Source: a bacterium c-19 (lineage in GTDB: Bacteria > Bacillota_I > Bacilli_A > Erysipelotrichales > Erysipelotrichaceae). Taken from it: DNA of 64,000 nt. The position numbers were made by a program, and so were the translations under genes. Positions 1-64,000 of the stretch are shown piece after piece (position 1 is the stretch's first letter; every line of letters starts with the position of its first letter). The stretch is from assembly GCA_009917405.1 (NCBI GenBank), contig QZED01000001.1:62001-126000 (forward strand), written 5' to 3'. The notes below the pieces were generated by a model, which saw only the letters and a list, made by a program, of their open reading frames with translations, had not been told where the DNA came from and ran no database searches.

Positions 1-2
1 CG

Positions 3-2345
3 CCGGGGCATGTTGATTTTGCAGCACAGACAGAGCGAGTGCTTCCGATATTAGATGCGGCGATTTTTATTGTCAGTGCGACACAGGGAGTACAGGCACA
101 CAGCGAAACACTTTGGCAGCTGTTGAAAAAACATCATATTCCAACTTTTCTGTTTGTGAATAAAACGGATATTACCGATTTATCACATGAGCAACTAATG
201 CAGGAATTAAAAACATTTCTTGATGTGAAATGCATTGATTTCAGTCAAGAGGCTGAATTGCACGAGGCGATTGCGATGTGTGACGATGAACTGTTGGAAC
301 GCTATATCGAGAACGAGTCATTTTCAACGAAAGAAATCACCGCATTGATTCATCAGCGTCGAATCTTTCCGTGTTTTTTCGGTTCGGCATTAAAGCAGTC
401 AGGAATTGATATACTATTAGATGCATTAACTGCTTACAGCGAAGAAGGGAAGTATGCACAGGAGCTGTCAGCCTATGTATACAACATCTCTTACGATGCT
501 TCGGGAACTCGTTTAACACATGTGAAAATTAACGGCGGCAGTATTGTCAATAAGCAGTTATTGTTTGATGAAAAAATCGATCAGATCCGCTGTTATCACG
601 GAAATGATTATACTTGTGTGAATAGTGCTGTAGCAGGACAGGTCGTTGCATTGTGTGGACTTAAGCATACAAAAATCAAAGATTCGTTACATTTTCAAAG
701 TGAGGATTCTGCGGCTTGTATATCGGCTGCTTTTCTTTATCGCTTAGTACCGCCTGCGAACGTGGATGATGCCGAGATGATGAAAAAGCTGCAATGGCTT
801 ATCGAAGAGGAACCGACTTTGCAGCTTCATTATGATCGGCAGTTGAAAGAGATCCGTTTACAACTGTACGGCGAAGTTCAAAAGGAAGTGCTGATCGAGC
901 GCATCAGACAGCGAACTGGAGTGATGGTCAGCTTTGAAGAAGGCAGTATTGCTTATCAGGAAACGATCGCTTATCCGATGGAAGGCGTCGGACATTATGA
1001 GATGTTAAAGCATTATGCCGAGGTGCATTTACGCCTGATTCCGTTAAAGCGCGACAGTGGATTAAAGTTTGACAGTATGTGTCCGTCTACGATGATTCCG
1101 TCCGCGTCTCAGCGAATGATTCTTCATTATCTTCAAACTTCATCTTTGACTGGTGTCATCAACGGCAGTCCGCTCACTGATATGGAAATCGTGTTAGTAA
1201 GCGGCAAGGTTCATGAGAAGCACACATCAGGAAATGATTTACGGGAAGCGACACTGCGGGCGTTAAAACAAGGCTTACAGATGGGAAAAAGTCTGCTTTT
1301 GGAGCCGACAGCACACTTTCGCTTGTCGATACCGGCGTCTGCGTTTGCTCGTGCCGTGTATGATTTGGAACAGATGCAGGCAAAATGGGATTCGCCTATC
1401 GAGATAAAGGATCAGCTGCGTATCAGCGGCAAGGCACCGCTTTCGCAAATACATAATTATTCATTTACCTTACGCTCTTACACAAAAGGCGAGGGAAATT
1501 TGTTCTTGAGTGTGATCGGCTCACAGACTGTCAATGATCAGGCAATGCTTGATCGCATGACGCATGAATACGCCAAAGAACATAAGCACTTAAGCAGTTC
1601 ATTGTTTTTGATACAGGGAGCGCCGACTTATATTCCTTATGATCAAGTGATTCAATACGCAGATGTTAAGCTCATGGAATCGATTGAAGATGACAGTGTG
1701 AAGTCACACAGTGTACATCGTCAGATCAAAATTGATGATGATGAATGGAAGCGAGTAGTCGCTAAGCTGCATCAGCCGCGGAAGCAATACCGAGAGCGTA
1801 TCGTTCATCAAGCAGCACTGCCGCAAAAACAGCGAAGCGTATCAAAGCCAAAACCGCCGTGTTTAATTGTCGACGGTTATAATATGATTTTCTCATGGCC
1901 GCAGTTAAAAGAAATGGCACAAAGCTCGATAGAGAGTGCACGATCTGCATTGATTTCGATGCTTGCCAATTATCATGGTTCACAAAAAGGCGAACTGATC
2001 ATTGTGTTTGATGCATATCGCACCGATGCCATAAAAGAGCACATTGTTAAAGATCATTCCATTCATATCGTTTATACGAAGCAGGCACAAACTGCCGATG
2101 CATATATTGAAAAAACGACTCATGCAATAACGAGTGATTATGAAGTGACGGTCGCTACTTCGGATCGTGAGGAACAAAACGTCATACTTGCCCAAGGAGC
2201 AATGCGTATGTCTGCGGATGAATTGTATCAAAAGCTGCATATTCAGCGCCAACGCGAAGTGGAACGCAGCCTTTATGAGCCGCAGTATCGAAATCATCCC
2301 TTGGCAGACTTAAGAAAATGGAATGAACAAAATGAAGATGAATAA
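3..2345 (+). CDS. TetM/EF-G-like translation GTPase fused to a C-terminal Rae1/YacP-like NYN nuclease domain (5' end missing)
   Basis: The reading frame is already open at the left edge: its first codons give PGHVDF, the end of the G3 motif (DTPGH) of translational GTPases, so about the first 70 residues lie outside. The G4 motif NKTD follows (FLFVNKTDI). The central part matches the later domains of ribosomal protection proteins (GEVQKEVL, then GSG/DSG-type domain IV, then a domain V ending near KGEGNLF). The tip loop reads KHTSGND instead of the YSPVST of TetM, so tetracycline resistance is not implied. The last ~160 residues form a second domain, CLIVDGYNMIFSW, VFDAYR, QTADAYIE and ATSDREEQ, with the acidic residues of the YacP/NYN fold. 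In Bacillus subtilis YacP is Rae1, an endonuclease cutting mRNA in the ribosomal A site. The fusion suggests a GTPase that delivers a nuclease to ribosomes; that role is inference. Confidence 0.85.
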   Translation, partial: PGHVDFAAQTERVLPILDAAIFIVSATQGVQAHSETLWQLLKKHHIPTFLFVNKTDITDLSHEQLMQELKTFLDVKCIDFSQEAELHEAIAMCDDELLERYIENESFSTKEITALIHQRRIFPCFFGSALKQSGIDILLDALTAYSEEGKYAQELSAYVYNISYDASGTRLTHVKINGGSIVNKQLLFDEKIDQIRCYHGNDYTCVNSAVAGQVVALCGLKHTKIKDSLHFQSEDSAACISAAFLYRLVPPANVDDAEMMKKLQWLIEEEPTLQLHYDRQLKEIRLQLYGEVQKEVLIERIRQRTGVMVSFEEGSIAYQETIAYPMEGVGHYEMLKHYAEVHLRLIPLKRDSGLKFDSMCPSTMIPSASQRMILHYLQTSSLTGVINGSPLTDMEIVLVSGKVHEKHTSGNDLREATLRALKQGLQMGKSLLLEPTAHFRLSIPASAFARAVYDLEQMQAKWDSPIEIKDQLRISGKAPLSQIHNYSFTLRSYTKGEGNLFLSVIGSQTVNDQAMLDRMTHEYAKEHKHLSSSLFLIQGAPTYIPYDQVIQYADVKLMESIEDDSVKSHSVHRQIKIDDDEWKRVVAKLHQPRKQYRERIVHQAALPQKQRSVSKPKPPCLIVDGYNMIFSWPQLKEMAQSSIESARSALISMLANYHGSQKGELIIVFDAYRTDAIKEHIVKDHSIHIVYTKQAQTADAYIEKTTHAITSDYEVTVATSDREEQNVILAQGAMRMSADELYQKLHIQRQREVERSLYEPQYRNHPLADLRKWNEQNEDE

Positions 2346-2442
2346 ATATTGTAATAATCTTTTTCACTTCTCAAGAACAATCGATTCAATGAAAACAAAC
2401 AGCTTTTTTCACTTGCGACTGGAAAGAACGGGTAAAATATCT

Positions 2443-2448
2443 TATAAT
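2443..2448 (+). promoter_or_regulatory. -10 element upstream of the gene at 2503
   Basis: A perfect TATAAT lies 55 bases before the start codon. No good -35 is visible at 16-18 bases upstream, so this is a weak call. Confidence 0.35.
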
Positions 2449-2502
2449 GTAGTTTAGAATAAAATGAAACATTACAGCTGCGATAGGGAAAGGAGGAAGT
2501 GT

Positions 2503-3903
2503 ATGCAGGATGAATTAGATATTCAAAATGATCTCCATGAGATCGATATTGATCTTTGTAATGACGATCAACTAATATTGCCTATGTCCTGCAGTTTTGA
2601 AACGACCTTCGATGAATTGCATTATCATATCTGTCAGAAGGTGCATTTGCATCCCAGATCAATCTATCGTTTTTATATCCCTAAGCTAAAGCTGACACTT
2701 CGTACCATTCCTCGCAGCAAGGATTCCCGCAGTGATAAGCGATTATTGTCCTTACTGGATATCGGTGATGATTTTTACTATCAAAACCGCAATCAAAGAC
2801 TGCGTCTGCATATTCGCGGAATTGGTGAACAGATTGATAAAATCAATATTGAACGTGATATGCGAAGAGCCTACGCAGCGCTGCAAAATACCGTGCTTCG
2901 CAGTACCCGTTTAAAGCGTAATCGAATTCAGCGTGAAAATTTGACCTTGTTATACGGATTGGCAAATGATTTGTTGCAGCAGCAGGTACATCGCTTATTG
3001 AGTGATCAAAGTACCTTAGTTTTTAATCTTAAGGGCAATCATTTAATGGCATACTGTTTGATCACCCAAACTCGTGATCAGATCGAATATTTCTTCTTTC
3101 CCGATCAGGAAAGCTATATTCGTTATGCGTTAGTGCGTCAGGATTCCTATTTATCGGGAATTCATAAGGAAAAATATAAAGACGGAATGGCGGTTGTCTT
3201 TTCCAAAAAGCAATTAAAGGAAACAGAAATGACCAAGCCGTATAATTCGCAAATGTATGTGGAACATTCCTGTTATGTTTATTTTTACGATGTTAAAAGA
3301 GGTTATGAGGTAGATGTGGTGAATAATACGCAGGCAAAGGAATTCATGCGCTATTTGGTGGCTTTACAAAAAGCATTGATCAAATTGAAAACCTTTCACT
3401 TGGATTTCAGTAATCGCAATGCGGCATTATATATCGGTTATAATCCGCATACCAAGGCTACACTTTTACAGCAAGGACCGAAGCTGCCGCTGCGTTTGCC
3501 GCAAAGGGAATATACGGATATTGATAATATCGTGCTGCTTCAACAATTTCCGCGCTCAATTGAAGCGATGGAGCTGGACTATACGATGAATGAAAAATTG
3601 CCCCTGCAACAGAAGGACGAGCGTTATCGCTATTTAGCCGAGGCGATCTGCATTGGTAAAAACAGCCGCAGTATGCGAAGTGAGGCATATGAAAGCAATG
3701 AACAGTTGGAACAGCTGTTGGTGGATGTATTGCTTGATACGATGGAAAGGGACGGCTTGCCGCAAAATGTCATTGTCAGAGAACAATGCGTTTATGCTGC
3801 AATTAACAGCTTTTGTAAACAACTGGGAATTGAGATTTCTGTTTATGCCCGTTTACCTAAAACAGATGCTTATTATCAGACAAGAAAAAAACAGACTGCT
3901 TGA
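2503..3903 (+). CDS. Uncharacterised protein with pRiA4b ORF3-like N-terminus and DUF6930-like C-terminus
   Basis: I chose the ATG at 2503 because AAAGGAGG sits just before it; an ATG at 2464 in the same frame has no ribosome site. The product is 466 residues, soluble, with no signal peptide or membrane segment. Residues ~30-115 (FDELHYHICQKV, IYRFYIP, LLSLLDIGDDFYY) resemble the fold of plasmid pRiA4b ORF3-like proteins. The C-terminal ~120 residues (MELDYTMNEK, VLLDTMERDGLP, VIVREQCVYAAINSFCKQLGIEISV) resemble the domains of unknown function that often accompany it, such as DUF6930. Both matches are from memory of family patterns and need a profile search. No catalytic motif is obvious. It stands alone between the fusion GTPase and hpf, with its own -10 element. 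Confidence 0.6.
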   Translation: MQDELDIQNDLHEIDIDLCNDDQLILPMSCSFETTFDELHYHICQKVHLHPRSIYRFYIPKLKLTLRTIPRSKDSRSDKRLLSLLDIGDDFYYQNRNQRLRLHIRGIGEQIDKINIERDMRRAYAALQNTVLRSTRLKRNRIQRENLTLLYGLANDLLQQQVHRLLSDQSTLVFNLKGNHLMAYCLITQTRDQIEYFFFPDQESYIRYALVRQDSYLSGIHKEKYKDGMAVVFSKKQLKETEMTKPYNSQMYVEHSCYVYFYDVKRGYEVDVVNNTQAKEFMRYLVALQKALIKLKTFHLDFSNRNAALYIGYNPHTKATLLQQGPKLPLRLPQREYTDIDNIVLLQQFPRSIEAMELDYTMNEKLPLQQKDERYRYLAEAICIGKNSRSMRSEAYESNEQLEQLLVDVLLDTMERDGLPQNVIVREQCVYAAINSFCKQLGIEISVYARLPKTDAYYQTRKKQTA

Positions 3904-4059
3904 TGTTTCTACTGGCAGTCGTTTTTATTACTGTAATGATCGTCACTGATTTATCATAAATTATTATTTTTTTTCATTTATCTGAAATAACACTGATACA
4001 CCATTAGTTTACCATATTACGATTAGAAATGATAGACTGTTTATTATAAAAATTTCAGA

Positions 4060-4065
4060 TATAAT
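4060..4065 (+). promoter_or_regulatory. -10 element of hpf
   Basis: TATAAT 26 bases before the hpf start. The -35 region is poor (around TAGACT at 4033), so regulation cannot be read from it. Confidence 0.35.
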
Positions 4066-4091
4066 AATAGTAGAACGAAGGAGGAATTTTC

Positions 4092-4628
4092 ATGAAAGTC
4101 CAAATTTACGGAAAAAATATATCCGTTACCCCGGCAATTGCCGAAAAGATTGAAGCGAAGCTGAATCTTTTAGAGAAATATTTCATCATTGATGAATCGG
4201 TAGTTGCCAATGTTGTTGTCAGAGTTTATCCGACAAAACAAAAAATTGAAGTAACCATCCCGACTAAGTTTGCGGTATTGCGTGCAGAGGTTGTTCATGA
4301 TGATCTGTATGCGGCCATCGATTTAGCAGTGGATAAGTTAGAGGATCAAATCAGACGGCAGAAAACACGTTTAAGCCGTAAAAATAAAGAAAAGCTGGCA
4401 ATGGCATTCGTGGAGCCGGAAATCATTGAAGATGATTTTGAAGAAAGCGATGAAGAGGTAGTGAGAACTAAGACGATCACACCGGAGAGCATGGAACTGG
4501 ATGAAGCAATCATGCGTATGGAAATGCTGAATCACTCATTCTTTATCTATCGTGATATTGAAACAGATGAAATTGCGGTTGTGTATAAGCGTCATGATCG
4601 CGGATACGGTTTAATTGAAACAGAATAA
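4092..4628 (+). CDS. hpf: Long-form ribosome hibernation promoting factor
   Basis: 178 residues, the length of the long HPF found in most Bacillota. The N-terminal ~100 residues are the S30AE/YfiA domain that binds the decoding region of the 30S subunit (MKVQIYGKNISVTPAIAEKIEAK at the start, DLYAAIDLAVDKLEDQIRRQKTR). An acidic linker (EIIEDDFEESDEE) leads to the C-terminal dimerisation domain (FFIYRDIETDEIAVVYKRHDRGYGLIE), which joins two 70S ribosomes into 100S particles. It acts in the cytoplasm in stationary phase. Start ATG follows GAAGGAGG at good spacing. It is monocistronic and ends in a strong terminator. Confidence 0.95.
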   Translation: MKVQIYGKNISVTPAIAEKIEAKLNLLEKYFIIDESVVANVVVRVYPTKQKIEVTIPTKFAVLRAEVVHDDLYAAIDLAVDKLEDQIRRQKTRLSRKNKEKLAMAFVEPEIIEDDFEESDEEVVRTKTITPESMELDEAIMRMEMLNHSFFIYRDIETDEIAVVYKRHDRGYGLIETE

Positions 4629-4636
4629 ACAATCAT

Positions 4637-4672
4637 AAAATGTGTCGAAATAACGGCACATTTTCTTTTTTT
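4637..4672 (+). terminator. hpf terminator
   Basis: AAAATGTG (4637-4644) pairs with CACATTTT (4657-4664), followed by a T-rich run to 4672. The stem contains a Spo0A-box sequence (next entry). Confidence 0.75.
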
Positions 4673-4716
4673 TATCATGCTGCTTCGACAGCTTCTCAAC
4701 TTTGAATCACTATACT
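4643..4716 (+). promoter_or_regulatory. Candidate Spo0A-controlled spoIIG promoter: two 0A boxes and a -10 element
   Basis: TGTCGAA at 4643-4649 and its reverse complement TTCGACA at 4684-4690 each match the 7-base core of the Spo0A box. A sigma-A -10 TATACT follows at 4711-4716. In B. subtilis the spoIIG operon is a Spo0A-activated sigma-A promoter with 0A boxes just upstream of the -10, so the layout fits. The implied leader is very short (the ribosome site begins about 10 bases downstream), which weakens the exact -10 assignment. Confidence 0.55.
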
Positions 4717-4736
4717 TATAGGTGAGGAGGGATCAT

Positions 4737-5474
4737 ATGGAAAGCTATGTTGAAGTGACATGGATCAGTGGATTTCTGATTTTGTTAAATGCAGGAACCT
4801 TGGCTTTTTATCTCAGCGCAAAGCCTTGCCGCTATCGATATTTGTTGCTTTACAGCTGTCTTGTGCCGCTGTTATCCTGCGTGCTGTTTCATCGCTATGA
4901 ATGGGGGATCATGATATTGGTGGAAGCACTGTTTTTTCGCTTGATCTATCATGATCAATGGAAAAGCTGGCTGTTAATGATAGCACATCGTCTGTTATGC
5001 AATTTCACCTGTTATGTGTGGTACGGGGGCAGTTTTCATCTGGGTATCTATTTTATTGAAAGTGACAGACTGCCTTATGCGTGTTGGATTTTATTAAGTG
5101 CTACTTGGTTTGGTATGTTTTATTTTTGGAAAGTAGAATTGTCCCAACAGAATTTTATCTATCCGCTGGAATTGAAGGGCAGTGATAAAATTGTCAAGCT
5201 GAAAGGGTATTTGGACAGCGGCAATTTAATGATGGAAAACGGCGTACCAGTAGTTTTTTTGGATCATAGCTTTGAGGCATATTTCCAAAAGGAAGACATA
5301 GAATGGATAGTGATGAATACGATGCAGGGAGAGAGCAGGGTAAAATGCCGTATGGCTCAAGCACGCTTATCCGATACGCATTATCATCCGGTATGGATTC
5401 ATTTTACCGACAGTCTGCATTTGCCTCACGGCGCCAAAGCTTTACTGAACTTACATATGATGACACAGGAGTGA
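4737..5474 (+). CDS. spoIIGA: Sigma-E processing peptidase SpoIIGA
   Basis: SpoIIGA is a membrane-embedded aspartic protease that cleaves pro-sigma-E in the mother cell after a signal from the forespore. The 245-residue protein has a hydrophobic N-terminal half with about five membrane segments (from [18 protein letters not shown] onward) and a soluble C-terminal half with the catalytic motif LDSGN at D160. It is shorter than the ~309 residues of B. subtilis, mainly at the C-terminus. The ATG at 4737 was chosen because AGGAGG lies directly before it; an in-frame GTG at 4722 would include the ribosome site. The gene directly precedes its substrate sigE, as in other spore formers. Confidence 0.88.
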
Positions 5475-5479
5475 GAACA

Positions 5480-6178
5480 ATGAACCTTTTGAAACGATTG
5501 ATCAATTTCTTTCGCCGCAAAAAAACAAGCAGCGAAGTTTATTATATTCAAGGAAGCGATGCCTTACCGCAGCCGTTAAGCCGCGAAGAAGAGACAAAAG
5601 CATTGATTGCTTTGGAAAACGGTGATCAGGAAGCTCGTAATGCCTTGATTGAGCATAATCTGCGCTTGGTGGTATATATCGCAAAGCGCTATGAAACTAA
5701 TCCGATTTTTATGGAAGATTTAATCAGTATTGGCTCCATCGGTTTAATCAAAGCTGTTAATACGTTTAAGCGAGATAAAAACATCAAGCTGGTCACTTAT
5801 GCATCTCGCTGTATTGAAAATGAAATTCTGATGTTTCTGCGTAAGAAAAGTCGTCGTAAAGTTGAGGTTTCCTTTGATGAGCCGTTAAATATAGACTATG
5901 ACGGCAATGAATTATTGTTATCCGATATTATGGGTACCGATGATGATATTGTTACTAAAGAGGTGGAACGAAGGGAAAACAAACGGGAACTATTGCAAGC
6001 GATGCAAGGCTTAAAGGAACGAGAACGCTTGATTCTACAGATGCGCTACGGCATTGAGCATGAGGAATTGACTCAAAAGGATATTGCACAGCGTTTGGGT
6101 ATTTCACAATCATATATTTCACGCTTAGAAAAACGCATTATCGCGAAGCTAAAGGTACAGATGAAGCATCTTCAATAG
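5480..6178 (+). CDS. sigE: Sporulation sigma factor sigma-E (mother cell)
   Basis: Sigma-70 family factor for early mother-cell transcription. Strong identity blocks with B. subtilis SigE are visible: [16 protein letters not shown] near the processing site, [31 protein letters not shown] (region 2), [36 protein letters not shown], and the region 4 helix-turn-helix [17 protein letters not shown]. The basic N-terminal stretch ([13 protein letters not shown]) is the pro-sequence removed by SpoIIGA. The ATG at 5480 lies 5 bases after the spoIIGA stop; an in-frame GTG at 5471 overlaps that gene and would add three residues. The tight spacing points to translational coupling. Confidence 0.95.
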
Positions 6179-6239
6179 AAGCTTCATTTTTTTATGATTA
6201 TATTACATTTTGCCAAATTTTTCTTAATCGGCTTATTAC

Positions 6240-6269
6240 GCATAAATCCTCTTTCATAAGGGCAAACTG
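6240..6269 (+). promoter_or_regulatory. Sigma-F/sigma-G-type promoter of sigG
   Basis: GCATA at 6240-6244, exactly 15 bases, then GGGCAAACTG at 6260-6269. This fits the published sigma-F consensus (GYATA, N15, GGnnAnAHTR) at every defined position. In B. subtilis sigG is transcribed by sigma-F in the forespore. Confidence 0.75.
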
Positions 6270-6293
6270 AAATTGCGTGAAGGAGGAAGATGT

Positions 6294-7070
6294 ATGAGTC
6301 GTTACAAGGTTACGATCAGCGGTATTAATACAAATCAGCTTATCGTACTATCAAATAAAGAAATGAAAGAATTGTTTATTCGCTACCAAAACGGTGACTT
6401 AAGTGCTAAGGAAACCTTAATTAACGGGAATTTAAAACTAGTTTTATCAATAGTACAGCGTTTTTCATCGCGCTGTGACAACATGGATGATCTTTTTCAG
6501 GTAGGCTGTATCGGTCTCGTGAAATCAATCGATAATTTTGATTTGCGCCATGAGGTACGCTTTTCCACTTATGCCGTTCCGATGATTATGGGTGAAATCA
6601 AACGCTATTTGCGTGACAATCAGGTAATTCGTGTGTCAAGACATTTAAAGGATTTGGCATATAAAGCATTTAAGCTGAAAGAGGAATATGTACATAAGCA
6701 TCAGAAGGAACCGACAAATGCTTGGCTTGCACAGCGCTTGGAAGTAAGAGAAAAGGATATTAATGATGCACTTGATTCTGTACAATCGGTGATTTCAATC
6801 TTTGAGCCGGTCTATAACAGTGACGGTGATGAAATGTTTCTGCTTGATCAAATTAAGGATGAGAAAGATGAAATTGGTTTATTAGGAAATGTTTTGGCAT
6901 TGAAAAAAAGCATGAAGGAATTAAAAGCAAAGGAAATGGATATTATTAAAAAACGTTATTATGAAGATAAAACGCAAACGGAAATTGCGCAAGAGTTGGG
7001 AATTTCCCAAGCGCAGGTTTCACGCCTTGAAAAAAATGCGATTGCGACTTTGCGGAAACATATCGGCTAG
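6294..7070 (+). CDS. sigG: Sporulation sigma factor sigma-G (forespore)
   Basis: Late forespore sigma factor. The 258-residue protein opens with MSRYKVTISGI and carries the typical blocks NGNLKLVLSIVQRF, DDLFQVGCIGLVKSIDNFDL, RFSTYAVPMIMGEIKRYLRD, RVSRHLKDLAYKA and the C-terminal helix-turn-helix GISQAQVSRLEKNAI, matching B. subtilis SigG rather than SigF. ATG at 6294 follows AAGGAGGAAG at ideal spacing. It has its own forespore-type promoter upstream, while sigE lies 115 bases earlier, so both separate and read-through transcription are possible, as in B. subtilis. Confidence 0.95.
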   Translation: MSRYKVTISGINTNQLIVLSNKEMKELFIRYQNGDLSAKETLINGNLKLVLSIVQRFSSRCDNMDDLFQVGCIGLVKSIDNFDLRHEVRFSTYAVPMIMGEIKRYLRDNQVIRVSRHLKDLAYKAFKLKEEYVHKHQKEPTNAWLAQRLEVREKDINDALDSVQSVISIFEPVYNSDGDEMFLLDQIKDEKDEIGLLGNVLALKKSMKELKAKEMDIIKKRYYEDKTQTEIAQELGISQAQVSRLEKNAIATLRKHIG

Positions 7071-7099
7071 GATTATTTTGATCGCTTCGTGCATATACT
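7071..7099 (+). promoter_or_regulatory. Possible sigma-E promoter of ylmC
   Basis: GATTATT (7071-7077), 14 bases, then CATATACT (7092-7099). Each half differs from the sigma-E consensus (kmATATT, N14, CATACAHT) at one position. It lies right after the sigG stop codon, 16 bases before ylmC. Confidence 0.45.
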
Positions 7100-7114
7100 G
7101 GTACGGGTGAGAAT

Positions 7115-7357
7115 ATGCGATACAGCGATTTGCATTGTAAACAAGTAATTGATATGAAGACTGGTAAGGTGATCGGTAAGGTAAACGATTTATGTTTTCA
7201 GGAAAAGGATTTTGTGATTAAGGAACTCTATGTTGCACAGCCTCCGAATTATATTAAGCGTTGTTTTCCATGGCTGTTTCCGACTGAGGAAATTACCGTA
7301 AAAATCAGTGATATTGTTCAAATCGGTGAAGATGTAATAATTGTTCAAGTTTTATAA
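7115..7357 (+). CDS. ylmC: YlmC/YmxH family PRC-barrel sporulation-associated protein
   Basis: 80-residue protein with one PRC-barrel domain; the family start pattern MRYSDLHCKQVIDMKTGKVIG and the DIVQIGEDVIIVQV end are typical of YlmC/YmxH. Its biochemical role is not known; family members are restricted to spore formers. Position between sigG and sepF is the same as in B. subtilis (sigG-ylmA-ylmC), supporting the call. A sigma-E-like promoter precedes it. Start ATG follows GGGTGAG. Confidence 0.85.
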   Translation: MRYSDLHCKQVIDMKTGKVIGKVNDLCFQEKDFVIKELYVAQPPNYIKRCFPWLFPTEEITVKISDIVQIGEDVIIVQVL

Positions 7358-7516
7358 TCACATCGTGGTTTCTGATATGCAGGATTTCAGTATTAGTTTG
7401 ACTCATTAATCAGTGCTTTACGGAAAATGAATGGTTCGCAGTAAGAAAAAGACGCGGTTTTTATGATTTTTTAGGAAAAAATATCACTTAGGCTTTCTCT
7501 TAAAGCTGAATCATGC

Positions 7517-7522
7517 TATAAT
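7517..7522 (+). promoter_or_regulatory. -10 element of sepF
   Basis: TATAAT 29 bases before the sepF start; the -35 (around TTTCTC at 7494) is poor. The 193-base gap before sepF shows no other structure I can support. Confidence 0.4.
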
Positions 7523-7550
7523 ACTGTTATCTTATAGGAGGTAATTTTCC

Positions 7551-7952
7551 ATGGGTATCAGTCAAAAGTTTAAAGAATGGGTAGCACCGATTGATGAAGA
7601 CGAAATTTTGGAAGTAGAAGACGGTGAAGCACCTACAATTTCTGAATATGAAGAACCTAAAGCAAAGGTGGTGAATCGTGTGCCTACCGATACAAAAATG
7701 GTTTTATTTGAACCACGTTCCTTTGATGAAGCAGAAGAGGTCGCAAAACGCTTAAAGGAAAATCGTGCCGCAGTTGTGAATCTGCATAAACTGCAACGTG
7801 ATTATGCGCAGCGTACCATTGATTTTTTAACCGGTGTTATTTTTGCATTAGACGGCAGTATTCAAAAAATCGGGCATAATGTCATTCTTTGCGCACCGCG
7901 TACCATCGGCGTTCACGGCAATATTACATTAGAAGGCAACGAGGAAGAATAA
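7551..7952 (+). CDS. sepF: Cell division protein SepF
   Basis: 133 residues. SepF binds FtsZ and the membrane and helps organise the Z ring. An N-terminal amphipathic helix (MGISQKFKEWV) is the membrane anchor; an acidic linker follows; the C-terminal DUF552 domain (KMVLFEPRSFDEAEEVAKRLKENRAAVVNLHKL, RTIDFLTGVIFALDGSIQKIGHNVILCAP) makes the polymer and binds the FtsZ tail. It lies in the conserved cluster with ylmH and divIVA; ylmD, ylmE and ylmG, which sit around sepF in B. subtilis, are absent here. AGGAGG at good spacing supports the start. Confidence 0.95.
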   Translation: MGISQKFKEWVAPIDEDEILEVEDGEAPTISEYEEPKAKVVNRVPTDTKMVLFEPRSFDEAEEVAKRLKENRAAVVNLHKLQRDYAQRTIDFLTGVIFALDGSIQKIGHNVILCAPRTIGVHGNITLEGNEEE

Positions 7953-7955
7953 CAG

Positions 7956-8711
7956 TTGAGCAATGTATTTGAGCATTATCGGGGCAATGAACAGTTTGTT
8001 GCGCGCGTATTGGATTGGATGAACCAATGTGAACGCCGTTATCGCTGTATCATTACTCCTTTTTTAACGCCGCAGGAGCTTGCGGCTGCGAAGAGTGTAA
8101 TCGGTAAACAGCTATTTGTATATGAAGACGGCGGTTATCCCGATGCGGAGCGTAAGCGTTTAATGATCGCGCCGTTTGAAAACGTACATGAAGGATTTTC
8201 GATTGTTTGTTTAAAAAGTGAATATCGAAAAAGAAATCGGGTGCTAACTCATCGAGACATATTAGGAGCTTTGATGAATCAAGGTATTAAGCGTGATCAG
8301 ATCGGTGATCTGCTTGTGCAGGATGAGAATATTTATATGTTTGTGCGCAGTGAACTGAGTGAGTTAATTATGAGAGAGTGTACGACAATCGGATCCTGTG
8401 CAGTTGCTTTTTGTGAATATGAAGGCGAAATACACTTTGAACAGCGGCTGAGTATACATACGGTAAGTGTCAGTAGTATGCGTTTAGATGCTGTTACGGC
8501 TGCCTGCATTCATACATCAAGAAGCAAGGCGCAGGCACTCATCAAAGGGAAATGCGTAAAAGTTAATCAGATTCCCCTTGAAGATTGTCGCTATTTGTGT
8601 AATAATAATTGTACTGTTTCAATTCGTGGTCACGGACGTTATAATATCAGAAGTGACGGACGGATCAGCCGTAAGGGTAAGATCGTAATTGAAATAGGTA
8701 CCTATCAATAA
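7956..8711 (+). CDS. ylmH: YlmH-type S4-domain RNA-binding protein
   Basis: 251 residues. The C-terminal S4 domain (MRLDAVTAACIHTSRSKAQALIKGKCVKVNQIPLEDC) binds structured RNA; the N-terminal part (VARVLDWMNQCERRYRCIITPFLTPQE, GGYPDAERKRLMI) is the YlmH-specific module. Recent work links YlmH to rescue of stalled 50S-peptidyl-tRNA complexes and to cell division through its cluster. TTG at 7956 is the likely start because GAGGAAG precedes it and the next in-frame ATG is about 21 codons inside. It follows sepF by 3 bases, so the two are probably coupled. Confidence 0.9.
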   Translation: MSNVFEHYRGNEQFVARVLDWMNQCERRYRCIITPFLTPQELAAAKSVIGKQLFVYEDGGYPDAERKRLMIAPFENVHEGFSIVCLKSEYRKRNRVLTHRDILGALMNQGIKRDQIGDLLVQDENIYMFVRSELSELIMRECTTIGSCAVAFCEYEGEIHFEQRLSIHTVSVSSMRLDAVTAACIHTSRSKAQALIKGKCVKVNQIPLEDCRYLCNNNCTVSIRGHGRYNIRSDGRISRKGKIVIEIGTYQ

Positions 8712-8725
8712 CGGAGGTGAAGTGC

Positions 8726-9196
8726 ATGGCAAAGCCATTATTCGATAATATGAAAAATGGCTACAACCGATATCAGGTAGATGATTACCTTAACGAGATG
8801 GAAAGTCAGACAGCCATGCTGCACCGAAAAGTTGAGATGTATCGCCAGCGCAGTGAAGAAGTGGAAAAACAGCTGAATGTGATTAAACAGAAATATCAGT
8901 TTGTGGTCGACGGCTTAAGCGCTAAGGAAAGAGCAGCCGACGATATGGCAAGGATGGCAATGAAGGAAGCGAACATGATTGTGGATACAGCCCAGCATAA
9001 TGCGGATGTCATTGTAAAAGAAGCCTTGATGACTGCTCGAAGCATCTTGCTTGATATTGCGAAGCTCGGCAGTGAAGCCAGTGAACTTAAGGGTAATATG
9101 TATGAGCAGCTGCAAGAACTGTCGCGAGCATTGGATGAGTTTGAAGTTCCGCCAATACCCGATATGGATTTGTTGAATAAAAATCGTGAAGAATAA
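8726..9196 (+). CDS. divIVA: DivIVA domain protein
   Basis: 156-residue coiled-coil protein that recognises negatively curved membrane at septa and poles. The N-terminal motif MAKPLFDNMKNGYNRYQVDDYLNEME is the DivIVA membrane-binding domain, followed by a long heptad region up to residue ~140 (HRKVEMYRQRSEEVEKQLNVIKQKY and beyond). ATG at 8726 is preferred over the in-frame GTG at 8717, because CGGAGGTG at 8712-8719 serves as ribosome site. It is the last gene before the ileS leader, as in B. subtilis. Confidence 0.92.
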   Translation: MAKPLFDNMKNGYNRYQVDDYLNEMESQTAMLHRKVEMYRQRSEEVEKQLNVIKQKYQFVVDGLSAKERAADDMARMAMKEANMIVDTAQHNADVIVKEALMTARSILLDIAKLGSEASELKGNMYEQLQELSRALDEFEVPPIPDMDLLNKNREE

Positions 9197-9423
9197 ATGC
9201 GTATGAGGAAAGACGTACATGCATGACGGATTTTACAGAGAGAAGTCGTTTGGTGCAAGACTTCAATGAAGCATGCTTCGGCATCACTTTCCCAGCAGAT
9301 ATTGTGAATAAAGTAAGAATATCCGTGTGATCTCGTTATCGATCATGAGTGCCTGTCGCATGTGCGATAGGAATAAAGGTGGTACCACGACTAATGCGTC
9401 CTTTAGCGGCGCTTTTTTTATAT
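9197..9423 (+). promoter_or_regulatory. T-box riboswitch (isoleucine) controlling ileS
   Basis: Stem I hallmarks are visible: ACAGAGAG (about 9231-9238), a GAAGTC/GACTTC hairpin with TTTGGTG in its loop, and a likely specifier ATC at 9283-9285 followed by ACT, matching isoleucine. The conserved T-box AAGGTGGTACCACGA lies at 9376-9390; TGGT pairs with the ACCA end of uncharged tRNA-Ile. A short terminator hairpin (GCGTC with GGCGC) and a T run end at 9423. Uncharged tRNA-Ile stabilises the antiterminator and lets ileS be transcribed. The specifier position is inferred from pattern. Confidence 0.88.
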
Positions 9424-9438
9424 AAAGGAGGAAAAGAT

Positions 9439-12162
9439 ATGGAATACAAAGATACGCTGTTAATGCCGAAAACAGCATTTGAAATGCGCGGCAAGCTGCC
9501 GAGTAAGGAGCCGAATATTCAAAAGCGATGGCAGGAAGAAAAGCTGTATGAAAAAATGTTGGAAAAACGTGAGGGAGCGCCGAAATTTGTGCTGCATGAC
9601 GGTCCGCCGTATGCAAACGGCGATATTCATTTGGGACATGCGTTAAACAAGATCATCAAAGATGTGATTGTTCGCTCCCACTTTATGGCGGGGTATCAAA
9701 CTCCGTATGTTCCAGGATGGGATACGCACGGTCTGCCGATTGAAACGGCGATTACTAAGCAGGGACATGACCGCAAAAAAATGCCGTTGTCGCAGTTTCG
9801 TGCATTGTGTCATGATTTTGCTTTAGAACAGGTAGAGCGACAAAAAAAAGGCTTTTTAAGTGTCGGAAGCATTGGTGATTATGATCATCCGTATATTACT
9901 TTGGATAAGGTATTTGAAGCACATCAAATCGAAATCTTCGGTAAAATGGCGATGGACGGCTTGATTTATAAAGGCTTAAAACCGGTGTACTGGTCACCGT
10001 CCAGTGAATCGGCGTTGGCAGAAGCTGAAATTGAATATAAGGATGTGAAAAGTCCGACAATTTATGTGAAATTTCAAGTAAAAGACGGAAAAGGTATTTT
10101 AGATCAGGATGCGAATTTCGTAATTTGGACTACGACACCGTGGACCATTCCTGCCAATTTGGCAATCTGTCTTCATCCGCAGTTTACCTATGCACTTGTA
10201 AAGAGTGAAAAGGGCAATTTGATCGTATTGGAAGATATGGTTGATGCACTGTGGGAAAAATTTGAATTAACGGAAAAGAAAATTCTAAAAACTTTTAAAG
10301 GTGCCGAATTAGAAATGATTACGACAAAGCATCCGTTATATGATCGTGAATCACTCATTATCTTAGGTGACCATGTAACTGCCGATGCCGGTACCGGCTG
10401 TGTTCATACAGCGCCCGGTTTCGGTGCCGATGACTTCTTTGTCGGACAGAAATACGGTCTTGAAGCTTATTGTAACGTGGATGAAAAGGGCTGTTTGATG
10501 CAGGATGCGGGCGAATGGCTGGCAGGACAGTACGTTGAAGATGCGAATAAAACAGTAACGATGAAGCTGGATGAAATCGGCGCATTATTAAAACTGGAAT
10601 TTATTACCCATGCATATCCGCATGACTGGCGTACCAAAAAACCGATTATTTTCAGAGCAACGACTCAATGGTTCGCTTCCATCGATAAAATTCGTGATCA
10701 GCTGTTAAAGGAAATCGATTCGGTGGATTGGATTCCAGCGTGGGGCAAACAGCGTATGCATAATATGATTGCCGATCGCGGTGATTGGTGTATTTCCCGT
10801 CAACGTGCATGGGGTGTACCGATTCCGATTTTCTACGGCGAAGATGATACACCGATTATGGATCAAAAAGTCTTTGATCATATTGCGGCTTTGTTTAAGG
10901 AACACGGCTCTAATATTTGGTTTGAAAAAGAGGCGAAAGATTTGTTGCCGGAAGGATATACACATCCGTCTGCGCCGAATCATATTTTCCGTAAGGAAAG
11001 CGATACGATGGATGTTTGGTTTGATTCCGGTTCCTCTCATACGGGTGCGATGATGGAGCGCGGACTCGGATACCCGGCAGATCTGTATTTTGAGGGCAGC
11101 GATCAGTATCGCGGTTGGTTTAACTCATCTTTGATCGTCGGAACTGCCGTTCACGGTCAATCGCCTTATAAGCAGGTGTTGAGCCATGGTTTTGTAATGG
11201 ATGGCAAAGGGGTAAAAATGTCTAAATCCCAGTGGAATGCCGTAGCTCCGGCAGAAATTACCAAGAAATACGGTGCGGATATTCTGCGTCTTTGGGCGGC
11301 GAGCGTCGATTATCAGGCGGATTGTTCTATGAGCGAGGATATTTTAAAGCAGTGTTCCGAAAACTATCGCAAAGTGCGCAATACATTCAGATTCTTGCTT
11401 GCAAATATCAATGAAGAAGATTTTACCAAGGCGGATTTGATTGCGAGTGATGAGCTTCCGCTGAGTGACCAGTATATGATTGTCATGCTAAATGAAGTGA
11501 ATGAGAAAGCGCAGAAGGCTTATCGTGAATATCGCTTCTCTGATCTCACAAGTTTATTAACGAATGTTATGACAAATGAATTTTCCGCATATTATCTTGA
11601 TTATACAAAGGATATTTTGTATATTGAGAAAAAGGACAGTCTGCGTCGTCGTCAAGTACAAACGGTATTGTATCATGCAGTGGATGTATTACTGCGGTTA
11701 TGGGCGCCGGTTCTTGCGCACACGGCTGAGGAAATCAATGATATTTTCCATGCAGAAGCAGACAGTATCCATTTAGGTACATTTGCGAAACAGCTTGCTG
11801 TAAGCGACAGTGAGCATATCAAGGCGGATATGGAGCGCTTATTAGAGCTACGCAGTGATGTCTTTAAAGCATTAGAGGAAGCCCGCAGTGAAAAGATTAT
11901 CGGTAAATCACTTGAGGCTAAGGTTTTAATCAATGCATCCGAAGCAGATCGTGCACTGATTGAGCGAATTTTTCCAAATCAATTTGCACAATGGTTGATC
12001 GTATCTGAGATTGCGTTCAGTGAAGATTCTTTACAAGTATATGAACATTGTCAGGTGAAGGTAGAAGCATGCAAGGGACAAACATGTCCGCGCTGCTGGA
12101 ATATTACGCAAAGCACTGCCGCAGACGGCTTATGTGAGCGCTGTGCTAAGGTGTTGAAATAA
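9439..12162 (+). CDS. ileS: Isoleucyl-tRNA synthetase
   Basis: 907 residues; charges tRNA-Ile in the cytoplasm. Class I signatures are [15 protein letters not shown] (HIGH motif near residue 64) and [10 protein letters not shown] (KMSKS near 593). The CP1 editing domain contains the [13 protein letters not shown]-type block ([17 protein letters not shown]) and the [16 protein letters not shown] motif. A C-terminal zinc finger CPRCWN...CERC is present, as in eubacterial-type enzymes. ATG at 9439 follows AAAGGAGGAAAAG; upstream in-frame codons lie in the T-box. Regulated by the T-box leader and ended by a strong terminator. Confidence 0.98.
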
Positions 12163-12169
12163 TTGAACG

Positions 12170-12207
12170 GACAGGTACAATTCAATGAATGGTATCTGTC
12201 TTTTTTT
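12170..12207 (+). terminator. ileS terminator
   Basis: GACAGGTAC (12170-12178) pairs with GTATCTGTC (12192-12200, one G-U pair), followed by seven Ts. Confidence 0.85.
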
Positions 12208-12315
12208 GTTTTAAGAAACGCCTGAAATCTTTGGCGAATCTTTTAAGACAGTTGAAGTAATCACACACTTATCGTGTAAATGCTTACAAAAAGTGTGATA
12301 AAGTGAAAATAGTAT

Positions 12316-12344
12316 TTGAGAAATGAGGCAAAATTCTGTATAAT
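12316..12344 (+). promoter_or_regulatory. Sigma-A promoter of rny
   Basis: TTGAGA (12316-12321), 17 bases, TATAAT (12339-12344). Confidence 0.7.
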
Positions 12345-12399
12345 AATAGATATGAGAAAATTTCTCACAGAATATGTAAGGACGAACGGAGGAAAAATC

Positions 12400-13947
12400 A
12401 TGGATATGATGAGCGTTGCGTCCGGGTTGGCAGGTCTTGCTTTAGGAATTCTTTTAATGATTGTGATTGCTAAAGCAGGTTTAAATAAAAATCAACAAAA
12501 GGCCGATTTATTGCTTAAAGAAGCAGCGTCCAAAGCGGACACTGTGGTAAAGCAAGCGGTATTAGACGGTCGTACTCAAGCACATGATCTGAAAATTGCA
12601 GCGGAAAAGGAGATTAAAGAGCGCAAGGCAGAGGTTACCGATATGGAAAATAAGCTGTTGCGTCGTGAGGATAATCTGAATTTTCGCGATGAAACTTTAA
12701 CGAGTAAAGAAAAGCAATTAGATGTGAAAAGTGCGCAATTAACTGAAAAAATGTCAAAACTGGACGAAAAAGAAAAAGAATTACAGGCTAAAATCGATGT
12801 ACAGGTAGAGGAGCTGGAACGTGTAGCTTCTTTATCCAGTGCTGAAGCCAAAGAGGAATTATTTGCGATTGTAGAAAAACGCATGGAAAATGAAACAATG
12901 GCTTATATCAAAGAAAAAGAGGATGAAGCCAGAACGATTGCCGATGAAAAGGCACGCAATATTGTGGCGTTGTCCATTCAGCGCTTGTCTCAGGATGAGG
13001 CGATTGAGCGTACCGTATCGGTAGTTGCACTGCCAAGTGAAGAAATGAAGGGGCGTATTATTGGTCGTGAGGGCCGCAATATAAAAGCGATTGAGCAGGC
13101 AACCGGTGTTGATTTGATCATTGATGATACTCCGGAAACAATTACAGTTTCCTGCTTTGATCCGATTCGCCGTGAAATTGCCCGCTTGGCGTTGGAACAT
13201 TTGATTAAAGACGGACGCATTCAACCGGGACGCATTGAAGAGGTTGTCAATAAAATTAAAAAGGAAATGGATGCGAATATTGCTAAGGTTGGTGAGGAAA
13301 CGGTATTTAAGCTTGGCATCGGTAAGATCGATCGTGAGATCGTGAAGCTAATCGGACGCTTGAAGTATCGTTATTCCTATGGTCAAAATGCGTTGCAGCA
13401 TTCAATCGAAGTTGCGAATTTATGCGGATATATGGCAGTGGAATTGGGGTTAAATCAAAATCTTGCGAAACGTGCGGGACTGTTGCATGATATAGGAAAA
13501 GCATTGGATACCGAAGTAGAAGGCAGTCATATTGAGCTTGGTTATAAATTCTGTAAGAAGCACGGTGAACGTGAAGTTGTATTGAATGCGATTCAGTCAC
13601 ATCACGGTGAGGTTGAGGCTAAATTCTTAATTTCCAACTTGGTGATTGCGGCGGATACAATATCGGCGGCACGTCCGGGAGCGCGTTATGAGTCTTTACA
13701 AAACTATATCAATCGTTTGGAAGAATTAGAGCGCATTACGAAGTCCTTTGACGGTGTTGAATCTTCTTATGCAATTCAAGCCGGCAGGGAAGTGCGTGTC
13801 ATGGCAGTTCCGGAAAAATTAGATGATATTGCTTGTCATAAGTTGGCACGTGATATCAAAGATAAGATTGAGGCAGAATTAACTTATCCGGGACAGATTA
13901 AGGTAACGGTCATTCGCGAAACACGTTCCTGTGAATTAGCGAAGTAG
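12400..13947 (+). CDS. rny: Ribonuclease Y
   Basis: 515 residues, the usual RNase Y length. Membrane-anchored endoribonuclease that starts decay of many mRNAs in Bacillota. Order of parts: N-terminal membrane helix (GLALGILLMIVIAKAG), long charged coiled coil (residues ~30-200), KH domain (PSEEMKGRIIGREGRNIKAIEQATGVDLIIDD), HD domain with LLHDIGKALD (His-Asp metal pair) and IQSHHGEVE. ATG at 12400 follows CGGAGGAAAAATC; an earlier in-frame ATG at 12352 lacks such a site. ymdB follows after 2 bases, the conserved rny-ymdB pair. Confidence 0.96.
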   Translation: MDMMSVASGLAGLALGILLMIVIAKAGLNKNQQKADLLLKEAASKADTVVKQAVLDGRTQAHDLKIAAEKEIKERKAEVTDMENKLLRREDNLNFRDETLTSKEKQLDVKSAQLTEKMSKLDEKEKELQAKIDVQVEELERVASLSSAEAKEELFAIVEKRMENETMAYIKEKEDEARTIADEKARNIVALSIQRLSQDEAIERTVSVVALPSEEMKGRIIGREGRNIKAIEQATGVDLIIDDTPETITVSCFDPIRREIARLALEHLIKDGRIQPGRIEEVVNKIKKEMDANIAKVGEETVFKLGIGKIDREIVKLIGRLKYRYSYGQNALQHSIEVANLCGYMAVELGLNQNLAKRAGLLHDIGKALDTEVEGSHIELGYKFCKKHGEREVVLNAIQSHHGEVEAKFLISNLVIAADTISAARPGARYESLQNYINRLEELERITKSFDGVESSYAIQAGREVRVMAVPEKLDDIACHKLARDIKDKIEAELTYPGQIKVTVIRETRSCELAK

Positions 13948-13949
13948 AT

Positions 13950-14723
13950 ATGAGAGTATTGTTTCTTGGAGATATTGTCGGTAAAAGCGGTCGCTTATGT
14001 ATGAAAGAGCAACTGCCGAAGCTGAAAGAACAATATCGTCCGGATTTAGTGATAGTGAACGGTGAAAATGCCGCTCACGGTAAAGGTATTACCAAGAAAA
14101 TCTATCATGAGCTGTTAGGCTATGGAATTGATGTGATTACAATGGGAAATCACACTTTTTCCAAAAGTGATATATATCAATTTATCAATGAGGCAGATCG
14201 TTTAGTTCGCCCTGCCAATATGGAGCCGCTCGGTTATGGGCGAAGTACGCTGATTTTGCAAGTTGGTTCCAAGCGAATTGCCGTCAGTAACCTGTGTGCA
14301 GAAATATTTATGAACAATGTGACGGAAAGTCCGTTTGCTTGTATGGAGCGTATTTTGGCAGGCATTGATGTGGATTATCATTTTGTCGATCTGCACGGTG
14401 AGACAACAAGCGAGAAAATTGCCTTTACGTATCAGTTTGCCGGCAGAGTACAGGCTGTTGTCGGTACCCATACTCATGTACAAACAGCTGATGAGCGTAT
14501 TATCAACGGTTGTGCGGCAATCAGTGATCTCGGAATGTGCGGTGCCTATCACAGTGTTTTGGGACGTGATACGCAAGAGGTATTGGAGCGCTTTGTCAAT
14601 CAGGAAAAAACGCATTATAAAATCGCAGACGGTCCTGCCGTTCTGTGCGGACTGCTCGTGGATTTTGATGATTCGCTTCATCAAGCGGTTAAAGCGGAGC
14701 GAATTCAAATTCGTCCGCAGTAA
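13950..14723 (+). CDS. ymdB: YmdB family metallophosphoesterase
   Basis: 257 residues. YmdB is a calcineurin-like phosphodiesterase that hydrolyses 2',3'-cyclic nucleotides and influences biofilm and motility gene expression in B. subtilis. Metal-site motifs are all present: FLGDIVGKSGR, VNGENAAHGKGI, TMGNHTFSK and VVGTHTHVQTADE. No signal peptide. It is almost fused to rny (2-base gap), so the two are co-transcribed, and a hairpin terminator ends the operon. Confidence 0.95.
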   Translation: MRVLFLGDIVGKSGRLCMKEQLPKLKEQYRPDLVIVNGENAAHGKGITKKIYHELLGYGIDVITMGNHTFSKSDIYQFINEADRLVRPANMEPLGYGRSTLILQVGSKRIAVSNLCAEIFMNNVTESPFACMERILAGIDVDYHFVDLHGETTSEKIAFTYQFAGRVQAVVGTHTHVQTADERIINGCAAISDLGMCGAYHSVLGRDTQEVLERFVNQEKTHYKIADGPAVLCGLLVDFDDSLHQAVKAERIQIRPQ

Positions 14724-14730
14724 TATGTAA

Positions 14731-14765
14731 GAAAAGCACCTGAATGAATGCGGTGCTTTTCTTTA
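14731..14765 (+). terminator. rny-ymdB terminator
   Basis: Perfect 10-bp stem GAAAAGCACC (14731-14740) with GGTGCTTTTC (14752-14761), then Ts. Confidence 0.85.
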
Positions 14766-14839
14766 AGGTGAGCTTGTTTTGATAAAGGTTATGTTTAAAA
14801 ATTGATAAAAAATTCCAACCTTCACTAATCAAAAAATGC

Positions 14840-14868
14840 TTGCAAGCTTAGCTTAATATGTGTATAAT
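14840..14868 (+). promoter_or_regulatory. Sigma-A promoter of the ferredoxin gene
   Basis: TTGCAA (14840-14845), 17 bases, TATAAT (14863-14868). Confidence 0.7.
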
Positions 14869-14895
14869 GTACGTAGTTAAAAGGAGGAATAAAGA

Positions 14896-15069
14896 ATGCC
14901 AGTTAATGTAAATCAGGATACTTGCATCGGTTGCGGTGCATGTGTAGGTGTTTGCCCGGTTGGCGCATTATCTATGAACGATGACGGAAAATCTCAGTGC
15001 GATGAGGGTACTTGCATCGACTGCGGCTCTTGTTTATCCGCTTGTCCGGTAGACGCAATCAGCCAGTAA
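14896..15069 (+). CDS. 2[4Fe-4S] ferredoxin, 57 residues
   Basis: Small clostridial-type ferredoxin, an electron carrier for anaerobic redox enzymes. Two Cys clusters are complete: CIGCGACVGVCP (residues ~10-21) and CIDCGSCLSACP (residues ~40-51), each CxxCxxCxxxCP, so each cubane takes three Cys from one motif and one from the other. The start ATG follows AAAAGGAGGAATAAAG. The gene has its own promoter and terminator and is therefore monocistronic, consistent with high expression. The protein points to an anaerobic lifestyle. Confidence 0.95.
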   Translation: MPVNVNQDTCIGCGACVGVCPVGALSMNDDGKSQCDEGTCIDCGSCLSACPVDAISQ

Positions 15070-15093
15070 AACCAAGCATTGCTTGGTTTTTTT
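15069..15093 (+). terminator. Ferredoxin gene terminator
   Basis: AACCAAG and CTTGGTT flank CATTG, then a run of seven Ts. Confidence 0.85.
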
Positions 15094-15129
15094 CAAGATT
15101 TGGTATTCTTTTAGAATAAGGAGCTTATG

Positions 15130-16566
15130 ATGAAAAAACAACCCGGTTGGGCGCTTCCCGATTTAAAGGCAGCTCAAGTACGTACGAAGCAGGAAGCAGC
15201 GATCCGACATGAATTATTCAGCGTGCCTGATTCCATACAGGGAATCGGTGTCAATAAACGCTATTTTTTAAGAACCTACGGCTGTCAGGCAAATGAGCGA
15301 GACGGTGAAACAATTGCCGGTATTATGGAAACACTTGGCTTCGTTGCTACAGCTTCGGAAGATAATGCCGATGTGATTATTTTGAATACATGTGCGATTC
15401 GCAAAAATGCGGAAGATAAGGTGTTGGGTGAATTAGGCGCATTAAAGCGACTGTATAAAGAAAATCCCGATTTGGTGATCGGACTGTGCGGCTGTATGGC
15501 ACAGGAAGAAGAAATCGTACAGCTTTTATTAGCGAAATATCCACAAGTAAGACTTATTTTCGGAACGCATAATATCCATCGATTGCCGATGCTTCTGGCA
15601 CAGGCGATGCAGAAGGAAAAAACGATTGAAGTATTTTCGGCAGAAGGCGAAGTGATCGAGGACTTACCGGTTAAGCGCTTCGGTAAACATAAAGCGTGGG
15701 TAAACATCATGTACGGATGTGATAAATTCTGTACATACTGCATTGTCCCTTATACAAGAGGAAAAGAGCGCTCTCGCGCTATGGAAGATATTTTGAAGGA
15801 AGTGCGTGAGCTGACTGCACAAGGCTATCAAGAGGTAACTTTATTGGGTCAGAACGTCAATTCCTACGGCAAGGATTTGTCAATGCAAGGCGGCTTTGCG
15901 ACCTTATTAGCTGAGTGCGCAAAAATCGGTATACCGCGTATCCGCTTTATGACTTCGCATCCGTGGGATTTCAGTGATGATATGATTGATGTGATTGCAC
16001 AATATGATAATATTATGCCGTTTATTCACTTACCGGTACAATCCGGGGACAGCGCGGTTTTGAAGTTGATGGGCAGACGCTATACCATTGAGGAATATCG
16101 TGATTTATTTCATCGAATTAAGAACCGTGTGAAAAACTGTGCTTTTTCCACTGATATTATTGTCGGCTTTCCCAACGAGAGTGAAGAACAGTTTCAACAC
16201 ACGCTGGATATTGTGAACGAGTGTCAGTTTGACAATGCTTATACCTTTATCTATTCACCACGAGAGGGAACACCGGCTGCGAAAATGACGGACAATATAC
16301 CTCTTGAGGTGAAGCAGGAACGGCTGTATCGTTTAAATGAACTTGTAAATCATTATGCATACTTGAATAATGCGGCGTATCGGGGAAAAATCGTTAAGGT
16401 ACTGGTAGATGGTCCGAGTAAAAAGAATCCGCAGATTACCAGCGGTTATACAGAGACAAATAAGCTTGTGAATTTTGTGAGTAAAAATGCACAATGCGGT
16501 GATATTGTCGAAGTCCGTATCACTGATGCGAAAACATGGTCATTAGATGGTGAGCAGGTAGAATAA
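15130..16566 (+). CDS. miaB: tRNA-2-methylthio-N6-dimethylallyladenosine synthase
   Basis: Radical SAM methylthiotransferase that adds the 2-methylthio group to i6A37 of tRNAs reading UNN codons. N-terminal MTTase domain with its three cluster cysteines (TYGCQANERDGE, LNTCAIRK, LCGCMAQEEE); radical SAM motif YGCDKFCTYCIVPYTRGKERSR; C-terminal TRAM domain (GKIVKVLVDGPSKKNP...GDIVEVRIT). Two consecutive ATG codons occur at 15127 and 15130; the second has better spacing from AAGGAG. 478 residues, within the family range. Clustering with rny/ymdB is also seen in B. subtilis. Confidence 0.95.
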   Translation: MKKQPGWALPDLKAAQVRTKQEAAIRHELFSVPDSIQGIGVNKRYFLRTYGCQANERDGETIAGIMETLGFVATASEDNADVIILNTCAIRKNAEDKVLGELGALKRLYKENPDLVIGLCGCMAQEEEIVQLLLAKYPQVRLIFGTHNIHRLPMLLAQAMQKEKTIEVFSAEGEVIEDLPVKRFGKHKAWVNIMYGCDKFCTYCIVPYTRGKERSRAMEDILKEVRELTAQGYQEVTLLGQNVNSYGKDLSMQGGFATLLAECAKIGIPRIRFMTSHPWDFSDDMIDVIAQYDNIMPFIHLPVQSGDSAVLKLMGRRYTIEEYRDLFHRIKNRVKNCAFSTDIIVGFPNESEEQFQHTLDIVNECQFDNAYTFIYSPREGTPAAKMTDNIPLEVKQERLYRLNELVNHYAYLNNAAYRGKIVKVLVDGPSKKNPQITSGYTETNKLVNFVSKNAQCGDIVEVRITDAKTWSLDGEQVE

Positions 16567-16588
16567 AAAGTGAAGGTTTTCACTTTTT
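16566..16588 (+). terminator. miaB terminator
   Basis: AAAAGTGAA and TTCACTTTT around GGT, then Ts, starting at the miaB stop codon. Confidence 0.75.
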
Positions 16589-16714
16589 TTCTGTTTTTTT
16601 GAATGCCTTTTTATGATAAAAGTGGTATAATATTTATTAGTATAGCAATTATGAACAAGCATTTATTTTATGGTACATCACATAATAAATAAAAATTGAA
16701 AGGATGGAAATCTT

Positions 16715-18376
16715 ATGGATCAAGTACGCATATTTGCGCTTGGAGGACTCGATGAAAATGGTAAAAACATGTATGTAGTCGAGGTCAATGAAGCGATTTT
16801 TGTGATTGAAGCAGGTTTGAAATTTCCCGATACTGAACAATTAGGAGTGGAATTTATCATTCCTGATTTCACATATTTAATTGAAAACAAGGAACGAATT
16901 AAGGGAATCTTTATCACTCACGGACATGATGATGTTGTTGCGGCGCTACCGTATTTACTGAAACAGATCAAAGCGCCTGTTTATACCGGTGCTTTGACCG
17001 CGAATATTATTCATGATATGCTGAAAAAGGAAAATGTGAAGGGTGTAAAAATCCATCGCATTAAGCGTTCCAGTGTGCAGCGAATCAGCGGCGTGAAGGT
17101 AAGAACTTTCCCGATGACGCATGCATATCCCGATAACTTCGGTGTTGCGATTATGAGTGATCAGGGAGCGATTGTCTATACCGGTGAGTTTATCATTGAT
17201 TATGATATGCTTTCCGAGCAGTATATTTGTGATCTGAATGAATTGAGTGATATAGGAAAAAGTGGTGTATTATGCTTATTGAGTGAATCTCAGGGAGTAG
17301 AGCGCAGCGGTCATACGGCACCGAATCATCGCATTACCAATTTAATTGAGCCTATCTTTGAGAAAAATCACGGACGTATATTAATCTCCGTATATCGTCA
17401 AAGCTTATATCGAGTGATTGAGATCATTGAAATCTGTAAGCGAATGAATAAACCGATCTATTTTCATGATAAGGAACTGCGTCAGCTGTTAAAGCAGTTA
17501 GAGGATATTAAGTATTATCAGGTTCCGCGTGAATTAGAAGTAAAGGAATGGAACTTCAGTGATAAAGTAGAAGATGTAGTAATCGTCATCAGCGGATCAG
17601 GTAAAAATTTGTTCCGCACAATGAATAATATTGCGAATCATGAGGATTCTCGCGTATCGTTTCGACCGAGTGATACGATTATTATGGCGTCTCCAGTTGT
17701 CAGCGGTACTGAAATGGAAGCGACCGATATGGAAAATGACATTTATAAGGAAGGCGGACATATTTTCTCGCTCAGTTCTAAAACGGTATTATCGATGCAT
17801 CCCAGCAGTGAGGATCTAAAGATGATGCTGTATCTGTTCAAACCGAAGTATTATATTCCTGTTAAAGGAGAATATCGTCATTTGGTGATGAATGCGAATT
17901 TAGGCGTATCGATGGGGTATTCACCGGATCGTATTCTAATTTTGGATAACGGTCAGATTGCGTCATTTGAAAGCGGTGTGTTAAAGAGCGCTTCTCAATA
18001 TTTAGAACTGGAAGATACATTAATTGACGGTAAGGAAAATTGGGATGTGACCGGAGTCGTTTTAAAGGATCGTGAAACACTTTCTACCGACGGAGTTATG
18101 ATTGTCGGTGTCGGTGTTAATATGAAAACGAAAAAAGTGATTAACGGACCGGATGTACAAACGCGCGGGCTAATCTATTTAAAGGATGCGGATTATATTG
18201 TCAAAGAGGTTGCCGGTATGATGGAAGAATGTATCGCCACTGCCGTGAAAGAAAAGCGCTATGATAATTTGACGGTTCGCGGGGAAGCCAGAGATAAAAT
18301 TACGAGGTATTTAATGAAGGAAACAGGCAAGCGCCCGATGGTGCTGCCGGTGATTATGGAAATTAATGTAGGATAG
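16715..18376 (+). CDS. RNase J-like beta-CASP protein with altered active-site residues (J2-like)
   Basis: 553 residues, full length for RNase J (5'-exo/endoribonuclease). The fold markers are clear: FALGGLDENGKNMYVVE, LKFPDTEQLGVEFIIPDFTYL, beta-CASP region and SMHPSSEDLKMMLYLFKPKYYIPVKGEYRHL. The metal ligands are not all there: HxHxDH reads HGHDDV (V74 in place of His), GDF is GEF (E158), SDS is SES (E191), and the conserved His of PVHGEYR is Lys (K384). This looks like a weakly active or inactive paralog such as RNase J2, which acts as partner of RNase J1. A second, intact copy would be expected elsewhere in the genome. Start ATG follows GAAAGGATGG. Confidence 0.88.
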   Translation: MDQVRIFALGGLDENGKNMYVVEVNEAIFVIEAGLKFPDTEQLGVEFIIPDFTYLIENKERIKGIFITHGHDDVVAALPYLLKQIKAPVYTGALTANIIHDMLKKENVKGVKIHRIKRSSVQRISGVKVRTFPMTHAYPDNFGVAIMSDQGAIVYTGEFIIDYDMLSEQYICDLNELSDIGKSGVLCLLSESQGVERSGHTAPNHRITNLIEPIFEKNHGRILISVYRQSLYRVIEIIEICKRMNKPIYFHDKELRQLLKQLEDIKYYQVPRELEVKEWNFSDKVEDVVIVISGSGKNLFRTMNNIANHEDSRVSFRPSDTIIMASPVVSGTEMEATDMENDIYKEGGHIFSLSSKTVLSMHPSSEDLKMMLYLFKPKYYIPVKGEYRHLVMNANLGVSMGYSPDRILILDNGQIASFESGVLKSASQYLELEDTLIDGKENWDVTGVVLKDRETLSTDGVMIVGVGVNMKTKKVINGPDVQTRGLIYLKDADYIVKEVAGMMEECIATAVKEKRYDNLTVRGEARDKITRYLMKETGKRPMVLPVIMEINVG

Positions 18377-18395
18377 AGATGATCGGAGGGATCTT

Positions 18396-20783
18396 ATGGC
18401 CAAGAACAAGACAAGAAAAAACAATAAGAAAAAACAAAAGGAAAATGAAATTCTGCTTTATGTTTATGCATTGTTTATGATTACCTTGTCCTTGATCGGC
18501 GGTTTACAGATCGGTTTTGTCGGACAGCTGTTGACCGGATGCGTGAAGTTTGTATTCGGTAATTTATACGGCATCGTCTACGGTGTAGTGATATTGTTTG
18601 CGATTTTGTTAATGCTGAAGCGTTCTTTTCAGGAAATCCCGCTGAATTATACGGTCGGTGTCGGCGTATTATTTATAGCATGGCTGTTAGCAGCATCTAT
18701 TCCCGACGATCAAACGATGAAGGGAATGGCAGTGTTGAGCAATTTTGTCGGCAGTACGGCACAAATCTTCGCCGGTGAGTTAGCTGCCGGGGGTGGTTTG
18801 GTCGGTGCCATGCTGGTCAGTGTTGCATCATTTCTGTTTGATTATGCTGGGACATGGATGATTATCGTCGCTTTATTAATTCTCGGATTAATTCTGCTTG
18901 CAAGCGGCGCATTTATGGATTGGATGTCCGGTGCGAAAGAAAAGATCAAAGAACCGTTAGAAAGCGTGAAAACACAAAATAAAGAGCGCAGAACGCAGAA
19001 AAAGGCGGCTAAACAGGAAGCGCGTCAAAAAGCGAAAATGGCGAATATTCGTGCCGATGAGCCAATGGAGGATGAACAGGATCAAAGCATTCTTTCTCGT
19101 ATGAGCTTAGAAGAGCGCGTAAAAAAAGGACAGGTATCTTTTTTGGAAGCGGATGAAGATCGAGAAGCTGATGCTGCACAGGATTTAGAAATTTTGAATG
19201 ATGATATAGATATGGAAGCAACAGCGATTTCTACCCCTATTGTGCAAAGCGAACCGGATGAAAATCAGCGGATTATTAATGAAACCATCGGCAAACAAGA
19301 TACGTTTGTATCGCAGTTTACCGAAGATTATTCCAATTATCGTTTACCGCATTTAAAGCTATTAAAGGACAGCGGTAAAAAGGGGAAATCAATCAATAAT
19401 ATTAATGCGGCTAATGACAGTGGCAGGCGCTTGATTGAGATTTTAGATCAATTCGGTGTAAAGGCGACCTTGGTGGCAACACATATCGGTCCTGCTGTAA
19501 CAAAATTTGAAGTCAAACCGGATTTAGGAGTGCGGGTCAATAAGATATCCAATCTTCAATATGATATTAAAATGGCTTTGGCAGCGAAGGATATTCGTAT
19601 TGAAGCGCCAATACCCGGAAAATCGGCAGTCGGTATTGAGATTCCGAATGTTGAAAAAACAGCGGTATCGATGAAAGAACTGATGAAACAGATTCCGCCG
19701 CAATATGAGGATAAAAAACTGGCAATTGCGTTGGGAAAGGATTTAATGGGAAACTGTATTTACGGCGAATTGAATAAAATGCCGCACTTATTAATTGCTG
19801 GAGCGACCGGCAGCGGTAAGTCTGTTTGTGTAAATACGATCATTACTTCTTTATTGATGCGCACAAAGCCAGATGAAGTAAAATTACTGCTTGTGGATCC
19901 GAAGAAAGTGGAATTCACTCCATATCGAGCCATTCCGCATTTGTTGGGACCGGTTATTACTGATGGAGAAGAAGCTAATCGGGCATTGAAGGTCATTGTC
20001 AATATGATGGATAATCGATATGAATTATTCTCCATGGCAGGAGTAAGAAATATTGCCGGATACAATGGCTATATTGAAAATCATCCGGAAGAGGGACTGA
20101 AAAAGCTTCCTTGGATTGTAGTAATTATCGATGAGTTGGCAGATTTAATGCTGGTTGCAGCGAAAGAGGTGGAGTCCAGTATTCAGCGTATCACGCAGCT
20201 GGCACGTGCTGCCGGTATTCATTTGATTGTAGCGACACAGCGCCCGAGTGTTGATGTAATTACCGGTATTATTAAAGCGAATATTCCTTCACGTATCGCA
20301 TTTGCGGTATCCTCTGCGGTTGATTCGCGAACAATATTGGATCAAGTCGGTGCCGAAAAGCTGTTAGGTCTTGGCGATATGCTCTACATACCGGTAGGAG
20401 AACAAGTAGCGACGCGTGTTCAGGGAGCTTTTGTCTCTGATGAAGAGGTGGCGGCAATTTGTGATTTTGTCAGCCGTCAGGCAAAGCCGAAGTATGAAGA
20501 TGCTTTCCTGCGCTTGGAAGCGTTGGATGGCGGCATCGAAGCGACTTCAAGCGCTCCGGGACATGATGATCCGCTTTATGAGGAAGTAAAGGATTTCGTG
20601 ATTTCTACACGTAAGGCAAGCACTTCTTTGATTCAGAGAAAGTTCAGTATCGGATATGCTCGTGCGGCACGTTTGATAGATGTGTTGGAAGAAAGAGGCA
20701 TCATCGGGCCGGCTCGCGGCAGTAAGCCTCGTGAAGTATATGCGAAAAGCAATGAGGACAGTGAATCTGATATAGAGATGTAA
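18396..20783 (+). CDS. ftsK: DNA translocase FtsK/SpoIIIE
   Basis: 795 residues. Hexameric ATPase pumping chromosomal DNA through the septum during division or into the forespore. About five N-terminal membrane helices (residues ~20-180), a charged linker, then alpha-beta motor domains with Walker A LIAGATGSGKSVCV (residue ~470), Walker B VVIIDELADLM and a QRPSVDVITGIIK block. The C-terminal gamma domain (STSLIQRKFSIGYARAARLIDVLEERGIIGPARG) reads orientation sequences. The start ATG follows CGGAGGGATCTT. In spore formers this protein usually serves both roles; which applies here cannot be read from sequence. Confidence 0.96.
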   Translation: MAKNKTRKNNKKKQKENEILLYVYALFMITLSLIGGLQIGFVGQLLTGCVKFVFGNLYGIVYGVVILFAILLMLKRSFQEIPLNYTVGVGVLFIAWLLAASIPDDQTMKGMAVLSNFVGSTAQIFAGELAAGGGLVGAMLVSVASFLFDYAGTWMIIVALLILGLILLASGAFMDWMSGAKEKIKEPLESVKTQNKERRTQKKAAKQEARQKAKMANIRADEPMEDEQDQSILSRMSLEERVKKGQVSFLEADEDREADAAQDLEILNDDIDMEATAISTPIVQSEPDENQRIINETIGKQDTFVSQFTEDYSNYRLPHLKLLKDSGKKGKSINNINAANDSGRRLIEILDQFGVKATLVATHIGPAVTKFEVKPDLGVRVNKISNLQYDIKMALAAKDIRIEAPIPGKSAVGIEIPNVEKTAVSMKELMKQIPPQYEDKKLAIALGKDLMGNCIYGELNKMPHLLIAGATGSGKSVCVNTIITSLLMRTKPDEVKLLLVDPKKVEFTPYRAIPHLLGPVITDGEEANRALKVIVNMMDNRYELFSMAGVRNIAGYNGYIENHPEEGLKKLPWIVVIIDELADLMLVAAKEVESSIQRITQLARAAGIHLIVATQRPSVDVITGIIKANIPSRIAFAVSSAVDSRTILDQVGAEKLLGLGDMLYIPVGEQVATRVQGAFVSDEEVAAICDFVSRQAKPKYEDAFLRLEALDGGIEATSSAPGHDDPLYEEVKDFVISTRKASTSLIQRKFSIGYARAARLIDVLEERGIIGPARGSKPREVYAKSNEDSESDIEM

Positions 20784-20810
20784 AAAGGCACACAGTGTCT
20801 TTTTTTTTGA
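20784..20810 (+). terminator. ftsK terminator
   Basis: AAAGGCAC and GTGTCTTT around ACA (one G-U pair), then a T run. Confidence 0.7.
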
Positions 20811-20947
20811 TTGTTTTGAAATCACAAGTTTTCACCTTTGTTGAGTGTAATCGATAAAAAACGGTGTTTTTACTGGTTTATTCTACGGCTTTCGTATATA
20901 ATAAAGGAGTTATTTCATACTAATATAGGAAAGTAGGCGAAAAAAAT

Positions 20948-22183
20948 ATGGAATTGTTTGACAATGTATCTTTACAGCTTGAAAAAAATGATAAGTTTAA
21001 AGATATTGGAATCAGTATTCGTTTTATGGCACCAGCAAACAGTGAAACAGCTACTTTGCGCAGTTTGCTCGCAATAATGATCTGTGATCGCTGTGAGAAA
21101 TACCCGACAAAAAAGCAAATGAGTGATATTCAGGATTGCTTATACGGAACAGTGGTTAATGCACAGACTGTCGGATACGGACAGGCACAGGTTTTGGAAA
21201 TACGGACAAAGGTTATAGATCCGCGTTTTGTAAAGGAACAGAATTTATTACAGGATGTATTTGCGTATCTGCAAGAACTCTTATTTCATCCGTTATTAAA
21301 TGAAGCTGCCTTTGAAGAAGCAAAGGAAGTGTTAAAGTCTAAGCTGATGCGACTTCGCGATGATTCCACTCAGTATGTAATTGCACAAGGTTTAAAATTA
21401 GCCGGTGAGGGAAGTCCGTTGGCAATTTGTTCGCTCGGTGATTTATCGCAAATCGATAAAATCACATTAGAAGATATAAAGCAGATTCACCAAAAGCTGT
21501 TAAATGAAGATCGAATTGATATGATTGTCTGCGGTCCGATCGATGAGAAACAGATCATTGAATTAATCCAGTCAAACCTTCCGTTCTCAGATCGAAATAC
21601 TGAGCTGAACACTCATTATGTATTACAAAGCAACCAAAAAGGTGAGTATCAAAAGGAGCTGCGTACCGTAAATCAAAGTAGTATTTTTATGATATGGCAG
21701 ACAAATACAGGAGTTTGTGATCCTGATTATTATGCATTGCGTGTAGCGAATGCAATGTTTGGTCAATATCCGACCTCATTGTTATTTCGTGAAGTGAGAG
21801 AGAAGCGAAGTCTGTGCTACAACATTTTGGCAAGTTTGATTTCCTTTGACGGTGCCATGACAGTGATAACCGGAGTAGAGAATGAGCATACAGATCAGGC
21901 AATTGATGTGATCCATGAACAATTTGAACGCATTGCTTCCGGCGATTTTAAAGATGAATTATTAGCTGTTAGTAAGACAATGATCATCAATTCCTTAAAC
22001 GCCAGCAAGGACTCTATGCCTTCTATTATTGCACAATTATATCAAAATCAAGTATTAAATCAGGAATTGAGCATTGATGAGCGAATTGCACTCATTCAGG
22101 CAGTGGAGCGTGAGGATGTGGAGCGAGTATTTAAAAAATGTCGTCATTGTTTAAGCTTTGTTGTATGTCAGGAGGATCAATAA
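20948..22183 (+). CDS. ymfF: YmfF-like M16 peptidase family protein, zinc motif missing
   Basis: 411 residues, M16 (pitrilysin-like) fold: an FRxxREKRSLCYNI block (LFREVREKRSLCYNILASL) and the typical ITGVENEHTDQAIDVI segment are visible. The HxxEH zinc-binding motif expected in the N-terminal third is absent, so it is probably the non-catalytic half of a heterodimer with the next gene, as proposed for such pairs. It lies directly downstream of ftsK and upstream of ymfH, the same order as spoIIIE...ymfF-ymfH in B. subtilis. Substrate unknown. A TATAAT lies near 20898, before an A-rich leader. Confidence 0.85.
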   Translation: MELFDNVSLQLEKNDKFKDIGISIRFMAPANSETATLRSLLAIMICDRCEKYPTKKQMSDIQDCLYGTVVNAQTVGYGQAQVLEIRTKVIDPRFVKEQNLLQDVFAYLQELLFHPLLNEAAFEEAKEVLKSKLMRLRDDSTQYVIAQGLKLAGEGSPLAICSLGDLSQIDKITLEDIKQIHQKLLNEDRIDMIVCGPIDEKQIIELIQSNLPFSDRNTELNTHYVLQSNQKGEYQKELRTVNQSSIFMIWQTNTGVCDPDYYALRVANAMFGQYPTSLLFREVREKRSLCYNILASLISFDGAMTVITGVENEHTDQAIDVIHEQFERIASGDFKDELLAVSKTMIINSLNASKDSMPSIIAQLYQNQVLNQELSIDERIALIQAVEREDVERVFKKCRHCLSFVVCQEDQ

Positions 22184-22184
22184 G

Positions 22185-23462
22185 ATGAAACATATCTATA
22201 ATGAACGCTATCATGAATCATATGACGAAGTAGTCTTGGACAACGGGCTTCATGTTATTTTATGGCATAAGCCGAATTATGAAAAAAGTATGTTTATGAT
22301 GATGACGCCATTTGGCGCAATGGATCTTACGCAGATACAGGGAAAGGAAATGATTAAGCATCCCAGTGGCATTGCTCATTTTTTAGAACATAAGATGTTT
22401 GCGATGGATGGTGACGAGGATGTGATGGGACTGTTTTCTAAGATGGGTGCTAATGTGAATGCATTTACCAGCTATCGTGAAACAGCTTATTTCGCAAGTA
22501 CATGTAATGATCCGAAAGAACCGTTAAAATTACTGTTAGATTTTGTACAGGAGCTGAATATCGATCAGGCTTCGGTAGAAAAGGAAAAAGGCATTATTTT
22601 GTCTGAATTGCATATGTATAAGGAAATGAGTGATCAGCGACTGTTGATGGAAACTTATACTTCCTTATTCCATAAACATCCGATGCGCCTTGATATCGCT
22701 GGTGAGGATGATGATGTATCTGCTACAACCGTAGAACAGCTATATCAATGTTATGAAATGAATTATCATCCGTCGAATATGATTCTGATTTGTATCAGCG
22801 GATATGATTCTAAAGAGCTTTTGGAGTTGATCGAGGAAAATCAGAAACAAAAGCAGTTTACGCCTTGGAAGCCTTGTGAGACAGTGAAGGAAGCGGAACC
22901 ACAGAGTGTTGTACGCAGTGATTTCAGTTTCACCATGGAAGTGAGTGAACCAAAGCTTTGTGTTGCGTATAAGTTAAAGGGGATTGAAAATTCCTATGAG
23001 CGATTAAAACAGGAGTGGACGATTCGCTTACTGCTGGACGCAAACTTCTCCAGTCTGAATCCAAACTATCAATCATGGCTGGATCAAAAGATTATCAATG
23101 ATTTCTGCGGCTATGATATTGAATTCGGTGAGGATTACGGAATTCTGATGTTTTATAGTGAGACCTCTAAGCCTGACGAATTTATAGCACTTTGTGATCA
23201 CTGCGTTGACGAAATGAAGCAGGGCAATATCAGTGACGCGGTCTTGAATCAATTAAAAAGACGTTATTTTGCACAGGGAGTTCGTTCCATGAATGACTTT
23301 CATGATATTGCGACCGGTTTCTGCCGCAGCTATTTTATGGAAATTGATTATTTTAAAACTTTTGAAATTGTTGAAGAAATCTGTGAACAAGATATTATGG
23401 AGGCAGGTAAACGATTGAATAAGGAGCATCGTGTGCTTACTCGTTTAATGCCTGAGACATAA
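22185..23462 (+). CDS. ymfH: YmfH-like M16 zinc peptidase
   Basis: 425 residues. The inverted zinc motif HFLEH is present at residues 65-69 within SGIAHFLEHKMFAM, followed by the downstream glutamate region (EKEKGIILSELHMY). This marks the catalytic partner of the preceding HxxEH-less protein. ATG at 22185 follows CAGGAGGATCAATAAG and lies 1 base after the ymfF stop, so the pair is translationally coupled. Substrate is unknown; related pairs process small peptides. A very strong hairpin terminator ends the unit. Confidence 0.9.
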   Translation: MKHIYNERYHESYDEVVLDNGLHVILWHKPNYEKSMFMMMTPFGAMDLTQIQGKEMIKHPSGIAHFLEHKMFAMDGDEDVMGLFSKMGANVNAFTSYRETAYFASTCNDPKEPLKLLLDFVQELNIDQASVEKEKGIILSELHMYKEMSDQRLLMETYTSLFHKHPMRLDIAGEDDDVSATTVEQLYQCYEMNYHPSNMILICISGYDSKELLELIEENQKQKQFTPWKPCETVKEAEPQSVVRSDFSFTMEVSEPKLCVAYKLKGIENSYERLKQEWTIRLLLDANFSSLNPNYQSWLDQKIINDFCGYDIEFGEDYGILMFYSETSKPDEFIALCDHCVDEMKQGNISDAVLNQLKRRYFAQGVRSMNDFHDIATGFCRSYFMEIDYFKTFEIVEEICEQDIMEAGKRLNKEHRVLTRLMPET

Positions 23463-23496
23463 ATTATTAATAAGTGTAAAGTTGTGATAAACAAAG

Positions 23497-23524
23497 AAAA
23501 AGTGTACACCGTACACTTTTTTTG
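23497..23524 (+). terminator. ymfF-ymfH terminator
   Basis: 11-bp perfect stem AAAAAGTGTAC / GTACACTTTTT with loop ACC, then Ts. Confidence 0.88.
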
Positions 23525-23559
23525 TACATAAAATGATTGAATATGGCAAATAAGGCAGT

Positions 23560-23588
23560 TTGAGTGATTGAACAGAAATTACTATAAT
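23560..23588 (+). promoter_or_regulatory. Sigma-A promoter of the ssb-ncRNA unit
   Basis: TTGAGT (23560-23565), 17 bases, TATAAT (23583-23588). Confidence 0.7.
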
Positions 23589-23593
23589 ATGCA

Positions 23594-23616
23594 TGTACAT
23601 CGAAGAACGATGTACA
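23594..23616 (+). repeat. Perfect inverted repeat at the predicted 5' end of the ssb transcript
   Basis: TGTACATCG (23594-23602) and CGATGTACA (23608-23616) around AAGAA. It begins about 5 bases after the -10 element, so it would be the first structure of the mRNA, or an operator covering the start site. The right arm recurs exactly as the left arm of the terminator at 24151-24159. Confidence 0.7.
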
Positions 23617-23647
23617 CTTCGGCGATTTCGGAAAGGAGGAGGATGCA

Positions 23648-23962
23648 GTGATCAATAATGTGGTACTGACAGGACGCATCGCGGAGCTGCCGAAGCTTCG
23701 TGAAACTGCGACCGGTATAAAGTATGCGACAATTTTGCTGGACATTGTAAGACCGTTTAAAAATAGCAACGGTATTTATGACAGCGATAAAATTTCCGTT
23801 ACCTTATGGAAAGGAATCGCAGAAACAGCCGGCGAGGTTTGTAAGGTCGGCGATATGCTGGGCGTCAAAGGACGCATTCAAACGTACAGCGTCGAGAAGG
23901 AAACACAGACCTACTATAATTATGAAGTAGTAGCGGAGCACGTTTCTTTTATGTCAGTATAA
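23648..23962 (+). CDS. ssb: Short single-stranded DNA-binding protein
   Basis: 104 residues with one OB fold of the SSB family: INNVVLTGRIAELPKLRETATG at the N-terminus and DKISVTLWKGIAETAGEVCKVGDMLGVKGRIQTY in the core. It stops right after the fold and lacks the acidic C-terminal tail used by SSB to recruit partners, so it is an accessory SSB or primosomal-type protein rather than the main replicative SSB. GTG start at 23648 follows AAAGGAGGAGG. It is transcribed from its own promoter and no protein gene follows; instead the structured RNA at 23963 starts at the base after the stop codon. Confidence 0.85.
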   Translation: MINNVVLTGRIAELPKLRETATGIKYATILLDIVRPFKNSNGIYDSDKISVTLWKGIAETAGEVCKVGDMLGVKGRIQTYSVEKETQTYYNYEVVAEHVSFMSV

Positions 23963-24192
23963 TTTATGCCCTTCGAGTGAAATCCTTTCTTCTTGCTCAG
24001 TAAGCAGTTTTATCCATATTCTTAACTCTCATTACTAATGAAGCCATATGCAGGGTTTGATCGAAGGGCATAAAAGGAATTAAAAAGCTAGGACTCTGCA
24101 TATGGTGATATATAATCAGCCCAAATGCCGTTGAAACGGCAAATCACAGGCGATGTACAACTTCCCTTTCTTGTGCATCGTCTGTTTTTTTT
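23963..24192 (+). ncRNA. Unassigned structured RNA with a large pseudoknot
   Basis: Two perfect or near-perfect 14-bp helices interleave. Helix A: 23963-23976 (TTTATGCCCTTCGA) with 24061-24074 (TCGAAGGGCATAAA), fully complementary. Helix B: 24043-24056 with 24093-24106, core CCATATGCAG / CTGCATATGG, extended by G-U pairs. Since B's left arm lies inside A and its right arm outside, they form an H-type pseudoknot. A third hairpin TGCCGT-TGAA-ACGGCA (24126-24141) and a 15-bp terminator (24146-24185, then Ts) complete it. No open reading frame explains the pairing, and the next gene is on the other strand, so it is not a cis riboswitch for a downstream gene. Size and pseudoknot could fit the raiA RNA class of Bacillota, but I cannot confirm its consensus. 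It may be processed from the ssb mRNA. Confidence 0.7.
24146..24192 (+). terminator. Terminator of the ssb-ncRNA unit
   Basis: 15-bp stem from 24146-24160 with 24171-24185 (CGATGTACAA pairing TTGTGCATCG in its core), loop of 10, and eight Ts. Confidence 0.88.
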
Positions 24193-24270
24193 GGATGCTT
24201 TGGATTTAGCAGGAAAGGGGATTCGTATAAAAAAAACGATATGAAGTATATCTCATATCGTCATTGTTCA

Positions 24271-24873
24271 TTAACGGTTGTAGAACTCTACTACCAGTAA
24301 CTCGTTGACTTCCGGATTTAATTCACTGCGTTCCGGTAAACGTAAGTAAGTACCTTTTTTAGTGTCTTTGTTGAAGTCAACAAATGCTGGTGTATTCAAA
24401 GAAGCTTCTAAGGACTCATTGATCACTTTTAAATTTCTTGATTTTTCTTTGATTTCGATTGTGCTGCCTACTTTAACCTGCGCACTTGGAATATCACATT
24501 TTTTACCGTTTAATAAAATGTGACCATGGTTTACTAACTGACGAGCTGCTCTTCTTGTCGGAGCGATTCCCATACGATAAACGATGTTATCCAATCTGCT
24601 TTCCAGCAGGCACAGGAAGTTATCACCGGTTACACCTTTCATACGCGTTGCTTTTGTAAATGTGTTGTAGAACTGGCGCTCATTTACTCCGTACATAAAA
24701 CGAATTTTCTGTTTTTCACGAAGCTGTAAGCCGTAATTTGTCAGCTTTACACGTTTTGTCGGTCCGTGCTGTCCCGGTGCATACTGACGTCTTTGTAATT
24801 CTTTCCCGTTTTCCAAAATGGAGAATCCCAAACGACGAGATACTTTCCAAGTTGGACCTGTAATTCTTGACAT
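24271..24873 (-). CDS. rpsD: 30S ribosomal protein S4
   Basis: 200 residues, standard S4. Primary 16S rRNA-binding protein that nucleates 30S assembly. [18 protein letters not shown] at the start, then the S4 RNA-binding domain ([40 protein letters not shown]). No CxxC zinc motif in the N-terminal part, so the zinc-free form. It is alone on the minus strand with a long structured leader, as in B. subtilis where rpsD is monocistronic and self-regulated. Ribosome site AAGGAGGACATAAC precedes ATG. Confidence 0.97.
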
Positions 24874-25060
24874 GTTATGTCCTCCTTATTGTTTGTCGGT
24901 GATCAGACAACAACAGGGGTAAATCATCATCCGTTGTGTTAATACTCACGACACCCTCACTTCTCAGCTAAGTTACTCGATTGTCCCATACTATGTATGT
25001 TATTAACACGGTCATCCGCATGACTTTACCGGCCGCTATCATTTTCACGCCAGTATATAT
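24874..25060 (-). promoter_or_regulatory. Probable S4 autoregulatory leader of rpsD
   Basis: The leader of about 190 bases contains a 9-bp perfect inverted repeat (24936-24944 GTGTTAATA with 25001-25009 TATTAACAC) and a small TTGTC/GACAA hairpin near the ribosome site. S4 represses its own mRNA in Bacillota by binding such a leader; that this one does so is inference. The rest of the 25060-25246 gap holds the two divergent promoters, including TATAAT at 25192-25197 for ezrA on the plus strand. Confidence 0.5.
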
Positions 25061-25246
25061 TATCAGAAGATAGGATGAAAGTCAATAAAATAGCTGTATT
25101 TCATCACAAAAGAACAAATTGGAATGATTTACAAGTACGATTCTTATATAGAATATGAAATTTCTTAATGAATTAGTATATAAAATATGATATAATAACA
25201 CATAGAAAAATGTGATTTACAGAGAAACTTTAAGCGAGGTACAAAT

Positions 25247-27001
25247 ATGGATGAATTCATTACAAATATAAAAAATATTGTTACTACAGAAGTATTGGTA
25301 TATATCGCGATCGGTGTTGTTCTGTTAGTGATTCTCACGATCGTAATGGTGATGCTTCGACAGAAAAAAGCCAAGAAGGAACTGGATGAATTGGAATTGA
25401 AATACAATGCCTTAAAGAGTATTCCGCTGGCTTTTAAATTGAATAAAGCCGTTGCTCTTTCGCGGGTGAATCAGGAGATGGGACAGCGTGTTGAGGGCTG
25501 CAAGAACGATTTTGACATGGTGCAGGAAAAATTAAAGGAATGCAGCGTTATGTTAGCGGAAATCGATGATCTAGTCTATGTTCGCAAAACCAAGACGGCA
25601 AACCGTAAAATGTCAACATTGGTGAATCTATTGAATCAATGTGAAGAAAATGCCGGCAGGGTGAATGAAACATTGGATGAGGTATTGGAAAAAGAAAACG
25701 AACAGCGCGAGCAGATTAATAAGCTTAAAGAAGAATTTCGTACCGTTAAGAAAAAGATTACCGATAATCGCACGGCTTTCCATCAAGCCAATGAGCATTT
25801 GGAAATGGAAATTAATGCGATTGAAAAGATGTTCTCATTATTTGAAGAATGGATGTTTGCCTCTGAATTTAATAAGGCAGCCGATCAACAAGAGGAAATC
25901 TTGGCGACTATTCATCGTTTAGAGGATTTGATGCAGGTTCTTCCGGCTTTATATGAGCGTGCCAAAGGTGTATTACCGCGAGCAATCGATGAGGTCGGTT
26001 ATAATTATGCACAATGTAAAAACAAAGGTATTTATTTAGAGAATTTAGAGATTAAAAAGAATCTGGAAATTATTTCCGATATGCTGAAAGAGGATCTTAA
26101 TAAGCTGCGTAACGGTCAGGTTGAAAATGTCGAAGAAGACTTGAATGAATGTGAGAAGCGTTTGAATCAGCTTCAAGAGCAGATCGACAAAGAAGAAAAA
26201 GCATTTGATGAAGTATCAGGGAATGTGGATATTCTCTTTGACAGCATTAAGAGTGTAAATCAGGATGTAGAAACGATTGAGACTTTATACAATCGCGTTT
26301 ATGAGCGATTTGGCTTTGAAAACTGGACAGAGCGATTAAAGGAAACTAATGAGCGCTTAAGTGTTTTAAATGATATGAAGCGTAAATTAGAAAAAATCAT
26401 TTTGGAAAAATCAGTGCCTTATACAACAGTTTTAATTTCTTATAAGGAATTAGATCAAAGCAATACAATCTTTGTCGATGAAGTTGCTAAGATGAAGGTG
26501 AAGTTAGAGACTGCATGCAGTGATGAAGAGCGGGCAAAGAAGCAGCTTGTGAAGTTGCAGTTGATTGTAAATGAAATTCATGTGAAAATGTCGAAGCATC
26601 GCTTGCCAAGCGTATCACAAAAATACAAGGATGATTTGCATAAAGCTAAAAATATGATAAAGGATATTTCTTGTATTTTAAATAATACGCCGTTAGATGT
26701 GAAGCGTTTAAACAGTGAACTGCGCAATGCGATTGATTATATTTATACTTTATATAATAGTGTGAATAATTTAGTCGGTATGGCAATTATGGTTGAAAAT
26801 ACGATTGTATTCGGTAATCGTTATCGATCCAGTTATCCAGAAATTGATTCTGAATTGACTCGTTGTGAATTATGCTTCCGTAACGGGCAATATACAAAGG
26901 CTTTGAAAATCGGTATTCAGGCGATTGAAAAAATGCATCCGGGAGCTTATGAAAATTTAATCAGTAAAAAAGATGCAGCAGTGATGAATCAGGTGGCATA
27001 A
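25247..27001 (+). CDS. ezrA: Septation ring formation regulator EzrA
   Basis: 584 residues. EzrA is a membrane-anchored inhibitor of FtsZ ring formation at wrong sites and also links to wall synthesis. One N-terminal membrane helix (residues ~12-35, VLVYIAIGVVLLVILTIVMVM) with an outside N-terminus, then spectrin-like coiled-coil repeats to the end. The QNR-type patch and the final segment FRNGQYTKALKIGIQAIEKMHPGA are typical. The order ezrA-iscS-thiI is conserved from B. subtilis. Confidence 0.93.
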   Translation: MDEFITNIKNIVTTEVLVYIAIGVVLLVILTIVMVMLRQKKAKKELDELELKYNALKSIPLAFKLNKAVALSRVNQEMGQRVEGCKNDFDMVQEKLKECSVMLAEIDDLVYVRKTKTANRKMSTLVNLLNQCEENAGRVNETLDEVLEKENEQREQINKLKEEFRTVKKKITDNRTAFHQANEHLEMEINAIEKMFSLFEEWMFASEFNKAADQQEEILATIHRLEDLMQVLPALYERAKGVLPRAIDEVGYNYAQCKNKGIYLENLEIKKNLEIISDMLKEDLNKLRNGQVENVEEDLNECEKRLNQLQEQIDKEEKAFDEVSGNVDILFDSIKSVNQDVETIETLYNRVYERFGFENWTERLKETNERLSVLNDMKRKLEKIILEKSVPYTTVLISYKELDQSNTIFVDEVAKMKVKLETACSDEERAKKQLVKLQLIVNEIHVKMSKHRLPSVSQKYKDDLHKAKNMIKDISCILNNTPLDVKRLNSELRNAIDYIYTLYNSVNNLVGMAIMVENTIVFGNRYRSSYPEIDSELTRCELCFRNGQYTKALKIGIQAIEKMHPGAYENLISKKDAAVMNQVA

Positions 27002-27003
27002 GC

Positions 27004-28134
27004 ATGATATATTTTGATTATGCTTCTACGACACCGTTGAATCAAGAGGTGCTTTCTGCTTACACAAAGCTTTTGCAGCAAGTTTATGCGAATGCGGATT
27101 CGCTGCATGCGCCGGGTCGGGAAGCGCAGCGATTAATGGAAAAAAGCCGTGCACAAATTGCACAGCTTTTGTCTGTTAAGGCAGATGAAATTTTGTTCAC
27201 ATCTTGTGCTAGTGAAGCAAACAGCACAGCAATCAAAGGTTTTGCACTGGCTAATCGTCATCGCGGCAATCATATTATCACGACTTGCGTTGAGCATTCA
27301 AGTGTGCTGAAGGCGTTTGCGCAGCTGGAAGCGGAATTCGGATTTAAGATTGATTACTTACCGGTGACAAAAAAAGGAATTGTGAATGCAGAGCGACTTC
27401 ATCAGTTATTGAATAAAGATACAATTCTTGTTTCACTTATGTATGTGAATAATGAAACAGGGGCGGTAAATCCAGTGATTGAACTATGTGAATACATTCA
27501 TCAACATTCACGCGCAATGGTTCATGTAGACTGTGTGCAGGCACTCGGTAAGCTGAGTATCCCTTTGTCATGTATTGATATGGCGACATTCAGCGCCCAT
27601 AAAATATACGGATTAAAAGGCAGTGCTTTTTTATACAAGCAACGAAATATAAAGCTGTTGCCGCTGATCAACGGCGGGCAACAGGAACAGGGAATCAGAG
27701 GCGGAACTTCTAACGCTCCTGCGAATATCGTTTTGGCAAAGACCTTACGACTCGCACTGGAGAAGCAAGATGAGCATTATGCGTATGTTCGCTCGCTTCG
27801 CGATGATTTATGCGCAAAGCTTCAAGCGATGGAGAATGTACAGATTCATTCCAATGACCTGTGTGTTCCGCATATTGTGAATGCTTCCTTTTTGAATGTA
27901 GGCAGTGAGATTATGCTGAATGCATTAGACGAGCGTGGCTTTTGCGTCTCGGCTCAAAGCACCTGTTCTTCTCGCAGTAAAGCGCATTCTTATGTTCTTG
28001 CGGCGATGGGATTGGGTGAGCACATCGCCACTCATTCAATACGAATTTCACTATCGCATTTGACCACAGCGGATGAAGTGAATCAGCTGATTCAGGCATT
28101 AAAGGAGATTAATCATGATTATGGAACCGAATAA
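27004..28134 (+). CDS. Cysteine desulfurase (IscS/NifZ type)
   Basis: 376 residues, PLP-dependent class V aminotransferase fold. Takes sulfur from cysteine and passes it as persulfide. The PLP lysine is in FSAHKIYGLKG (near residue 200), the cofactor His in TTCVEHSSVLKAF, and the persulfide cysteine in SAQSTCSSRSKAHS. The gene starts 2 bases after ezrA and overlaps thiI by 20 bases. In this setting (NifZ of B. subtilis) the desulfurase supplies sulfur to ThiI for 4-thiouridine in tRNA, so the same partnership is likely. Confidence 0.93.
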   Translation: MIYFDYASTTPLNQEVLSAYTKLLQQVYANADSLHAPGREAQRLMEKSRAQIAQLLSVKADEILFTSCASEANSTAIKGFALANRHRGNHIITTCVEHSSVLKAFAQLEAEFGFKIDYLPVTKKGIVNAERLHQLLNKDTILVSLMYVNNETGAVNPVIELCEYIHQHSRAMVHVDCVQALGKLSIPLSCIDMATFSAHKIYGLKGSAFLYKQRNIKLLPLINGGQQEQGIRGGTSNAPANIVLAKTLRLALEKQDEHYAYVRSLRDDLCAKLQAMENVQIHSNDLCVPHIVNASFLNVGSEIMLNALDERGFCVSAQSTCSSRSKAHSYVLAAMGLGEHIATHSIRISLSHLTTADEVNQLIQALKEINHDYGTE

Positions 28135-29332
28135 AACGATTGTATATGACCATATACTGGTACGCTACGGGGAACTGTCCACTAAAGGCAAAAATAAAAA
28201 GGATTTTATTAAGCGATTATTAACCAATGTGAAAAATGCTCTGCGTGATTTCGAAAAGTTGAGTTATGAGCGAACTCATGATCGCTTGTATATTTTACTG
28301 AACGGAGAGGATGCGCAGGCAGTCGCAGAGATTCTCCGACATGTTTTCGGAATCAGTTCCTTTTCCTTTGCGATTCGTATTCCGTCCGATATTACATCGA
28401 TGATCGAAACCGGATTACAGGTAGCGAAAAATGCAGAGGGAACTACGTTTAAAATTGAAACAAGGCGCAGTGATAAGCGATTTGCGATGATCTCTGATGA
28501 AGTGAATCGTGCGGTTGCGAGTGAGATTTTAAGAAATACGGAATGGAAGGTCAATGTTAAACAGCCTGATTTGCGTATTCAGATTGAAATACATGAACAA
28601 TTTACTTATGTAATGACTGGAAGAATGCAGGGAGCCGGTGGTTATCCAGTTGGTGTCGGAGGAAAAGCGGTCGTAATGCTTAGCGGCGGTATCGATTCCC
28701 CAGTTGCGGCTTATTTGACCATGAAGCGCGGAGTTGCGCTTGAATGTATCCATTACGCTTCACCGCCTTATACATCGGCGCGAGCGCAGGAAAAGGTAAT
28801 CGAGCTGGCGCGGTTGGTTTCGCGTTATCAAGGTCATTTACGAGTGCATATCGTTCCCTTTACTGAACTGCAGTTGGCGATTTATCAAAATTGCGATGAA
28901 TCCTATGCAATTACGATTATGCGCAGAATGATGTATCGTATTGCCGAGCGTATTGCGAATCAATGTCATGCATTGGCAATCGTAAACGGGGAAAGCATCG
29001 GTCAGGTAGCTTCGCAAACATTGGAAAGTATGGGTGTAATTAACGAAGTAACGAAAATGCCGGTAGTTCGTCCAGTTGCGACAATGGATAAAATTGAAAT
29101 AATAAATTTGGCTCGTAAAATCAGTACTTATGAAACAAGTATCTTACCGTTTGAGGATTGCTGCACCATCTTTACTCCGAAAAATCCGGTAACTAAGCCG
29201 ACGCTCGCAAAAGCGTTGAAAATGGAATCACGTTTTGATTTCAGCGACTTATTAGATCAATGTGTAGAAAATGTCACGACCATGGATGTTTATCCGAAGA
29301 GTGAAGATCAAGCAGATGAAGATCTGTTTTAA
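28115..29332 (+). CDS. thiI: tRNA sulfurtransferase ThiI (4-thiouridine synthase)
   Basis: 405 residues: N-terminal ferredoxin-like and THUMP domains (ILVRYGELSTKGKNKKDFIKRL; RVEI-type core near 60-165) and the PP-loop AANH ATPase with VVMLSGGIDSPVAAYL near residue 190. It adenylates U8 of tRNA and installs sulfur. The C-terminal rhodanese domain of the E. coli enzyme is absent, as is usual in Bacillota, which fits the special cysteine desulfurase next to it. ATG at 28115 lies 6 bases after AAAGGAG and inside the end of the preceding gene. Confidence 0.95.
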   Translation: MIMEPNKTIVYDHILVRYGELSTKGKNKKDFIKRLLTNVKNALRDFEKLSYERTHDRLYILLNGEDAQAVAEILRHVFGISSFSFAIRIPSDITSMIETGLQVAKNAEGTTFKIETRRSDKRFAMISDEVNRAVASEILRNTEWKVNVKQPDLRIQIEIHEQFTYVMTGRMQGAGGYPVGVGGKAVVMLSGGIDSPVAAYLTMKRGVALECIHYASPPYTSARAQEKVIELARLVSRYQGHLRVHIVPFTELQLAIYQNCDESYAITIMRRMMYRIAERIANQCHALAIVNGESIGQVASQTLESMGVINEVTKMPVVRPVATMDKIEIINLARKISTYETSILPFEDCCTIFTPKNPVTKPTLAKALKMESRFDFSDLLDQCVENVTTMDVYPKSEDQADEDLF

Positions 29333-29368
29333 ATTCAATCATTATAATAATGAATGCTTTATCAAGGA

Positions 29369-29402
29369 AACGGCGTATGATGTAAAAATACGCTGTTTTT
29401 TC
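29369..29402 (+). terminator. ezrA-iscS-thiI terminator
   Basis: AACGGCGTAT (29369-29378) with ATACGCTGTT (29388-29397; one G-U), then Ts. Confidence 0.8.
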
Positions 29403-29423
29403 GTTCACAATTAAAATAATGAA

Positions 29424-29452
29424 TTGCGCTTTCCTCATATTTGTGATACGAT
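29424..29452 (+). promoter_or_regulatory. Sigma-A promoter of the M23 peptidase gene
   Basis: TTGCGC (29424-29429), 17 bases, TACGAT (29447-29452). Confidence 0.55.
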
Positions 29453-29477
29453 GTTAAGAGTATAAGAAGGTGTCTGA

Positions 29478-30995
29478 ATGAAGAAATCATTTTCGATATT
29501 GCTTACAATCATTTGTTGCGTTGCGACAATGCCATTGTTTCCGATTTATGCGAATGAATATGAAGGATCGGAAGATGAATGGCTGAAAAAATGTAGTACG
29601 GCACAGGATAGTGAAGAAGCCGCAAATGATTGTAAAAAATTTAAAGAGCACTATAATCAAAAAACAAATAATCTGAATGATCAGATCGCCGATATGAAAA
29701 AGACAAGTGAGCAGCTAGAATCGGATCTTTCCAATATCAGTGAATTAATTGCTCAGCTTGATAAACAAATCAAGGGCTTGAATGAACAGCTGAAAATAGC
29801 GGAAGAAAGTATCAGTAATATACGTGCTTCCATGATTCAGCTTGATACCAAAATGGCAGAGAAGCAGGAAGAAATTTCCATACTTGATCAACAGATCAAA
29901 AAGCGAATGGAATCCGAACAAGTGAATATTGGGACAAACCGTTATATCGATATGTTAATGGGAGCGACCGATTTAATGGATATTGTACAGTTGATTGAAG
30001 GAATCAATCTGATTACGGAAAACGATCAGTTACAAATGGATGAGGCTGCTCAGATGCGGGCGGAATATCAGCTTCAAAAAGAGGAACAGCAGCGGCTCAG
30101 TGATGATCTGAAGGAACAGGTAAATGCCAATGAAGCGCTGAAGCAGGCAGCAGAAGCCGGAAAAAAGGAACAAAGCAAGCTTTATCAATCTTTTTATGCT
30201 AAGGAACAGGAAGTAAAAAGAGAAATGGAGAATGCACAGGCGAGTGCTTCAGATATGCAAGGCGCATTAGCTTCTATTAATACCAATGTAAGAGATGATA
30301 TTTTCCAACAGCCTAGCAAGCCGTCAAGCGATGAGAATAAACCGGACAATAAACCGAGCGGTCAACCGAATGATGACGATTCAGTGCAGCCTGATGAAAC
30401 ACCCGATAATTCCGGAGAAACACCTGATGATACACCGAGCGGGAATGCTTCGTTTATAAAACCGATTTCTTATCCTCTCTATGCTGGAACGTGGTATTAT
30501 CCGAGTGATCCGTGGGATACGCGTCTATATGAGCATATCGGCGCTGATTATTCAGGACCGATCGGTGCGCCGATTGTAGCGCCTGCACGCTCCATAGTTT
30601 TATATGCGAATGATCCTTATCCGAGCGATCAATACGGACCGAGCTTAGGCTGGCCGCGCGGCGGATCCAATACAATTGAGCTGTTGACGCAGGTAAATGG
30701 TACTACGTATGCTATTTCGTTTTTTCATCTTGCGAAGGGAATACTAGTATCACCTGGTGATATTGTGGAACAGGGCCAGACGATTGCCTATTCCGGTGCC
30801 AGTGGTAATGTGACCGGACCGCATCTTCATATCGAGCTAGTAAACCTCGGTACTATGAGCATTACCGAAGCACAGTCGCGATTTGCACAAAACGCTGATT
30901 TCGGATGGGGAAGCGGATGGACAGTTGCATCGGCTTGTTCCAATCGCGGTTATACACCTTGTCGGGAGCGACCTGAGGAATATTTTGGTTATTAA
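29478..30995 (+). CDS. Secreted coiled-coil M23 peptidase (PcsB/EnvC-like)
   Basis: 505 residues. A signal peptide (residues 1-25, ending IYANEYEG) is followed by a long coiled coil (~45-270), a low-complexity linker rich in Pro, Asp and Ser (~275-325) and an M23 domain (~350-480). Zinc ligands are visible as EHIGADYSG (HxxxD) and GPHLHIEL (HxH); the additional His is in ISFFHLAKGI. Such proteins cut peptidoglycan cross-bridges during division and are often controlled by FtsEX through the coiled coil; FtsEX is not in this window. The extra C-terminal stretch after HLH contains two cysteines (ACSNRGYTPC). Confidence 0.88.
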   Translation: MKKSFSILLTIICCVATMPLFPIYANEYEGSEDEWLKKCSTAQDSEEAANDCKKFKEHYNQKTNNLNDQIADMKKTSEQLESDLSNISELIAQLDKQIKGLNEQLKIAEESISNIRASMIQLDTKMAEKQEEISILDQQIKKRMESEQVNIGTNRYIDMLMGATDLMDIVQLIEGINLITENDQLQMDEAAQMRAEYQLQKEEQQRLSDDLKEQVNANEALKQAAEAGKKEQSKLYQSFYAKEQEVKREMENAQASASDMQGALASINTNVRDDIFQQPSKPSSDENKPDNKPSGQPNDDDSVQPDETPDNSGETPDDTPSGNASFIKPISYPLYAGTWYYPSDPWDTRLYEHIGADYSGPIGAPIVAPARSIVLYANDPYPSDQYGPSLGWPRGGSNTIELLTQVNGTTYAISFFHLAKGILVSPGDIVEQGQTIAYSGASGNVTGPHLHIELVNLGTMSITEAQSRFAQNADFGWGSGWTVASACSNRGYTPCRERPEEYFGY

Positions 30996-31005
30996 TGAAA
31001 AAGTA

Positions 31006-31036
31006 TAAAAAACTCATTTTTACATGAGTTTTTTAG
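31006..31036. terminator. Bidirectional terminator
   Basis: AAAAAACTCAT (31007-31017) and ATGAGTTTTTT (31024-31034) form an 11-bp stem with A and T tracts on both sides, serving the converging M23 and ATPase genes. Confidence 0.85.
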
Positions 31037-31041
31037 TTTGC

Positions 31042-33399
31042 TTATTTTTCTGTCGCATTTGTGATGCGATTTTTAATCTTTTCAAGTCGTTGTAAACGGA
31101 AAAACACCAAATTGATTATAATCGGTATAGTAAATACTCCTGCCATCGTACATGCAAAAGAGAATAGATCAAGATGAACGATCATAAACAAGTCCGGTAA
31201 AAATACAATCGCTAAAATAAATAAAAGGGTCATCATCAGAAAGACGATACGGCGCTGCTTGGTAAACGGCATAGAAATACGCTGTAATACGGTCAGTGAA
31301 CAGGCCGCGGTCAAGATCACACACATTGTTGTTCTGACTTCATCGCTGTAATTAAAAACGGTGGTAAATAATGAAACCAACAGGGTTGCACATACAACCA
31401 TAATCGCACCGGGTGCCGCTTGTGAAAGCACATTGAGGACGAAATTTCCTTTGATTCGATTATGATTCGGCTCCAGTGCCAAAAAGAAAGAGGGGATGCC
31501 GACTGTCAGTGATGAGATCAAGGTCAGTTGAATCGGTACGAACGGATAGCGGCTGTTTAAAAACAAGGTGAGAATTGCAAGAATCAGTGAAAAGATTGTT
31601 TTTACTAAAAACAAGGATGCGGCGCGTTGAATATTATTAATAACTCTTCTGCCTTCATTTACAATTAACGGCATGTGCTTAAAATTATTGTCTAACAGCA
31701 CAAGGTTTGCGATATTTTTGGCTGCCTCGCTGCCTTGTGCAACGGCAATTGAGCAGTCAGCTTCCTTTAATGCCATAACATCATTCACACCGTCTCCGAT
31801 CATGGCGGTTGTATGCTTTTCATCTTTTAGCGCTTGAATGATCAGTTTTTTCTGCTTCGGTGTTACACGTCCGAATACGCTGTAGTGTTTAACGGCTTCC
31901 GGGATATCTTCATCTTCTATAACAGAGGCATCGATATATGCATGTGCGTTATTTAAGCCTGCCTTACGGGCAATTTCATGGACCGTTATTGGATCATCAC
32001 CGCTGATGATTTTAATATCAACGCCTTGTGATGCAAAATAAGCAAGTGTTTTGGGAGCTTCTTCGCGAATCGGATCACTTAACAAAAGTAATCCGATCAC
32101 ATGATTGTTTTCCGGCAGTTCTCCGTCGATGATCATCGCATCGTTTTCGGCAATCGTAATGACGCGATAGCCTTCTTTGGCGTAGCGTTCAATTTGAGCT
32201 TCGATCATCTCGTCTTTTTTTACCTTTAAATATTCATAAGCACCCATGCTGTAGGTATGTGAAAAGATAGAAACAGCACTATACTTGCGTTCACTGGAAA
32301 AGGGAATAGTGACGGCATTGTCTGCTCGTTTACATTCTTCAAGATAACTGCGTATTGCCTGTGCCGTCGAATTATCATCCTCAAGTGTTCCCATCATATA
32401 ACTTAAAAGCTCCTTACAGCTTGTGTTTGTATAATCGATAATACTTTCTACCTGCATACTGCCTTTGGTAATCGTTCCGGTCTTGTCCAAACACAGCGTA
32501 TCAACTCGTGCCAAGGTCTCAATGCAGTACAATTCCTGCACTAAAGTATGATGCTTTGCTAAATTAATCGATCCTACAGCTAACGCCACACTGGTAAGCA
32601 GTACAAGACCTTCCGGAATCATTCCGATGAGTGCCGATACGGTAGGGACAACCGACTCCGCAAATGAATAGTCCAATAAATAATATTGCTTTAAAAACAA
32701 GAGAATTCCGATCGGAATTATGGCGATGCCGATATATTTGATGATAAAATTCAGTGAATCACGCAGTTCGCTTTTATGCTTTTTCAGCACCTTTGCTTCT
32801 TTCATAATTCTTGAGGCATAATTCTCAGCTCCGACATGTTCCACCTGTGCATAAGCACTGCCTGCCAAAATATAGCTACCGGAATAGATGAAATCGCCTT
32901 GCTTTTTTACAATAACATCGGATTCACCATTCACATTGCTTTCATTTAATTCCAATCTGCCTTCCTTGATGATTGCGTCACTGCATATTTGCGCACCGCT
33001 TTTTAATACCATAATATCATCTAACACAAGCTCTTCCATATGTATTTCGCACAGTGCTCCCGATCGCATGACTGAAATTTTAGATTCATTGATTAAGGAA
33101 AGTTTATCCAGTACTCTCTTAGAACGAATTTCTTGAAAAATACCGATAGTAAGATTGCTTACTGCGACTCCGAGGAACATCAGATTGCGATAGGATCCTA
33201 CATAGATAATCAGTCCTGCCAAGATCGCATTGATCAGGTTAAACAGTGTACATATATTATCCTTGAATATTTCCTGATATGATTTTGTGATTCGCTTTAC
33301 TTGTTCATTATGCAGCTGATCACTCATTCGTTGTGCTACCTGTTGTTCATCTAAACCGTAATGTATTTCAGGATTATATCGTTTGATTTCTTCACTCAT
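31042..33399 (-). CDS. Cation-transporting P-type ATPase (CtpE-like)
   Basis: 785 residues. Phosphorylation motif CLDKTGTITKG near residue 306, TGES-like actuator motif NVNGESD, and hinge MIGDGVNDVMALKEAD are intact. The TM4 motif is MIPEGLVLL, the PEGL type seen in P2-like pumps and in CtpE of mycobacteria, which imports calcium. There is no CPC heavy-metal motif or N-terminal metal-binding domain. About ten membrane helices are expected, two at the N-terminus, two around 215-285, the rest at the end. The exact ion is uncertain; calcium is only suggested by family. Monocistronic on the minus strand. Confidence 0.85.
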   Translation of the reverse strand: MSEEIKRYNPEIHYGLDEQQVAQRMSDQLHNEQVKRITKSYQEIFKDNICTLFNLINAILAGLIIYVGSYRNLMFLGVAVSNLTIGIFQEIRSKRVLDKLSLINESKISVMRSGALCEIHMEELVLDDIMVLKSGAQICSDAIIKEGRLELNESNVNGESDVIVKKQGDFIYSGSYILAGSAYAQVEHVGAENYASRIMKEAKVLKKHKSELRDSLNFIIKYIGIAIIPIGILLFLKQYYLLDYSFAESVVPTVSALIGMIPEGLVLLTSVALAVGSINLAKHHTLVQELYCIETLARVDTLCLDKTGTITKGSMQVESIIDYTNTSCKELLSYMMGTLEDDNSTAQAIRSYLEECKRADNAVTIPFSSERKYSAVSIFSHTYSMGAYEYLKVKKDEMIEAQIERYAKEGYRVITIAENDAMIIDGELPENNHVIGLLLLSDPIREEAPKTLAYFASQGVDIKIISGDDPITVHEIARKAGLNNAHAYIDASVIEDEDIPEAVKHYSVFGRVTPKQKKLIIQALKDEKHTTAMIGDGVNDVMALKEADCSIAVAQGSEAAKNIANLVLLDNNFKHMPLIVNEGRRVINNIQRAASLFLVKTIFSLILAILTLFLNSRYPFVPIQLTLISSLTVGIPSFFLALEPNHNRIKGNFVLNVLSQAAPGAIMVVCATLLVSLFTTVFNYSDEVRTTMCVILTAACSLTVLQRISMPFTKQRRIVFLMMTLLFILAIVFLPDLFMIVHLDLFSFACTMAGVFTIPIIINLVFFRLQRLEKIKNRITNATEK

Positions 33400-33565
33400 C
33401 CCATCACTTCCGTTTTCTATGATTCGTAACAGTTATATTATAACAAGAAATCAATGATTCTTAACTAACATTTTAGTAATTTTATTAAAAAATTGAGTTC
33501 TATTCAAGTAAATGCAGATATTGCCGAAAACTTGCGATACATATACTTAATAAAGCTTAAGCAGA

Positions 33566-33596
33566 AATAAAAAAGAAGCTTTCAAATTCAGCTTCT
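33566..33596 (-). terminator. plsY terminator
   Basis: On the minus strand AGAAGC and GCTTCT enclose about 11 bases, then a T run. Confidence 0.75.
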
Positions 33597-33619
33597 CTCG
33601 ATTATGAATGATTGGTAAA

Positions 33620-34231
33620 TTACATCCAAGTGATCTTGCTTTCTTTATGATTTTTAATCTTTATGATATTAGCGCGATGACGATAGATCACTAATACAGT
33701 AAGCAGCCAGCTTGCGGCTGTGATTATGAGTTCATTCTGCATACAGGTGATGTAAATACTGGATACAAGCGCCATTCCCATACTGGCAAGCGATACCATT
33801 TTAAACAGATACAGCAGTAAAAAGAAGGCAATCAGCGGCACAATAATAAACCAAATGCTGTGAAATGTGAAAATCGCTGTCGATAAGAGAAAGCCAACTA
33901 AGGTAGCCGCAGCTTTACCGCCTTTAAAGTGCGCAAAGATCGGATAACAGTGTCCGAAGGCAGCCGCAACACCTGCCCAAATACTCATTTCCTGATTATC
34001 GAAGCCGACCGAAACGATCGCAACCGCCAAAATCACTTTCACAATATCTAAGAGAATTGTCGCAATGCCGGCTTTTTTTCCTAATACACGTCCGGCGTTG
34101 GTTCCGCCTAAATTGCCGGAGCCAAACTCTCTGACATCGGTATGATAAAACAATTTACCGATTACAAGGGCAAAGGGAATAGATCCCAATAAGTAACCGA
34201 TTCCTATATATAACACGATCATCCAATCCAT
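33620..34231 (-). CDS. plsY: Glycerol-3-phosphate acyltransferase PlsY
   Basis: 203 residues, integral membrane enzyme that transfers acyl from acyl-phosphate to glycerol-3-phosphate, the first step of phospholipid synthesis. Diagnostic motifs: GYLLGSIPFALVIGK, REFGSGNLGGTNAGRVLGKKAG and FGHCYPIFAHFKGGKAAAT. About five membrane helices. The ATG at 34231 follows GAGGTG with 6-base spacing; an upstream in-frame GTG at 34240 overlaps that site. Divergent from parE-parC, an arrangement also found in streptococci. Confidence 0.95.
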   Translation of the reverse strand: MDWMIVLYIGIGYLLGSIPFALVIGKLFYHTDVREFGSGNLGGTNAGRVLGKKAGIATILLDIVKVILAVAIVSVGFDNQEMSIWAGVAAAFGHCYPIFAHFKGGKAAATLVGFLLSTAIFTFHSIWFIIVPLIAFFLLLYLFKMVSLASMGMALVSSIYITCMQNELIITAASWLLTVLVIYRHRANIIKIKNHKESKITWM

Positions 34232-34312
34232 ATTTTTCACCTCTGTGCTTTATTTTATCATGCTTTTTCAATGAATAAAAGGCAAATTACCATTTTTATA
34301 TGAAAAGGGTTC

Positions 34313-34341
34313 TTGCGAAAAGCGTAGAAATTTGGTAAGAT
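34313..34341 (+). promoter_or_regulatory. Sigma-A promoter of parE-parC
   Basis: TTGCGA (34313-34318), 17 bases, TAAGAT (34336-34341). Confidence 0.6.
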
Positions 34342-34401
34342 AAAATAGGTTAAGTGGTGCGATAAGCCCACTTTTTACATGATATATAGGAAGGTGAAGC
34401 T

Positions 34402-36330
34402 ATGAGCGCAAAATCATATGATGCCGAGAGCATTCAAATACTGGATGGCTTAGATGCGGTAAGAAAGCGCCCCGGTATGTATATAGGCTCTACCGATGCA
34501 AGAGGGCTGCATCATCTTGTATGGGAAATTGTAGATAATTCCATTGATGAGGCTTTAAATGGCTATGGTGACACGATTAAGATAACGATAGAAAAGGACG
34601 GCTCCATGTCGATCGAAGATGAGGGACGCGGTATGCCGGTGGATAAGCATGCGAGCGGAGTATCGACCTTAGAGGTTATTTTTACGGTGCTTCATGCCGG
34701 CGGTAAATTCTCATCAGAGGGCGGATATAAAACCTCAGGCGGTCTGCACGGTGTCGGTGCCAGTGTTGTGAATGCCTTGTCTCGCTGGGTTGAGGTTACG
34801 GTATGCCGCAACGGCAAGATGTATCAAATGCGTTTTGAGGACGGCGGTCGTAAAATCGGCAAGCTGAAGGAGATCGGCAAATCGAATAAAACCGGCAGTA
34901 AGGTTCATTTTATGCCGGATGAACGCATTTTTACAACGACAAAATTCTCTTTTTCGCAGATTGCTCAGCGAGCGCAGGAAGAAGCTTTTTTGATGAAAGG
35001 CTTGCGCATGATTGTCAAAGATCTGCGTAAGGATCATGAGCGTGAGGAAACGTATTATTATGAAAACGGTTTAGAGGCATTTATCACATATCTTCATGAG
35101 GATAAACAAGTGTTTCACAAACCGGTTTCTTTCAGCGGTGAAGTCAACGGCATCAAGATTGACTGTGCATTCCAGTATACCGATGAATATCAGGAAAATA
35201 TGTTTTCTTTTGTCAATATGGTACGAACTAAAGACGGCGGTACACATGAAACCGGATGCCGCAGTGCCTTTACAAAAATATTTAATGAATATGCGCGCAA
35301 AAACAATCTGTTAAAGGAAAAGGATAAAAACTTTGAAGGCAGTGATATCCGTGAAGGCTTAACGGTGATTTTATCATTGGGAATTCCCGAAGATCTCTTG
35401 CAGTTTGAAGGGCAGACAAAAGGGAAGCTGGGAACTACGGAAGCCAAAGCAGCGGTTGATGCGCTCGTATGTGAAAAGCTAAGTTATTTCTTAGAGGAAA
35501 ACAAGGAGCTTTCGACTACTCTGATTAAAAAGATGGCACGTGCATCACAGGCGCGTGAGGCTGCTCGTAAGGCGCGTGATGATGCTCGTAAGGGCAAAAA
35601 TAAAGGTAAGAGTGAAAAGATCTTATCCGGAAAGCTGGCTTCGGCACAGTCTAAAGATGCGCGTAAAAAAGAATTATACTTGGTTGAGGGTGATTCTGCG
35701 GGCGGCAGTGCCAAACAGGGACGTGATTCCAAGTATCAGGCGATCTTGCCGCTTCGTGGTAAAGTATTGAATACGGAACGTGCTTCTGTTGCCAGCATTG
35801 AAAAAAACGAAGAATTAAATACAATTATTCATGCATTAGGTGCGGGTGTCGGACCGAACTTTCATGCCGAGGATGCGAACTATCACAAAGTGATCATCAT
35901 GACCGATGCCGATACGGATGGTGCTCATATTCAAACACTACTTTTGACATTCTTTTATCGCTATATGCGAGAATTGATTGAACAGGGAATGGTCTATATC
36001 GCATTGCCGCCGCTGTATAAGCTGCAAAAAGGTAAAGAAATTCAATATGCTTGGAACGATGAAGAATTGGAACAATATCGTAAAACATTCCCGAAAGGCT
36101 ACACCTTGCAGCGCTATAAGGGTCTCGGCGAAATGAACGCCGATCAGCTGTGGGATACGACGATGTGTCCGGAAACACGCACCTTAATCCAAGTGACAAT
36201 CGAAGATGCGGTTGTGGCGGAAAAGCGCGTGTCTGTTCTGATGGGGGATAAGGCTGAGCTTAGACGCGACTGGATCGAGGAAAATGTTTCCTTTACTTTA
36301 GAAGAAGATTATCAAACGGAGGTAAAATAA
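34402..36330 (+). CDS. parE: DNA topoisomerase IV subunit B
   Basis: 642 residues. GHKL ATPase with IVDNSIDEAL, GRGMPVD and LHGVGASVVNALS, transducer domain, then TOPRIM with EGDSAGGSAKQGRD (residue ~428) and the metal motif MTDADTDGAHIQ. With ParC it decatenates daughter chromosomes. Assigned ParE rather than GyrB because of its partner's ParC character and the plsY-parE-parC synteny; length alone does not separate the two. A lysine/arginine-rich stretch (RKARDDARKGKNKGKSEK) precedes the TOPRIM domain. It overlaps parC by one base (TAATG). Confidence 0.93.
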   Translation: MSAKSYDAESIQILDGLDAVRKRPGMYIGSTDARGLHHLVWEIVDNSIDEALNGYGDTIKITIEKDGSMSIEDEGRGMPVDKHASGVSTLEVIFTVLHAGGKFSSEGGYKTSGGLHGVGASVVNALSRWVEVTVCRNGKMYQMRFEDGGRKIGKLKEIGKSNKTGSKVHFMPDERIFTTTKFSFSQIAQRAQEEAFLMKGLRMIVKDLRKDHEREETYYYENGLEAFITYLHEDKQVFHKPVSFSGEVNGIKIDCAFQYTDEYQENMFSFVNMVRTKDGGTHETGCRSAFTKIFNEYARKNNLLKEKDKNFEGSDIREGLTVILSLGIPEDLLQFEGQTKGKLGTTEAKAAVDALVCEKLSYFLEENKELSTTLIKKMARASQAREAARKARDDARKGKNKGKSEKILSGKLASAQSKDARKKELYLVEGDSAGGSAKQGRDSKYQAILPLRGKVLNTERASVASIEKNEELNTIIHALGAGVGPNFHAEDANYHKVIIMTDADTDGAHIQTLLLTFFYRYMRELIEQGMVYIALPPLYKLQKGKEIQYAWNDEELEQYRKTFPKGYTLQRYKGLGEMNADQLWDTTMCPETRTLIQVTIEDAVVAEKRVSVLMGDKAELRRDWIEENVSFTLEEDYQTEVK

Positions 36331-38816
36331 TGAAAAATGTTGAATCCAATATCCGACATAAGCAGATTATTGAAACCCCGTTAGAAGAAATCATGGGGGA
36401 TCGTTTCGGTTCTTATTCTAAATATATTATTCAAGATCGTGCGCTGCCGGATGCGCGTGACGGTTTAAAACCGGTTCAGCGACGTATCCTGTATGCGATG
36501 TATACAGACGGGAATCGATATGACAAGGGATATCGCAAATCGGCAAAAACGGTCGGTTTGGTAATCGGCAACTATCATCCGCACGGAGACACCTCTGTCT
36601 ATGATGCGATGGTACGTATGTCGCAGGATTGGAAGATTCGCAGTCCGCAGATCGATATGCAGGGGAATAACGGTTCTATCGACGATGACCCCGCCGCTGC
36701 GATGCGTTATACCGAGGCAAGATTATCAAAAATCGCTGAATATCTGTTAATGGATATTGATAAGGATACGGTCTCCTGGAGCTTGAACTTTGATGATACT
36801 GACTATGAACCGACGGTATTGCCGGCTCGCTATCCGAATTTATTAGTAAACGGAATCACCGGAATCGCAGCCGGCTATGCGACCAATATTCCACCGCATA
36901 ATTTAGGTGAGGTCATTGATGCAGTCATCTATCGAATTCAATTTCCTGATTCCACGGTTGAAGAGCTGATGGAATATGTACAGGGACCGGATTTTCCTAC
37001 CGGCGGTATCGTTCAAGGCAAACAGGGAATTATTGATGCCTTCACTACCGGCCGCGGTAAAATTATGGTTCGCTCTAAAACGGAAATTATTCAGGCAAAA
37101 ACATGCCAACAGATCATCATTACTGAAATCCCATATGAAGTAATTAAAAGCAATATGGTGAAGAAAATCGATGATGTACGTTTAAATAAGAAAATTGACG
37201 GCATTATGGATGTACGTGATGAATCTGACCGCAACGGTTTACGGGTCGTGGTCGATATTAAAAAAGATGCCGATGCGAAGCTGATTTTGAATTATCTGTT
37301 TAAAAATACCGATTTACAGGTTTCTTATAACTACAATGTAATTGCGATTGTGAATAAGCGCCCGATGCAGATGGGATTGGCACAAATGCTCGATGCTTTC
37401 ATTGCCCATCGCGAAGAAGTTGTCGTGCGCCGCTGTCAATTTGATTTAAAGAAGAAACAACAGCGCTGTCATATTTTAGACGGCTTAATTCAAGCTATTT
37501 CGGTTTTAGATGAAGTTATTGCGCTCATTCGCAGTTCCAAAGACAAGGCTGATTCCAAAAATCGTTTGATTGAACGCTTTTCATTCAGTGAAGCACAGGC
37601 AGAAGCGATTGTGACAATGCGCTTATATCGCTTATCAAATACCGATGTTACCTTATTAAAAGAGGAACACGATACATTGGAGCGTGAAATTGCGGAACTT
37701 CAGGAAATTTTGGCAAATGACAAGTTGTTAAAGCGATTAATAATTAAAGAATGTAAAGAAGTTAAAAAGGAATTTCCGACTCAGCGTTTAACAAAGATTG
37801 AAGCGGAAATCGAAGAAATCGTAATTGATAAGGTTTCGATGATTGCCAGTGAGCAGGTGATGTTTACTTTATCAAAAGACGGTTATGCTAAACGAGTTTC
37901 GCTTCGTTCCTATAATGCCGCAAATGATGCATCGACAGGGATTAAGGAAGGCGATCGTTTGATCGGAAGCACTGAAGTAAATACCTTAGATCATATTTTG
38001 TTTTTTACAAGCAGAGGAACTTACGGCTATTTGAATGTTTATGAAGCAGAGGAAGCGAAATGGAAGGATATTGGATCTCATATTAATAATGCGATCAGAA
38101 TCAGCGGTGAGGAAAAAATTACCGATGCATTTGTGCTGAAACATTTTAAGACATATGCCTATATTGTGACCGTTACTAAAAACGGTATGATCAAGAAAAC
38201 GGCGATTCAGGAATATGAGGTGTCACGAAATAATAAAACGATGGCGAATATGAAACTGACGGATAATGATGAAGCGATTGCCTCAATGCTGGCATATGAA
38301 GGGGATGAAGTGCTGTTGTGCAGCAAAAACGGCTATATGAGCCGCTATCCGATTTCATTAATTCCGGCAACGGCACCGAAATCTAAGGGTGTAAAGGCAA
38401 TGAATCTCGTTGAGGATCAAGTGTGCAGTGCATGTATTTATCATAATGATACGGCACAGCTGCTTGTTGTCAGTGATACGGGAGCCATGAAGCGCTTAAA
38501 GATGAGCGATATTGACTTAACAGGAAGACCGGTGAAGGGTAACATGATCTGTAAAAAGGTAAAATCGAAGCCTTATCAGATTGCAGTGATCAAACTGTTT
38601 GATATTCAGGAGCAATTCACTGTGAAAGCGCAGGAAAACTATCCTCTGAATATGAAGGACATCTCTTTAATGAGCAGAGAAGCGACCTTCTCACAACCGC
38701 TCGGCACACTTCAAGATTTCTATATTGAACAAGGCATTCAAGCCATTGAACAGATTGAGATTCCCGCACAGACGGAAAAAACCGTCGGCTTTGAGGAATT
38801 GAATTTAGAATTATAA
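36330..38816 (+). CDS. parC: DNA topoisomerase IV subunit A
   Basis: 828 residues. SKYIIQDRALPDARDGLKPVQRRILYAM is the ParC-type winged-helix segment; the catalytic tyrosine is in AAAMRYTEARLSK (near residue 126). The C-terminal beta-pinwheel (about 500-810) has blades such as DGYAKRVSLRSYN and NGMIKKTAIQEYE and lacks a GyrA box, supporting ParC. The quinolone region reads HPHGDTSVYDA, with Thr where streptococcal ParC has Ser79. ATG overlaps the parE stop; CGGAGG precedes it. Confidence 0.95.
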   Translation: MKNVESNIRHKQIIETPLEEIMGDRFGSYSKYIIQDRALPDARDGLKPVQRRILYAMYTDGNRYDKGYRKSAKTVGLVIGNYHPHGDTSVYDAMVRMSQDWKIRSPQIDMQGNNGSIDDDPAAAMRYTEARLSKIAEYLLMDIDKDTVSWSLNFDDTDYEPTVLPARYPNLLVNGITGIAAGYATNIPPHNLGEVIDAVIYRIQFPDSTVEELMEYVQGPDFPTGGIVQGKQGIIDAFTTGRGKIMVRSKTEIIQAKTCQQIIITEIPYEVIKSNMVKKIDDVRLNKKIDGIMDVRDESDRNGLRVVVDIKKDADAKLILNYLFKNTDLQVSYNYNVIAIVNKRPMQMGLAQMLDAFIAHREEVVVRRCQFDLKKKQQRCHILDGLIQAISVLDEVIALIRSSKDKADSKNRLIERFSFSEAQAEAIVTMRLYRLSNTDVTLLKEEHDTLEREIAELQEILANDKLLKRLIIKECKEVKKEFPTQRLTKIEAEIEEIVIDKVSMIASEQVMFTLSKDGYAKRVSLRSYNAANDASTGIKEGDRLIGSTEVNTLDHILFFTSRGTYGYLNVYEAEEAKWKDIGSHINNAIRISGEEKITDAFVLKHFKTYAYIVTVTKNGMIKKTAIQEYEVSRNNKTMANMKLTDNDEAIASMLAYEGDEVLLCSKNGYMSRYPISLIPATAPKSKGVKAMNLVEDQVCSACIYHNDTAQLLVVSDTGAMKRLKMSDIDLTGRPVKGNMICKKVKSKPYQIAVIKLFDIQEQFTVKAQENYPLNMKDISLMSREATFSQPLGTLQDFYIEQGIQAIEQIEIPAQTEKTVGFEELNLEL

Positions 38817-38847
38817 AAGAGGCAGCACACATGTGTTGCTTTTTTCT
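38817..38847 (+). terminator. parE-parC terminator
   Basis: GCAGCAC with GTGTTGC (one G-U pair) flanked by A and T runs. Confidence 0.7.
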
Positions 38848-38945
38848 GTATTTAAGCAGAACATCTATTTGATGTGCAATCGTATAAAATGCTTTTTCTT
38901 GTAAATACGTATATCATTGACTTCAAAAAGCGTTACCGATATAAT

Positions 38946-39285
38946 ATGAATATTAAAAACGTGTTTTTTAAGAAAGCTGATGATGAGCTAGTCGCTTCCG
39001 AAAAAGTGACAATAGGATTAACCGGTGGATGCTTAGTGATTACTTCATTGATTATGTTGATATTTTTTATCAAAGCTATATTTTTTCCGATGTCAGCGAT
39101 TACTGATTTTGGTGCATATGGTCAGTGTCGTATTTGCGAATATGGAGAGAATCCCATCGTATTCTTTTGATTTACCGATGTTTTTTATCACAACGATCAC
39201 TTTTATCTCTGCTTATGTGTTCATGATCGCTTATTATGCGGCTCAGATTAAAAAACAGACGCTGAAAAGCATCATGTCTGAATAA
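38946..39285 (+). pseudogene. Small membrane protein, probably frameshifted
   Basis: Two overlapping frames look like halves of one two-helix membrane protein. The first frame runs from about 38946 (MNIKNVFFKKADDELVASEK) through a membrane helix (IGLTGGCLVITSLIMLIFFIKAIFF) and stops at 39170. The second, shifted by +1, is open across 39080-39285 and gives RIPSYSFDLPMFFITT, a second helix (TFISAYVFMIAYYAA) and a basic end QIKKQTLKSIMSE. The shift point must lie between about 39075 and 39160; a T6 run at ~39080 is one possible slip site. A TATAAT directly before the first ATG makes that start doubtful. Family not recognised. Confidence 0.4.
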
Positions 39286-39369
39286 AGAGAACGGATGAGG
39301 AAAATTATTATTCGCTACTGAATACAGTAATACGGGCGGTTAATATATAAAATTAATAGGAGTATGAAA

Positions 39370-41154
39370 ATGAACAAACAACATCAGATTGAGGAAGAAA
39401 TCAAACGATATGAGAATGAATGCAAGCCGTTAATAACAAACTCGCATTTTTACTCATGGCTTCGCATTTTTTGCATGGTTGCTGCCCTTGTGCTTGCAAT
39501 CTATGCGGATCAAAGCAAGCGTTCTTTCGGTTTTGTATTGGCAGCTTTATTTTTAGTACTTTTTTCATTCTTGGTCATCAAGCATAATGATATAAAAAAA
39601 CAACTACGTCATGCAGAGGCAAAAATCATTGTAAAAAAGCGCATTTTAAGTCGTTTTAGCGATCAGTGGCATACAGAAGCGAAGTCACTGCAATGTCCGG
39701 AAGATGACTGTATAGCCTATGACTTGGATTTGCTTGGTCCAGATTCCTTATATGCTTATATCAGCTTTTGTGCGACACCGTTTGGAAAAGCGCGTTTGAT
39801 GTCATTGATTAGGGGCGAAGCTGCCGATCGAAAAAGCATTCTGCGCAGACAAGATGCGATACGGGAATTGTTGCAGCATGAGGATTTGCTTTTGGCATAT
39901 GAAAGCGGCAGTGTCTTGTTTGAACAAGATGCCCATCATATCAAGACACAGGATCTGGAGGCATTGATAGCTTACAGTGAAAAGCGTACCAGTTTGTTTC
40001 CTAGATGGTTTGTATGGTTTTCCACGCTTTGTGCGATGCTTTGTATATCGGCATTGATTTTGGCATTTTGCGGATTGATTCCTTATGGCTATAGTGCGGT
40101 TTTATTGTTGGTTAATTTGATCATCAGTATTATCATCAACGGAAGCAGTCACAATGAGCTTTCTTTATCTAAAGATACGGCTCGCATACTGAAGGATTAT
40201 GATTTCTTATTTCAATGTGTCAGTGATGTAAAGTTGAAAAGTCCTTTATTATGTGAGCTGCAAAAGACAATGCAGGACGCAGAACGGTCGATGAAGCGAT
40301 TTAATCATATTTTAGATATTATTTTATTACGAAACAACGTGATTTCTTATTTCGTGCTATCGGCACTGTTACAGTTTGATGTCATCTGTGTGCGCCTATT
40401 AGAACAATGGCGATCACACTATGGGATCGCGATGCGTTCATGGCTTGAGGCGGCTGGTGATTGGGAAGCATTAGTATCTTTAAGTGTTATTGCCCAAGTA
40501 AAGCATTCTTGGTGTTTTCCGGAAATTATAGATAATGAGGAACCGCTTTATGAAATTAAGGAAGGATACCATCCGTTAATAGCGGAAAACAAGGCAGTCG
40601 CAAACTCCATCGATTTAAAAAGCGGCAGTGTGATTATTACCGGATCCAATATGAGCGGGAAAACGACATTTCTGCGTACTTTGGGAATTGCCGCAATGAT
40701 GGCAAAAGCTGGTGCGCCTGTCTGTGCGAAACAAATGCGCTTTACACCGATGCGCGTCTTTACCTCAATGCGCGTTAAAGATGATGTGAAAAGCGGTATC
40801 TCTACGTTTTATGCAGAGCTTCTCAGAATTCGGCAAATGATGGAAGCGGCGAAAACCAAAGAACCGATGATTGTACTGATTGATGAAATATTTAAGGGAA
40901 CAAACAGTGCCGATCGTCTGTTATGCGCTGAAACCGCGATTGCTAAGCTGCATTTACCGCATGTGATCACCTTAGTGTCTACTCATGATTTTGAACTCTG
41001 TAATCTTCAAGACGATCCGATGATCCAAGCGATGAATACGCATTTCAGTGAATATTATCAGAATGATGAAATCCACTTTGATTATTTATTAAGAGACGGG
41101 CGCTGTACCTCTACCAACGCAAAGGAATTGATGCGATTGGCGGGAATTGTATAA
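39370..41154 (+). CDS. Membrane-anchored MutS-like ATPase
   Basis: 594 residues. The C-terminal third is a MutS domain V: Walker A TGSNMSGKTTFLRTLG (near residue 425), STFYAELLRI, Walker B MIVLIDEIFKGTNSADR and LVSTHDF. In place of the mismatch-recognition domain there are two N-terminal membrane helices (residues ~30-70) and two more around 210-255. No Smr nuclease domain as in MutS2. This family occurs widely in gut Bacillota but its function is unknown; mismatch repair is unlikely given the membrane anchor. ATG at 39370 has better spacing from TAGGAG than 39364. The C-terminal terminator makes it monocistronic. Confidence 0.8.
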   Translation: MNKQHQIEEEIKRYENECKPLITNSHFYSWLRIFCMVAALVLAIYADQSKRSFGFVLAALFLVLFSFLVIKHNDIKKQLRHAEAKIIVKKRILSRFSDQWHTEAKSLQCPEDDCIAYDLDLLGPDSLYAYISFCATPFGKARLMSLIRGEAADRKSILRRQDAIRELLQHEDLLLAYESGSVLFEQDAHHIKTQDLEALIAYSEKRTSLFPRWFVWFSTLCAMLCISALILAFCGLIPYGYSAVLLLVNLIISIIINGSSHNELSLSKDTARILKDYDFLFQCVSDVKLKSPLLCELQKTMQDAERSMKRFNHILDIILLRNNVISYFVLSALLQFDVICVRLLEQWRSHYGIAMRSWLEAAGDWEALVSLSVIAQVKHSWCFPEIIDNEEPLYEIKEGYHPLIAENKAVANSIDLKSGSVIITGSNMSGKTTFLRTLGIAAMMAKAGAPVCAKQMRFTPMRVFTSMRVKDDVKSGISTFYAELLRIRQMMEAAKTKEPMIVLIDEIFKGTNSADRLLCAETAIAKLHLPHVITLVSTHDFELCNLQDDPMIQAMNTHFSEYYQNDEIHFDYLLRDGRCTSTNAKELMRLAGIV

Positions 41155-41179
41155 CAGCTAAAATAACTTTAAAAAGATC

Positions 41180-41208
41180 ATGTCGGTGTATAAGCATCGA
41201 CATTTTTT
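41180..41208 (+). terminator. MutS-like gene terminator
   Basis: ATGTCGGTG (41180-41188) with CATCGACAT (41195-41203, one G-U), then Ts. Confidence 0.8.
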
Positions 41209-41273
41209 AATATCATTTAAATTTATTTTTTATTTATTCATAATAATCCTTGTTTCAAATTGCTTTTTCATAT

Positions 41274-41302
41274 ACATAGATTAAAAAGGAGTGTCCATAC
41301 TA
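41274..41302 (+). promoter_or_regulatory. Sigma-G-type promoter of the spoVA operon
   Basis: ACATA (41274-41278), 17 bases, CATACTA (41296-41302). The -10 matches the sigma-G consensus CATWHTA fully; the -35 differs from GHATR at its first base. spoVA is sigma-G-dependent in B. subtilis. Confidence 0.6.
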
Positions 41303-41325
41303 GTGAATATGAGGAGGTTACCCTT

Positions 41326-41766
41326 ATGGATCAAAAACGTTTGCAGGACACTGCGAAAGCGCATGTGCCAAAAACACATAAAGGGAAGAATGCATTAGTT
41401 GCTTTTATCAGCGGCGGTGTGATTGGAGCGATCGGACAGGGATTGTGTTACGTGTATATGCAAAGCTTTGAGATTGATAAAGAAACAGCATTGCCTATGG
41501 TCATAGTGACAATTATTCTTATTACTGCTATCACAACCGGCTTTGGCATCTATGATAAAGCGGCGCAGTATTGCGGTGCCGGATTGTTTATTCCGATTTC
41601 CGGTTTTGCGAATTCACTAACATCAGCCGCAATGGAAGGAAAAAGCGAAGGTCCCATTTACGGCATTGGTTCTAATATGTTCAAGCTAGCCGGCAGTGTT
41701 TTGACCTACGGTATTGCTTCGGCATTCTTTTTCGGTGCGCTACGTTATTTGTTATTTGGAGGTTAA
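41326..41766 (+). CDS. spoVAC: Stage V sporulation protein AC
   Basis: 146-residue integral membrane protein of the spore inner membrane, part of the SpoVA channel that imports dipicolinic acid during sporulation and releases it at germination. Four hydrophobic helices; typical segments are FISGGVIGAIGQGL, GFGIYDKAAQYCGAGLFIPISGFANS and AAMEGKSEGPIYGIGSNMFKLAG. ATG at 41326 follows GAGGAGGTTACCCTT. First gene of a four-gene operon; spoVAA and spoVAB are not present, as in many Clostridia-like genomes. Confidence 0.95.
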   Translation: MDQKRLQDTAKAHVPKTHKGKNALVAFISGGVIGAIGQGLCYVYMQSFEIDKETALPMVIVTIILITAITTGFGIYDKAAQYCGAGLFIPISGFANSLTSAAMEGKSEGPIYGIGSNMFKLAGSVLTYGIASAFFFGALRYLLFGG

Positions 41767-41769
41767 CTT

Positions 41770-42768
41770 ATGACGACAATTCAATTTCATCATGTCTATG
41801 TTGCTTCTCGAAGTGCTGTTGCCGGATCTTTGGAAGCACAGGGACCGCTGCAAAAATATTTTGATAAGACTTATGAGGATAATTACTGTAATGAAAAAAG
41901 CTTTGAGAAAGCAGAACGTGCAATGGTATATGATGCCTGTGATATTGCTTTGCGCAAAGCAAACCAAAAGCCTTCGGATGTAGATATTATTTTCGGCGGT
42001 GATTTGATCAATCAATTAACCTCGTCGCATTATTTTGCTCGTGACACGAATGTGCCGTTTATCGGTATGTATGCGGCATGTGCAACAAGCTCTTTGATCA
42101 TCGGTCAGGCAGCGATGTGGATAGAACAAGGATATGCCAAACAAGCGCTTGCCTTTACCAGTTCTCATGTCGCAACGGCAGAACGACAATTTCGATATCC
42201 GAATGAATACGGCGTACAGAAAAAAGCGACAACGACATCGACTGTCACCGGTGCTGGCGCTATCCTTTTAAGCGGTCAGCCCTCACTCATTAAAGTCAGT
42301 GCATTTACCCCAGGTAAAATTTGTGACTGGAATTACAGTGATGCGAATGATATGGGTGTGGCAATGGCGCCGGCGGCCTACGATACATTAAATCGTCATT
42401 TTCAAAATACAAATACTGACTTCACCGATTATGATTTAATTGCGACTGGCGATCTTTCACAGCTTGGCTTTTCTTTCTTGATGGATCTGTTTTATCAAGA
42501 TGAGCATCCGGTGGAGCATCGACTCCATGACTGTGGTTTGATGATTTATGATACCGGTAAGCAAGACGTATTTTGCGGCGGCAGCGGCTGTGCTTGCAGT
42601 ATGTGTGTTTCTATGGCGAAGCTGTTACAGGAAATAGAGCAGGGGACATATCAGCGAGTTATGGTAATTGCGACAGGCGCCTTATTATCTCCGGTTGCCA
42701 TTCAGCAAAAAGAAAGTATCCCTTGCATCGCTCATGCGATCGTATATGAAAGGAGTGAGGGAAAATGA
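41770..42768 (+). CDS. spoVAD: Stage V sporulation protein AD
   Basis: 332 residues, thiolase-like fold that binds dipicolinic acid on the outer face of the spore inner membrane. Typical pattern: [53 protein letters not shown] and [14 protein letters not shown]. Three bases after spoVAC, and its stop overlaps the next start (ATGA), so coupling is expected. Confidence 0.95.
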
Positions 42769-43118
42769 TGATGATTTTTAACGCCTTTCTCGTATGCGGC
42801 ACCATTTGTTTAGCCGGTCAGTTGCTTTATGATTATACAAAGCTGACTCCCGGTCATATCACTTCTATTTTTGTGGCTGTCGGTGCGGCATTAGATACAT
42901 TTTCCCTTTATGATCGCCTGATTGAGTTCGCGGGTGCAGGAGCTAGCTTACCGATTACAAGCTTCGGTCATTCATTGATTCACGGTGCTTTGACAGCGGC
43001 TCAAGAGCAGGGACTGATGGGAATATTACTTGGAATGTTTGACTTGACGGCTGCAGGCATTACCGCGGCGATTTTATTCGCTTTTTTAGCTGCTGTGATC
43101 TTTAAACCGCGCACATGA
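42765..43118 (+). CDS. spoVAE: Stage V sporulation protein AE (AEb type)
   Basis: 117-residue membrane protein of the SpoVA channel. [24 protein letters not shown], then [34 protein letters not shown] are the family segments. Homologous in layout to SpoVAC. ATG at 42765 overlaps the spoVAD stop by 4 bases; AAAGGAG precedes it. Its own last bases overlap spoVAF in the same way. Confidence 0.93.
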
Positions 43119-44479
43119 AAGCATTGTCTTTACAAGAACGCCTGTCAAGCTTAAAAAGCGCCGTCAGTGATTCATTTGACGTCGTTTATCGAAATGTAGA
43201 GATCAATCATCATCGCTGTGTGATTGTCTTTTTATCCTCATTAAGTGACAGTCAGTTGATCGCAGATATCGTTGAAAGTATTGTCATCACTGTAAAAAGT
43301 GAGGTTGCCTTAACCTTTTATCCTGGTAGTGTAGAAGCCAAAACGAATCAACATCAGGCGATTACCGCATTGTTATCAGGTCAATGCCTTGTGCTGGTAG
43401 AAGGAATCGATGCATATTTTTGTGTAGAAACCCGCAGTTATCCATCACGTTCCACCGCTGAACCTAGTGTCGAAAAAAGCATACGCGGCTCACATGACGG
43501 GTTTGTGGAAAATATCATTTTAAATGTCGGTTTAATTCGCCGTAGAATCCGCGATCCGCACCTTCGCATCGTTATTAATAAAGAAGGTGTCAAGACAAGA
43601 ACCGACATTGCTTATGTCTATATTGAACATTTGGTTGATCCTGATATCTTAGCGGATTTTGAGCATCGCTTGAAAACATTAGATGAAACAGAAATTCTGT
43701 CAGAACGCAATTTGAGTGAGCAGCTTTATGGGAAAACATGGAATCCATATCCACATGTACGCTACAGTGAGCGTCCCGATATATGTGCGATTCATCTTTT
43801 ACAAGGGTATTTGATCGTATTAGTCGACAATTCACCTTGTGCAATTATTATTCCAACGACCTTTTTTGAACAGACAAAACAGATTGAGGAATATACACAA
43901 ACAACGCTGATTGCGACATTTACTCGTATTATTCGTTTAGTCGGTATCTTGTTTTCCATCTATTTATTACCGCTGTGGATCACGGTGATCATTGATAAAA
44001 ATCCGACCATGTTAAACTTTCCGCTGGAGGATCATGTTAAAGTATTGGAATTTGGTTTTCAAGTGATCTTTGCGGATATTGTAGTAGAATGGATCCGTCA
44101 AAGCTTAATTCATACTCCGACAATATTGTCCGGCATTATGAGCTTTATCGTCATCTTTGTATTAGGGGATACGGCAGTTAATTTCGGTGTTTATACTAAT
44201 GAGATTTTATTAATGATTGCCTTGTGCAATATTGGCAATTTTCTTACTCCTAATTATGAGTTATCGCTTGCTAATAAAGCATTTCGTATCTTAATCGGTT
44301 TGATGGCGTTGTTTTTCGGACAGGCAGGCTTTTGTATTGGAGTATTGTTCCATGTGATTGTACTGCTTTCCACTAAATCGATTAAATTCCCATATCTTTA
44401 TCCGTTTATACCGTTTTCTTATCGAGAATGCAAAAAAATTTTATTCGGAGCGCCGATTCGTTTAAAAAAAGATGATTGA
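43115..44479 (+). CDS. spoVAF: SpoVAF / GerA-family spore germination protein
   Basis: 454 residues. Relative of the A subunits of germinant receptors, associated with SpoVA and the receptor cluster. An N-terminal soluble part includes [28 protein letters not shown] and [19 protein letters not shown]; the C-terminal part has about five membrane helices (from [23 protein letters not shown]) ending in the [10 protein letters not shown] motif typical of the family. ATG at 43115 overlaps spoVAE by 4 bases. Terminated at 44493-44519. Confidence 0.93.
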
Positions 44480-44492
44480 AACAGACAAGACG

Positions 44493-44519
44493 ACAGATTC
44501 TTCAGGAATCTGTTTTTTA
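44493..44519 (+). terminator. spoVA operon terminator
   Basis: 8-bp perfect stem ACAGATTC / GAATCTGT around TTCAG, then Ts. Confidence 0.85.
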
Positions 44520-44639
44520 TGTATATGACAATGTGTATCAAAGATTCGTTGAGTATATGCGGCAGCGAAACCGGCAGAAAAGATTGCGCAGTGTGTCGAT
44601 ATTTGATATAATAGCACAAGCAGGCGATGAGGTGAACAT

Positions 44640-45377
44640 ATGGCATTTGAAATCACAATTGATCAGTTTGAAGGTCCGTTAGACTTGATGCTGCATTTGA
44701 TTAAAGAAAATAAACTAGATCTTTTTGATTTGAATATGGATACTCTGACTGATCAGTATTTGGCATATCTGAATACGATGGAAGCCTTGCATTTAGAGGT
44801 TGCCAGTGAATATTTAGCTGAGCTTGCTGGTTTGATTGAATATAAGAGTAAAAAATTACTGCCGCGTGAAAAGGTAGTGATTGAAGAAGAATATGAAGAA
44901 GATCAGCGTGATAAGCTGGTGAAGCGATTATTGGAGTATCAACGATTTAAAGAGGTTTCTTCACTGTTTCAACAACAGTATGAAGAACGTCAAAAGATGA
45001 TGAGTAAGCCGATGAGTACAGAAAGCAATCAATGGATGAATGTGAAAATCGAGGAAGATTTCAAGGGAAATCCATATGATCTTGTCAAAGCGATGCACAA
45101 GGTATTGCGCAGACTTGTACTTGCTCAGCCGTATGAAACTAAGGTTACGGTAAAGGAAATGAGTGTTGATGAGCGTAAAGCACAAATTGTGAAACGCCTG
45201 CAGAACTGGACGGGCAAAATGGATTTTCCGACGCTTTGTAGCGACTGTACAGATTTACATATGGTGATCGTTTCTTTTTTGGCAATTCTTGATATGATTC
45301 GCTTTAAGATGATCACATATCTTATTGATGAAGAAGAGATGATTTGGATCGTTAAAGGAGAGGTGGCATATGCCTGA
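44640..45377 (+). CDS. scpA: Segregation and condensation protein A (kleisin)
   Basis: 245 residues. Kleisin that bridges the heads of the SMC dimer in the bacterial condensin. MAFEITIDQFEGPLDLMLHLIKENKLDLFDLNM is the N-terminal signature, followed by YLAELAGLIEYKSKKLLP and a C-terminal winged helix (FLAILDMIRFKMI). ATG follows GATGAGGTGAACAT. Overlaps scpB by 8 bases. Confidence 0.96.
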   Translation: MAFEITIDQFEGPLDLMLHLIKENKLDLFDLNMDTLTDQYLAYLNTMEALHLEVASEYLAELAGLIEYKSKKLLPREKVVIEEEYEEDQRDKLVKRLLEYQRFKEVSSLFQQQYEERQKMMSKPMSTESNQWMNVKIEEDFKGNPYDLVKAMHKVLRRLVLAQPYETKVTVKEMSVDERKAQIVKRLQNWTGKMDFPTLCSDCTDLHMVIVSFLAILDMIRFKMITYLIDEEEMIWIVKGEVAYA

Positions 45378-45927
45378 AGAAATCAAAGCGACGCTAGAGG
45401 GACTGTTGTTTTTAGTCGGAGATGAAGGCTTGAGCAGTACACAGTTGGCAGAGGTGTTAGAATACAGCGTGGATGAAATTGAAGCATGGCTTGATGAATT
45501 GATGAAGGAATATATTGAAACAGATACTAGAGGAATAGAAATCGTGCATTTCGGCGGTTTATATAAATTTGTATCAAAAGAAAAGGTACATGTCTATGCG
45601 GAGAAACTGTTCGCATCCGTGAAAATGGCTACTTTATCACAGGCAGCTTTAGAAACCTTAGCGATTATTGCATATAAACAGCCGATTACGCGAAATGAAA
45701 TTGAAGAAATTCGCGGTGTCGGTTGTGATATGATGGTGCGTAAGCTGCTGGCTCGCAATCTCATCAAGGAATGCGGTCGCAGTGATGCGGCAGGACGACC
45801 GTTTTTATATGAGGTAACACCTGAATTTATGGATTCCTTTCAGTTGGAAAGTTTGAAGGAGCTTCCGGAACTGCCGGAAACAAACAATACGTTGGATACA
45901 GAGCTGTTTCAGGAAGATGAATCATAA
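45370..45927 (+). CDS. scpB: Segregation and condensation protein B
   Basis: 185 residues, two winged-helix domains; dimer binds the middle of ScpA. ATLEGLLFLVGDEGLSSTQLAEVL and the second domain LSQAALETLAIIAYKQPITRNEIEEIRGVGCD are standard. The acidic C-terminal tail is variable in the family. Start at 45370 overlaps scpA; AGGAGAGG lies before it. A weak hairpin near 45935-45960 before a T-rich run may terminate it. Confidence 0.96.
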   Translation: MPEEIKATLEGLLFLVGDEGLSSTQLAEVLEYSVDEIEAWLDELMKEYIETDTRGIEIVHFGGLYKFVSKEKVHVYAEKLFASVKMATLSQAALETLAIIAYKQPITRNEIEEIRGVGCDMMVRKLLARNLIKECGRSDAAGRPFLYEVTPEFMDSFQLESLKELPELPETNNTLDTELFQEDES

Positions 45928-46008
45928 GGAATAAGAGATTGGCTGTGGCTGATCTTTTTGTTTTTAATGAAAATCAATGAAATGTAATCAATATCTTTGT
46001 CAAAAAGC

Positions 46009-46039
46009 TTGACTTAGAGTATACTTAAGGTGTTAGAAT
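46009..46039 (+). promoter_or_regulatory. MerR-type promoter (19-bp spacer) of the DUF3737-patB unit
   Basis: TTGACT (46009-46014), 19 bases, TAGAAT (46034-46039). The overlong spacer holds the imperfect palindrome CTTAGAGTATACTTAAG (46013-46029), the layout bound by MerR-family activators. It closely resembles the promoter at 57910. Confidence 0.6.
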
Positions 46040-46079
46040 GAATCAGATTCATAATGAAAATAATTGAGGAGGAATAGAT

Positions 46080-46940
46080 TTGACACAGGTACTTCAACAA
46101 AGCTATCAAGGAGAGCGCTCATTGTTTCAGGCGCAGGATATGCAGCTTGATCATTGCCGTTTTCATGATGGTGAGTCACCGTTAAAGGAAAGCCGCAATA
46201 TACACTTAACCAGCTGTTTATTTCAATGGAAGTATCCGCTGTGGTACAGCAAGGATATTCATATGGAACATTGCACGTTATTTGAAGAAGCACGTTCCGG
46301 TATTTGGTATACAAAACATATTACGATCAAGCATTCAACGATTCAGGCCCCTAAGACGTTTCGTCGCAGTGAAGCGATTACGTTAGAACACTGTGAGATG
46401 CTTCATGCGCAGGAAACTTTTTGGAGCTGTAAAGGCATCACGTTAAAGCATGTTGCGGCAAACGGTGATTATTTTGCCATGAATGCGCAGGATATTATTG
46501 CTGAGGATTTTACGTTAAACGGCAATTATGCATTTGACGGCGCACGCAATATCACGATTAAAAATGCTCGGCTGTTATCAAAGGATGCCTTTTGGAATTG
46601 TGAAAATGTAACCGTGATCGATTCAGAAATTTATGGTGAATATTTGGGTTGGAACAGTAAGCATATCACTTTTGAAAATTGTACGATTCAAAGTTTGCAG
46701 GGGATGTGCTATATGGATAATGTCACATTGATAAACTGCCGTTTAATCGATACGACTTTAGCGTTTGAATATTCTAATGTGAATGCGCAGATAGAGGGAA
46801 CAATCGATAGTGTGAAAAATCCTATAAAGGGCATTATTCAAGCGCATGAAATCAAGGAGCTGATTTTAGATGATCGGCAGATAGACTTTGAACGAGTTCA
46901 TATATTAACGGAGGAACAGGATGATAAAGCAACAGTTTGA
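46080..46940 (+). CDS. DUF3737 family right-handed beta-helix protein
   Basis: 286 residues made of about eleven short repeats of the type xITIKHSxI or xHITFENCTI, each one turn of a right-handed beta-helix (for example KHITIKHSTIQ, EAITLEHCEML, KGITLKHVAAN, RNITIKNARLL, KHITFENCTIQ). This is the DUF3737 family; its function is unknown. No signal peptide, so it is cytoplasmic. TTG at 46080 is the start, with GAGGAGGAA 5 bases before it. The aminotransferase gene begins inside its last 20 bases, a pairing also seen in lactobacilli, so the two are one operon. Confidence 0.85.
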   Translation: MTQVLQQSYQGERSLFQAQDMQLDHCRFHDGESPLKESRNIHLTSCLFQWKYPLWYSKDIHMEHCTLFEEARSGIWYTKHITIKHSTIQAPKTFRRSEAITLEHCEMLHAQETFWSCKGITLKHVAANGDYFAMNAQDIIAEDFTLNGNYAFDGARNITIKNARLLSKDAFWNCENVTVIDSEIYGEYLGWNSKHITFENCTIQSLQGMCYMDNVTLINCRLIDTTLAFEYSNVNAQIEGTIDSVKNPIKGIIQAHEIKELILDDRQIDFERVHILTEEQDDKATV

Positions 46941-48092
46941 TCAAGTAACAGATCGTAAGGGAAGCGGCTCTATGAAATGGAGCGTTGAACAAAATGAATT
47001 GCCGATGTGGGTCGCAGATATGGATTTCCGCTGTTGTGATGCGATTATCAACGCATTGCGCAAACGTGTGGAACATGGTATTTTCGGCTACAGTGATATA
47101 GATGAGGAATGGGAAGCGAGTATTTGCGATTGGTGGCATAAACGACATAACTGGATGATGAAAAAGGAATGGCTGTTATTCTGTAACGGAGTTATTCCGA
47201 TCATATCCAGTGCAATTCGCAGACTGACGTCCTGTGGTGATCGCATTGTGACGATGACGCCTGTATATCATATCTTTTTCCACTCGATTGAACATAACGG
47301 TCGTTTTGTTTGCGAAAATGAACTGATTTATCGTAATCATCAATATGAAATAGATTTTGAACACTTGGAGAAGCAACTGAGCGACCCACGCACAACGATG
47401 ATGATTTTATGCAATCCGCATAATCCCATTGGTAAAATATGGCAGAAAGAAGAGCTGATCAAAATCGGTGCGCTTTGTGCGAAGTATCATGTAACTGTGA
47501 TTTCCGATGAAATCCATTGTGATTTGGTTAATCCTAAGTGTGAATATGTACCGTTTGCGAGCGCCTCTGAACTGAATGCAGAAATCAGTATCACTTGTGT
47601 AGCACCGACCAAAACCTTTAATATTGCCGGTATTCACACTGCGGCAGCGATTGTGCCTAATGAATCACTGCGTTGTCAAATGCGTCATGCGCTGAATGAC
47701 GATGAGGTGGCAGAACCGAACGTATTTGCTTTACCGGCAGCGATCGCCGCATTTCGCGAAGGGGAGCCTTGGTTAGAGGCACTAAGAGAATATATTACGG
47801 AAAATAAGCAGCTCGTCACAGAAGCGCTTCAAGACGAGGAAGATATACATGTTATTGAGCAACAGGCTACTTATCTGATGTGGATTGATTGTTCAAAATA
47901 TGTACAGACAGTGAGCAGCTTTGTGATTTTCTGCGCCGTCAAACCGGTTTGATACTTTCATCAGGTACGCAATTTCGCGGCAACGGTCACTTGTTTCTCA
48001 GAATGAATGTTGCATGTCCCAAAAGCATCCTGATGGATGGAATACAGCGTTTGAAACAAGGAATCCGTGATTATCGAGAACAGCTGAAATAA
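46921..48092 (+). pseudogene. patB: PatB/MalY-type C-S lyase aminotransferase, frameshifted near 47905
   Basis: PLP enzyme of the MalY/PatB group (cystathionine beta-lyase activity). Residues to ~325 are intact, including PMWVADMDFRCCDAI, CNPHNPIGKIWQKEEL, SDEIHCDLV and the PLP lysine in APTKTFNIAGIHT. At about 47905-47915 the frame breaks: frame one runs on to a stop at 47952, while the missing C-terminus (CDFLRRQTGLILSSGTQFRGNGHLFLRMNVACPKS) continues in another frame to 48092. One extra G in the CAGACAG region would restore a full-length ~390-residue enzyme. Either a real recent mutation or a sequencing error; 300 bases downstream the accessory scar begins. Confidence 0.8.
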
Positions 48093-48200
48093 AAAAATGA
48101 CTGCAAGGGTGGCAATCCATAAGGATGTTAAAACCAAAGACTTTGTAATCAGCCATGATTGAATTTTAGGCAAATTCAAATCATGCGGAGGAATTGCAAA

Positions 48201-48421
48201 ATGGCAAAGTCAATCTTTGAAAGATTAGGCGGCGAATATGAGCAGCAAGAAGATTATCTAATATTTTGTAGCATAGGCATGAACGTGGAAAATCCGCAGA
48301 AAAAGTTTTAGAGAAAATAATTGAGGAACAGAAAATAGATGTTGATGCAATCTCTGGTGCAACGAATTCAAGCACTGTCATAAAAAAGGCTGTTGAAAAT
48401 GCGCTCAAAGGAGGGCTGTAA
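48201..48421 (+). pseudogene. Chimeric remnant: TnpV 5' end joined to FMN-binding domain 3' end
   Basis: ATG at 48201 after GCGGAGGAATTGCAAA starts MAKSIFERLGGEYEQQEDYLI, the N-terminus of the transposon-encoded TnpV family, for about 22 codons. From 48278, in another frame, the sequence encodes HERGKSAEKVLEKIIEEQ and VDAISGATNSSTVIKKAVENAL, the C-terminus of an FMN-binding domain (SGAT(N/Y)SS motif where FMN is attached in NqrC/RnfG relatives), ending at TAA 48419-48421. The junction lies between 48267 and 48277. Neither half can be functional. Confidence 0.65.
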
Positions 48422-48424
48422 GAT

Positions 48425-48616
48425 ATGAACGAAATGGATACGCTGCCCTGTTTGCAGAAATAAGAACCGTGACAGAATTAGAAAAGATACAATTTTAAAA
48501 AACTATCCCCTCTACTGCTCGAAGTGCAAGCGGAAACATTGATTATAGTAAAGAATTTGCAGATAACAACCAGCACAGAGCCAGATACTTTAGATGCAGA
48601 GCCGATGAATTTGTGA
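48425..48616 (+). pseudogene. Broken cysteine-rich KTR-type protein
   Basis: Three frames together give MNEM..., RCPVCRNKNRDRIRKDTILKN with YPLYCSKCKR, then ETLIIVKNLQITTSTEPDT up to TGA at 48614-48616. This is the small Cys-rich KTR family (two CxxC knuckles) common on clostridial integrative elements. Frameshifts lie near 48435 and near 48535, so it is a pseudogene. Confidence 0.6.
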
Positions 48617-48691
48617 GAAATCACAGTTGTTGGTTCTGCTTTGTTTTATATAGATTTTAATTCAAATCCCTTTGACGGTAGATAGGGAATC

Positions 48692-48744
48692 TTGACATTT
48701 CTTTCTCAATACTGTATAATACAACGCTGTAATATACAGTATTG
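48692..48744 (+). promoter_or_regulatory. PadR promoter with overlapping operator
   Basis: TTGACA (48692-48697), 17 bases, TATAAT (48715-48720): a near-ideal sigma-A promoter. A perfect 10-bp inverted repeat CAATACTGTA (48707-48716) / TACAGTATTG (48735-48744) overlaps the -10 and start site, as expected for PadR self-repression. Confidence 0.75.
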
Positions 48745-48758
48745 AAAGGAGAACATAT

Positions 48759-49298
48759 ATGTCAACTATTGATTTAATAATTTTAGGCTCACTCTATCAA
48801 AGCCCCAAAAGTGCATACGAATTACAAAAACAAATTGAGGACAGGCATTTAGCCAGATGGGTAAAAATAGGCTCTTTTACAGTATACAAAAAAGTTATCC
48901 AATATGAAAAGAAAGGATTTGTCCTTAGCGAAACAAAGAAGAATGGAAATATGCCCGAAAAAACAGTATATACACTCACATCAAGTGGGAAAACAAAGTT
49001 TCTTGAATTGATGTCTGAATTTTCGGCGGGTGAAACCAGAATATTTTTAGATTTCAACGCCGTTATTGTAAATATGTCATTGCTTGATGATACAGACTTC
49101 AAAGAATGTATGAACAATATAAAGAACAGCATTTGTAAAACCAAAAACCAAATACAAGAACAGATGACAATGCAAAAGGAAATGACTTTATTAGGACAAC
49201 TGATATTGGAACAACAATATATGCTTTTAGAAACATTAGAAAAATGGGAAAAGATTTTTGAACAAAAAATTAACGGGGAGGATGAAAAACATGATTAG
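48759..49298 (+). CDS. PadR family transcriptional repressor
   Basis: 179 residues. N-terminal winged helix of the PadR type (STIDLIILGSLYQSPKSAYELQKQI, then GSFTVYKKVIQYEKKGFVL and KTVYTLTSSGKTKFLELM) and a C-terminal helical dimerisation domain of the Vir type (residues ~100-175). ATG at 48759 follows GAAAGGAGAACATAT. The following HXXEE gene starts inside its last bases, so PadR probably represses both. Base and codon use are more A-rich than the flanking chromosome, fitting transfer with the surrounding remnants. Effector unknown. Confidence 0.88.
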   Translation: MSTIDLIILGSLYQSPKSAYELQKQIEDRHLARWVKIGSFTVYKKVIQYEKKGFVLSETKKNGNMPEKTVYTLTSSGKTKFLELMSEFSAGETRIFLDFNAVIVNMSLLDDTDFKECMNNIKNSICKTKNQIQEQMTMQKEMTLLGQLILEQQYMLLETLEKWEKIFEQKINGEDEKHD

Positions 49299-49770
49299 CT
49301 TTATCTTATTAAACCTTATTATCTACATACCATTTCATTTATTTGAGGAAGCAATTGGAGATTTCCCTAAATGGATGTACGAACATAAATGGCTGCCCTA
49401 TCATATGACACATGGACATTGGATGGCAAATAATATTTTTATCTATTATCCTATGCTACTGTTGGCAGTATTCATTTATATATTCAACAAAAATATGATT
49501 TGTTTTGGTGTGGCTATATTGATATGGGGACTTATCAATTTTGGAGACCATTTCTTTTACACAATCAAGGATAAAAAGGTTTCTCATGGACTAATAACCG
49601 GCTTTTTATTTCTGATTAATTCTGTATGGGGACTAAGATTTTATATGTTATCAGATGATTATTCAACGCTTCATCTGATGATTGGGATATGTATCGGTGG
49701 TCTCCTCTTTGGTCTGCCTATCGGCTTATGTGTTGTTGCATATAAATTTTTTGATAAATTTATTAAATAA
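49291..49770 (+). CDS. HXXEE domain membrane protein
   Basis: 159 residues with five or six hydrophobic helices. The family signature HLFEE occurs in IPFHLFEEAIGDFP near the N-terminus, with further conserved His residues (YHMTHGHWMANN, GDHFFYTIKDKKVSHG). Such proteins may be metal-dependent membrane enzymes, but no activity is known. ATG at 49291 overlaps the padR stop; ACGGGGAGG is the ribosome site, too close to the earlier ATG at 49282. Likely cargo regulated by PadR. Confidence 0.75.
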   Translation: MISFILLNLIIYIPFHLFEEAIGDFPKWMYEHKWLPYHMTHGHWMANNIFIYYPMLLLAVFIYIFNKNMICFGVAILIWGLINFGDHFFYTIKDKKVSHGLITGFLFLINSVWGLRFYMLSDDYSTLHLMIGICIGGLLFGLPIGLCVVAYKFFDKFIK

Positions 49771-49789
49771 AATATATTGACAGCGAGTT

Positions 49790-50127
49790 GAAAAATGGGA
49801 TGATGGAGCTGATGAAACCACCATTGAGCAAATCCGCACAGACGTCAGGGCGGACTTTAATTACAACAGGCGGTTTTGCCATTGGACAAGCGACTTCGGC
49901 GAATACCTTGAGGGGATGGTAGACAGGGAGAGGAATGCTGATCGTACACGATTTTTTGAAAAGATTGTTGTGTCCAAACCAGAATATATTGATGGCAAAC
50001 GCCAGAATTTAAGAATATATTATAATGGCGTGGGCATTGTTCAAAACCATCACCAGAAGAAATGGAAGAACTGTTCCAAGAGCATATGCAGGACAGAACA
50101 ACCAATCAGAAAATCAAAACAGCGTAG
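49790..50127 (+). pseudogene. C-terminal fragment of a mobile-element protein, possibly a recombinase
   Basis: From 49790 the frame gives EKWDDGADETTIEQIRTDVR, then DFNYNRRFCHWTSDFGEYLE, RTRFFEKIVVSKPEYIDGK and LRIYYNGVGIV, with a frameshift near 50045, then SPEEMEELFQEHMQDRTTNQ to TAG at 50125-50127. The FEKIVV...RIYYNG part recalls the tail of large serine recombinases (DUF4368-like), but I am not sure. No start codon, so a remnant. The rest of 49771-50226 shows nothing else I can name. Confidence 0.45.
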
Positions 50128-50226
50128 TCCAAGGCTACACTGTCTACATAATCACATCATCATATTTTAGTCTTTGAAGAAAAAACATCCTTACGAAATT
50201 GAAGTGCACCCCAACCCAGCCATTTT

Positions 50227-51597
50227 TTATGCATTCATCAGCTTTCCGTATCCTTTGCGTCTGATCCATAAATAACAAATACAGTGAATTGAAGCGGTCA
50301 ACAGCCATGAGATCGGATAAGAAATATACAGCGCGAATGTAGTGTGATACATCTGGAAAATAGTAAAAATCCAAAGAATACGGAACAGACATGCACCGCT
50401 TAAGGAGACAAGCATCGGAGTAATTGAATAGCCGAGTCCTCGAAGGCTACCGACAAACACATCCATTATTCCGCACAACAAGTACATTGTACTGATAATT
50501 CCTAATCTGACTAATCCGTATTGAATAACTTCTTCACTTGTCGTATAGAGCGATAACAACGGATGTCCTAATAAATAGGTTCCGACTCCGAGTACTAAGC
50601 CGATGATTGATACAATGAACAGACATTGATAGAGAATTTTATCGATGCGTTCTTTTTTCTTCGCTCCGACATTTTGCGAGGTGAAGCTTAAGGCGGTTTG
50701 ATAAATTGCATTCATTGCCGTATAAACAAAGCCTTCTAAATTGCTGGCGGCGGTATTACCTGCCATCACAACTGATCCGAATGAGTTAATTGAGGATTGA
50801 ATCAATACATTGGATATTGAAAAGATTGTACCTTGTAAACCGGCAGGAAGTCCGATTTTGAGCATCAACAGCAGCTTATCTTTATGAATACGCAGTTTTT
50901 TAAAGTCCAGCTGTAAAGAGCCCTCACTTTGATGTAGACTTAACAGGATAAATACTGCCGAGATTGTTTCCGATAAAATAGTTGCGAGGGCAACACCTGC
51001 AACTCCCATATCAAAGACAATCACCAAAATCAAGTTAAAGATGACATTGACAATGCCGGAAATGATCAGAAAATACAGCGGTCTTTTTGTATCACCGATA
51101 GAACGAAGTATCGCAGCGCCGAAGTTGTAGATCATTAAAGCAGGCATACCGACAAAATAGATCTGCATATATAATACAGACAGATCGATTACATTATCGG
51201 GAGTACCCATCAATTCCAACAACGGTCTTGCGGCGAATAATCCGATAAAGATCATCAGGATCCCCGATATCATCGCAGTTGCCATTGCGGTATGTACACT
51301 TTTTTCAATATTATCATGATCCTGTGCGCCGTAGTAGCGTCCGACAAGTACATTTGCACCGACCGATACACCGATAAACAGATTTATCAACAGGTTGATT
51401 AATGAACTGGTGGAGCCGACTGCCGCAAGTGAATGCTCACCGCTGAAGCGACCGACTACAACAATATCAGCCGCATTGAACAACAGCTGTAATACCCCGG
51501 ACAGCACAAGCGGTATCGCAAACAGTATGATTTTATTAAACAACGGTCCTTCACACATATTAATTTCATAGGAGCGTTTTAATGATCTAGTTCTCAT
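50227..51597 (-). CDS. MATE family efflux transporter
   Basis: 456 residues, twelve membrane helices in two bundles. Opens with LFNKIILFAIPLVLSGVLQLLFNAADIVVVGRFSGEHSLAAVGSTSS and repeats the pattern in the second half (GLPAGLQGTIFSISNVLIQSSINSFGS), as usual for Na+- or H+-coupled MATE antiporters of the NorM/DinF superfamily. Substrate unknown. It is divergent from a second MATE gene 260 bases away; the gap between them has no further gene. Ribosome site AAAGGA lies 9 bases before ATG. Confidence 0.9.
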   Translation of the reverse strand: MRTRSLKRSYEINMCEGPLFNKIILFAIPLVLSGVLQLLFNAADIVVVGRFSGEHSLAAVGSTSSLINLLINLFIGVSVGANVLVGRYYGAQDHDNIEKSVHTAMATAMISGILMIFIGLFAARPLLELMGTPDNVIDLSVLYMQIYFVGMPALMIYNFGAAILRSIGDTKRPLYFLIISGIVNVIFNLILVIVFDMGVAGVALATILSETISAVFILLSLHQSEGSLQLDFKKLRIHKDKLLLMLKIGLPAGLQGTIFSISNVLIQSSINSFGSVVMAGNTAASNLEGFVYTAMNAIYQTALSFTSQNVGAKKKERIDKILYQCLFIVSIIGLVLGVGTYLLGHPLLSLYTTSEEVIQYGLVRLGIISTMYLLCGIMDVFVGSLRGLGYSITPMLVSLSGACLFRILWIFTIFQMYHTTFALYISYPISWLLTASIHCICYLWIRRKGYGKLMNA

Positions 51598-51857
51598 AGA
51601 ATCAGTCCTTTCACAATGTATTTTATTATAGGCATTTCAGCTTTATTTTTCAAGCTTTTTTATGAATGCTTATAAAATGATTATTGTTTATTATCATTTA
51701 TACTTACTAAAATTATCTTTTCACTACTATATTATAGCTATCTGATCGATTCGTAATAAATCAAATGATAGCTTCAGAAAAAGATGTGAAGCATCCGATG
51801 ATAGTCGCTCTTTACTTTTTTGTTATTTCGGCGTACAATTTTACAACGAGGTGAACT

Positions 51858-53243
51858 ATGAGAAAAGGATTAAATTTATTAGAAGGGGCAATTATGCCGG
51901 CATTGAGTGCTTTGGCATTACCGATTATGGCAACAAGTCTGATTCAAATGGCATATAATTTAACCGATATGATATGGATCGGCAGAATCGGTAGCGGTGC
52001 GGTTGCGTCGGTTGGGGCAGCCGGTATGTTTATGTGGCTTTCCAATGGCTTAGCGACATTAGCGAAGATGGGCGGACAGATTAAGGTAGCGCAGGCACTG
52101 GGAGCCGGAAAAGAAGCTGATGCTCGTGCTTATGCCAATTCATCATTTCAATTAGCGATCATTTTTGCGATCGCTTTTGGGCTTTCATCAGTATTGTTCG
52201 GACAGGCAATGATTGCGTTTTTTAAGTTAAATACGGCAGCTGTTGTCCATGATGCACAGGCGTATTTGTTAATTACCGGTGGTCTTGTGCTGTTTTCCTT
52301 TATGAATCAGATCTATACTGGAACATTAACCGCCATGGGCAACAGTAAAACCTCATTTATTGTGACTACAATCGGTCTTATCTTAAATATCGGTTTGGAT
52401 CCGCTGTTGATTTTTGGTTTTATGGGTCTTCCTGCTTTAGGTGTTACTGGTGCGGCATTAGCGACCGTAATTGCACAGGCGATAGTAACGCTGTTGTTTT
52501 ATCTTGCAGTACATAAGGACAGTGTTATTTTTCAACATCTGCATCTTTTCCGTATGCCCTCTAAAATACATACAAAAGAGATTTTTAAGATTGGTTTACC
52601 CTCAGCTGTGCAAAGTATGATTTTTTCGTCCATTTCCATGGTTATTGCACGACTGATTGCCGGATGGGGCGACGGTGCCGTGGCGGTTCAAAAAGTCGGC
52701 AGTCAAATTGAATCGATTTCATGGATGACGTCAGAAGGTTATGCGGCGGCGTTAAACAGCTTTACGGCGCAAAACTTCGGAGCTCATAACGCAGAACGAA
52801 TCAGAAAGGGATATCGCATCTCAATGATTTTAATGTTGGCATGGGGATTGTTTTGTAGTATGTTGTTAATTCTAGCACCTGAGATGATTTTTCGTATTTT
52901 CATTCAAGAAGACGAAATATTGCCGTTAGGTATTGATTATCTACGCATTCTCGGGGTATCTCAGCTGTTTATGTGCATTGAAATCACAACGGAAGGGGCT
53001 TTCTGCGGATTAGGCAAAACATTGCCGCCAAGTATTGTATCCATCACACTGACAGCGGCTCGTATTCCGATGGCAATGTTATTAAGCGGTTATCTGGGAT
53101 TAAATGGTATCTGGTGGTCTATTACGATCAGCTCCATATGCAAGGGCATTGTCTTATGTTTATGGTTCTTATTTTATCAGCGAAAAACACTGCTGCCGCT
53201 GTTGCAACAGGGTTCCTTAAATCCTACACCTGTATCTGATTAG
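51858..53243 (+). CDS. MATE family efflux transporter (second copy)
   Basis: 461 residues, twelve predicted helices: GAIMPALSALALPIMATSLIQMAYNLTDMIWIGRIGSGAVASVGAAGMF at the N-terminus and GLPSAVQSMIFSSISMVIARLIAGWGDGAVAVQKVGSQIES at the second bundle. It is a different MATE subgroup from its divergent neighbour and not a recent duplicate, judging by sequence. ATG follows ACGAGGTGAACT. Substrate unknown. Confidence 0.9.
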   Translation: MRKGLNLLEGAIMPALSALALPIMATSLIQMAYNLTDMIWIGRIGSGAVASVGAAGMFMWLSNGLATLAKMGGQIKVAQALGAGKEADARAYANSSFQLAIIFAIAFGLSSVLFGQAMIAFFKLNTAAVVHDAQAYLLITGGLVLFSFMNQIYTGTLTAMGNSKTSFIVTTIGLILNIGLDPLLIFGFMGLPALGVTGAALATVIAQAIVTLLFYLAVHKDSVIFQHLHLFRMPSKIHTKEIFKIGLPSAVQSMIFSSISMVIARLIAGWGDGAVAVQKVGSQIESISWMTSEGYAAALNSFTAQNFGAHNAERIRKGYRISMILMLAWGLFCSMLLILAPEMIFRIFIQEDEILPLGIDYLRILGVSQLFMCIEITTEGAFCGLGKTLPPSIVSITLTAARIPMAMLLSGYLGLNGIWWSITISSICKGIVLCLWFLFYQRKTLLPLLQQGSLNPTPVSD

Positions 53244-53318
53244 ACCGATTTTTTTCTTCTTTATAGAAGACTTGTACGTGTGTTTGTAAAAGGCTTTTAT
53301 CTGAACAGTGTTTTTATT

Positions 53319-53347
53319 GTATATACCGTTCTTTCTTGTGCATACTA
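53319..53347 (+). promoter_or_regulatory. Sigma-G-type promoter of the lipoprotein gene
   Basis: GTATA (53319-53323), 17 bases, CATACTA (53341-53347), full match to the sigma-G consensus (GHATR, N17-18, CATWHTA). The leader to AAAGGAGG is of normal length. Confidence 0.6.
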
Positions 53348-53373
53348 CGAGTAGATACAAAGGAGGAATATGA

Positions 53374-54000
53374 ATGAACGTATGGAAAAAAGCTGCATCG
53401 CTTGCCTTTGTCTTAATGCTGCTGCTTGTCAGCGGCTGCGGCAGTGATAACAAAAATGATGGCAGCACGAACAACAGCGCCAATGCGACCGATACGAATC
53501 CACCGCAAAATAGTGTGAGTGATAATGCTAGTGAAACGATGAATCGAATGGTTACTTATTTTAAGGATAAAGGCATGGAGCTTACAGATTTAAAAGATAT
53601 TGAGCAAATGGACTTTGCGGCTCATGAAGGAAAGAGCTTTACCTATCAGGGTAGTCCGATGTATTTATATCGTTTGAAATCTAATGATGACAGTATGAAG
53701 GCATTACTTGATTCTGCTAAGAATACTGGTAATGTTAAGGTAAATATTGACGGTAAACAACAAAATTATAAAGCATCGGTTAACGGTGACTATTTGCTTG
53801 TTTATGAAAATGGTGATACGATTCAAGATTTTATTAAAACTTTCGGATCTTATTCCGTAAATACACCCGCTGCTCCCAATACTGAAGGAGTAACTGCTCC
53901 AGGTACTGATCATCCAGGGGTACAGGATGAAGGTAAATCTACCAATCCAAGCGGAGATGAAGCAAATCAAAACGGTGTCGTTACCGAAACAGAGGACTAG
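53374..54000 (+). CDS. Uncharacterised lipoprotein, probably forespore-expressed
   Basis: 208 residues. Signal peptide with lipobox LLVSGC (Cys ~23), so anchored on the outer face of the membrane. A disordered Asn/Ser/Thr-rich linker (~25-55), a compact domain (~55-165, MVTYFKDKGMELTDLKDIEQMDFAAHEG ... NVKVNIDGKQQNYKASVNGDYLLVYENG) and a Pro/Gly-rich tail. No family recognised. The sigma-G-type promoter upstream suggests a role in the spore membrane, for example in germination; that is inference. Start follows AAAGGAGGAATATGA. Confidence 0.75.
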   Translation: MNVWKKAASLAFVLMLLLVSGCGSDNKNDGSTNNSANATDTNPPQNSVSDNASETMNRMVTYFKDKGMELTDLKDIEQMDFAAHEGKSFTYQGSPMYLYRLKSNDDSMKALLDSAKNTGNVKVNIDGKQQNYKASVNGDYLLVYENGDTIQDFIKTFGSYSVNTPAAPNTEGVTAPGTDHPGVQDEGKSTNPSGDEANQNGVVTETED

Positions 54001-54034
54001 AACAGCATTTGCATCAGCAATTGCTGTTTTTTTA
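54001..54034 (+). terminator. Lipoprotein gene terminator
   Basis: AACAGCA (54001-54007) with TGCTGTT (54022-54028), then Ts; starts at the base after the stop codon. Confidence 0.75.
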
Positions 54035-54064
54035 TGACTTATACTATTCTTACATAAATAATGT

Positions 54065-54070
54065 TATAAT
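54065..54070 (+). promoter_or_regulatory. -10 element before the ankyrin-like gene
   Basis: TATAAT; transcription would start near 54077, which excludes the in-frame ATG at 54073 as start of the next gene. Confidence 0.5.
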
Positions 54071-54106
54071 ATATGATATCGTATAGACAACGGAAAGGAA
54101 AGGTAT

Positions 54107-54130
54107 ATGTTTCTTATATATCGTGGTTGA
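54107..54130 (+). other. Possible 7-codon upstream open reading frame
   Basis: ATG at 54107, right after GGAAAGGAAAGG, encodes MFLIYRG and stops at 54128-54130, 5 bases before the start of the next gene. It carries the only good ribosome site here, so it may couple translation to the gene at 54136. Confidence 0.35.
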
Positions 54131-54135
54131 TCTAT

Positions 54136-54525
54136 ATGACATTCAAATTTTTAAAGCACAATCTGGAAACAGAAGGAAAGTTGGCAAAGTTGTTGTTAAA
54201 TGCAGTATGGGATGAAAATGTGCAAAAGGCACGAAAGCTGATTCATCGCGGTGCCGATCCGAATTGGATTTATAACGGATATCCGTTGCTGATTCATGCG
54301 GTATTTACCCGCAATGAGGAAATGGTGATGATGTTGATTGAGGAAGGCGCCGTTCAGGTTCAGGAAGCACTCGGTTTTGCGTTGGATCGCGGCATTGGAG
54401 AAATGGTATTTCCTTTGGCTTTTTTGGGAATTATACCAAAACCGGCTGAATCAAAGGATCATTTCGGTCCGTATCCTTCACGCTTTGCCCCGCTTGATAT
54501 GAACTATCCGATTTTGCTTGGTTAA
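54136..54525 (+). CDS. Small ankyrin-repeat-like protein
   Basis: 129 residues. KLAKLLLNAVWDENVQKARKLIHRGADPNWIYNGYPLLIHAVFTRNEEMVMMLIEEGA contains one and a half ankyrin repeats (GADPN...G.PLL.A); the C-terminal part is proline-rich and ends at LGG-like DMNYPILLG. No signal peptide. ATG at 54136 lacks a ribosome site of its own; TTG at 54127 is an alternative. It is followed after 15 bases by the WYL regulator and may share its transcript. Function unknown; such proteins bind partners. Confidence 0.65.
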   Translation: MTFKFLKHNLETEGKLAKLLLNAVWDENVQKARKLIHRGADPNWIYNGYPLLIHAVFTRNEEMVMMLIEEGAVQVQEALGFALDRGIGEMVFPLAFLGIIPKPAESKDHFGPYPSRFAPLDMNYPILLG

Positions 54526-54540
54526 ACAGGGAGGAATTTT

Positions 54541-55485
54541 ATGAATCGCAGTGCAATGTGCATTCGGATGCTGCAAATGTTGAAAAGCAGAGGAATGATG
54601 ACTAAAGAAGAACTTGCCGCAGAATTGCATACTAATTTACGCAATATCTCTGAATATCGCAAGGAACTAGAAAGTGCCGGTTATCGTATTCTGTGGACGA
54701 CGGGAAAATACGGCGGATACTCACTTCAGGACAGTGTATTACTACCGCCGCTAGGCTTAAGTGAAGCGGAGAAAGCCAGTCTTCAGGAGTTACGGACCTA
54801 TCTGCATTCTCATCACGATTTTGTCGGCACGCAATCCGTAAACAGTGTGCTTGATCGCATGTTATCGAATACACGATTAAATAATGAACCGCTCGGCTTA
54901 TATATTGAGCAGGAACAAGGCTTATTATCGGATCAGCTTCATCAGTATATCGATACGATCAAGTATGCAATTAAAAACTGTATTTGCGTAGAATTAAAGT
55001 ATCGCTCAATTCGTGATAAAAAAGTGAAGACTTTTATCATTCATCCGTATGAATTGATACATTATAAGGGGGCTTATTATTGTATTGCGTATTCCATCAA
55101 GGCAAAAGACTATCGCACTTATAAATTCAGTGAAGAACGAATGAAGCACTGTGCCTTGAAGGAAAATCATTTTAATCGTGATCGTGATTTTGAATTGAGT
55201 GATCATGTCGGAACTGTCGGATTAATCAAACAGGAGATGATTCAGGTGACATTTCTTGCTTATGAGGAAGCGGCAATTTATATGGCGGAGCGGCATATCG
55301 GTTTAAACCCCGAATTTACTTGGGAGAATGCCGAAACGCTTCGCTATACAACAATATTTGAAGGAAAAAAGGAAGCAATATCCTTTTTATTGTCACTCGG
55401 TGCCAAAACCAAGCTGATAGCTCCGAACAGTTTAAAAGAAGAGGTAAAGGAAGAGATTCAAAAGATGTGTAAAAATTATGTTTAA
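54541..55485 (+). CDS. WYL-domain transcriptional regulator (YafY type)
   Basis: 314 residues. N-terminal DeoR-like winged helix (RMLQMLKSRGMMTKEELAAELHTNLRNISEYRKELESAGYRI), then the WYL domain (CVELKYRSIRDKKVKTFIIHPYELIHYKGAYYCIAYSIKAKDYRTYKF), which senses ligands such as nucleotides, and a C-terminal WCX extension (~230-314). ATG follows GGGAGGAATTTT. Target unknown; the ankyrin-like gene upstream and the lipoprotein gene downstream are candidates. Confidence 0.88.
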   Translation: MNRSAMCIRMLQMLKSRGMMTKEELAAELHTNLRNISEYRKELESAGYRILWTTGKYGGYSLQDSVLLPPLGLSEAEKASLQELRTYLHSHHDFVGTQSVNSVLDRMLSNTRLNNEPLGLYIEQEQGLLSDQLHQYIDTIKYAIKNCICVELKYRSIRDKKVKTFIIHPYELIHYKGAYYCIAYSIKAKDYRTYKFSEERMKHCALKENHFNRDRDFELSDHVGTVGLIKQEMIQVTFLAYEEAAIYMAERHIGLNPEFTWENAETLRYTTIFEGKKEAISFLLSLGAKTKLIAPNSLKEEVKEEIQKMCKNYV

Positions 55486-55549
55486 TCGCTTGTACGGTAC
55501 AATGAAAAGCGTTAAAATAAAGGTAGAAATAAGGAAGGGAGTGGCTGAG

Positions 55550-56185
55550 ATGAAAAGAATCTTTCTGTTAGTCATTGTATCTCTGTGCTTGTATGCCTGT
55601 ATGAACCAAAGTGATCCGATAACCAAACCGGCTTCCTCAATGATTCAAGAGGATATCAGCTTTCATTCAATGGTTAGTGAAGCTGCCGATGATGAAGGCT
55701 GTGAATACGCTCAAAAACAAAAGGAATTGCTTGCGTATATCAGACAACATAATGATCATCAGATCGTCAAACTGAGTGATTCCATGACTGATGAAGAACT
55801 GATTCAAGCTTTGGAACATCTGTCTTATCATAAGGTTATTCTGCCTGTATATTCTAAGAATAAAAAACATGAAGTGGGAATTAAGGTGTATTATGCAAAA
55901 GCAGCGAACTCTCAAACTGTACAACAAATCATGTACGTTTCTTTGGATTCTGCTCTTAATAAGCCAAAGAAGCAGTTTCAGGGAGAAGTTTTTATCCATT
56001 TAGAAGCTTGCGATCGAATTCATTATATTGTGAACGGTACGTTTTATGTAAGCGGTGAAGCAACGGTAAACCAACTGCTTGATACCAATAACTGTGATTC
56101 GCTTTCTGCGATTTATGAACTAAGCAATCCCTATCATTTCTATGATTCGATCTACGCAGACGGAAATATTCAGTTAGAACAATAA
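55550..56185 (+). CDS. Uncharacterised lipoprotein
   Basis: 211 residues. Signal peptide MKRIFLLVIVSLCLYAC with lipobox LYAC (Cys 17). The mature part is soluble with no family I recognise (VGIKVYYAKAANSQTVQQIMYVSLDSAL; DRIHYIVNGTFYVSGEATVNQLLDT). ATG at 55550 follows AAGGAAGGGAG; a GTG at 55541 in frame is less likely. It lies 64 bases after the WYL regulator, so co-transcription is possible. Ended by a terminator. Confidence 0.65.
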   Translation: MKRIFLLVIVSLCLYACMNQSDPITKPASSMIQEDISFHSMVSEAADDEGCEYAQKQKELLAYIRQHNDHQIVKLSDSMTDEELIQALEHLSYHKVILPVYSKNKKHEVGIKVYYAKAANSQTVQQIMYVSLDSALNKPKKQFQGEVFIHLEACDRIHYIVNGTFYVSGEATVNQLLDTNNCDSLSAIYELSNPYHFYDSIYADGNIQLEQ

Positions 56186-56196
56186 TTAACAACGGA

Positions 56197-56224
56197 AGAC
56201 GGGTACTGTACCTGTCTTTTTTTT
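56197..56224 (+). terminator. Terminator after the 55550 lipoprotein gene
   Basis: AGACGGGTA (56197-56205) with TACCTGTCT (56209-56217, one G-U), then Ts. Confidence 0.7.
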
Positions 56225-56358
56225 CGGATCTGTATTAAAGATAATTTTAAATCAGTTATTATTTATTATCAGTAATAAGAATGTATTCAATAAGTTCTGT
56301 TTTTATCTAAAAACAAAACTTTAGAGCAGTTATGATATTAAAAAAACTCCGCTTATGT

Positions 56359-56364
56359 TATAAT
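56359..56364 (+). promoter_or_regulatory. -10 element of the DUF2779 gene
   Basis: TATAAT 22 bases before the start codon; -35 not clear. Confidence 0.45.
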
Positions 56365-56385
56365 TTACATATAAAGGAGTACGCT

Positions 56386-57891
56386 ATGCACCTAACTGAT
56401 ATAAAAAATTATGAACGATGTAAGCGAATGTTATGGCTGAATCATTATGAACCTAAAAAGTCTTTTCCCTTAGTATATTACAATGAATCTTTAATCGCCT
56501 TGGTCAAGGAATATTTTCATTTAACAACATATTTTGAAGGAAAACCGGGAGATGAAAGTGATCAAGCACTTAGGGCGATGCAAGAATATGATACATTAAT
56601 CAATGCTCGTTTTGTTTATAATGACTTACGAGTTCATTTACCATTGATGAAGAAGGAAGAAAACGGATGGTGTGTATACTTCACTTATGCGTCCTGTTAT
56701 CCAAGAGAGAGTCAGGCAGGGAAGCTGGCAGATAAATTGGCAGTTGTGAAAGCATGCGGTGTATCAATCAGCGATGTGAAAATCATTCACTTAAATCCGG
56801 ATTATATTCGTAAGGATGAATTGGATGTACAGGAGTTATTGATCATCACTCCGTATTTATATAATAAGCGCAATAACGGTTTTCATACAGTGACAGAGTT
56901 GATGGAGCGACATCAGCGAAATGTATTTGAAGCGATACCTGAGATTGATAGGATTCTTAATGAGGACTGTCCGAAAGCGAAATTATCGCAAAACTGCACG
57001 AAAAGCTTTAAATGTCCGTATTACGCAGAATGCTTTGCGGATTTAGATTATGATACCTCAGTATTGTATTTGATGCAGAGCGCACAGAAATTCACCCTTT
57101 ATGATCAGGGACAGTTGGATATTAAATATGTGAAACCTGAGAATTTAGAGGGAACACGGATGCAGTATGCACAGATGATGGCATATCGCAACAATGGTTT
57201 CTACATGGATCATTTCGCATTAAAAAACTGGGTAAATGAAAATATCACATATCCGCTATCTTATTTAGATTTTGAATGGGAAACCTTTGTATATCCGCCG
57301 TATTCCGGTATGAAGCCGTATGATGTATTGGTGTTTCAATATTCCCTGCATGTGGAAGAAACAGCGAATGCAAAGCTTTCTCATGAACAGTTTATCGGTG
57401 ACAAAGATTGCCGCATTGCCTTTATCGAACATTTATTGGCACATATTCCAAACAGCGGTACGATCCTTGTTTATAATATGGAAGGGGCGGAGAAATTACG
57501 TTTAAAGCAGCTGAGTGAACAATTTCCGCAATATGCAGAGGCTTTAAATGCCTTATGTGAGCGCATGGTAGATCTCTCATTGCCGTTTGAAGCGGGATGT
57601 ATTTATGACATCAGAATGCATGGCTATCATTCCTTGAAAAAGCTGGTTGAAGTATTTCACGGCTTTGATTATCACACATTGGCAATTTCTCAGGGTCTGC
57701 AAGCGGCTGAAAGCTGGCGATTACTACAGGAAGAAACGGCAGATAAGGAAACAATTCGTAAACAGCTGTTTGAATACTGTGGTATGGATACGTATTCGGA
57801 ATATTTGATTTTTCATAAACTTATTGAATTTATTGAGCTGAAACAAGCGGCTACACAACGGTTGAGAGAAAAAATTACAATAAATATATAA
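56386..57891 (+). CDS. DUF2779 family protein with Fe-S-like cysteine cluster
   Basis: 501 residues. N-terminal half resembles the PD-(D/E)XK/Cas4-type layout: one Cys near the start (YERCKRMLWL) and a distal cluster DCPKAKLSQNC...CPYYAEC (about 194-216), together four or five Cys that could hold a 4Fe-4S cluster. The C-terminal half is the DUF2779 RNase H-like domain with acidic residues in LSYLDFEWETFVYPPYSG, a middle segment GTILVYNMEGAEKLRL and CGMDTYSEYLIFHKLIE. A nuclease is likely from these features, but no function is established. ATG follows AAAGGAGTACGCT. Stands alone with its own promoter. Confidence 0.8.
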   Translation: MHLTDIKNYERCKRMLWLNHYEPKKSFPLVYYNESLIALVKEYFHLTTYFEGKPGDESDQALRAMQEYDTLINARFVYNDLRVHLPLMKKEENGWCVYFTYASCYPRESQAGKLADKLAVVKACGVSISDVKIIHLNPDYIRKDELDVQELLIITPYLYNKRNNGFHTVTELMERHQRNVFEAIPEIDRILNEDCPKAKLSQNCTKSFKCPYYAECFADLDYDTSVLYLMQSAQKFTLYDQGQLDIKYVKPENLEGTRMQYAQMMAYRNNGFYMDHFALKNWVNENITYPLSYLDFEWETFVYPPYSGMKPYDVLVFQYSLHVEETANAKLSHEQFIGDKDCRIAFIEHLLAHIPNSGTILVYNMEGAEKLRLKQLSEQFPQYAEALNALCERMVDLSLPFEAGCIYDIRMHGYHSLKKLVEVFHGFDYHTLAISQGLQAAESWRLLQEETADKETIRKQLFEYCGMDTYSEYLIFHKLIEFIELKQAATQRLREKITINI

Positions 57892-57909
57892 TAGGGAGAA
57901 GAAGGAAGC

Positions 57910-57940
57910 TTGACTTGGAGTTCACTTTAAGTGATATACT
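57910..57940 (+). promoter_or_regulatory. MerR-type promoter (19-bp spacer) of the merR-ECF operon
   Basis: TTGACT (57910-57915), 19 bases, TATACT (57935-57940). The spacer contains CTTGGAGTTCACTTTAAG (57914-57931), an imperfect palindrome of the type bound by MerR-family activators such as AdhR. Confidence 0.7.
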
Positions 57941-57963
57941 GTAGCGAAAGAAGGAGAGTTGTT

Positions 57964-58359
57964 ATGCGAATAAATGAAGTAAGTAAAGAATTCGGTTTGA
58001 GTCAGGATACCCTTCGCTATTATGAGCGAATCGGTCTGATTCCGCCGGTTCCGCGCAATTCGGGCGGCATTCGTGATTATGATGAAACCTCGCTCCGGTG
58101 GATCGAATTTATTAAATGTATGCGCAGTGCCGGTTTGCCGATTGATAAGCTAATCGTCTATGTTAATCTATACCAGCAGGGAGCAAAAACAGCATCGGCA
58201 CGTAAGCAATTATTGATTGAAGAACGTGATCGATTAGTCGAGCGAATCACAGAACTGGAAACCACACTGGCACGATTAAACGGCAAGATCAAGCGATATG
58301 AAAACGGTGAATTTCATTCTAAAATTCCGGTCATTGACTGTGATAAAACAGGAATATGA
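57964..58359 (+). CDS. MerR family transcriptional regulator
   Basis: 131 residues. Winged helix at the N-terminus (MRINEVSKEFGLSQDTLRYYERIGLIPPVPRNSGGIRDYDETSLRWIEFIKCMRSAG), then a dimerising coiled coil (~75-118). A C-terminal tail with one Cys (VIDCDKTG) follows; most MerR aldehyde or thiol sensors have a single Cys near here, so a redox or electrophile signal is possible. ATG at 57964 follows GAAGGAGAGTTGTT. Self-control through the 57910 promoter is likely. The ECF gene starts 1 base after its stop. Confidence 0.9.
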   Translation: MRINEVSKEFGLSQDTLRYYERIGLIPPVPRNSGGIRDYDETSLRWIEFIKCMRSAGLPIDKLIVYVNLYQQGAKTASARKQLLIEERDRLVERITELETTLARLNGKIKRYENGEFHSKIPVIDCDKTGI

Positions 58360-58360
58360 T

Positions 58361-58915
58361 ATGAAAACAAGAAAATTGACTTTTGCGTCCTTATGTCTGT
58401 CAATAGCGGTACTGTTGCCGCAGCTGTTTCATTTACTGGGGATGCAACAAGCGGGACAGGTATTTTTGCCGATGCATATTCCGGTATTATTGGGCGGTTT
58501 ATTGTTAGGATGGCAACACGGTGCTTTAGTGGGGGTTACGGCACCGTTCATCAGTTGCTTGCTTACGGGAATGCCGAGCAGTGAACGAGTGCTTTTCATG
58601 ATGGCGGAATTAAGTGCCTATGGTTTAGTCAGTGGACTGCTTTATCATCGTTTTCATAAACATACATTAGTACATGCATACATTGCATTAATCTTTGCGA
58701 TGACAGCAGGTCGTCTTTTGTACGGCATTTCGTTAATGATTGCGGCACTCTTGTTTGATATGCCGATCAGCGCCTTGACGCTTGTAGGAACAGCGATCAT
58801 TACCGGCATTCCGGGCATTTTGACACAGCTGATGTTTTTGCCTGCACTGGTACGGGTAATTGAAAAGGGAGGAATTATGCGTGATACTTTCGCGGTTGAA
58901 AACCATTCAAAATAA
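58361..58915 (+). CDS. ECF transporter S component
   Basis: 184 residues, six predicted helices. MKTRKLTFASLCLSIAVLLPQLFHLLGMQQAGQVFLPMHIPVLLGGLLLGWQHGALVGVTAPFISCLLTGMPS is the classic opening of substrate-specific S components, which pair with a shared EcfT-AA' energising module (not in this window). The substrate cannot be told from sequence; vitamins or nucleobases are usual. ATG at 58361 overlaps nothing but sits 1 base after merR. The DUF1893 gene begins within its end (35-base overlap). Confidence 0.85.
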   Translation: MKTRKLTFASLCLSIAVLLPQLFHLLGMQQAGQVFLPMHIPVLLGGLLLGWQHGALVGVTAPFISCLLTGMPSSERVLFMMAELSAYGLVSGLLYHRFHKHTLVHAYIALIFAMTAGRLLYGISLMIAALLFDMPISALTLVGTAIITGIPGILTQLMFLPALVRVIEKGGIMRDTFAVENHSK

Positions 58916-59324
58916 TGCCGGATACACACTGTGCGCTCAAAAAGCACAGCGGCTGTTTGTATCTCATGAGCGTGGAATCGCTCCGATTATGAGGCAACTT
59001 GCGAGGGAACCGCTGTATTTTCAAGACTGCGTGATTGTCGATCGAGTGATCGGTAAGGCAGCGGCGATGCTGTACCATCGCTCACAAGCAGCTTATATTC
59101 ATGCCTGTCTGATGAGTGAGGGTGCTAAAACATATTTGCAGCGCCATCATATTGCCTTCTCTTATGATGAGCTATGTCCGTATATCATCAATCGAACCCA
59201 TGACGGTATGTGTCCGATGGAAGCGTGTGTGCTGGATACAGAGGATGCGGATAAGGCTTATCGAGCATTAAAGGAAAAGCTTGCTTCATTGCGATTACAA
59301 ATTGACCCAAGTGAAAGGATGTAA
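58881..59324 (+). CDS. DUF1893 family protein
   Basis: 147 residues. The family hallmarks are VIVDRVIGKAAAMLYHR, CLMSEGAKTYLQRH and YIINRTHDGMCPMEACVLDTED with conserved CPME. DUF1893 has a cytidine-deaminase-like fold; activity unknown. GTG at 58881 was chosen because GGGAGGAATTATGC lies before it; the upstream ATG at 58877 belongs to the ECF frame. Overlap with the ECF gene suggests co-function, perhaps handling the imported compound. Confidence 0.82.
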   Translation: MILSRLKTIQNNAGYTLCAQKAQRLFVSHERGIAPIMRQLAREPLYFQDCVIVDRVIGKAAAMLYHRSQAAYIHACLMSEGAKTYLQRHHIAFSYDELCPYIINRTHDGMCPMEACVLDTEDADKAYRALKEKLASLRLQIDPSERM

Positions 59325-59573
59325 GCAATAAAAAACTTACTAATATAACAGATATTTTATTGACAATCATTGTACTTGTTACTTTTTTCGTAGTTACTTT
59401 TGGTAAAGTGATCTGATCTCTATTAATATCGATTATTTGATTTTTCTATATTGGACGATGATCAAATGGGATTCGTAATACTGCTGATTTATATAGCCAT
59501 TGTATTTCCGTGTACATTGTTGTTAATACGTTTAATGAATCGATCGAAAGAGGTAAACAATCTTTGATAAATG

Positions 59574-59600
59574 CTTCACTGTAACGGTGAAGTTTTTTAT
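59574..59600 (+). terminator. Hairpin terminator before the GH25 gene
   Basis: CTTCAC (59574-59579) with GTGAAG (59587-59592), then a T-rich run. It could end the merR-ECF-DUF1893 transcript. Confidence 0.65.
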
Positions 59601-59619
59601 TTTTATAGGACTTTGATTG

Positions 59620-59648
59620 TACAAGATAAAAAGCTTCGGCATACGATA
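59620..59648 (+). promoter_or_regulatory. Possible sigma-K promoter of the GH25 gene
   Basis: TACA at 59620-59623, 16 bases, CATACGATA at 59640-59648, matching the sigma-K consensus (mACm, N16, CATAnnnTA) apart from its first base. The distance to the ribosome site is very short, so the call is weak. Confidence 0.35.
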
Positions 59649-59663
59649 GGTTGAGGTGATCAA

Positions 59664-60695
59664 ATGGCAAAGCCAATTATAGATGTCAGTGAGCATAACG
59701 GCTCGATCAACTGGGAAACGGTCAAAACACAGATTGACGGTGCGATTATTCGTTGCGGCTACGGCGGCAATATTGCATCACAGGATGATAAACAATACCT
59801 GCGCAATGTACAAGAATGTACAAGACTTGGGATTCCGTTTGGTGTTTATTTATTTTCCTATGCACGAAGTGCTGCTGAAGCCAAGAATGAGGCTGAGCAT
59901 GTACTGCGCTTAGTAAAAGGTTGGAATTTAGCACTTCCGATCTATTATGATTTAGAATACAGCAGCTATGTCGGGGATATGCCGGCGTCCTTGTATTCAC
60001 AGATTGCGACCGCGTTCTGCGAGCGCATAGAAGCGATCGGCGGATATGTCGGCATTTATGCAAATTTAGATTATTGGAATAACAAGCTGATGAATGTGAA
60101 TGCCTACTCGAGATGGCTTGCACAATGGGGAGCTGCGCCGACATTCGATAAAAAGTTTATGTTATGGCAATATACAAGTGACGGAAAGATCAACGGAAGC
60201 AGTGCAAGAACCGATCTTAATCGTTTTTACGGCAATTTTTTAACGATGGCAGGGAAACAAAATCATTTCGGTGGAACAACTCCCGATCCAAAGCCGGAAC
60301 CTCCAGAAAATCAACTAAAGCACAAAGTCGGTGAGGAAGTGCGTTTCAGAGCATTATATCGCTCATCGGATTCAATTGTACCAATCACCGATATTGCGGT
60401 TCATAAAGGCACAATCACCAGGATCATAGCGAAGGCACGCAATCCATATTTAATCAATAACGGAACCGGATGGGTCAATGATGCGGTCATTATCGATGAT
60501 CTGGCGCCGATACTCAGGCTTCATGATCTAGTGCGGGTAAAGGAAAATGCGAAGGATTATGAAGGCAATTCCTTGGCACCATTTGTCTATCAAAACATTT
60601 ATGAGGTAATGGAAATCACCGGTGATCGTGTTGTGATCGGCAAAGACAATCAGGTGACAGCCGCTGTCGCCGCAAACAATTTAATCAAGGTGTAA
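59664..60695 (+). CDS. GH25 lysozyme (muramidase) without signal peptide
   Basis: 343 residues. GH25 domain 1-195 cutting between MurNAc and GlcNAc: catalytic acidic residues D7 (IIDVSEHNG) and D96/E98 (YYDLEYSS), with WLAQWG and FMLWQYTSDG near the end of the fold. A Pro/Glu-rich linker (TTPDPKPEPPEN) leads to two SH3-like or similar modules (~225-343). There is no signal peptide, so export needs a holin or cell lysis, as for phage endolysins or the mother-cell autolysins of spore formers. No phage genes surround it. GAGGTGATCAA precedes ATG. Confidence 0.88.
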   Translation: MAKPIIDVSEHNGSINWETVKTQIDGAIIRCGYGGNIASQDDKQYLRNVQECTRLGIPFGVYLFSYARSAAEAKNEAEHVLRLVKGWNLALPIYYDLEYSSYVGDMPASLYSQIATAFCERIEAIGGYVGIYANLDYWNNKLMNVNAYSRWLAQWGAAPTFDKKFMLWQYTSDGKINGSSARTDLNRFYGNFLTMAGKQNHFGGTTPDPKPEPPENQLKHKVGEEVRFRALYRSSDSIVPITDIAVHKGTITRIIAKARNPYLINNGTGWVNDAVIIDDLAPILRLHDLVRVKENAKDYEGNSLAPFVYQNIYEVMEITGDRVVIGKDNQVTAAVAANNLIKV

Positions 60696-60725
60696 AAAGC
60701 ATCGCTTTTGGCGATGCTTTTTTTT
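60696..60725 (+). terminator. GH25 gene terminator
   Basis: 10-bp perfect stem AAAGCATCGC / GCGATGCTTT with loop TTTTG, then Ts. Confidence 0.85.
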
Positions 60726-60871
60726 AGCTAAGCTGATCAACAGATGATACATTATGAAAAATATTGTGAAATTTTCATAAATAAGCATCAGCTGATCATA
60801 AAATAATCCGCAAAGGAATGACAAAAAGCGGTGCGGACACTCATATACTGAATTGAAATGAGGGATTTTTT

Positions 60872-61858
60872 ATGCGTAAACTGTTAATTTGCGGCATCAT
60901 GTTCATGACCTGTATATGTAATGTACACGCGCAAAGCTATTGTGTGATGAACGGAAATGACGGCAGTGTAGTAGAATCTGAACAAATGCACAAAACCCAA
61001 AGTGTTGCGAGTATTTCAAAAATAATGACAGCGATCGTGGCGATTGAAGAAGGGAAGCTTGATGATCGATGGCAGGTCAGCGAAGCAATCTGTCAGGTCA
61101 ACGGCTCCAGCATTTACTTAAAGGTCGGTGATGAGGTCACACTGCGTGATCTGTTATATGGTTTGATGTTACGAAGCGGCAATGATGCGGCAGTGGAAAT
61201 TGCCGAGCATGTCGGCGGCAGTGTGGACCAATTTGTGATTAAGATGAATAAAAAGGCAAAAGCAATCGGTATGAATGACACGGTATTTCATAATCCCAGC
61301 GGCTTAGATGAAACCGATGGTGGAAATCTTTCAAGCGCCTATGATATGGCATTGTTAATGCGTTATGCGATGCAAAATGATACATTTAAAGAAATTGCCG
61401 GAAGTAAATACTATGATTTTAAGGGAAACCGCTGGATGAATAAAAATAAGCTGTTGTTTACGTTTGATAATGCCACTGCCGGAAAAACCGGGTATACGAA
61501 AAAAGCCGGCAGAACGCTTGTATCCTGCGCTTCTGAAAATGATGTAGACTCAATCGTTGTTACGTTAGATATGGGCGGTGATTTTGCTTTTCATCAAATC
61601 AAGCATGAACAGCAGCTGAATGATTATGAGGCTTATCCGATCATTAAGGCAGGTACTTATCAACTGAATCAATATGAATTTGAAATTAATAAAACGATTT
61701 TTATTCCGATAAAAAAGACAGAGGAATTGAATTTGACCGTAATGAGCCGCATTGAGAATAATCTTTTAAAGATCACGGTAAAAAAAGCAGATATGGTCCT
61801 TGAATACGAATTTACCGGTAAAAAGATCAATAAGCAAAAGGGAGGCTGGTTCTCATGA
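60872..61858 (+). CDS. D-alanyl-D-alanine carboxypeptidase, DacB/DacF type
   Basis: 328 residues, S11 serine peptidase (low-molecular-weight PBP). Signal peptide MRKLLICGIMFMTCICNVHAQ. Active site S47-I-S-K50 (SxxK), S102-G-N104 (SxN) and K205-T-G207 (KTG). It trims peptidoglycan side chains. Being first in a dacB-spmA-spmB cluster, it is most likely the spore-cortex DacB, lowering cortex cross-linking. The C-terminal beta domain is short, without an obvious amphipathic anchor. A CATATACT at 60842 could be a sigma-E -10 but no matching -35 is seen. ATG follows TGAGGGATTTTTT. Confidence 0.92.
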   Translation: MRKLLICGIMFMTCICNVHAQSYCVMNGNDGSVVESEQMHKTQSVASISKIMTAIVAIEEGKLDDRWQVSEAICQVNGSSIYLKVGDEVTLRDLLYGLMLRSGNDAAVEIAEHVGGSVDQFVIKMNKKAKAIGMNDTVFHNPSGLDETDGGNLSSAYDMALLMRYAMQNDTFKEIAGSKYYDFKGNRWMNKNKLLFTFDNATAGKTGYTKKAGRTLVSCASENDVDSIVVTLDMGGDFAFHQIKHEQQLNDYEAYPIIKAGTYQLNQYEFEINKTIFIPIKKTEELNLTVMSRIENNLLKITVKKADMVLEYEFTGKKINKQKGGWFS

Positions 61859-62427
61859 ATATACTATGGCTGATCATGATTTGTGCCTCACTGATTTTTG
61901 CGTTTTTCAACGGTCGAGTCGATGTCATCAATCAAGTATGCTTAAATATCGGCAAAGATACATTTGACTTTGTATTGCCGTTAGTATGTACAGTATGTTT
62001 CTGGAACGGCGTTCTGTATGTTGCAAGAGAGGCAGGAATGATTGCGGCATTGGAAAAGGTATTCCATCCGTTTTTGAAATGGCTGCTTCCCGATATCAAG
62101 GAAGATGAGGAAACACTCGGTTACGTCGCTACCAATATTACCGTGAATATGTTCGGTTTAGGCTCTGCCGCAACACCGGTCGGCTTAAAAGCGATGGAAG
62201 GGATGCAGCGCCATAATCCCAAAAAGGATACGGCATCGCGTTCGATGGTGACGTTTCTTGTATTAAACACTGCCGGAGTCACCTTACTGCCTACTACGCT
62301 GATTGCGCTGCGCAGTGAGTTTCATTCCTTACAAGTAACCGATTTTATGCCTTGGGCAGTGCTTTGTACGATGTTTGCGTCACTTGTCGGAATTGCTGTA
62401 GATCGGTGGTGGAATCATCGTGATTGA
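61855..62427 (+). CDS. spmA: Spore maturation protein A
   Basis: 190 residues, membrane protein of the nucleoside-recognition (Gate) domain type, needed for normal spore core dehydration. NILWLIMICASLIFAFFNGR, CFWNGVLYVAREAGM and NMFGLGSAATPVGLKAME are family segments. It overlaps dacB by 4 bases (ATGA) and spmB by 8, so all three are one translationally coupled operon. Confidence 0.94.
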   Translation: MNILWLIMICASLIFAFFNGRVDVINQVCLNIGKDTFDFVLPLVCTVCFWNGVLYVAREAGMIAALEKVFHPFLKWLLPDIKEDEETLGYVATNITVNMFGLGSAATPVGLKAMEGMQRHNPKKDTASRSMVTFLVLNTAGVTLLPTTLIALRSEFHSLQVTDFMPWAVLCTMFASLVGIAVDRWWNHRD

Positions 62428-62932
62428 CAGTACGTTGATTTTGCCTGCTCTTGTTCTACTGATTTTTATTATCGCACTTTGTAAACGAGTTCCTGCCTAC
62501 AGTGTGTTTTTAACCGGTGTCAAGGACGGTATGGGCTTATTTTTAGATATATATCCGGCCCTGTTAGCGATGATGTGTGCAATATCCCTGCTTCGAGAAA
62601 GCGGCTTAATGGATATTATCTCCGGTTTATTTCAATACATCAGCACCGCTATACCTTCACAGATATGGCCGATGGTACTGTTTCGTCCGATCTCGGGAAG
62701 TGCCTCATTGGCGGTATTGATCGATATTTTCAAAACCTGCGGTGTCGATTCCTTGGCAGGTATGATGGCAAGTATTATTCAGGGCAGTACCGATACTACG
62801 GTATATGTCATCACGCTGTATTTTTCCAGTGTCGGAATTAAAAAAATAGGTAATTCACTTTCTATCGGTCTGATTGCTGATATTGCGGGAATCGGAATGG
62901 CAATCTTTTTAACCTTGTTGATCTTTGCATAA
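62420..62932 (+). CDS. spmB: Spore maturation protein B
   Basis: 170 residues, membrane protein paired with SpmA. TGVKDGMGLFLDIYPALLAMMCAISLLRESGLMD, RPISGSASLAVLIDIF and GSTDTTVYVITLYFSSVGIKK are typical. GTG at 62420 overlaps the end of spmA. The 127 bases to rluB contain a -10-like TAAAAT near 63020 but no clear terminator. Confidence 0.94.
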   Translation: MIDSTLILPALVLLIFIIALCKRVPAYSVFLTGVKDGMGLFLDIYPALLAMMCAISLLRESGLMDIISGLFQYISTAIPSQIWPMVLFRPISGSASLAVLIDIFKTCGVDSLAGMMASIIQGSTDTTVYVITLYFSSVGIKKIGNSLSIGLIADIAGIGMAIFLTLLIFA

Positions 62933-63059
62933 CAGCCCTATTTTTCTTTGTTTTCCTTAACAAAACATTCTCATCAAGATATTTTATAAAAGATTTCTTT
63001 TACTTTTCGCTTTATATTGTGTAAAATATAGAAAGCAAATAAAGCGAGGAAGTGAAGCT

Positions 63060-63806
63060 ATGGAGCGTTTACAAAAGGTAATAGCACAGGCAGGTGTTGC
63101 ATCACGCCGCAAGGCTGAGATTTTGATCAGCGAAGGTAAGGTCGCCGTCAACGGTGTGATTGTCACCGAGCTTGGAACGAAAGTAAAAAGAGGCGATCAA
63201 ATCAGTGTCGAGGGGAAAACGATCGTTCGTGAAAATAAGGTGTATTTTATTATGAACAAACCGAAAAAATGTGTTTGTACCAACGAAGAAAACGAGGATC
63301 GCCTTCGTGCAATCGATTTAATAGCATGTGAAGAACGTATTTTTACGGTCGGAAGGCTTGATTATGATACAAGCGGAGTATTGTTATTGACAAATGACGG
63401 TGAGTTCGCGAATTTAGTAACACATCCTCGTCATCATATCCCTAAAATCTATAATTTAACGATTAACGGTGTGCTAAGCAGTGAGGATATTCGTAAAATA
63501 AAAAGCGGTATTGTGCTTGACGACGGCATGAAAACATTACCGGCAAAAATCAAGCATATTACTTATGAAAAGGAAAAGTGCCAAACGACCTTTGATCTGA
63601 CGATTGTGGAAGGACGCAACCGGCAGGTAAAGCGTATGATGGAAGCACTCGGCTATCAAGTGCGCAGGCTGCATCGTAAGCAGTTGGCTTTTTTGAGTGT
63701 ATCTGATTTGAGTCAAGGCGATTACCGTAACTTGAAGCCGTTTGAAATCAAAAAGCTGAAGGCACTTGCGTCAGAGGGAACCTACGAGCATTTAATCCTT
63801 GAATAG
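63060..63806 (+). CDS. rluB: 23S rRNA pseudouridine synthase RluB
   Basis: 248 residues, RsuA/RluB family. S4 domain (MERLQKVIAQAGVASRRKAEILISEGKVAVNG) then the catalytic domain with GRLDYDTSGVLLLTNDG (catalytic Asp near residue 101) and EGRNRQVKRMMEALG. It makes the pseudouridine at position ~2605 of 23S rRNA. The cluster dacB-spmA-spmB-rluB (ypuL) is conserved in B. subtilis, supporting RluB over RsuA. Start ATG follows CGAGGAAGTGAAGCT. Confidence 0.94.
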   Translation: MERLQKVIAQAGVASRRKAEILISEGKVAVNGVIVTELGTKVKRGDQISVEGKTIVRENKVYFIMNKPKKCVCTNEENEDRLRAIDLIACEERIFTVGRLDYDTSGVLLLTNDGEFANLVTHPRHHIPKIYNLTINGVLSSEDIRKIKSGIVLDDGMKTLPAKIKHITYEKEKCQTTFDLTIVEGRNRQVKRMMEALGYQVRRLHRKQLAFLSVSDLSQGDYRNLKPFEIKKLKALASEGTYEHLILE

Positions 63807-63831
63807 GAAAGCTGATATTTGATTATTATAC

Positions 63832-63876
63832 AAGACTGATTCTATCTAACATAGGTAGATCAGTCTTGTTTTTTTA
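63832..63876 (+). terminator. rluB terminator
   Basis: Long stem of ACAAGACTGAT with ATCAGTCTTGT plus inner pairs, then seven Ts. Confidence 0.85.
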
Positions 63877-63996
63877 TCAAATAAGAAAGATATTGTTTCA
63901 TTAAGAAATGAATTTTTTTCATATCCTTTAGATTATGATACATTTTTGATACAACACCTTGATAGAATACATGTGAACAAATAAGGAGGAATACAA

Positions 63997-64000
63997 ATGA
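63997..64000 (+). CDS. Start codon of the next gene at the right edge
   Basis: ATG at 63997-63999 after AAGGAGGAATACAA. Only the start is present, so the product cannot be told. Confidence 0.5.

Follow-up and report, generated by a model that had tools for sequence, protein, structure and literature searches.

C-rich-loop small RNAs of Firmicutes, such as RsaE/RoxS and FsrA, carry a C/U-rich hairpin loop that is able to pair with Shine-Dalgarno regions, and to our knowledge they do not contain an H-type pseudoknot with helices of 14 and 16 bp. Similarly, we know of no pseudoknot in the 3' UTR of icaR. This 3' UTR from Staphylococcus aureus pairs with its own mRNA and is a precedent for pairing between a 3' UTR and a Shine-Dalgarno sequence (PMC3868564). 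The consensus of raiA motif RNAs comprises two pseudoknots and P1-P8, and these RNAs are usually encoded beside comFC/raiA, a location that is common but not universal; in clostridial cases a conserved SigA promoter is present (PMC11706538).

In the window, that is the whole 64-kb stretch of DNA analyzed here, from an uncultured Erysipelotrichaceae bacterium of mouse-gut type, an element of about 225-230 nt is located at positions 23963-24192 of the plus strand, 3' of ssb. It is probably a structured RNA of recent origin, restricted to one genus and so far undescribed. In 5' to 3' direction, its parts are the 5' arm of helix A, loop L1, the 5' arm of helix B, 2 nt, the 3' arm of A, loop L3, the 3' arm of B, a short segment, hairpin P3, AATCA, hairpin P4, and T8. 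The copy of the window is called W, and those of the relatives are L002 (genome G005), L003 (G006), L004 (G002), and L009 (G004). The features of the locus are as follows.

23648-23962, plus strand: ssb, gene for a short SSB protein of 104 amino acids (PF00436), immediately upstream of the element
23892-23920, plus strand: possible internal promoter TCGAGA-17-TATAAT within ssb, similar in four relatives, overlapping conserved codons
23963-23976, plus strand: 5' arm of helix A, pairing with 24061-24074 (stem search; two compensated pairs in L009)
23977-24042, plus strand: loop L1 of 66 nt, CU-rich near its start (alignments)
23981-23998, plus strand: CU-rich stretch AATCCTTTCTTCTTGCTC in L1, conserved in four genomes and recognizable in L009
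24043-24058, plus strand: 5' arm of helix B, which crosses helix A, pairing with 24091-24106
24061-24074, plus strand: 3' arm of helix A, 2 nt past the 5' arm of B (0 nt in L009), a near-coaxial H-type junction
24075-24090, plus strand: loop L3 of 16 nt; in four of the five genomes it is A-rich
24091-24106, plus strand: 3' arm of helix B (stem search)
24126-24141, plus strand: hairpin P3 with a TGAA loop (fold and alignment)
24142-24146, plus strand: invariant linker AATCA, within AATCACAGG, which is identical in all five genomes
24146-24185, plus strand: hairpin P4, arms 24146-24160 and 24171-24185, 15 pairs
24162-24172, plus strand: CU-rich loop of P4, TTCCCTTTCTT, conserved and similar to an anti-Shine-Dalgarno sequence
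24185-24192, plus strand: U-run (T8), probable terminator tail, missing in L009
24271-24873, minus strand: rpsD (ribosomal protein S4), convergent neighbor (gene call)

The stop codon of ssb (TAA) occupies positions 23960-23962 and the next base is the start of helix A, as stated in a preliminary description of this DNA, which also placed a TGAA-loop hairpin where P3 is found. That description had given two interleaved helices of 14 bp each; the crossing was recovered and helix A indeed consists of 14 pairs, all of them Watson-Crick, while helix B extends to 16 pairs, of which 4 are G-U. Stems of at least 10 bp within the element are A, B, and P4 only. As the junction between the 5' arm of B and the 3' arm of A is nearly without nucleotides, the two helices could stack end to end. 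A possible helix C between L1 and L3 (23980-23988 with 24073-24081) was set aside as no more than a lead: relatives keep only a core of 4-6 bp, and its formation would mean crossing A as well as B. The final hairpin had been described as a 15-bp terminator, and its 15 pairs are followed by T8, making P4 with the U-run a plausible terminator in four of the five genomes; however, L009 keeps P4 without the U-run and the sequence of the P4 loop is conserved; P4 is not a terminator alone.

As already described, no gene on the same strand comes next, rpsD being convergent, so that the element is unlikely to serve as riboswitch or attenuator of a gene further downstream. The promoter-like forms within ssb in relatives are TTGAGA, TCGAAA, or TTGAAA, each with a spacing of 17 to TATAAC. 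A promoter directly before helix A, with TATAAT at the ssb stop codon, was discarded because it is absent from L003 and L009. The 5' leader of ssb (window positions 23585-23640) contains a hairpin, TGTACATCG-AAGAA-CGATGTACA. Its arms have letters in common with P4 (GCGATGTACA), and in L003 and L009 it is less strong or has another form. In the rpsD leader (window positions 24880-25070, minus strand), a block ACAACAGGGGTAAATCATCATCCGYTGTGTTAATAC (plus-strand letters) is common to this genome and G004; the leader is probably an S4 autoregulatory one, but had no match in Rfam up to E=1.

Wherever the locus is assembled within the genus, which is the case in five genomes (W, L002, L003, L004, L009), the element occupies the same position after ssb; the five sequences represent three really distinct lineages. 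Two further genomes of the genus are less complete and rpsD was not found in them; in one of these two the locus cannot be judged because ssb ends at the contig end. Helices A and B, each of at least 10 bp, cross in all five genomes. In the most divergent copy, that of G004, helix A is formed by ATGCCCTTTGG and CCAAAGGGCAT and helix B by TGCAAATGATCTTCG and CGAAGGTCATTTGCG, so that with other letters the crossing pairs are preserved, with a junction of 0 nt. In an alignment assembled by hand from the arms, which is biased towards the structure, both sides had changed in 9 of 14 pairs of helix B (100% paired), 2 of 11 of helix A, 1 of 5 of P3, and 3 of 9 of P4, amounting to 15 of 39 pairs, with 97.9% of the cells paired and none of 500 shuffles equaling this result. 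An alignment made by the model, in which helix B was not placed, displayed covariation in A and P4 as well. The element thus has two helices that cross and whose sequences have changed in a coordinated way, as expected for an H-type pseudoknot. The compensatory changes in A, B, P3, and P4 support a structured pseudoknotted RNA by the test that the preliminary description had itself set for this proposal. Between W and L003, identity is 80.9% in the RNA, 55% in synonymous codons of ssb, and 28% in the spacer to rpsD. The unpaired letters surviving to G004 are AATCACAGG, the preceding CAGCC..AAA, the CU-rich loop of P4, and the CU-rich stretch of L1. We regard both the existence of the structure and its maintenance by selection as highly probable.

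The raiA motif RNA had been named as the first known class to be compared, an assignment that is not supported. With Rfam 15, no family reached its gathering threshold for the element or for the copies of the relatives, and in the region 23600-24300 no credible match, including to raiA, was obtained up to E=10. A search of the genome with the raiA model (RF03072) gave no match, and control genomes gave none either. 6S RNA (RF00013) was also rejected, because the only 6S-like match of the genome lies elsewhere and below the gathering score (L048, G000:C96:228293-228452; 38.6 versus 46.4 bits). A T-box leader (RF00230) above the gathering score is located at window positions 9193-9406. The main text of recent structured-RNA surveys makes no mention of ssb or rpsD, and together with the lack of a matching Rfam family this indicates an RNA that is, as far as can be checked, undescribed, although its general kind is known.

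For the range beyond the genus, 316 genomes from 80 genera of the order were searched with two patterns, one of helix A with TCACAGG and one of the P3-P4 side. Matches to the P3-P4 pattern were exactly the five members of the genus, one per genome, and the helix A pattern gave two extra matches in another genus, the letters of which, as far as displayed, are unlike the element beyond the pattern itself. Across GTDB, the helix A pattern returned four members of the genus and two further matches, which lack the remainder of the element and were judged to be chance, and the phages and plasmids scanned gave no match. Genome searches with the covariance model R1 missed the known G004 copy and their negatives were given no weight; discarded as chance or coding matches were L089, L090, and L092, the viral matches L107-L113 (no R1 match), L053 (weak R1 match), and L157 (inside a CDS). 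Among 60 genera of the family, 43 have a short ssb of the same type, and none of 24 ssb loci examined outside the genus is followed by such an element. In G068, from another genus, ssb and rpsD are likewise convergent neighbors with a short terminator alone between them (L025), and almost the whole of this genome, scanned directly, yielded neither the element sequence nor a fold with its motif. A new RNA tied to ssb had been offered as the other possibility; the tie stands in every member of the genus with an assembled locus but not in the other genera examined, where ssb occurs without the element, even in the same ssb-rpsD order. As these searches gave no credible relative outside the genus, the element was gained in the genus, disappeared from other lineages, or diverged there so far that it is no longer recognizable.

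The loop of P4 reads TTCCCTTTCTT in W and TTTCCTTCCTT in L009 and is similar to the anti-Shine-Dalgarno tail of 16S rRNA. With gene starts picked partly by their Shine-Dalgarno sequence, it favored ribosome-binding sites, compared with sites in the middle of genes, by 4.8 kcal/mol (W, this genome) and 5.4 kcal/mol (L009, G004), a preference equaled by 5 of 100 and 1 of 100 shuffled loops, respectively, which is modest evidence that the P4 loop may pair with mRNA start sites. The CU-rich loops can also pair with GGAAAGGAGG of ssb (-13.7 kcal/mol in W and -12.1 kcal/mol in L009). However, a pairing that is specific for the start site of ssb, and with it this part of the proposed tie to ssb, is not supported, the site ranking 9 of 224 and 33 of 145 and being equaled by 62 of 200 shuffled loops in W.

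That the locus reflects chance complementarity or a plain terminator has a negligible probability: P4 with its U-run is terminator-like in four of five genomes, but crossing stems with at least 11 Watson-Crick pairs each arose in only 1 (W), 0 (L003), and 3 (L009) of 10,000 dinucleotide shuffles, or 0, 0, and 2 when the tight B/A junction was added, bearing out the earlier statement that the complementarity exceeds chance, and L009 has the fold in different letters. When the 64-kb window was tiled on the plus strand, the crossing architecture was detected at the element only, and in a looser fold scan of about 315 kb of the genome on both strands, window included, the element was the sole match; for the nested fold by itself, z is -4.4. 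That the locus is a gene for a small peptide or the remnant of a mobile element instead of a functional RNA is very improbable. Short ORFs exist in each sequence, and the adjacent ssb and rpsD of G068 without the element do imply gain or loss, but no ORF is common to all five sequences, in agreement with the preliminary view that there is no coding explanation, compensatory changes preserve pairing and not codons, and the element is present as a single copy per genome and matches no phage or plasmid.

Among readings as a functional RNA, we tentatively favor a 3' UTR or 3'-UTR-derived RNA of ssb, in which the pseudoknot would be the stable body and the P4 loop the antisense arm. Transcription would continue from ssb, or from the possible promoter inside it, to the end of P4 and the U-run, the near-coaxial pseudoknot would give a compact, nuclease-resistant body, and the CU-rich loop of P4, perhaps with the CU-rich stretch of L1, would pair with Shine-Dalgarno regions of at least one mRNA and lower its translation, in the manner of the C-rich-loop small RNAs and regulatory 3' UTRs known from Firmicutes. 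A cis-acting 3' UTR, which through its pseudoknot and P4 would act on the stability, termination, or translation of the ssb mRNA itself, for example by blocking a 3' exonuclease or by pairing with the ssb Shine-Dalgarno sequence, seems rather unlikely; the element starts immediately past the stop codon of ssb, is always found at this place, and its loops can pair with GGAAAGGAGG, with icaR as a precedent (PMC3868564), but the ssb start site is unexceptional among genes and matched by shuffled loops in W, and other genera carry the same ssb without the element. We also hold as somewhat improbable a free-standing ribonucleoprotein or protein-binding scaffold, as raiA/ModT or OLE might be, with an incidental position after ssb: the elaborate fold, the strong conservation of unpaired AAUCA, CAGCC, and the P4 loop, and the possible promoter inside ssb argue for it, and the lack of an Rfam relative, the overlap of the promoter match with conserved codons, and the restriction to one genus argue against it. 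A more far-reaching reading is distinctly unlikely, namely a recent RNA class of one gut genus in which a long, near-coaxial H-type pseudoknot bears a hairpin mimicking the anti-Shine-Dalgarno tail of 16S rRNA; such an RNA would compete, generally or selectively, for mRNA start sites and would be coupled to expression of the short SSB.

The pairing rests on compensatory change and not on a single fold prediction, and none of the Rfam families tested includes the element. The restricted distribution and the empty ssb-rpsD junction in another genus make it a case for studying origin or loss of a complex structured RNA in gut bacteria, and the anti-Shine-Dalgarno-like loop of P4 offers a directly testable function. 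Like raiA/ModT, the element is a structured pseudoknotted RNA of Firmicutes, similar in length to the about 210 nt of that RNA and followed by a terminator; unlike raiA, it has one H-type pseudoknot and two hairpins, its neighbors are ssb and rpsD, and its promoter differs. With H-type pseudoknots generally it shares the order S1-L1-S2-L2 (0-2 nt)-S1'-L3-S2' and near-coaxial stems, whereas its stems are unusually long, L1 is long, and no shifted or downstream reading frame follows. The icaR 3' UTR likewise has a pyrimidine-rich stretch able to pair with a Shine-Dalgarno sequence (PMC3868564), but pairing with the own mRNA has been demonstrated for icaR and is not specific in the element. With RsaE/RoxS and FsrA, to which it has no Rfam match, the element shares a C/U-rich hairpin loop, here UUCCCUUUCUU / UUUCCUUCCUU.
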